From positions 1 through 22,697 of the IMG/VR virus record IMGVR_UViG_3300028920_000283: a DNA stretch of 22,697 nucleotides. One strand, given 5' to 3'. The notes below the pieces were generated by a model. That model saw only the letters and a program-made list of their open reading frames with translations. It was not told the origin of the DNA and searched no databases. Numbering within the stretch: position 1 is the stretch's first letter; each line of letters begins with the position of its first letter. Positions 1 through 22,697 of the stretch are shown here, piece by piece. Source of the stretch: a virus. Made by a program: the position numbers and the translations under genes.

Positions 1-1
1 A

Positions 2-838
2 TCTAGTTCTAGTTCTAGTGAGTCTAGTCCATCGTCTGAATCTAGTCCATCTTCGGAATCTAGTTCTAGTTCTAGTGAGTCTAGTCCATCGTCTGAATCT
101 AGTCCATCTTCGGAATCTAGTTCGAGTTCAAGTGAATCTAGTCCATCGTCCGAATCAAGTTCGAGTTCAAGTGAATTTAGTCCATCGTCTGAGTCTAGTC
201 CATCATCCGAATCTAGTTCGAGTTCGAGTGAGTCTAGTCCATCATCGGAATCTAGTCCATCATCGGAATCTAGTCCTAGTTCAGAATCTAGTTCGAGTTC
301 TAGTGAGTTTAGTCCACCATCGGAATCTAGTCCTAGTTCAGAATCTAGTTCGAGTTCTAGTGAGTCTAGTCCATCATCGGAATCTAGTCCTAGTTCAGAA
401 TCTAGTTCGAATGAGTCTAGTTCGAGTGAATCTAGTCCATCATCTGAATCTAGTCCTAGTTCAGAATCAAGTTCTAGTTCGAGTGAATCTAGTCCATCTT
501 CGGAATCTAGTTCTAGTTCTAGTGAGTCTAGTCCATCGTCTGAATCTAGTCCATCTTCGGAATCTAGTTCTAGTTCTAGTGGGTCTAGTCCATCGTCTGA
601 ATCTAGTCCATCTTCGGAATCTAGTTCGAGTTCAAGTGAATCTAGTCCATCGTCCGAATCAAGTTCGAGTTCAAGTGAATTTAGTCCATCTTCGGAATCA
701 AGTTCTAGTTCGAGTGAATCTAGTCCATCTTCGGAATCATCTAGTTCGGAATCTAGCTCAAGTGAGTCTAGTTTGTCTTCCGAATCCTCATCTGCACAAT
801 CATTATCGTCGATTTCGTCAGAATCGAGCTCATCCGAA
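2..838 (+). repeat. Serine-rich coding repeat array 1
   Basis: Degenerate tandem repeats of 18- and 39-base modules encode SSPSSE and SSSSSSESSPSSE. TCN and AGY serine codons alternate, so TCTAGT recurs constantly and CTAG is very frequent. A longer block near bases 56-180 recurs about 504 bases downstream (near 560-684) with few changes, indicating larger-scale internal duplication. Confidence 0.85.
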
Positions 839-895
839 GGTCCACAACCTTCAATTGGAAAGAAACTAAATAATCGTGTTATGGTCTTATCTTAA
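2..895 (+). CDS. Serine-rich repeat protein, C-terminal part (5' end outside window)
   Basis: The frame starting at base 2 is open from the left edge to the TAA at 893-895, giving 297 residues with no start codon in the window. Residues 1 to about 279 are almost only Ser, Glu and Pro, built from modules such as SSSSSSESSPSSE. Phe replaces Ser in three places (SEFSP near 170, 299 and 674). The last residues leave the repeat with GPQPSIGKKLNNRVMVLS. No membrane anchor or sorting signal is visible. The same repeat chemistry occurs in the protein at 8115, which has its own folded N-terminus, so this is probably the repeat tail of a similar virion surface protein (inference). It lies directly upstream of the glycosyltransferase cluster, so its repeats are candidate O-glycosylation targets. 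The neighbouring frame is also open (bases 18-869) but encodes only a repetitive Leu/Val/Asn shadow. Confidence 0.8.
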   Translation, partial: SSSSSSESSPSSESSPSSESSSSSSESSPSSESSPSSESSSSSSESSPSSESSSSSSEFSPSSESSPSSESSSSSSESSPSSESSPSSESSPSSESSSSSSEFSPPSESSPSSESSSSSSESSPSSESSPSSESSSNESSSSESSPSSESSPSSESSSSSSESSPSSESSSSSSESSPSSESSPSSESSSSSSGSSPSSESSPSSESSSSSSESSPSSESSSSSSEFSPSSESSSSSSESSPSSESSSSESSSSESSLSSESSSAQSLSSISSESSSSEGPQPSIGKKLNNRVMVLS

Positions 896-915
896 GATTG
901 AAAAGGAGAAAGTTT

Positions 916-2613
916 ATGGCAAATGAATTGACGTTTAGTACCAGCGAAAGAATTCCAATTCCTTTTGAAAAACAGTACAAAAATGCCTCATGTTTTTTAA
1001 TTTTATCTGGACCTTCTTTAAACAACTATGATTTAACAAAGCTAAAACAGCCAGGTATTGTTACGTTTGGTGTTAATAATTCGGTTAAAACTTTTAGGCC
1101 AAATTTGTGGGTTTCTGTTGATCATCCTTCAAGATTTATGATTAGTATTTGGAAAGATCCTAATATTATTAAGTTCGTTCCTTTCTTTAAAGCCAAATCA
1201 AATCTATTTGATAATTATAATTGGAAAGATACTAATCAGCGAGTAATGGATTCACCAAATATAATATACTACCATCGAAACGAACATTTTAATCACAAAA
1301 CATTTTTGACTGAAAAGACAGTAAATTGGGGGAACCATAAAAAATATGGTGGTGGTCGAAGTGTAATGATGGCAGCACTTAAGATTTCTTACTTGCTTGG
1401 ATTTAAGAACTTATTTTTACTTGGGTGTGATTTTCAAATGGTTAAAGGACAACAAAACTATTCGTGGAAACAAGATCGAAGCCCAGGATCAGTTAGAGGT
1501 AATAATAGTACATATAATAAAATGATTGAAAGATATACTCAACTTCGGCCAATTTTTGAAGAAAACGATTTTCATGTTTATAACTGTAATTCTGATTCAC
1601 AACTTCAAGTCTTTCCATTTATATCGTATGATGATGCGTTATCGACTGCTTTAAAAGATTTTCCAAATGTAGAGAAAGAAAAAGCAGAGGGAATGTATAA
1701 TCGTTTCGATGAACAAGAAAGCAAGAAAAAGGAAAAGAAAAAAATGAAGAAAATTGAAAAAATTAAGAAAGCTGAAAAGCCGATTGAAGGGTCTTGTGGA
1801 GTAATTTATTATAATGTTGGTAAGGGAGCTTTAGTGAGACTTGCTGTTTCTCTTTCAACTTGTATAAGACATTATCCAAAAGAGCGAATTACGATTTTAT
1901 CTGATTATGATGGATATGATGAATGTAAAAAGATGGCAAATCACTTTGGGGTTAATTTAAAGATTATTGAATTAGAAAAGCTTAGTAAAAAGCAAGTGCT
2001 ACTAAATAAATGTTTGGCCCATACATATTCTCCGTATAATAATACAATATTTATTGACGCTGATACTATTGTATTAAATGAATTTGAAGAACTTCATGAC
2101 GAAGCTGACAAACATGAATTTGTTGTTCCGCAATTTTCTGATTGGACAACTAAAAGAAGAACTATTAGAAGAAGAATAAAGGAATGGAAGCCGATTTTTC
2201 CAGATATGATTAAGGAAGCTCTTCAAGAAAGACCTTCTATTAATGTTGGTGTTTTTGCCTTCCGTAAAGATAGTGAGCTTATGAAGGTGTGGTTTGACTA
2301 TGCTAAGCATGGAACAGAAATGTTTATTCCCGACGAACAATGTTGCCATATACTTTTGCCAAAGTTTAAAAATAGTATTGTTTCTCATGATTACAATACT
2401 AGCTGTAAGTTTGATGAAATTACAGAAGAAACTAAAATACTTCATTTTCATGGAAGAAAGCATTGTAGATTAGATGATAAAGGTAATTATGTTTTCAATA
2501 GTGATAAGTGGTATGAGGAGTTTGATAAAATTAAGGAATTGAACTTTATTAAAGATAACATTCAACATGATAGACAACTGAGGAAGTTTTTGCCACGGAG
2601 GGAGTCCAAATGA
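916..2613 (+). CDS. Two-domain glycosyltransferase (DUF115/GT42-like + GT8-like GT-A)
   Basis: The protein has 565 residues. ATG 916 is preferred over the in-frame TTG at 898 because AAGGAGAA lies seven bases upstream. Residues 1 to about 255 contain GPSL at 32-35 near the N-terminus and, further on, GGGRSVMMAALKISYLLGF followed by a GCDF motif. This pattern resembles the DUF115/MptE-like and GT42 sialyltransferase-like folds. A Lys/Glu-rich linker follows. Residues from about 290 look like a GT-A nucleotide-sugar transferase: a DxD-type motif (D381-A-D383) in FIDADTIV should bind the metal and sugar nucleotide, and INVGVFAF plus a late FHG resemble GT8-like enzymes. Donor and acceptor cannot be read from the sequence. 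It is the first gene of the sugar cassette and overlaps the next gene by ATGA. No promoter was seen upstream, so it is probably read from the serine-rich gene. Confidence 0.72.
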   Translation: MANELTFSTSERIPIPFEKQYKNASCFLILSGPSLNNYDLTKLKQPGIVTFGVNNSVKTFRPNLWVSVDHPSRFMISIWKDPNIIKFVPFFKAKSNLFDNYNWKDTNQRVMDSPNIIYYHRNEHFNHKTFLTEKTVNWGNHKKYGGGRSVMMAALKISYLLGFKNLFLLGCDFQMVKGQQNYSWKQDRSPGSVRGNNSTYNKMIERYTQLRPIFEENDFHVYNCNSDSQLQVFPFISYDDALSTALKDFPNVEKEKAEGMYNRFDEQESKKKEKKKMKKIEKIKKAEKPIEGSCGVIYYNVGKGALVRLAVSLSTCIRHYPKERITILSDYDGYDECKKMANHFGVNLKIIELEKLSKKQVLLNKCLAHTYSPYNNTIFIDADTIVLNEFEELHDEADKHEFVVPQFSDWTTKRRTIRRRIKEWKPIFPDMIKEALQERPSINVGVFAFRKDSELMKVWFDYAKHGTEMFIPDEQCCHILLPKFKNSIVSHDYNTSCKFDEITEETKILHFHGRKHCRLDDKGNYVFNSDKWYEEFDKIKELNFIKDNIQHDRQLRKFLPRRESK

Positions 2614-4010
2614 AAGATTTTACGTTAGTAACGGCATGTACTCCAAAATATATTAAAAGACTTCGTTGGGGTCTTCCGTCTTGGAAAATTAAACCACAGT
2701 TTAAAGATCGTAAAATGATTTTGTTTCATCATGGTTTTAAAAGTCTTCGTAATTTAAAATTTGTGAAAAGTTACTTTGATGTTAAATTTATCTATTGGGA
2801 TATGCCAGAATATGAAAATATCAGAGAATTAATGTTGTCGTCGTTTATACTTGGAGCAGCCAAGTATGTGGATACGGAATATTTTGTAAAGATTGATTGT
2901 GATGCTTATTTTACAAATTCTGTCGATGTTTTTACGGAAAAAGATTTTAATTATGATGTAGTTGGTCATAAGTGGAATTATACAAAACCGGGTCATTGGA
3001 TTAATGATTTAGATAATTATTATTTGAATGAAGATACTGGCCGGTATGGTCATCGATATTATCATCGAAGATTAGCGAGCTTTGGATGTTTACACAAAAC
3101 AGAATTTATTCAAATGTTAGCTAAAAAGTTTGGAGACAGACTACCGGTTCCAAGTCATGATACGGTTGCTTGGTATTTTGCTGATAAGATGCCAGATAGA
3201 AGTTGGGGAACTAAAAGTATTAAAAGACTTGGTTTTCGCAATTCTTCAAAATGGAAAAAGATTCGGGAAGATGTTTGCTCGTCTGGAGATATTAATAATC
3301 GCCTTTTGAGAGACCATTTGCTTGATCATATTCAACTCGAAGTGACTTCTTTTTGTCAGTTGGGGTGTTTTAATTGTGATAGAAACTGTGGTATCTATAA
3401 AGATAAGTCATATATTTCATTGGATGAACTTAAAAAATTTGTAGACGATTCAATTAAAATGAGAAAGAAATGGAAACGTATAGATATAATAGGTGGTGAG
3501 CCGACATATTATCCACATTTTAAAGAAATGTTTGAAGTGATTAAAGTATATAAAGACTTTTATCCAAGATGTTTAATAAGATTTAGTACAAATGGGTTGG
3601 GTAAGTTTGTTCAAGAAAAATTAAAAGAAATTCCTTCTTGGGTTTATGTGAGAAATTCAAACAAGAAAAGCCAGAAACAATCGTTTGTAGCTTATAATTC
3701 GGCGCCTGTTGATAATGGAGAAAAAGAAGTAAAAGCTTGTTCGGTTCCATGGCGGTGTGGAATGGCATTAACTCCAAATGGATATTTTGTTTGTAATCCC
3801 GGTGGATCATTGGCCAAAATATTTCAAATGGATATTGGTATTAAAGAGTTGAAAGATGCGACTCCAGAAAAATTGATGAAACAAATTCCAGTTTTATGTA
3901 AATATTGTGGTAACAGTAATTGTAGAAGCAGACACTTAACAACAAAACCTGAAATTAGCAAAAGTTGGCAAATAGCTTTGGAGAAACTAAAAAATGGGAA
4001 TAAAAAGTAA
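2610..4010 (+). CDS. Glycosyltransferase fused to a radical SAM domain
   Basis: The protein has 466 residues and starts in an ATGA overlap after GGAGGGAG. Residues 1 to about 235 look like a GT-A glycosyltransferase, with a DxD-type motif D96-C-D98 in VKIDCDAYF. Residues from about 243 form a radical SAM domain. The cluster motif CxxxCxxC is C249, C253 and C256 (4Fe-4S plus S-adenosylmethionine), and GGEP follows at 295-298. Later cysteines C377, C383, C395, C430, C433 and C438 resemble a SPASM/twitch-type region that would hold extra Fe-S clusters. Such enzymes often modify peptides or sugars by radical chemistry; the substrate here is unknown. Fusion to a glycosyltransferase suggests the two act on the same glycan or glycoprotein (inference). 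It overlaps the sulfotransferase gene by 17 bases. Confidence 0.78.
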   Translation: MKDFTLVTACTPKYIKRLRWGLPSWKIKPQFKDRKMILFHHGFKSLRNLKFVKSYFDVKFIYWDMPEYENIRELMLSSFILGAAKYVDTEYFVKIDCDAYFTNSVDVFTEKDFNYDVVGHKWNYTKPGHWINDLDNYYLNEDTGRYGHRYYHRRLASFGCLHKTEFIQMLAKKFGDRLPVPSHDTVAWYFADKMPDRSWGTKSIKRLGFRNSSKWKKIREDVCSSGDINNRLLRDHLLDHIQLEVTSFCQLGCFNCDRNCGIYKDKSYISLDELKKFVDDSIKMRKKWKRIDIIGGEPTYYPHFKEMFEVIKVYKDFYPRCLIRFSTNGLGKFVQEKLKEIPSWVYVRNSNKKSQKQSFVAYNSAPVDNGEKEVKACSVPWRCGMALTPNGYFVCNPGGSLAKIFQMDIGIKELKDATPEKLMKQIPVLCKYCGNSNCRSRHLTTKPEISKSWQIALEKLKNGNKK

Positions 4011-4581
4011 AAAGTACCGTAAAAAAATTAATTTAGTTGCTTATCCAAGAAGCGGTATGCATTTTGTTCGGGGAACTTTGGAAAGCTATGGAGTAGAAAT
4101 ATTTTGGGGACATGATAGATTTACTGGCTTTAAGTTATCTGGTGTTTGTTATTTGTATAGAAATCCTGTGGATGTTATTTATTCGTGGCAAGCAACTTCA
4201 CATCAAATTGGCGAAAAGTCAAGAAAATTTAAAGAAAATTATATTTTAAGAAAGGCGCGTCAGCTTAAAACACATAGAAATTTTTATTTTAGTAATGCTG
4301 GTCATGTTGTTAAATTTGAAGATTTAGTAAAGGATATTGGATTATGGAAAGGCGTTGTCGAATTTTTTGGAAAGGAATATAACGAAGAAAGAATAAAAGA
4401 AGCGTTGGCTGATAATACAAAAGAAAAGATTATTGAAAAATTTAAAAACCATTATAATAATGGTCAAAAATATAAATGGATTAATTCGAATATGATGACA
4501 AATGAGTATGAAGAAAATAGAAAACTTTTTTATGATTTATATGCTCAAAAGATTAATAATATTATTTTTGGTGGGAGATAA
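3994..4581 (+). CDS. PAPS-dependent sulfotransferase
   Basis: The protein has 195 residues, short for the family. Near the N-terminus YPRSGMHFVR (from Y17) matches the 5'-phosphosulfate-binding loop. YLYRNPVDVIYS supplies the 3'-phosphate-binding motif: R56 and S64 are eight residues apart, as in classical sulfotransferases. HVVKFEDLVKD matches the conserved stretch before the C-terminal helices. The enzyme should transfer sulfate from PAPS to a hydroxyl or amine, in this context most plausibly on a sugar. No phage PAPS-synthesis gene is in the window, so PAPS would come from the host. Translation is coupled to the radical SAM gene by a 17-base overlap, and the next gene starts 2 bases after the stop. 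Family assignment is firm; substrate is not. Confidence 0.85.
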   Translation: MGIKSKKYRKKINLVAYPRSGMHFVRGTLESYGVEIFWGHDRFTGFKLSGVCYLYRNPVDVIYSWQATSHQIGEKSRKFKENYILRKARQLKTHRNFYFSNAGHVVKFEDLVKDIGLWKGVVEFFGKEYNEERIKEALADNTKEKIIEKFKNHYNNGQKYKWINSNMMTNEYEENRKLFYDLYAQKINNIIFGGR

Positions 4582-4583
4582 AC

Positions 4584-5519
4584 ATGGGAATATTTTTCGA
4601 TACTTTTCATAATAAAATAAAAGAGGTTTGGAATATTGCTGTACAACTTGATAAACCTGTTAGTGATAATCTTTCGTGGACGCTTGGTTTAATTAAAGGT
4701 TATAGCGATTTCCAAGATTTACAGGCTCATGGCGCGGCTTTAATGGCAAGTATTATTATTAATGAAAAAGTTGTTCCAAGAATTATTTGTGCTTGGGATA
4801 CACCATTTGCTTCAACAACAACTCAAAGAGATTTGAAACAAAGAAGACGAGTGTATCCGGTTTATCTTTTAGAATTGTTTAATGGTTTTAGCAAAAGGTT
4901 TTTGAAAAGATCGACCGTAAGGTGTAACTTTTTTGAGAATAGATATGTTTCATTGCATCGTTCTGGTTGGTCTGTTAATCCATCGGCTAGCAAGTTGGGT
5001 ATTGGATATAGAGCAAAGTATCTTGGGATGAATTATGTACAGACTCCTCATGCAATTTTGTCAGATATAGATACTATTTGTGCTAATGAATGTATAGATT
5101 ATATTCAGGGAGAAATTGATAAAGATCCAAATACTTTTTGTTTAACAAACCACTATGATGATACCAATGTTAGTGTTGGTTTAGTCGTTTTCAATATGAA
5201 GAAATATAGAGAAATTTATCTTCCACGTTGTCACCAAGTTTTTTGGAAATTACCAAGGGGTGATTCTAAACATATTCAATTTATTAAAAGTGAATTTCCA
5301 GAACACCAACAGGATCTTGACTTAAGATTGATGGATAAAAATGTTGTGAATACAGAGAAATATTATTATTACAAGCCTCGAAAAAATAATTGGGTAGATG
5401 AAAAGTCGGTTCACTACCATGCGTGGAAGGGCGAGATGAGACAGAACCCTAAAGAGTTTATTAAGTTTTATAATGGTATATTGGATAATTTAATACAAAG
5501 AGGTTTAAATGGCAATTGA
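4584..5519 (+). CDS. GT-A fold glycosyltransferase
   Basis: The protein has 311 residues with GGGAGA upstream of the ATG. The centre reads LSDIDTICA, with D161-I-D163 as the DxD metal/nucleotide-sugar site. VSVGLVVFNMKKY is typical of the acceptor side of GT8-like and related GT-A enzymes, and HYHAWKG near the C-terminus could supply the metal-binding histidine seen in such folds. There is no signal peptide or membrane segment, so it should act in the host cytoplasm. It sits between the sulfotransferase and two GT2-like genes, and its last 11 bases overlap the next ORF. Sugar and acceptor specificity cannot be judged. It could alternatively act on a capsular or lipopolysaccharide sugar. Confidence 0.68.
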   Translation: MGIFFDTFHNKIKEVWNIAVQLDKPVSDNLSWTLGLIKGYSDFQDLQAHGAALMASIIINEKVVPRIICAWDTPFASTTTQRDLKQRRRVYPVYLLELFNGFSKRFLKRSTVRCNFFENRYVSLHRSGWSVNPSASKLGIGYRAKYLGMNYVQTPHAILSDIDTICANECIDYIQGEIDKDPNTFCLTNHYDDTNVSVGLVVFNMKKYREIYLPRCHQVFWKLPRGDSKHIQFIKSEFPEHQQDLDLRLMDKNVVNTEKYYYYKPRKNNWVDEKSVHYHAWKGEMRQNPKEFIKFYNGILDNLIQRGLNGN

Positions 5520-6246
5520 GATATGTACTGTTTGTTATAATTTTCAAAGAAGATGGGCGTTACAATTAGCATCTTTAATTCAACAAATAGAACCACCCGA
5601 CTTTCTTATTAATATTGCTTATGTTGATGGCAACGGCAATCCAGACGTAAAGACTGTTGTAAATTTCTATGAACAAAAAGGATTACAATTTAAGTTAACC
5701 CCGTATGACGAGACTTTAAAAACAAGAGGGTTTATTAGAAATCTTCAAGTTCAGAATTCAAGTGAAGAATGGTTATTTTTTAATGATTGTGATCTTATAT
5801 ATCACCCACATTTTTTTGGTCAAATTAAAATTTATCTTGATCCTAGTTCGAAGGAATTGTTGGGTTTCAATCCTCTTGCTCATACAAATATAGAAACTGC
5901 TAATCGTTTTTTTGATAATTTTCAAATGTATGTTAGTTCGGCTTATGATGTTGCAAAATCTTTTGGTATTACAAAAGTAACTGGTAGAGGTATTGTTAAT
6001 GGTGGTGGTCAGTTAGTCAGAAGGCAAGTTGTATTAAATAAATGTAAAGGTCATTATGTAAGATCCGATTATAGCAATGATCGACCGATGGGTTTTAATG
6101 GAACTAGAAGCGATATTCGGTTTAGAAGAAAGTTTCGCAGAAGGCGGGTTATTTCAGATATGCCTATGAATATTCATGCCGAGCATTATAGAATGCAAAA
6201 TAATGGTATTCTAAATCCTAAGTTTGATATTAACGCTCAAAGGTAA
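5509..6246 (+). CDS. GT2-like glycosyltransferase, tandem copy 1
   Basis: The protein has 245 residues. It opens with EICTVCYNFQRRWALQLASL, the usual N-terminal strand and helix of family 2 transferases. RGFIRNLQVQNSSEEWLFFN leads into the DxD-type motif D93-C-D95; this arrangement resembles the G-x-x-x-A-R-N...D-x-D stretch of galactosyl- and chondroitin-type enzymes. A second block, GGGQLVRRQVV, and a late HAEHY probably complete the acceptor/metal site. AGAGG precedes the start. The next gene encodes a close paralogue of the same length with the same motifs in register. The pair probably add related sugars, or one has changed specificity. No membrane anchor is visible. Confidence 0.72.
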   Translation: MAIEICTVCYNFQRRWALQLASLIQQIEPPDFLINIAYVDGNGNPDVKTVVNFYEQKGLQFKLTPYDETLKTRGFIRNLQVQNSSEEWLFFNDCDLIYHPHFFGQIKIYLDPSSKELLGFNPLAHTNIETANRFFDNFQMYVSSAYDVAKSFGITKVTGRGIVNGGGQLVRRQVVLNKCKGHYVRSDYSNDRPMGFNGTRSDIRFRRKFRRRRVISDMPMNIHAEHYRMQNNGILNPKFDINAQR

Positions 6247-6260
6247 TATGGAGTAATTAA

Positions 6261-7001
6261 ATGTCTATAGAAATATGTACAGTTTGTTATAATTTTCAAA
6301 GAAGATGGACAATGCAGTTGGCGTCCTTGGTTCAGCAAATAGAACCACCAGACCTTCTTATTAATATTGCGTATGTGAAAGGCAATGGAAATCCGGATGT
6401 TGAAACTGTTGTAAAATTCTATGAACAAAAGGGACTGAGATTTAAGTTAACACCTTATGATGAAAGTTTAAGGAAAAGAGGATTTATTAGAAATTTACAA
6501 GTTGAAAATTCTACTGAAGACTGGATATATTTTAATGATTGTGATTTAGTGTATGGCCCATATTATTTTAATTATGTTGAAAAATATTTGGATCCAGAAT
6601 TTGATGGAGTGAGAGGATTTAGACCAGTAGCGCATACTTCAGTTGAAAGTGCAAATAGTTTTCTTGAAAATTTTGAAATGTATGTGAAATCAGTATATAA
6701 AGTTGTTAGTTCGTTTGAGATTGAAAGAATATCTAAAAGAAATGTTGTTCATGGTGGATCCCAGTTGGTGAGAAGGCAACAAATATTTGATTGTTGCAAT
6801 GGTTATTATGTAGATCCAAAAAGTTTTAAAAGAGATTTTTCAATGGGGTTTAATTTAACTCGAAGCGATAAGTATTTTAGAAAAAGATTTAGCAAGAAAA
6901 AGATTATTAATGGTGCGCCTTTAACTTTTCATGTGGGTCACTATAGAATACAAGAAAATGGAATTCCAAATCCAAAATTTGATATTAATACCCAAAGGTG
7001 A
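6261..7001 (+). CDS. GT2-like glycosyltransferase, tandem copy 2
   Basis: The protein has 246 residues and is clearly paralogous to the preceding gene. Both begin near-identically (EICTVCYNFQRRW), both carry D93-C-D95, and both end with NPKFDIN followed by a short tail. Differences concentrate in the middle third (residues about 110-190) and in the histidine block near the C-terminus (HVGHY here, HAEHY in copy 1), where acceptor specificity would lie. GGAG lies upstream of the ATG. Its stop overlaps a GTG that begins an in-frame extension of the methyltransferase gene. The copies look like an old tandem duplication, since synonymous and amino-acid changes are spread over the whole length. Confidence 0.72.
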   Translation: MSIEICTVCYNFQRRWTMQLASLVQQIEPPDLLINIAYVKGNGNPDVETVVKFYEQKGLRFKLTPYDESLRKRGFIRNLQVENSTEDWIYFNDCDLVYGPYYFNYVEKYLDPEFDGVRGFRPVAHTSVESANSFLENFEMYVKSVYKVVSSFEIERISKRNVVHGGSQLVRRQQIFDCCNGYYVDPKSFKRDFSMGFNLTRSDKYFRKRFSKKKIINGAPLTFHVGHYRIQENGIPNPKFDINTQR

Positions 7002-7009
7002 GGTTGATT

Positions 7010-7687
7010 ATGAAAATACATTCAAATACAAGAGTGACTTTGTTTAAACAGCTTAATAACAATAGCGGGGCATCGTATTTTCTTAAAAAAATTCCACATA
7101 ATAGTATTCCTAATATGATTGATATTGGCGCAAATATTGGTATGATTTCTTTGATGGCTAAAATACTTCATCCGGAAATGCGAATATTTGCTTTTGAACC
7201 CCACCCAAGAACGTTTGAAGAATTAAATTCGAATGTTGATGGAATGAAAATATCTACATTTAATTTAGCTTTGGGTAATGGAGAAACTTTTTATTTAGCT
7301 AAACAAAGAAAAATGGATTTGTGTAATAAATTTAGTGTTAAAGAGGATGTTCTTAAGGAAGAAACGATTAAAGTTCAAAGCCTTAAAATTCAAGATATTT
7401 TTAAAAAGATAAAGATTAAACCAGAAGAAACTTTATTGAAAATTGATTGCGAAGGGGCTGAATCGTTTATGGTTGGAGATAAAGATGCTGAAAATATTTT
7501 ACGACGAACAAAGATGGTTGCAATGGAAACACATGGTGGGATGAGAGTACGAACAATGGAATATATTAGTTGGTTTGTTGATATTTTGTCAAGGAGTCAT
7601 GTTTTGGTGATTGATAGACACGAATTAACTTTAATCCAAATGGCTGCATTTGAAAAAGGTTACTTTAGAAACGAGTTTGATAAATAA
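7010..7687 (+). CDS. FkbM-family SAM-dependent methyltransferase
   Basis: The protein has 225 residues from ATG 7010. A GTG at 6998 is in frame, but GGTGAGG ends six bases before 7010, so the ATG is preferred. IDIGANIGMISLMAK (D38-x-G-A-N-x-G44) is the S-adenosylmethionine-binding glycine loop, FAFEPHPRTFEEL is the second motif with the ribose-binding acidic residue, and LLKIDCEGAESFMV is the characteristic FkbM motif. Members typically O-methylate sugars or polyketides. In this cassette a methylated sugar, perhaps capping the glycan, is the simplest reading (inference). The 12-base gap to the next gene carries that gene's RBS, so the two are probably cotranscribed. Confidence 0.85.
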   Translation: MKIHSNTRVTLFKQLNNNSGASYFLKKIPHNSIPNMIDIGANIGMISLMAKILHPEMRIFAFEPHPRTFEELNSNVDGMKISTFNLALGNGETFYLAKQRKMDLCNKFSVKEDVLKEETIKVQSLKIQDIFKKIKIKPEETLLKIDCEGAESFMVGDKDAENILRRTKMVAMETHGGMRVRTMEYISWFVDILSRSHVLVIDRHELTLIQMAAFEKGYFRNEFDK

Positions 7688-7699
7688 GGGAGGTTTATT

Positions 7700-8056
7700 A
7701 TGATTAAGCAATCGAAAATTTGGGGAGAAACAGCTAAAATATTTTCTAATCACAATATAGAAATACATAGACTAAATATAGATAAAGGGGGATATTGTAG
7801 CGAACACCATCACGAATTTAAGTATAATTTGTTTTTTGTTGAAAGTGGAGAAATAGAGGTTACAATATTTCAAGATAATGGTATTAAAGAAACAACTGTT
7901 TTAAAAGATAGCGATCAATCAACAGTTCCACCTAAACTTATTCATAAGTTTAAGGCTAATAAAGACTCTATTGTTTATGAAATTTATTGGGTTGATTTGG
8001 AAGAAAATGATATAAAAAGGCGTACTGTTGGCGGAAATGAGAAAGATGATGAATAA
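7700..8056 (+). CDS. Small single-domain cupin protein
   Basis: The protein has 118 residues, preceded by AAGGGAGG. Cupin motif 1 is at residues 36-54, where H36, H37 or H38 and E48 are the metal-ligand candidates, ending in ESGEIEVTIF. Cupin motif 2 contains PPKLIHKF with H82. The short length and the TVPPKLIHKF stretch resemble the cupin domains of mannose-6-phosphate isomerase/GDP-mannose pyrophosphorylase and sugar-nucleotide isomerases. It may isomerise or epimerise a sugar (inference), or only bind one. It is the last gene of the cassette. The following 58 bases hold a late-promoter motif that starts the next transcription unit. Confidence 0.72.
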   Translation: MIKQSKIWGETAKIFSNHNIEIHRLNIDKGGYCSEHHHEFKYNLFFVESGEIEVTIFQDNGIKETTVLKDSDQSTVPPKLIHKFKANKDSIVYEIYWVDLEENDIKRRTVGGNEKDDE

Positions 8057-8071
8057 TTGATAATAAAGACT

Positions 8072-8080
8072 TATAAATAC
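8072..8080 (+). promoter_or_regulatory. T4-type late promoter, TATAAATAC
   Basis: TATAAATAC matches the T4 late-promoter core recognised by a gp55-like sigma factor. It lies 35 bases before the ATG at 8115, with AAGGAGG between, and precedes the serine-rich/fibre/beta-helix genes. Confidence 0.7.
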
Positions 8081-8114
8081 ATAAGTAAGCTGCGAATTAT
8101 TTAAGGAGGATAAA

Positions 8115-9224
8115 ATGTCAACAGTTGTTGGAACCTTATTAATTTTAGGTGAAGATTATAAAACTACTGTTTCTGTTGCTGACATTGATGTAAATGGTCA
8201 GAATATTTATGTGACTTATATTGATGGTAGTGGGAATCTTAAATGTAAATATACAAGTATTATTCCCGAAGTAGATGGTTCTTTGCCTATTATTATGTCT
8301 GGGTGTCATGTGGATTACGACGAGTCGTCTAGTTCTGAATCTAGTTCTAGTTCGAGCGAGTCTAGTCCGTCTAGCCCATCATCCGAATCCAGTTCGAGTT
8401 CTAGTGTCTCTAGTCCATCGTCAGAATCTAGTTCGAGTTCTAGTGTCTCTAGTCCATCGTCAGAATCTAGTTCGAGTTCTAGTGAATCTAGTCCATCGTC
8501 AGAATCTAGTTCGAGCTCTAGCGAATCTAGTGAGTCTAGTCCATCATCCGAATCTAGTTCTAGTTCTAGTGAATCTAGTCCATCGTCAGAATCTACTTAC
8601 AGCGAATCTAGTGGGTCTTCGGAATCTAGTTCAAGTTCTAGCGAATCTAGTCCATCGTCAGAATCTAGTTCAAGTTCTAGCGAATCTAGTTCTAGTGAGT
8701 CTAGTCCATCGTCAGAATCTAGTCCATCATCCGAATCTAGTTCGAGCGAATCTAGTCTATCGTCAAAATCTAGTTCGAGTGAGTCTAGCGAATCTAGTCA
8801 GTCTAGTCCATCGTCGGAATCTAGCTCAAGTTCTAGCGAGTCTAGCTCAAGCGAGTCTAGTCCATCGTCCGAATCTACTTACAGCGAATCTAGTAGGTCT
8901 TCGGAATCTAGTGAATCTAGTTCAAGTTCTAGCGAGTCTAGCTCAAGCGAGTCTAGTCCATCGTCAGAATCTAGTTCAAGTTCTAGCGAATCTAGTCCAT
9001 CGTCCGAATCTAGCTCAAGCGAGTCTAGTCCATCGTCAGAATCTAGTTCAAGTTCTAGCGAATCTAGTCCATCGTCGGAATCTAGTTCAAGTTCTAGCGA
9101 ATCTAGTCCATCGTCAGAATCTAGCTCAAGCGAGTCTAGTCCATCGTCAGAATCTAGTTCAAGTTCTAGCGAATCTAGTCCATCGTCGGAATCTAGTTCA
9201 AGTTCTAGCGAGTCCAGTCCGTAA
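8115..9224 (+). CDS. Serine-rich repeat protein with small N-terminal domain
   Basis: The protein has 369 residues with a strong RBS (AAGGAGG) and an upstream late promoter. Residues 1 to about 69 are an ordinary, probably beta-rich domain (alternating Val/Ile/Tyr, single Cys at two sites). From residue 70 onward it is essentially Ser, Glu and Pro in SSSSSSESSPSSE modules, ending at ...SSP. Two Tyr-bearing breaks (STYSESS) occur 94 codons apart. There is no signal peptide, membrane segment or LPXTG-like signal. Late expression with fibre genes suggests a virion surface protein whose N-terminal domain attaches to the particle and whose tail is exposed (inference). The repeat is similar in composition to bacterial serine-rich-repeat adhesins, which are O-glycosylated; the adjacent glycosyltransferases make this plausible here. 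No homologue of the N-terminal domain is recognised. Confidence 0.85.
   Translation: MSTVVGTLLILGEDYKTTVSVADIDVNGQNIYVTYIDGSGNLKCKYTSIIPEVDGSLPIIMSGCHVDYDESSSSESSSSSSESSPSSPSSESSSSSSVSSPSSESSSSSSVSSPSSESSSSSSESSPSSESSSSSSESSESSPSSESSSSSSESSPSSESTYSESSGSSESSSSSSESSPSSESSSSSSESSSSESSPSSESSPSSESSSSESSLSSKSSSSESSESSQSSPSSESSSSSSESSSSESSPSSESTYSESSRSSESSESSSSSSESSSSESSPSSESSSSSSESSPSSESSSSESSPSSESSSSSSESSPSSESSSSSSESSPSSESSSSESSPSSESSSSSSESSPSSESSSSSSESSP
8322..9221 (+). repeat. Serine-rich coding repeat array 2
   Basis: About 900 bases of degenerate 39- and 18-base modules. The closing part repeats a block of TCNGAATCTAGTTCAAGTTCTAGCGA type several times almost unchanged. A marked break, TCTACTTACAGCGAATCTAG, occurs at 8592 and again at 8874 (282 bases apart), showing a higher-order duplication. 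Confidence 0.85.
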
Positions 9225-9234
9225 GGAATATTAA

Positions 9235-10185
9235 ATGAGTATTTTTGATTATGGAAAAGAGAAACAAGTTCGAGAAGAACTTGAATCTCTTTTCAAAGAT
9301 AAAGTCAAAATCTCTAAATCGGAGCTGAAAGATTTTCTAAGAAAAAAGTATAATGTTGAATTCGAAAAAGATGAGGACGAATCTCTTTCAATAGAGGATA
9401 TAGAGAAGGTTGATTTTGTTGAAACAGAAGAGCCAAAACGAGAAGAACCAGAAGAAGAAACAATTAATAAAAATCGTAATGTTTCTTCTCAAGTGATGGA
9501 TCGTCTTCTGGATGAATATCAAAACCCCACCGCCCCACAGAAAGCGGATGTTGGTTCTACACAGATGCTTGTTGCGGGGGGTGGGGGTGAAAATAACGCC
9601 ATGCAAAATGTTGGTGGTGGGGTTGAAATTTATAAAGATAAGTCTGGGTCTGATCTTCGAATAAGAACTCTTTCAGCTACTGGTAGTGCATCAGTCTCCC
9701 AATCGGGAGATTTGATTGTTATTAACGCCACAGACGTTAGTGGTACGGATTCGTGGATTGGTGTTTCAGCTGATTATTATACTAAGACGGATACAGATGG
9801 GTTGATTGCAGTTAAAGCCGATTTGTCTGCTGTTAGCGGGGATAACGATTCTTGGACAGGAGTCAGTGCTGATTATTATACATCGGCTCAGGTTGAAACA
9901 AGATTAATAACGAAAGAAGATTCAAAAAGTATTACAAGTCAAATAATTGCATATTCAGCAACCTCGGCCGATGGATATATTTTATGTAGCGCATCTAATG
10001 TAACACTCCCATCGGCGACGGGTTTAAATAAAAAGGTTTTTCATATTAAAAATAGAAGCGAAACTACAATGTCGACTGTTGATGTTATTGATGGGGGAAC
10101 AATTGATAAAGAATCCAGTCAAGTAATTTTAGCATTAGATAATTTACAAGTTGTATCTGATGGAACAGAGTACTGGATATTGTAA
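9235..10185 (+). CDS. Phage fibre-like structural protein
   Basis: The protein has 316 residues, starting 10 bases after the serine-rich gene. Residues 1-100 are highly charged and probably helical (Glu/Lys rich). A Gly-rich stretch follows near residues 117-135. The segment from about 125 to 160 (GGGVEIYKDKSGSDLRIRTL and onward) resembles the beta module common in phage fibres. Two copies of SWxGVSADYYT (around 177 and 206) form a repeat like the YYTKTETD motifs of tail fibres. The C-terminal 80 residues (VTLPSATGLNKKVFHIKN ... VVSDGTEYWIL) resemble the C-terminal fibre domains that end in a Trp-hydrophobic tail. It probably forms a trimeric fibre on head, neck or tail; which one is not clear. 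Confidence 0.7.
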   Translation: MSIFDYGKEKQVREELESLFKDKVKISKSELKDFLRKKYNVEFEKDEDESLSIEDIEKVDFVETEEPKREEPEEETINKNRNVSSQVMDRLLDEYQNPTAPQKADVGSTQMLVAGGGGENNAMQNVGGGVEIYKDKSGSDLRIRTLSATGSASVSQSGDLIVINATDVSGTDSWIGVSADYYTKTDTDGLIAVKADLSAVSGDNDSWTGVSADYYTSAQVETRLITKEDSKSITSQIIAYSATSADGYILCSASNVTLPSATGLNKKVFHIKNRSETTMSTVDVIDGGTIDKESSQVILALDNLQVVSDGTEYWIL

Positions 10186-10194
10186 GGAGAATAT

Positions 10195-11418
10195 ATGAGT
10201 TTTCTTGATAGATCCAAGCGCATACCAAAATTTACTGGTAATATTTATTATGTTAGTTTATCTAATGGCGATGATAGTAATAGTGGGTTGAGTCCCGAAA
10301 CTGAATTACAAACAATTGGTGCCGCTATTAATAAATTAAGTGACGGCGATGCTATTGTTATTGGTGCTGGAAATTATGCGGAAAACGGTCTTGATTTAAA
10401 TGTTAATAACTGTGAAATGTGGTTTGAAATTGGATCTCAAATATCACCTACATCGGGAACAGCTCTTAGAATTTCTGGTAACTTTTGTAGAGCGACTTGT
10501 CGTGAAGGATCGTTAAAAGTTAATGCAGCAACAAGCGCTACTGCTGTTGAAGTTACTGGAAATTTTTGTTACTTAAATGAAATAAGAACTAGTGCGAGTT
10601 CGAATGGTGAAATAGGTTATGATCTTCAAGGTACTGGTGCGGTTTTGAGAGAATGTAGATGCGCTAATCCGGGAGTGGCGGCTTTCAAAATTCAAGGAGA
10701 TCGCTGTAGAATAGAAAGTAGTTGTACCGGTGGTAATGATGGGGTAACTAACTCAATAGGATTTTGGATTACGAATTCGGCCGACAAGCCAAGACTAAAA
10801 TTTTGCTGCTCTCAAGGACATTCTGGTGGCGGGTTTATTGTTGATAGTGGTGTAACGAATGGTTGTTTTAGAAACTGTAGTACTGGCCGCGGCGATGGCA
10901 AATGGCGAGACGATGATAATGGTGCTTGTTGGCCATTCTTGTCGTATGATAGTGAACACTATAAAACGATTACATTAGATGGTTCTACGGAATATAATCT
11001 TTTTAAGTTTACAGGCGCAGTAAGAATTTCGGATGTTTATGGATTGGTTACTAGTGCAATAGATAATACGAGTAGTAGTATTCATATAGAATTGTATTCT
11101 GTTAGTGGTACTGCTGATATAACTGATGCACCAGGACTACAAATTCAAGCAGATCCATCTGGAACTTTATACATGAGAAATGAGCCATCTGATCAAGCAT
11201 TAAATAAGGCTGAGACAGATTCGGGTCCCTCATTTACAGAAGCAGACCCAGGAAGTTTCTTTAATCCCTCAGATAAGACATCAGTTGATTGTGTAGCAGA
11301 CCCCACTTCAGATACTTATATTAGATTAGTTTTAAGTGATGCTGTTACGGGCGGACAAATGAGATGGCATTGTCGTTGGGAACCTTTGTCTACTGATGGC
11401 TTTTTAGAAGACGTATAA
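10195..11418 (+). CDS. Right-handed beta-helix structural protein
   Basis: The protein has 407 residues with GGAGA before the ATG. YYVSLSNGDDSNSGLSPETE at residues 18-37 is the typical start of DUF1565/pectate-lyase-type beta-helix domains. Residues about 60-240 contain repeated short strands with regularly placed Cys (NFCRATC, NFCYL, RECRC, DRCRI, KFCCS, GCFRNC), consistent with stacked beta-helix rungs. From about 258 onward a different, beta-rich domain begins (ITLDGSTEYNLFKFTGAVRI), with a Cys near the end. No catalytic site of a glycan lyase or hydrolase is obvious. It is probably a spike or fibre component translated with the two upstream genes. Receptor binding is an inference. Confidence 0.68.
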   Translation: MSFLDRSKRIPKFTGNIYYVSLSNGDDSNSGLSPETELQTIGAAINKLSDGDAIVIGAGNYAENGLDLNVNNCEMWFEIGSQISPTSGTALRISGNFCRATCREGSLKVNAATSATAVEVTGNFCYLNEIRTSASSNGEIGYDLQGTGAVLRECRCANPGVAAFKIQGDRCRIESSCTGGNDGVTNSIGFWITNSADKPRLKFCCSQGHSGGGFIVDSGVTNGCFRNCSTGRGDGKWRDDDNGACWPFLSYDSEHYKTITLDGSTEYNLFKFTGAVRISDVYGLVTSAIDNTSSSIHIELYSVSGTADITDAPGLQIQADPSGTLYMRNEPSDQALNKAETDSGPSFTEADPGSFFNPSDKTSVDCVADPTSDTYIRLVLSDAVTGGQMRWHCRWEPLSTDGFLEDV

Positions 11419-11422
11419 ATAA
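11414..11422 (+). promoter_or_regulatory. T4-type late promoter, TATAAATAA
   Basis: TATAAATAA overlaps the stop codon of the beta-helix gene and lies 17 bases before the ATG at 11440. The short leader contains CGAGGTG as RBS. The core matches the other late motifs in the window; spacing to the gene is tighter than usual. Confidence 0.5.
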
Positions 11423-11439
11423 CTTCGAGGTGATAAATT

Positions 11440-11763
11440 ATGGCAGATAAAGAAATTCTGTATGAAAAGATTGCTGAAATCAGCGAACAGAGAGAAGATT
11501 TGATCAAAAAAAATGATAAACTGAAAAAACAGATTAAGGATTATTATTCGAATCTTTATGACGATTGCTGTGATTTAATTAAAGTTGTTGTTGAGAGAAT
11601 TGATTTGGATGAAGAATCTGAAATAGACGAAAGAGAAAAATCGACCGAAGAATTGATTATAAAAGGTTTAACAGATGCTATTAAAAATCGTGCTAAAGAA
11701 TTGGGAATTAGCCCAAAAGAACTTGCCAAAAAGGTTGCAAATAAAATTGGTGTCGGGGCTTAA
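11440..11763 (+). CDS. Small coiled-coil protein of unknown function
   Basis: The protein has 107 residues, preceded by GAGGTG. Residues 1-40 show a heptad-like pattern of Ile/Leu with Lys/Glu, predicting a coiled coil. A Tyr/Asp/Cys stretch follows (YYSNLYDDCCDLIKVVVERI), then a charged linker. The last 35 residues form a basic helical segment (IKNRAKELGISPKELAKKVA) resembling a small helix-turn-helix-like or DNA-associated element. I do not recognise the family. Position after a late motif and before the portal region suggests a minor head or assembly protein. Confidence 0.6.
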   Translation: MADKEILYEKIAEISEQREDLIKKNDKLKKQIKDYYSNLYDDCCDLIKVVVERIDLDEESEIDEREKSTEELIIKGLTDAIKNRAKELGISPKELAKKVANKIGVGA

Positions 11764-11789
11764 AACAACTGACTTAAAGGAATTTTAAT

Positions 11790-12443
11790 ATGTCTAAATT
11801 TCAACCGGCTTATGATAGAGCTAAACAAGATGTTAAGAGAAACAAGATTCCAGCAATAAGGGATCAAATTTCTGAATTGGAAACTAGATTGAGACAGACT
11901 ACTGATCTAGATATGAAAAAATCTATTCAGGCCGAAATTAAGTCTCTACAGATCAAAATGAAATCTATTCGTAAAAACGATCCGGTAAAAGAAGAAAATC
12001 TTGAAGAAGCTAAAAAAGGTTTATCTGCGACTAAGGATAAATGGATTTCTAAAATTGGTGGAAATAAGAATGAAGTTTCGAAGTATGTTGAGCAAAGAGT
12101 TAAAGAACTTGAAGAAAGATATGGGGATGATTATGCCGCCATTGTTGGAACACTTAAGAAAATTCTTTCTCAAAAATATGATGTGAATTTAGACGAAGAA
12201 GCTCAGGGTGCTATAACAACCGGTTCTGTTGGACAATCTACTATGACTACAAGCGATGGTGGAACGGAACCGGCAATCTATGGAAGTTCGCATGTACACG
12301 CAAAGCATATGGGAACATTTAGTCGGCGTGGGGGATATACACCACCTGTTCATGATGATGGCCGAAAAAAGAGCAAAAAGAAAAAGAAGAAAAAGAAAAC
12401 TCAAAAAGAATTTGTTGAATTTTATTTTGAGGAACAAAGTTAA
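11790..12443 (+). CDS. Coiled-coil head-region protein with candidate protease cleavage junction
   Basis: The protein has 217 residues; AAAGGA precedes the start. Residues 1-125 are charged and helical with coiled-coil character, much like scaffold or core proteins. At residues 134-149 the sequence LDEEAQGAITTGSVGQ aligns without gaps to LGEASQGAINYGSLGG at residues 48-63 of the major capsid protein: 9 of 16 positions are identical, and L-x-E is in register. That motif is the expected cut site of gp21-type proteases, so E136/E137 may be cleaved, releasing an 81-residue C-terminal product (inference). This product has HVHAKHMG and a lysine-rich tract (KKSKKKKKKKK) before an aromatic, acidic tail. 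A basic internal head protein is possible; no family is recognised. Confidence 0.68.
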   Translation: MSKFQPAYDRAKQDVKRNKIPAIRDQISELETRLRQTTDLDMKKSIQAEIKSLQIKMKSIRKNDPVKEENLEEAKKGLSATKDKWISKIGGNKNEVSKYVEQRVKELEERYGDDYAAIVGTLKKILSQKYDVNLDEEAQGAITTGSVGQSTMTTSDGGTEPAIYGSSHVHAKHMGTFSRRGGYTPPVHDDGRKKSKKKKKKKKTQKEFVEFYFEEQS

Positions 12444-12444
12444 T

Positions 12445-13575
12445 ATGGTTAAAAATCGAGAAGATTTTTTGAAAGAGTCTGAAAAAATATTTGGTAAAGA
12501 ATACGATTATTCTTTAGTTGTTTATAAAAAGTCTGTAATACCAGTTAAGATTATTTGTAAAAAACACGGTGTTTTTTCAAAGAAACCAAATAAACATTTA
12601 CAGGGGCAGGGATGTCCAATTTGTTCAAAATTAAAAAAAGGAAAAAGATTAAGTTTAGATATTTTTGTTCAAAAAGCCAAAGAAGTTCATAATGATAAGT
12701 ATAATTATGAAAAGGTTAAATACAAAAATAATAGAAGTAAAGTTGAAATAATATGTCCTATTCATGGTTCTTTTTGGCAAAGACCAAACGATCACTTGAT
12801 GGGCCATGGTTGTTATGAATGTGGTAAAAATAAGAATATTGAAAAATTGAGAATGACTAAAGAAGAGTTTGTTGAGAAATCTAATAGAATACACCAAAAC
12901 AAATACGAATATTCTTTAGTAAATTATGTTAATAATTCGACAAAAGTATGTATAATTTGTCCTGTACATGGAGAGTTTTGGCAAAGACCTATTCATCATT
13001 TAAATGGGTGCGGTTGTCAAGAATGTAAAAAAGAAAAGATATCTTTGGCAAATGTAAGTTCTAGTTTTGATTTTGCTAATAAATCTTATAATTTGTTTGG
13101 TAATAAATATAGTTATGCTTATGTTGATTATAAGAATAGTAAAGGTAAAGTATGTATAGTATGTCCTATTCATGGGGAGTTTTGGCAAAGACCAAACGAT
13201 CACTTAATGGGACACGGTTGCCCAAAATGTAATCAGTCTAAAGGAGAAACGCAAATTGAAATGTGGTTAAAATCCAATGGTATAGATTTTGAGTATCAAA
13301 AAGTTTTTGAAAATTGTTTTAATAAGTCATCTTTACCTTTTGATTTTTATCTTCCAGATTTGAATACGTGTATTGAATATGATGGAATTCAACATTTTGA
13401 GCCGACTTGTTTTGGTGGTATGGATTTATATGAAGCCACTAAAAATTTAAATCAAGTTAAAGAAAATGATGAAATAAAGAATAGTTTTTGTAATTTAAAT
13501 AATATTAAATTGATAAGAATTAGTTACTTCGAAAATTTGAAAGAAAAACTTAATTCTTTTATAAAAGAGGTATAA
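12445..13575 (+). CDS. Homing-type endonuclease: four zinc-binding repeats + Vsr-like nuclease
   Basis: The protein has 376 residues. The frame stays open further upstream, but ATG 12445 lies 1 base after the preceding stop and has TGAGGA upstream. Four repeats of 66-68 residues each carry CxxHG...CxxC (first Cys at 38, 104, 172 and 240), three of them with FWQRP, suggesting zinc-binding DNA-contact modules. Residues from about 290 resemble a Vsr/EDxHD-type nuclease: FDFYLPDL with D300, then IEYDGIQHF with E311, D313 and H317. These match known catalytic arrangements of phage free-standing homing endonucleases. The gene fits exactly between the coiled-coil protein and the portal gene, and its last bases include AGAGG, the apparent RBS of the portal. 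Low GC and AT-rich codons contrast with the capsid genes. Confidence 0.75.
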   Translation: MVKNREDFLKESEKIFGKEYDYSLVVYKKSVIPVKIICKKHGVFSKKPNKHLQGQGCPICSKLKKGKRLSLDIFVQKAKEVHNDKYNYEKVKYKNNRSKVEIICPIHGSFWQRPNDHLMGHGCYECGKNKNIEKLRMTKEEFVEKSNRIHQNKYEYSLVNYVNNSTKVCIICPVHGEFWQRPIHHLNGCGCQECKKEKISLANVSSSFDFANKSYNLFGNKYSYAYVDYKNSKGKVCIVCPIHGEFWQRPNDHLMGHGCPKCNQSKGETQIEMWLKSNGIDFEYQKVFENCFNKSSLPFDFYLPDLNTCIEYDGIQHFEPTCFGGMDLYEATKNLNQVKENDEIKNSFCNLNNIKLIRISYFENLKEKLNSFIKEV

Positions 13576-13576
13576 T

Positions 13577-15436
13577 ATGGCAATTGATCTTTCGAAAATA
13601 TTTCTTTTTAATAGGTTTGCTGAGTATTTTAAAAAAGCTAGACCTGAGGAAGAAAAGAGAGAAAGTGAAGAAATAGATAATAGTCAGGGTGTATCACAAG
13701 AAGAAATTGATCTTGCGAATTTCATTAATTACGATTATCTTTCTAATCCCGGATCTGCTATTACATACGTTGGTATTCAATTCGAGCAATATTTTGGAAG
13801 TAAGAGAGGACGTATACAAAAATATCGTCAAATGTCAAGATATCCTATTGTTAATGACGCATTAAATCAGATATGTGATGATGCTGTCGTCGACAATCCA
13901 GAAGGCAATGTTCTTAATCTTGAAATTGTTGAAGAAATTCCAGAACACATTGAAGACGAAATCAGAAAGATATGGAAGTATTTGACTGTTAATGTTTATA
14001 AGTTCAATGAAAGAGGATGGGATTTATTTAGAAAGTGGTTAGTTGAAGCCGAGCTTTATGTCGAACTTGTTTTGAATGATGATGGTGATGATATTATTGG
14101 TATTAAGATTTTACCTTCTCATACCATAATGCCGGTTTATGAAGAAAATAAAATTAAAGCATATATGCAAGTTAATGCAAATTCCCCAGAAGCAGTAAAA
14201 GGCGTTGATCATGCACAGCAAGGAAACGTGTCATACGCTCAGAACACATCTTATACTCCTGATGAACCCAATAGTATTATTTTTGATAAAGACCAAATTG
14301 CTTATGCAAACTATGGATCGTATGGGGAAACTTTTCTTGATGTAAGAGGGTTTCTTGAATCAGCTATTAGACCGTTTAATCAACTTAATAACATGGAAGA
14401 TGCTATTGTTGTTCATAGATTGGTAAGGGCTCCACAAAGAAGAATATGGAACATTTATACTGGTCGTATGCCGAAAGGTAAAGCAGACGAATTTGTAAAA
14501 CAGTTGTCTAATAGATACCGAAAAAAGATAATTTATGATTCAGAAACTGGCGCAATGAACTCCGCGCAAAATGTTCAATCCTTGACCGAAGACTATTGGT
14601 TTACGAGAGACATTAATGGGAACGGTACGACGGTTGATACGATTGGTGGAGAATCAAACTTTAGTGAAATGGATGATGTGAAATATTTTCAAGAGAATCT
14701 TTACAAATCTCTTATGCTTCCCCGTTCTCGTTGGGAAGATCCTACTTCTTCAATGTATGCGTCTGGTAAATCTGGTGAAATTCAAAGAGAAGAAATCAAG
14801 TTTGCGAGGTTCGTTGAAAGATTGCAAAGAAGATTTAAGTATATTATTTTAGATCCTTTTATTACTCTTATGAGGCTTCGTGGAATTGATGAAAGATATG
14901 TGGATCAAAATATATATAATATTCAGTTCACAAAGTCGAACTTGTTTAAAGAGTATAAAGAAATGGAATTGATGGAAACGCGTTTGTCAATTCTTGGAGC
15001 AACTTCTGAATTCATTTATAATCCAACTGAAAACCCAACTGGATTCTTTGCTCCAGAGTTTGCTCTTAAGAAGATGTTCTTAATGAACGAAGAAGAATAT
15101 AATTGGAATAAAGAACTTATGGATAAAATTAAACCAACTGATGAAGAGTTGGCGGCACAACAGGCAGCTGCTAGTGAAATGGGTGGAGGTTTTGGTGCCG
15201 AAGCCGGTGGTGAGTTTGGGGCCGAGCCGGGCGCCGAAGCCGGGGTTGAAATGGGTGGTGAGGTTCCTGGCGCGGGTGCTGCACCAGAAGTACCACCAGA
15301 AACTCCTGAATCGATGAAATTTAGCATAGGCGATAATGATTCTCAAATTTTGAAAGAATGGCAGACATTAGATTCGTCTATTAAGGATAGATATAAGGAT
15401 AAAAATATCAGGAAGCAATTTAAATCAAAAAAATAA
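13577..15436 (+). CDS. Portal protein, T4 gp20-like
   Basis: The protein has 619 residues (T4 gp20 has 524). Shared landmarks include KYRQMSRYPIVNDALNQICD near residues 80-100, EDAIVVHRLVRAPQRRIWNI, the AD...NRYRKKIIYDSETG stretch, and DDVKYFQENLYKSLMLPRSR. The ring it forms at one capsid vertex nucleates prohead assembly, conducts DNA during packaging and later joins the neck. The C-terminus is unusual: residues about 525-580 are rich in Gly, Ala, Glu and Pro (GGGFGAEAGGEFGAEPGAEA), followed by a charged tail. It begins one base after the endonuclease stop, with the RBS inside that gene. The position before gp67/68-, gp21-, gp22- and gp23-like genes matches T4. Confidence 0.92.
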   Translation: MAIDLSKIFLFNRFAEYFKKARPEEEKRESEEIDNSQGVSQEEIDLANFINYDYLSNPGSAITYVGIQFEQYFGSKRGRIQKYRQMSRYPIVNDALNQICDDAVVDNPEGNVLNLEIVEEIPEHIEDEIRKIWKYLTVNVYKFNERGWDLFRKWLVEAELYVELVLNDDGDDIIGIKILPSHTIMPVYEENKIKAYMQVNANSPEAVKGVDHAQQGNVSYAQNTSYTPDEPNSIIFDKDQIAYANYGSYGETFLDVRGFLESAIRPFNQLNNMEDAIVVHRLVRAPQRRIWNIYTGRMPKGKADEFVKQLSNRYRKKIIYDSETGAMNSAQNVQSLTEDYWFTRDINGNGTTVDTIGGESNFSEMDDVKYFQENLYKSLMLPRSRWEDPTSSMYASGKSGEIQREEIKFARFVERLQRRFKYIILDPFITLMRLRGIDERYVDQNIYNIQFTKSNLFKEYKEMELMETRLSILGATSEFIYNPTENPTGFFAPEFALKKMFLMNEEEYNWNKELMDKIKPTDEELAAQQAAASEMGGGFGAEAGGEFGAEPGAEAGVEMGGEVPGAGAAPEVPPETPESMKFSIGDNDSQILKEWQTLDSSIKDRYKDKNIRKQFKSKK

Positions 15437-15446
15437 GCAACTTAAC

Positions 15447-15455
15447 TATAAATAC
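15447..15455 (+). promoter_or_regulatory. T4-type late promoter, TATAAATAC
   Basis: Canonical TATAAATAC between the portal stop and the small core-protein gene, 47 bases before ATG 15503. It would start transcription of the core, protease, scaffold and capsid genes. Confidence 0.7.
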
Positions 15456-15502
15456 TATTAAGACACTTAATAATGTACTATAGTGTTTGTGAAGGAGGAG
15501 TT

Positions 15503-15682
15503 ATGAAATCAGTTATAAAGAGAGTTCTTGCCGGAGATTGGGCAAGCTTGCAAACAGATGTGGAGAAGATGGCTGCTGATAAGGTTAAAGCCAAGGTTGA
15601 CGAAAAGAAGTTTGAAGTACTTGCTAAACTTAATAAAATCGATGTTGAGAAACAAAAAGAATCGATGACCGCTTCTAATTAA
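15503..15682 (+). CDS. Small prohead core protein, gp67/68-like
   Basis: The protein has 59 residues. A longer frame begins at 15473, but GAAGGAGGAG lies just before ATG 15503, which is preferred. The sequence is short, charged and helical (MKSVIKRVLAGDWASLQTDV then Lys/Glu/Asp-rich), like the small prohead-core proteins gp67 and gp68 of T4 and relatives. Identification rests mainly on the location between portal and protease and on length and charge; sequence similarity in this family is weak. It should help form the internal scaffold and be degraded by the protease at maturation. It begins the transcription unit controlled by the late motif at 15447. Confidence 0.68.
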   Translation: MKSVIKRVLAGDWASLQTDVEKMAADKVKAKVDEKKFEVLAKLNKIDVEKQKESMTASN

Positions 15683-15698
15683 TTTTTGGGGGAAGATA

Positions 15699-16352
15699 AT
15701 GAAACTTTTAACGGAATTTGTCTCTTTTGATAAGCTTGAGGTTATCAAAGAGGAAGAAGAAGGAAAGAAAGTTTTTAGATTGAGAGGCCCCTTCTTAGAA
15801 GCAGAGGTGAAGAATAAAAACGGTCGTGTTTATTCGAAAGATATTCTAGTTCGCGAAGTCAATGATTTTGTGGAATCCAAGATTAAGAAAAATCGGTCTA
15901 TGGGCGAATTAGACCATCCAGAAAATCCTCAGATTAATTTGGAAAGAGTTTCTCATATTATTGAAGAACTTAAAATGGATGGTAATATTGGTCTTGGTAT
16001 TGCAAAACTTATTGATACGCCGATGGGGCGTATTGCAAAGACTCTTGTGGACGAAGGTGTTATTGTAGGAATGTCTACTCGTGGAGTTGGAACTCTTGAT
16101 GGTGAAACTGTTAAGGAAGATTATAAACTTATTACGGTAGACATTGTAGCCGACCCATCTGCGCCGAACTGTTTTGTAGAAGGTGTGTTGGAAAATAAGG
16201 AATTTGTTATTGATGGTGACCAGATTGTTGAGGTTGCTGTTGAAAACCTCAAGAAAAAGGTTGAGAAAAAATATGACCCTAAGTCTATGTCAAGTCATGT
16301 CTTAAGTTATATGATGGATTTTATACAAGAAATCAGGGATAAGAAAAACTAA
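15699..16352 (+). CDS. Prohead maturation protease, T4 gp21-like
   Basis: The protein has 217 residues (T4 gp21 has 212). GELDHP gives H73, GMSTRG gives S126 and VDIVADPSA gives D148 or D152, matching the His, Ser and Asp sites of the S77/U9 family serine proteases. LEAEVKNKNGRVYSKDIL near the start is the usual N-terminal strand that leads the fold. The enzyme sits inside the prohead, is activated by self-cleavage, and cuts capsid, scaffold and core proteins, usually after L/I-x-E. A good example of such a site, LGE/A, is present in the capsid protein at 17258. Location between core and scaffold genes is as in T4. Confidence 0.93.
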   Translation: MKLLTEFVSFDKLEVIKEEEEGKKVFRLRGPFLEAEVKNKNGRVYSKDILVREVNDFVESKIKKNRSMGELDHPENPQINLERVSHIIEELKMDGNIGLGIAKLIDTPMGRIAKTLVDEGVIVGMSTRGVGTLDGETVKEDYKLITVDIVADPSAPNCFVEGVLENKEFVIDGDQIVEVAVENLKKKVEKKYDPKSMSSHVLSYMMDFIQEIRDKKN

Positions 16353-16381
16353 AAAACTTCACGGATTTTAAGTCTAAATTC

Positions 16382-16390
16382 CATAAATAA
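16382..16390 (+). promoter_or_regulatory. Possible late promoter variant, CATAAATAA
   Basis: CATAAATAA differs at the first base from TATAAATA and lies 29 bases before ATG 16420, with AGGAGGAGC as RBS between. It could boost scaffold and capsid expression, but the mismatch makes it only a candidate. Confidence 0.35.
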
Positions 16391-16419
16391 TTACAAGCAA
16401 ATCATAGGAGGAGCTTAAT

Positions 16420-17223
16420 ATGAGTAAGATTACGGAGAAGATTAAAGAAACAATGACTCCCGAAGACCTTAAGGTTTTTGAAGCAGCCGTCGAAAAGATG
16501 ATTGCTCAGAGAGTCGCCTTGAAGGAAGAAGAAATCAAGGCTAAATATGATGAGTTGGCTGAGGAATATGTTAGCAAGAAAGTTGGTGAGGAACTTGAAG
16601 CTGCTAAGGCTGCTCTCATTGAGGAATACGATGCGAAGCTTAAGAATATTGAGCAGAAGGTCGTAACCAAGCTTGGTTCCTTCCTTGATCACGTTATTGT
16701 TGAGCAGATTTCCGATGAGTCTATCGAGAAGCTCGCAATTAACGAAATTGCAATGCCAGTTGTAGAACAGATTAAGAAAGTCTTTGCGACCAATTATGTT
16801 GAGCTTGATTCAGATGGTTCTGCTCTTCTTAAGGACGAGCGCGAAAAGAATGCTCAACTTGAGAAAACTTTGTCTGATGCTCAGTCTAAGATTATGGAAG
16901 CCGAAGAAAGACTTGAGAAGTCTGCAACATTCTTGCTTATTTCTGAAAAGACCGAAGGTCTTACAAAAACTCAGAAGCAACGCGTTGCAAAGATGTTTAA
17001 GAACAAGCGTTTTGAGGATGTTAAAGAAAACATTGATACCTTTGTTGAAATGGTGAAGGAATCGGTCGAGCCAAAACCAAAGACAAATGAAAGTGACAAT
17101 GGAACGATTGACACGATCATTACTGAGGAAGATAACTTGGGCGAAGACAAGCCATCTGTCAACGAAGAAAAAGAAGAATTCACGTTTGCTGAAAGAGCAA
17201 ACAGATACATGGATGAAGATTAA
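16420..17223 (+). CDS. Prohead core scaffold protein, T4 gp22-like
   Basis: The protein has 267 residues (T4 gp22 has 269). It is highly charged with long helical and coiled-coil stretches (residues 15-85 and 130-170), and has few aromatics. The later region with FLLISEKTEGLTKTQKQRVA and the acidic C-terminus ending in AERANRYMDED resemble T4-type scaffolds. It should fill the prohead, guide capsid shell assembly and be digested by the protease. AGGAGGAGC lies before the start. Codon use shows more C/G-ending codons than the endonuclease genes, as expected for an abundantly made protein. Confidence 0.88.
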   Translation: MSKITEKIKETMTPEDLKVFEAAVEKMIAQRVALKEEEIKAKYDELAEEYVSKKVGEELEAAKAALIEEYDAKLKNIEQKVVTKLGSFLDHVIVEQISDESIEKLAINEIAMPVVEQIKKVFATNYVELDSDGSALLKDEREKNAQLEKTLSDAQSKIMEAEERLEKSATFLLISEKTEGLTKTQKQRVAKMFKNKRFEDVKENIDTFVEMVKESVEPKPKTNESDNGTIDTIITEEDNLGEDKPSVNEEKEEFTFAERANRYMDED

Positions 17224-17257
17224 TTCAGTCTATAACCATAGAGAGGAGGAATAAATT

Positions 17258-18637
17258 ATGAGTCTTGCATTAATTAAGAAATGGGAACAGGCTGAAGGTA
17301 AGATGTCCATTAAGGATATCAAGGACAGATACGTTAAAGAAAACCTTGCAACTCTTTTGGAAAACCAAGAGAAGAAGGACTTTAACGGTCAGGAAGTTCT
17401 TGGTGAAGCTTCACAGGGTGCCATTAACTATGGTAGCCTTGGTGGTTACACCGATTCGGCTGCGGCAACAGATTCGTGGCTCTTCCGTCCTATCGCTCTT
17501 GCACTTGTAAGACGTACCTTCCCTGACCTTTTCGCTAACAAGGTCGTTGGTGTACAGGCCATGTCAACTCCGGTTGGTTTGGCATACGCCATGAGAGTTG
17601 TTTATGATGATGATAGTGGAAACGAAGCAGCTTGGGACAGAGTTCCGGAATACGGTGGATACACCGGTTCGGACACTGGCACATCTGCAACGCTTGCCGG
17701 TAGTCATAACAACACATCTGCTGATTCCGGTACTTATGATACATCGGGTACTGGTCAAACCACTTCTGCTGGTGAAGCTTGGACTATTGACGATCGTTGC
17801 AATGTCGCCGAGTCTGCTGTAGCCGGTTGCGGTGACTATCCACAGCTTAAGATGAGAATCGATCAGCTTGCTATTACAGCAAAGACCAGAAAGCTCGCAG
17901 CCAGCTTCAGCCTTGAAGCCGCACAGGACGTAAAGGCTATGCACGGTATTGATATTGAGCGTGAAATGGTCCAGTTCCTGCAGTATGAGGTAACTGCTGA
18001 AATGGATAGAGAACTTATTTACAGAATGAAAACTGCTGCTGTTAACTCATCTAATGGTGGTGAAACAATTTCCGCTATTGATCTTACTGGTAGTGGAACT
18101 GGTATCGATGGTAGATGGTCTGGTGAAAAATACATGAACATCGTTTCGTCTATCGTATATCAGGCTAACAAGATTGCTATTTCCACAAGACGTGGTCCTG
18201 GTAACTTTGTTATTGTTTCTCCGGGTATCGCTACGGCGTTGCAAGCTGCTGGTCACCAGTGGGTTGCTTATAACCAGAATGTTAACGCAACTCAGGTTAT
18301 GGCTGCTATTGGTAAGCTCAATGGAACACTTGATGTTTACCGTGATCAGTATGCGAGAACGGAATATGCTATGATTGGTTATAAGGGTCCTGGTATCAGT
18401 GACTGTGGTATTATTTTCAGTCCTTACATCATGGGTCTGACCAACCGGGCAATCCATCCTAATGACTTCACTCCAAGAGTAGGTGTTATGAGTAGATACG
18501 CTGTTACTGATACCTTGCTTGGAAGCGGACGTTATTACAGATTGATTCCGTACTTCAATCTTCAGAAGCTTATTCCTGGCGCAACCACTTCCAACTTGCC
18601 TTCTGGCTTTGGTTCTGCTGGTTATCCGGGTGCCTAA
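17258..18637 (+). CDS. Major capsid protein, T4 gp23-like
   Basis: The protein has 459 residues (T4 gp23 has 521), preceded by GAGAGGAGG. Residues 1-50 form a charged, helical propeptide. L48-G-E50 followed by ASQGAINYGSLGG is a likely cut by the gp21-like protease, so the mature chain would begin at A51. WLFRPIALALVRRTFPDLFA and GVQAMSTPVGLAYAMR are conserved T4-type capsid features. Later segments such as RGPGNFVIVSPGIATALQAA and NDFTPRVGVMSRY also fit the HK97-like fold of this family. It forms the hexamers of the shell. Codon and GC use are higher and more biased than in neighbouring endonucleases, consistent with high expression. A strong hairpin terminator follows. Confidence 0.95.
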   Translation: MSLALIKKWEQAEGKMSIKDIKDRYVKENLATLLENQEKKDFNGQEVLGEASQGAINYGSLGGYTDSAAATDSWLFRPIALALVRRTFPDLFANKVVGVQAMSTPVGLAYAMRVVYDDDSGNEAAWDRVPEYGGYTGSDTGTSATLAGSHNNTSADSGTYDTSGTGQTTSAGEAWTIDDRCNVAESAVAGCGDYPQLKMRIDQLAITAKTRKLAASFSLEAAQDVKAMHGIDIEREMVQFLQYEVTAEMDRELIYRMKTAAVNSSNGGETISAIDLTGSGTGIDGRWSGEKYMNIVSSIVYQANKIAISTRRGPGNFVIVSPGIATALQAAGHQWVAYNQNVNATQVMAAIGKLNGTLDVYRDQYARTEYAMIGYKGPGISDCGIIFSPYIMGLTNRAIHPNDFTPRVGVMSRYAVTDTLLGSGRYYRLIPYFNLQKLIPGATTSNLPSGFGSAGYPGA

Positions 18638-18661
18638 TTTAGATTAGGCTTAATAGTTGAA

Positions 18662-18700
18662 AATAAAGCCAAGGATTTTATATCCTTGGCTTTATTATTA
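18662..18700 (+). terminator. Strong hairpin terminator after the capsid gene
   Basis: A perfect 15-bp inverted repeat: AATAAAGCCAAGGAT at 18662-18676 and its complement at 18682-18696, with a 5-base loop. The right arm ends in TTTATT and is followed by ATTA. An A-rich left flank gives U-rich RNA on the minus strand too, so it may work in both directions. Confidence 0.88.
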
Positions 18701-18715
18701 ATAAAATGTTTATAC

Positions 18716-18724
18716 TATAAATAT
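18716..18724 (+). promoter_or_regulatory. T4-type late promoter, TATAAATAT
   Basis: TATAAATAT begins 20 bases after the hairpin and 47 bases before ATG 18763. It would restart transcription for the endonuclease and downstream genes. Confidence 0.6.
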
Positions 18725-18762
18725 GACTACTATATGTTATCTAAAATACTAAGGATTGAATT

Positions 18763-20439
18763 ATGAGACAAAATGAAGAATTTGTTTGTCCTGTTTGTCA
18801 AAAGAAATTAAATAATCTTCGGTCTGTTGTTAATCATATAAGATCGCATAAAGATTATACTCAACAGTCATATTATGATAAGTTTTTTAAGAAAGAGGGC
18901 GAAGGTTTATGTAAACTTTGTAATCAACCAACAAAGTTTTATGGATTTCAAAAAGGGTATGCTGAATTTTGTTCCCACTCATGCTGTAATAAATATATCA
19001 ATCAGAATCCATCTGTTCGTAAAAAGATTAAAGATACTTTAGAAAGAAGATATGGTAGTCGAAATTATGTCAATGTTGATGGTATTAAAAATACGAAGAA
19101 GAAAAAATATGGATATGAGTATTTTCCAAAGGAAGTAAGTCCTCTTTCACCAGAAAAAGAGTCGGCTAGAGTTCAAAAAATACTTTTAACTAAAGAAAAA
19201 AGATATGGAAAAAAAGGTTATTGTAACATTGAACAGATTAAGGAAACCAAAAGAATTAGATATGGGTTAGAAGAATATAATAATTCAGAACAGATTAAGG
19301 AAACATGGTCTAAAAAATCGTTAGACGAAAAGAAAGAAATTAAAAATAAAGCTTTAATATCTAAAAGAAAAAGAATAGCTAATAATTTAGAGAAAATTAT
19401 TAGGTCAAATAATTTGAGTATTAATTTAGTTGAAGTATGGTCTAATAAGTATAAGTTTGTTTGTAAAGATTGTGGTAATGAATTTGAAATTATGCCACAA
19501 CTGTTTAGAAAAAGATGTAAAGAAAACCGAATAATTTGTACACAATGTAATCCTTTATATAATAATCAAATCTCTTTTGATGAAAAAGAACTTTTAAAGT
19601 TTATTAAATCCATATATTCGGGGGAAATTTTAATTAACGATAAGAGTATAATTAGCCCTTATGAACTGGATATTTATTTACCAGATTTGAAATTAGCTTT
19701 TGAGTATAATGGGTTATATTGGCATTCAGAATTATATAAAGATATGAATTATCACTTAAACAAAACGGTTGCGTGTGAAAAAAACCATATACATTTAATT
19801 CATATCTACGAAGACGATTGGATTATGAAGAATGAAATTGTAAGAAGTCGAATTAAGAATTTGTTTCATTGTTCAGATCAAACAATATATGCTCGAAAAT
19901 GTGAAGTTCAAACCGTTTTGGGTAAAGAGGCAAGAAAGTTTTTGAAAGAAAATCATTTGCAAGGATATGCTCCAGCTAAAATTAATTTAGGGTTATTTTA
20001 TAATAATGAAATGGTTTCGTTGATGACATTTACGACTTTAAGAAAAAATTTAGGTAATAAATTAACAACAGACAAATGGGAAATGCTTAGATTTTGTAAT
20101 AAGATTAATACGACAGTTGTTGGTGGAGCTAGTAAAATATTATCTAGTTTTATTAAAATAAAAAACCCAAAGATTATTGTAAGTTATGCTGATCGAAGTT
20201 GGACATATATTGAAAATAATTTATATAAATCGATTGGAATGAAATTTGATTTAAGCACAAAACCTGGTTATTGGTATATTGTTGATGGAGTAAAAGAAAA
20301 CAGATTTAAGTACCGAAAGGATGTTTTAGTTTCTAAAGGTTTTGGTGTTAATAAAACAGAAAAACAAATAATGTTTGAAATTGGCATGTATCGAATATAT
20401 AATTCGGGAAATTTAAAGTATATATGGAATTCAGTATAA
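18763..20439 (+). CDS. Large homing-type endonuclease (zinc finger + Vsr-like nuclease)
   Basis: The protein has 558 residues. The N-terminus has a C2H2-type finger (C9, C12, H25, H29), then a second Cys cluster (CKLCNQ ... FCSHSCCNKY). Short repeats follow (RYGxxxYxNxxxIKxT at about 106, 147 and 166), probably DNA-contact modules. A zinc-ribbon-like pair (CKDCG ... CTQC) precedes the nuclease core: YELDIYLPDLKLAFEYNGLY with D303 and E314, then W320 and H321, resembling the Vsr/EDxHD fold. The C-terminal 180 residues (YARKCEVQTVLGKEARKFLK onward) match a domain common in phage homing endonucleases. No RBS better than AAGGATTG is seen. Free-standing, not inside an intron as far as visible: flanking genes look intact. 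Confidence 0.78.
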   Translation: MRQNEEFVCPVCQKKLNNLRSVVNHIRSHKDYTQQSYYDKFFKKEGEGLCKLCNQPTKFYGFQKGYAEFCSHSCCNKYINQNPSVRKKIKDTLERRYGSRNYVNVDGIKNTKKKKYGYEYFPKEVSPLSPEKESARVQKILLTKEKRYGKKGYCNIEQIKETKRIRYGLEEYNNSEQIKETWSKKSLDEKKEIKNKALISKRKRIANNLEKIIRSNNLSINLVEVWSNKYKFVCKDCGNEFEIMPQLFRKRCKENRIICTQCNPLYNNQISFDEKELLKFIKSIYSGEILINDKSIISPYELDIYLPDLKLAFEYNGLYWHSELYKDMNYHLNKTVACEKNHIHLIHIYEDDWIMKNEIVRSRIKNLFHCSDQTIYARKCEVQTVLGKEARKFLKENHLQGYAPAKINLGLFYNNEMVSLMTFTTLRKNLGNKLTTDKWEMLRFCNKINTTVVGGASKILSSFIKIKNPKIIVSYADRSWTYIENNLYKSIGMKFDLSTKPGYWYIVDGVKENRFKYRKDVLVSKGFGVNKTEKQIMFEIGMYRIYNSGNLKYIWNSV

Positions 20440-20443
20440 ATAT
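20435..20443 (+). promoter_or_regulatory. T4-type late promoter, TATAAATAT
   Basis: TATAAATAT overlaps the stop of the endonuclease gene and lies 38 bases before ATG 20482. It would allow late expression of the small basic and neck genes independently of the endonuclease. Confidence 0.55.
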
Positions 20444-20481
20444 ATATGAAGTGAATTTAACTTATTGGATTGGAGGTCGTT

Positions 20482-20847
20482 ATGAAAGTATTGAACGTGG
20501 CCGGATTTAATTTGAAGTTTGAAAGAAATGAAAGAGTTTTAAATGTCCCAAATGATGGTCAGCTTCATTTTGTTCCAGATGACTATTTTTTTGCGGGAGA
20601 GTCTTTTGATGGGATGTTGAGAGTTGTTGTTCCGCCGGATCCTGTTAAAACGATTATTAAAAAGATGGAGAAGGAAAATAAGATCGTTGATATAAACGAT
20701 CCGACAATTAAAGAGATTGTGATTGAAAAGATTAAAGAGAAAGAGAGCAAACCTTTAAAGGGTAAGAAACTTAAATCATCTGTTAGAACAAAGCTTAGAA
20801 AAACAAGGCCAACCGGCCGGAAAAAGGAAGTTACAAAAAAGGACTAG
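20482..20847 (+). CDS. Small protein with strongly basic C-terminus, unknown function
   Basis: The protein has 121 residues. TTG 20470 is in frame, but TGGAGG sits just before ATG 20482, which is chosen. Residues 1-55 look like a small beta domain (VLNVAGFNLKFERNERVLNV and onward, then LRVVVPPDP). Residues 55-90 are helical and mixed-charge. The last 35 residues are very basic (KGKKLKSSVRTKLRKTRPTG), suggesting contact with nucleic acid or an acidic partner. No family is recognised. Position between the capsid and neck genes and the upstream late motif suggest a minor structural or head-completion protein. Confidence 0.6.
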   Translation: MKVLNVAGFNLKFERNERVLNVPNDGQLHFVPDDYFFAGESFDGMLRVVVPPDPVKTIIKKMEKENKIVDINDPTIKEIVIEKIKEKESKPLKGKKLKSSVRTKLRKTRPTGRKKEVTKKD

Positions 20848-20853
20848 ATTTAA

Positions 20854-21555
20854 ATGTTATTATCTGAAAAAGTATTGGTACCAATTAATGGTAGAAATTG
20901 TAAACATTTTGAAAATTTAGGATATGATATCCCAAGATATAAAGATAATAATTATAGATTATGTATTAAACGTGGAACGGTTATAGAAGTTAATGTTAAT
21001 GATTTATTACAAAATTCAACTGTTAAGGTTGAAAGAAAATGTGATGTTTGTAAAGAAGTCTCTGAAGTATCATATTATCAATATAGAGATGTTTGTAAAA
21101 AATGTTCTACATCTGGAGAAAGAAATCGTAATTGGAATGGTGGTATTTCTAAAAAGAAAAATTATTGCGAATGTGGTAGACAGATTCATTGGAAATCTAA
21201 TAAATGCTTAAAATGTTTTCAGAAGGGAATTAATAACACGAATTATAATCATAATTTGTCCAATGAGGAAAGAAATTTATCACGAAGTATATCTGGTTAT
21301 ACTAATTGGAAAAAAGAGGTATTGATAAAATATGATTATACTTGTCAGAAATGTGGTTTTAATGGTAATTTACATGATGGTAATTTAAATGTACATCATA
21401 TTGAAAATTATTCTTATCGTAAAGATAATAGAGTAGATTCTGATAATGGAATTGTATTTTGTAAAGAATGTCATAAAAAATTTCATAGAAAATATGGGAA
21501 GAAAAACAATAATAAAATTCAACTAAATGAATTTTTAGGGGTAAATAATGGCTGA
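20854..21555 (+). CDS. HNH homing-type endonuclease
   Basis: The protein has 233 residues. Two zinc-binding Cys groups (CDVCK ... CKKC, then CECGR ... CLKC) occupy residues 65-125. The C-terminal HNH domain has CQKCG, then VHHIENY with H181/H182, N198 in SDNGIVFCKECHKKFHR, and H207/H211. The combination is that of free-standing phage HNH homing endonucleases. The start has only a weak RBS. Its stop overlaps the neck gene by 8 bases, and GGGG in its last codons seems to act as that gene's RBS. AT content is visibly higher than in the neck gene, consistent with recent insertion. Confidence 0.83.
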   Translation: MLLSEKVLVPINGRNCKHFENLGYDIPRYKDNNYRLCIKRGTVIEVNVNDLLQNSTVKVERKCDVCKEVSEVSYYQYRDVCKKCSTSGERNRNWNGGISKKKNYCECGRQIHWKSNKCLKCFQKGINNTNYNHNLSNEERNLSRSISGYTNWKKEVLIKYDYTCQKCGFNGNLHDGNLNVHHIENYSYRKDNRVDSDNGIVFCKECHKKFHRKYGKKNNNKIQLNEFLGVNNG

Positions 21556-22327
21556 AATTACTGATCTCGATGGTATGAAAAATTATGTTCTTACAATGCT
21601 TGGTTATCCGGTAATTAATATTGAACTTTCTGATGCTCAATTAGAACAATGCATTGAAGATTCGGTTATGGATTTTCAACGCTATAACTACGACGAAGGT
21701 TCATATAGAGATTTCTTCATATTTCAAACATCGGCTAATGTTTCCGATTATGCGGTTTCGTCGGTAACCGATTATACAACGGGTGAAACTCTTGACAATG
21801 TTCAACATATTTGGGACTTTTCTGTTTCTTTTGGAATGGATGGTATCAATACTTTGTTTAGTCCAGCCCATATTTTGTTATACAACCAGTACGTTGAACA
21901 AGGAAGTTACCCAGGAGGGCCTGGTTATGGCTCTCCCGGAGGTCTGGTGTTGACCACATACCAAACTGCTATGATTTATTTGGATATGATTAATGAAATG
22001 TTTGGAAAAATGTATAGTGTGGATTATTTACCCGGCCGCCAAGTTATTCGGATATCTCCAACCCCATCGAGTGCGGTAATTGGTGTGTTAATTTTATGGC
22101 GGAAGGAATATGCCCATTACCTATATAATAACCCTCTTGTGAAGAAACTAGCTTTAGCGAGAGCTAAAAAGAGATGGGGGTCTAATCTTAACAAATATAC
22201 TGGAACTTTACCAGATGGTTTGAATATTAACGCACAGGCTATTATTGATGAAGGAAAGGAAGAAGAAGAAAAGTGGCTTGAAAGAATGTTTGATGAGAGC
22301 GAACCACCAGACTTTATAGTAGCATAA
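21548..22327 (+). CDS. Probable neck / head-completion protein, T4 gp13-like
   Basis: The protein has 259 residues (T4 gp13 has 309). The start MAEITDLDGMKNYVLTMLGY, then VINIELSDAQLEQCIEDSVM, matches the pattern of T4-type neck proteins: a short N-terminal helix, LGYP, then an acidic helix with D/E-Q-hydrophobic spacing. The middle has DYAVSSVTDY, a Gly/Pro-rich loop (SYPGGPGYGSPGG) and a beta part (GRQVIRISPTPSS). The C-terminal helices contain KLALARAKKRWGSNLNKYTG. After packaging such proteins cap the portal and join the head to the tail. No sequence search was possible, and gp14 or another neck protein remains an alternative. The RBS lies inside the upstream HNH gene. Confidence 0.6.
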   Translation: MAEITDLDGMKNYVLTMLGYPVINIELSDAQLEQCIEDSVMDFQRYNYDEGSYRDFFIFQTSANVSDYAVSSVTDYTTGETLDNVQHIWDFSVSFGMDGINTLFSPAHILLYNQYVEQGSYPGGPGYGSPGGLVLTTYQTAMIYLDMINEMFGKMYSVDYLPGRQVIRISPTPSSAVIGVLILWRKEYAHYLYNNPLVKKLALARAKKRWGSNLNKYTGTLPDGLNINAQAIIDEGKEEEEKWLERMFDESEPPDFIVA

Positions 22328-22336
22328 GGAGAAGAA

Positions 22337-22573
22337 ATGTCATTTTTAAAGTATCTTAGAGAAGGAGTGATGTCAGACCTTCACGTAGAAATTCAGGATA
22401 ATATGGAACAATTGGTTCCTGAATATATCGAAGACGATGGTTCTTTTAATGCTTCTGGTCTTGCTTTTCAGATTATAGACATGTATGATAATCTATCTAA
22501 CAACGATGAAGATTGGTTAATGGATTTGGCGCAAGAAGTTTATGAAAGAATGAAACAAGAAGGGGAAGTTTAA
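22337..22573 (+). CDS. Small acidic protein of unknown function
   Basis: The protein has 78 residues with AAGGAGAAG before the ATG, 9 bases after the neck gene. It is acidic and helical (MSFLKYLREGVMSDLHVEIQ, then many Asp/Glu). Its start MSFLKYLREG resembles the start MSFKQYLVEQ of the next protein, a leader-like pattern seen in several small proteins of T4-type phages. The function is not recognised. It is translated in an overlap with the next gene (TAATG). Confidence 0.58.
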   Translation: MSFLKYLREGVMSDLHVEIQDNMEQLVPEYIEDDGSFNASGLAFQIIDMYDNLSNNDEDWLMDLAQEVYERMKQEGEV

Positions 22574-22697
22574 TGTCTTTTAAACAATATCTAGTCGAAC
22601 AAGAAAAGCAAGAACAAGAAGATAAAGTCATGGGCGCCATTGTTGATTTCTTATCGACACATGAGAAACCAACTGATGATGAAGTTCATGCATTGGC
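22573..22697 (+). CDS. Start of a small protein, cut by the window end
   Basis: ATG 22573 overlaps the previous stop by one base, and the frame stays open for 41 codons to the edge. It begins MSFKQYLVEQEKQEQEDKVM and continues with IVDFLSTHEKPTDDEVHAL, a short helix-rich sequence. GGGGAAG upstream could act as RBS. Too little is visible to identify it. Confidence 0.55.
   Translation, partial: MSFKQYLVEQEKQEQEDKVMGAIVDFLSTHEKPTDDEVHAL

Follow-up and report, generated by a model that had tools for sequence, protein, structure and literature searches.

The product of a 217-aa ORF in an uncultured T4-type phage copies the stretch of the major capsid protein (MCP) that is cut and rearranged in head maturation, and it is therefore probably a head component, cut, as far as its sequence indicates, by the same enzyme as the MCP; it may also take the same place in the shell as the MCP arm. 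Our preferred reading, to which we assign a probability of about 60%, is that this is a prohead (head-core) protein made beside the portal, with a predicted gp21-type cut after E136 and a product of ~81 residues that would be found in the head. Together with its homologues in uncultured T4-type phages it forms a new family, probably of head proteins, which current annotation misses. The proteolytic maturation of T4-type heads is textbook material, but to our knowledge the protease substrates in such heads outside cultured phages are mostly unknown. A portal-adjacent, non-capsid protein that copies the MCP cut site and the arm following it, and co-varies with them, offers a handle on protease recognition with so few determinants, and on what fills or marks the portal-facing capsid positions with disordered N-fists.

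The window, i.e. the whole stretch of DNA analysed (22,697 bases), is the complete IMG/VR virus record. A head module of T4 type makes up its right half; from portal (gp20) it runs through a small ORF, protease (gp21) and scaffold (gp22) to MCP (gp23). A gp21-type protease gene (Peptidase_S77) is present in the same genome as the 217-aa ORF. The features referred to below are as follows.

11790..12443, + strand: 217-aa ORF, belonging to a probable head-protein family not classified before (homologue set; no Pfam, PHROG or PDB family)
11790..12182, + strand: N-terminal helical domain, residues 1-131, presumed propeptide, varying or replaced between homologues (AlphaFold2 helices)
12189..12233, + strand: gp23-like maturation junction, residues 134-148 (profile, MCP alignment and shuffle tests), with the proposed cut between E136 (12195-12197) and E137
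12291..12329, + strand: second conserved element HVHAKHMGTFSRR, residues 168-180, profile-aligned with the MCP N-arm start FRPIALALVRR
12369..12398, + strand: lysine run, residues 194-203, a basic stretch kept in most homologues
12405..12434, + strand: C-terminal amphipathic helix KEFVEFYFEE, residues 206-215 (AlphaFold2 helix 205-214; signal-profile match)
13577..15436, + strand: portal protein gp20 (PF07230, E 3e-101; phrog_213)
15473-15682: separate small ORF after the portal, in the gp67/gp68 position
15699..16352, + strand: prohead protease of gp21 type (Peptidase_S77), the presumed cutting enzyme (PF03420, E 1e-24; phrog_207)
16420..17223, + strand: scaffold protein gp22 (PF25623, E 7e-15)
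17258..18637, + strand: MCP gp23 (PF07068, E 1e-84)
17399..17446, + strand: MCP maturation junction, residues 48-63, predicted to be cut after E50 (aligned with T4 gp23 E65)
17474..17515, + strand: start of the MCP N-arm, about residues 73-86 (DSWLFRPIALALVRR region), partner of the second element

A single ORF with treble-clef zinc-finger domains, starting at 12445, lies between the 217-aa ORF and the portal gene and looks like a homing endonuclease. The head gene cluster is broken up by three endonuclease-like ORFs in all, at 12445-13575 (treble-clef/DUF723), 18763-20439 (no Pfam) and 20854-21555 (HNH). In the left part of the window, long Ser/Glu/Pro-rich repeats (SSSESSPSSE) at 1-880 (open at the record start) and 8115-9224 flank a cluster of glycosyltransferase-like, radical SAM, sulfotransferase-like, FkbM methyltransferase and cupin genes; these are possibly a surface protein and its modifying enzymes. 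One scan of bacterial genomes with the MCP gave no match.

The first-pass annotation had aligned residues 134-149 of the 217-aa protein (LDEEAQGAITTGSVGQ; DNA 12189-12236) without gaps to MCP residues 48-63 (LGEASQGAINYGSLGG) with L-x-E in register. The alignment is confirmed, and places E136 in register with the T4-type cleavage glutamate, MCP E50, equivalent to the known cut at T4 gp23 E65 (PMC7136217). This is the best 16-mer match between the two proteins, with a BLOSUM62 score of 40; shuffling the 217-aa protein reaches this score in 17/5000 trials, and shuffling the MCP in 15/5000. Against the MCP, 13 other ORFs in the window score 20-35. As a single-pair match, with p ~0.003 before multiple testing, it is suggestive.

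Used as a direct query, the 217-aa protein found no relative in viral contigs, phage records, Pfam, PHROGs or PDB (weak low-complexity matches only), and its AlphaFold2 model gave no match with Foldseek. Homologues were reached only through the neighbouring portal and MCP genes of viral contigs, and a profile of their C-terminal halves retrieved further, more distant ones. The resulting family has 19 sequences, that of the window and 18 homologues from related uncultured phages, which sit at the portal gene wherever the contig covers that end. In these relatives, whose portals are 48-82% identical to that of the window, the family gene is directly upstream of the portal, with a gap to the portal match of <50 bases in 12 loci and an endonuclease or small ORF in between in others. 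The N-terminal parts of the homologues, 46 to 201 residues long, mostly have no sequence relation to one another; in locus L003 residues 1-70 of the window protein are retained and followed directly by the junction. The N-terminal domain is swapped between relatives, and the junction and tail stay. The conserved junction pattern is (hydrophobic)-x-E-[ED]-[AS]-x-[GA]-x-I-T-T-x-x-x-G, and the other conserved parts are a [YF]-x-P-K-x-G-x-x-x-R element, the lysine run and the C-terminal helix.

A conserved phrog_2086 gene (~140 aa, NVDTIxSYILxKKLVTPI, function unassigned in PHROG) is located between a 107-aa ORF and the family gene in relatives (L001 8088-8558, L003 191-628, L009 9208-9660), and is missing in the window (11763-11790). 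In the Kyanoviridae relatives S-SSM7 and C48C1 the tail tube gene is directly before the portal, with no annotated counterpart of the family gene there.

The match to the MCP junction is secure because a family-wide profile finds it. An HMM of 15 homologues, with no MCP included, was run on 11 whole phage records, the largest of 264 kb; apart from the family gene its sole match was the MCP at the junction, in five records (E-values 3.8e-6, 5.1e-6, 2e-5, 8.5e-5 and 0.03). Profile-profile alignment with hhalign extends over 41 columns, comprising the junction, the N-fist region and the N-arm start (E 2.9e-4, or 1.5e-4 without T4; probability only 40-52%), with a score of 33.8 against a maximum of 18.2 in column-shuffled controls once terminal-gap artefacts (6-8 columns, inspected) were set aside. 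In the MCP alignment the junction falls at T4 gp23 E65/A66, and E50 and G54 are invariant, T4 included. The junctions also co-vary, as those of MCP and small protein are more alike within a genome than in swapped pairs (P' side permutation p 0.0004; rank 2 of 120 at clade level), for example in L076 (MCP TEASTGSINTGSLGG, small protein NEMSTGGITTASVGG) and L087 (MCP REAAFGSINTGTAGG, small protein QEDVGSITTTSAGG); this is supportive rather than decisive because the clades are related. The second element, tested alone, is weaker than the junction and not significant, and matches MCP 404-413 slightly better than the N-arm; its assignment to the N-arm start follows from its colinear position and from a weak trend among same-genome pairs (p 0.014).

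An N-terminal propeptide followed by a basic product had been proposed for the 217-aa protein, and structure prediction and charge count agree. The AlphaFold2 model (mean pLDDT 71) has helices over residues 5-130 (pLDDT mostly 80-95), disorder over 131-204 and a helix at 205-214. The helices end at residue 130, and the proposed cut after E136 therefore sits just behind the folded domain. The predicted product has 81 residues, is disordered and carries a charge of +6 (+9 without the last 12 residues); among the homologues counted, the net charge of the predicted mature product varies from 0 to +13.

Whether the junction is a protease site is a more mixed picture. T4 gp21 cuts core proteins after the short motif L/I-x-E (PMC9026906), and the window protein has LDE before the proposed cut. 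The expectation that homologues keep this motif holds for the P1 Glu (19/19) and, in most, for a hydrophobic P3 (L/I/V/F in 15/19, with four homologues lacking it), but a strict L/I-x-E is present in only 6/15 aligned homologues; Val is common at P3 and absent from the MCP sites seen, and several homologues carry L/I-x-E after the junction. The first-pass suggestion of a gp21-cleaved prohead component is likewise borne out by the genomic setting, a T4-type genome with its own gp21-type protease, gp20, gp22 and gp23 and a gene directly before the portal in relatives. It fits less well with P1', which is nearly always E/D in the family (M in one, S in one) and A/S/T in nearly all MCPs seen, and with the proposed propeptide, in which L/I-x-E is not enriched beyond composition (23 vs 20.6 expected) as it is in T4 core proteins. 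Overall, the family-wide analysis turns a one-pair observation into a family feature, and the earlier observation is real, its conclusion reasonable and its interpretation partly supported.

The similarity to the MCP continues at least 12 residues past the cut, and ~40 by profile. Most of the residues that family and MCP share follow the cut, suggesting that the protein mimics the gp23* N-fist in addition to carrying a protease site; the emphasis moves from the protease motif to a copy of the mature MCP N-terminal arm together with a targeting-like C-terminal helix. In T4 the N-fist comprises gp23 residues 66-91, contacts four subunits, moves from the inside to the outside upon expansion, and lacks order in the five portal-facing gp23 copies (PMC9958956, PMC7136217). 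By analogy, a portal-linked protein starting with an N-fist-type segment may dock at the portal-facing N-fist sites.

We tentatively entertain, as the best placed of the alternatives, that the shared segment serves mainly to mimic the structure of the gp23* N-fist/N-arm and that the small protein, cut or uncut, docks onto the shell, for example at places that lack an ordered gp23 N-fist, such as portal-facing or pentamer sites. This would account for why conservation extends to the N-arm element and is weaker ahead of the cut than behind it, and agrees with the contacts and portal-facing disorder of the T4 N-fist, the position of the family gene next to the portal, and the co-variation of the two junctions; gp21, moreover, needs no P' sequence, as T4 gp23 (LTE-AEIGGDHG) and gp24 (LRE-STTTNSNS) have none in common. 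It is weakened by the second element, with its lack of significance alone and local preference for MCP 404-413, and by the N-fist position itself, which is taken from alignment to T4 gp23, to which the MCP is 29% identical. A more speculative and rather doubtful version is that the small portal-linked protein mimics the MCP N-fist and, once cut by the same protease, inserts itself at N-fist sites in the shell, e.g. at the portal vertex, where the capsid N-fists of T4 are disordered, tethering its basic tail or targeting helix there.

We consider it somewhat unlikely that the similarity reflects only convergent or inherited protease recognition, with an extended site for the gp21 of this lineage kept by both substrates. 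The P1 Glu and hydrophobic P3 held in common and the same-genome co-variation with the MCP would be expected if it did, yet protease recognition alone is insufficient because the similarity runs past the cut, which the T4 gp21 substrates gp23 and gp24 do not share. The specificity of T4 gp21 is short (L/I-x-E; PMC9026906), P1' differs between the small proteins and the MCPs, and the putative N-terminal signal cut sites of a 264-kb relative (YFTE-KKKK, YLSE-SVEG, YLQE-AEEK) have no P' motif. That this is not a head protein, being instead a portal-linked neck/tail assembly factor or an unrelated basic coiled-coil protein that matches by chance, draws on the modest single-pair p value, the lack of an annotated homologue and the low-complexity matches, and is very improbable given that the family profile matches the MCP alone in whole records and that profile alignment and co-variation agree.

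Under the preferred reading of a cleaved head-core protein, the 217-aa protein would be recruited into the prohead core and cut by the gp21-type protease after E136, as gp23 is after E50; the N-terminal helical domain would be removed and the ~81-residue product would stay in the head and would start with a segment of the type from which the gp23* N-fist forms. The parts of the protein are a replaceable helical N-terminus, a copy of the gp23 junction and N-fist/N-arm start, a lysine-rich disordered stretch and a C-terminal targeting-like helix.

The C-terminal helix resembles capsid-targeting-like signals found at the N-termini of a relative's other proteins. In the 264-kb relative, 20/485 greedily called ORFs start with an M-x-F-x-E-H/Y-Y-F/L-x-E-like sequence, versus 0.9% at internal methionines. 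These N-terminal signals resemble MKTYQEFIAE, the capsid targeting sequence of T4 (confirmed in the T4 record), which sends internal proteins to the head core (PMC9026906). On a signal profile built from the 264-kb relative and a 224-kb relative, most C-terminal tails of the window clade outscore all 876 C-termini of those two phages, and L004 and L006 have tails that rank in the top 1%. The profile does not pick up the tails of other clades (AIEYIDKMFD, NNYIDKLFE), which are by eye like MKHIEYINKLISE of the 224-kb relative. The equivalent cut Glu of the C-terminal helix is not conserved in the family.

We also note several other genes with signals of this type. A small protein, MPNPKxYxxxxxFMxAC...QAVAQCLxMW, adjoins the family gene (L001 9240-9428, L006 8747-8992, L010 4194-4385) and ends in a similar tail (FVEHYF, FKEFIDNYL, FVDYYL). 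In G003, a 141-aa protein (201308-201733, locus L136) that starts with MKHIEYINKLISE and has a lysine-rich stretch is encoded ~2 kb before the family gene, and resembles a T4 internal protein with its targeting signal. The 264-kb relative (G001, the record of L009) codes for some 15-20 proteins whose N-termini carry a capsid-targeting-like motif, many of them clustered (1181, 231460-234149 and 255472-260748; loci L112, L124 and L125), including an ART-PolyVal ADP-ribosyltransferase (E 2.9e-25) and AAA_33 kinase-like and PolyA_pol-like proteins; these proteins may therefore be head-packaged and injected, like T4 Alt.

Among known systems, the T4 core proteins gp67 and gp68 are likewise small head-core proteins encoded beside the portal, but after it, whereas the family gene comes before; homology to them was not detected (hhalign probability 0.1-0.2%). 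In the giant phage SPN3US, gp53, gp54, the portal and the MCP have long N-terminal propeptides that are removed after A-x-E by a T4-gp21-like prohead protease, and by description these are like the presumed propeptide of the family; the parts of that account available to us do not describe a small protein copying the MCP junction (PMC10052503). The T4 internal proteins IPI, IPII and IPIII are similarly small, basic and located in the head core, are expected gp21 substrates, as is predicted for the family, and have a targeting-like amphipathic motif. Their signal is N-terminal, 10-19 residues long and removed (PMC9026906), whereas in the family the targeting-like helix is C-terminal and the putative propeptide has 46-201 residues; the 217-aa protein has a long helical domain at its N-terminus in place of a short targeting sequence. 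Unlike T4 gp23, the family has no HK97 fold (the 217-aa protein has no Pfam Gp23 hit, and its model is all-helical, then disordered), and it has an unrelated helical propeptide, a basic tail and an acidic P1'. It nevertheless follows the plan of the gp23 N-terminal region (propeptide, cut at E65, N-fist 66-91, N-arm), with a P1 Glu, then a Gly/Ile/Gly pattern and, at the profile level, a colinear N-arm-like element.
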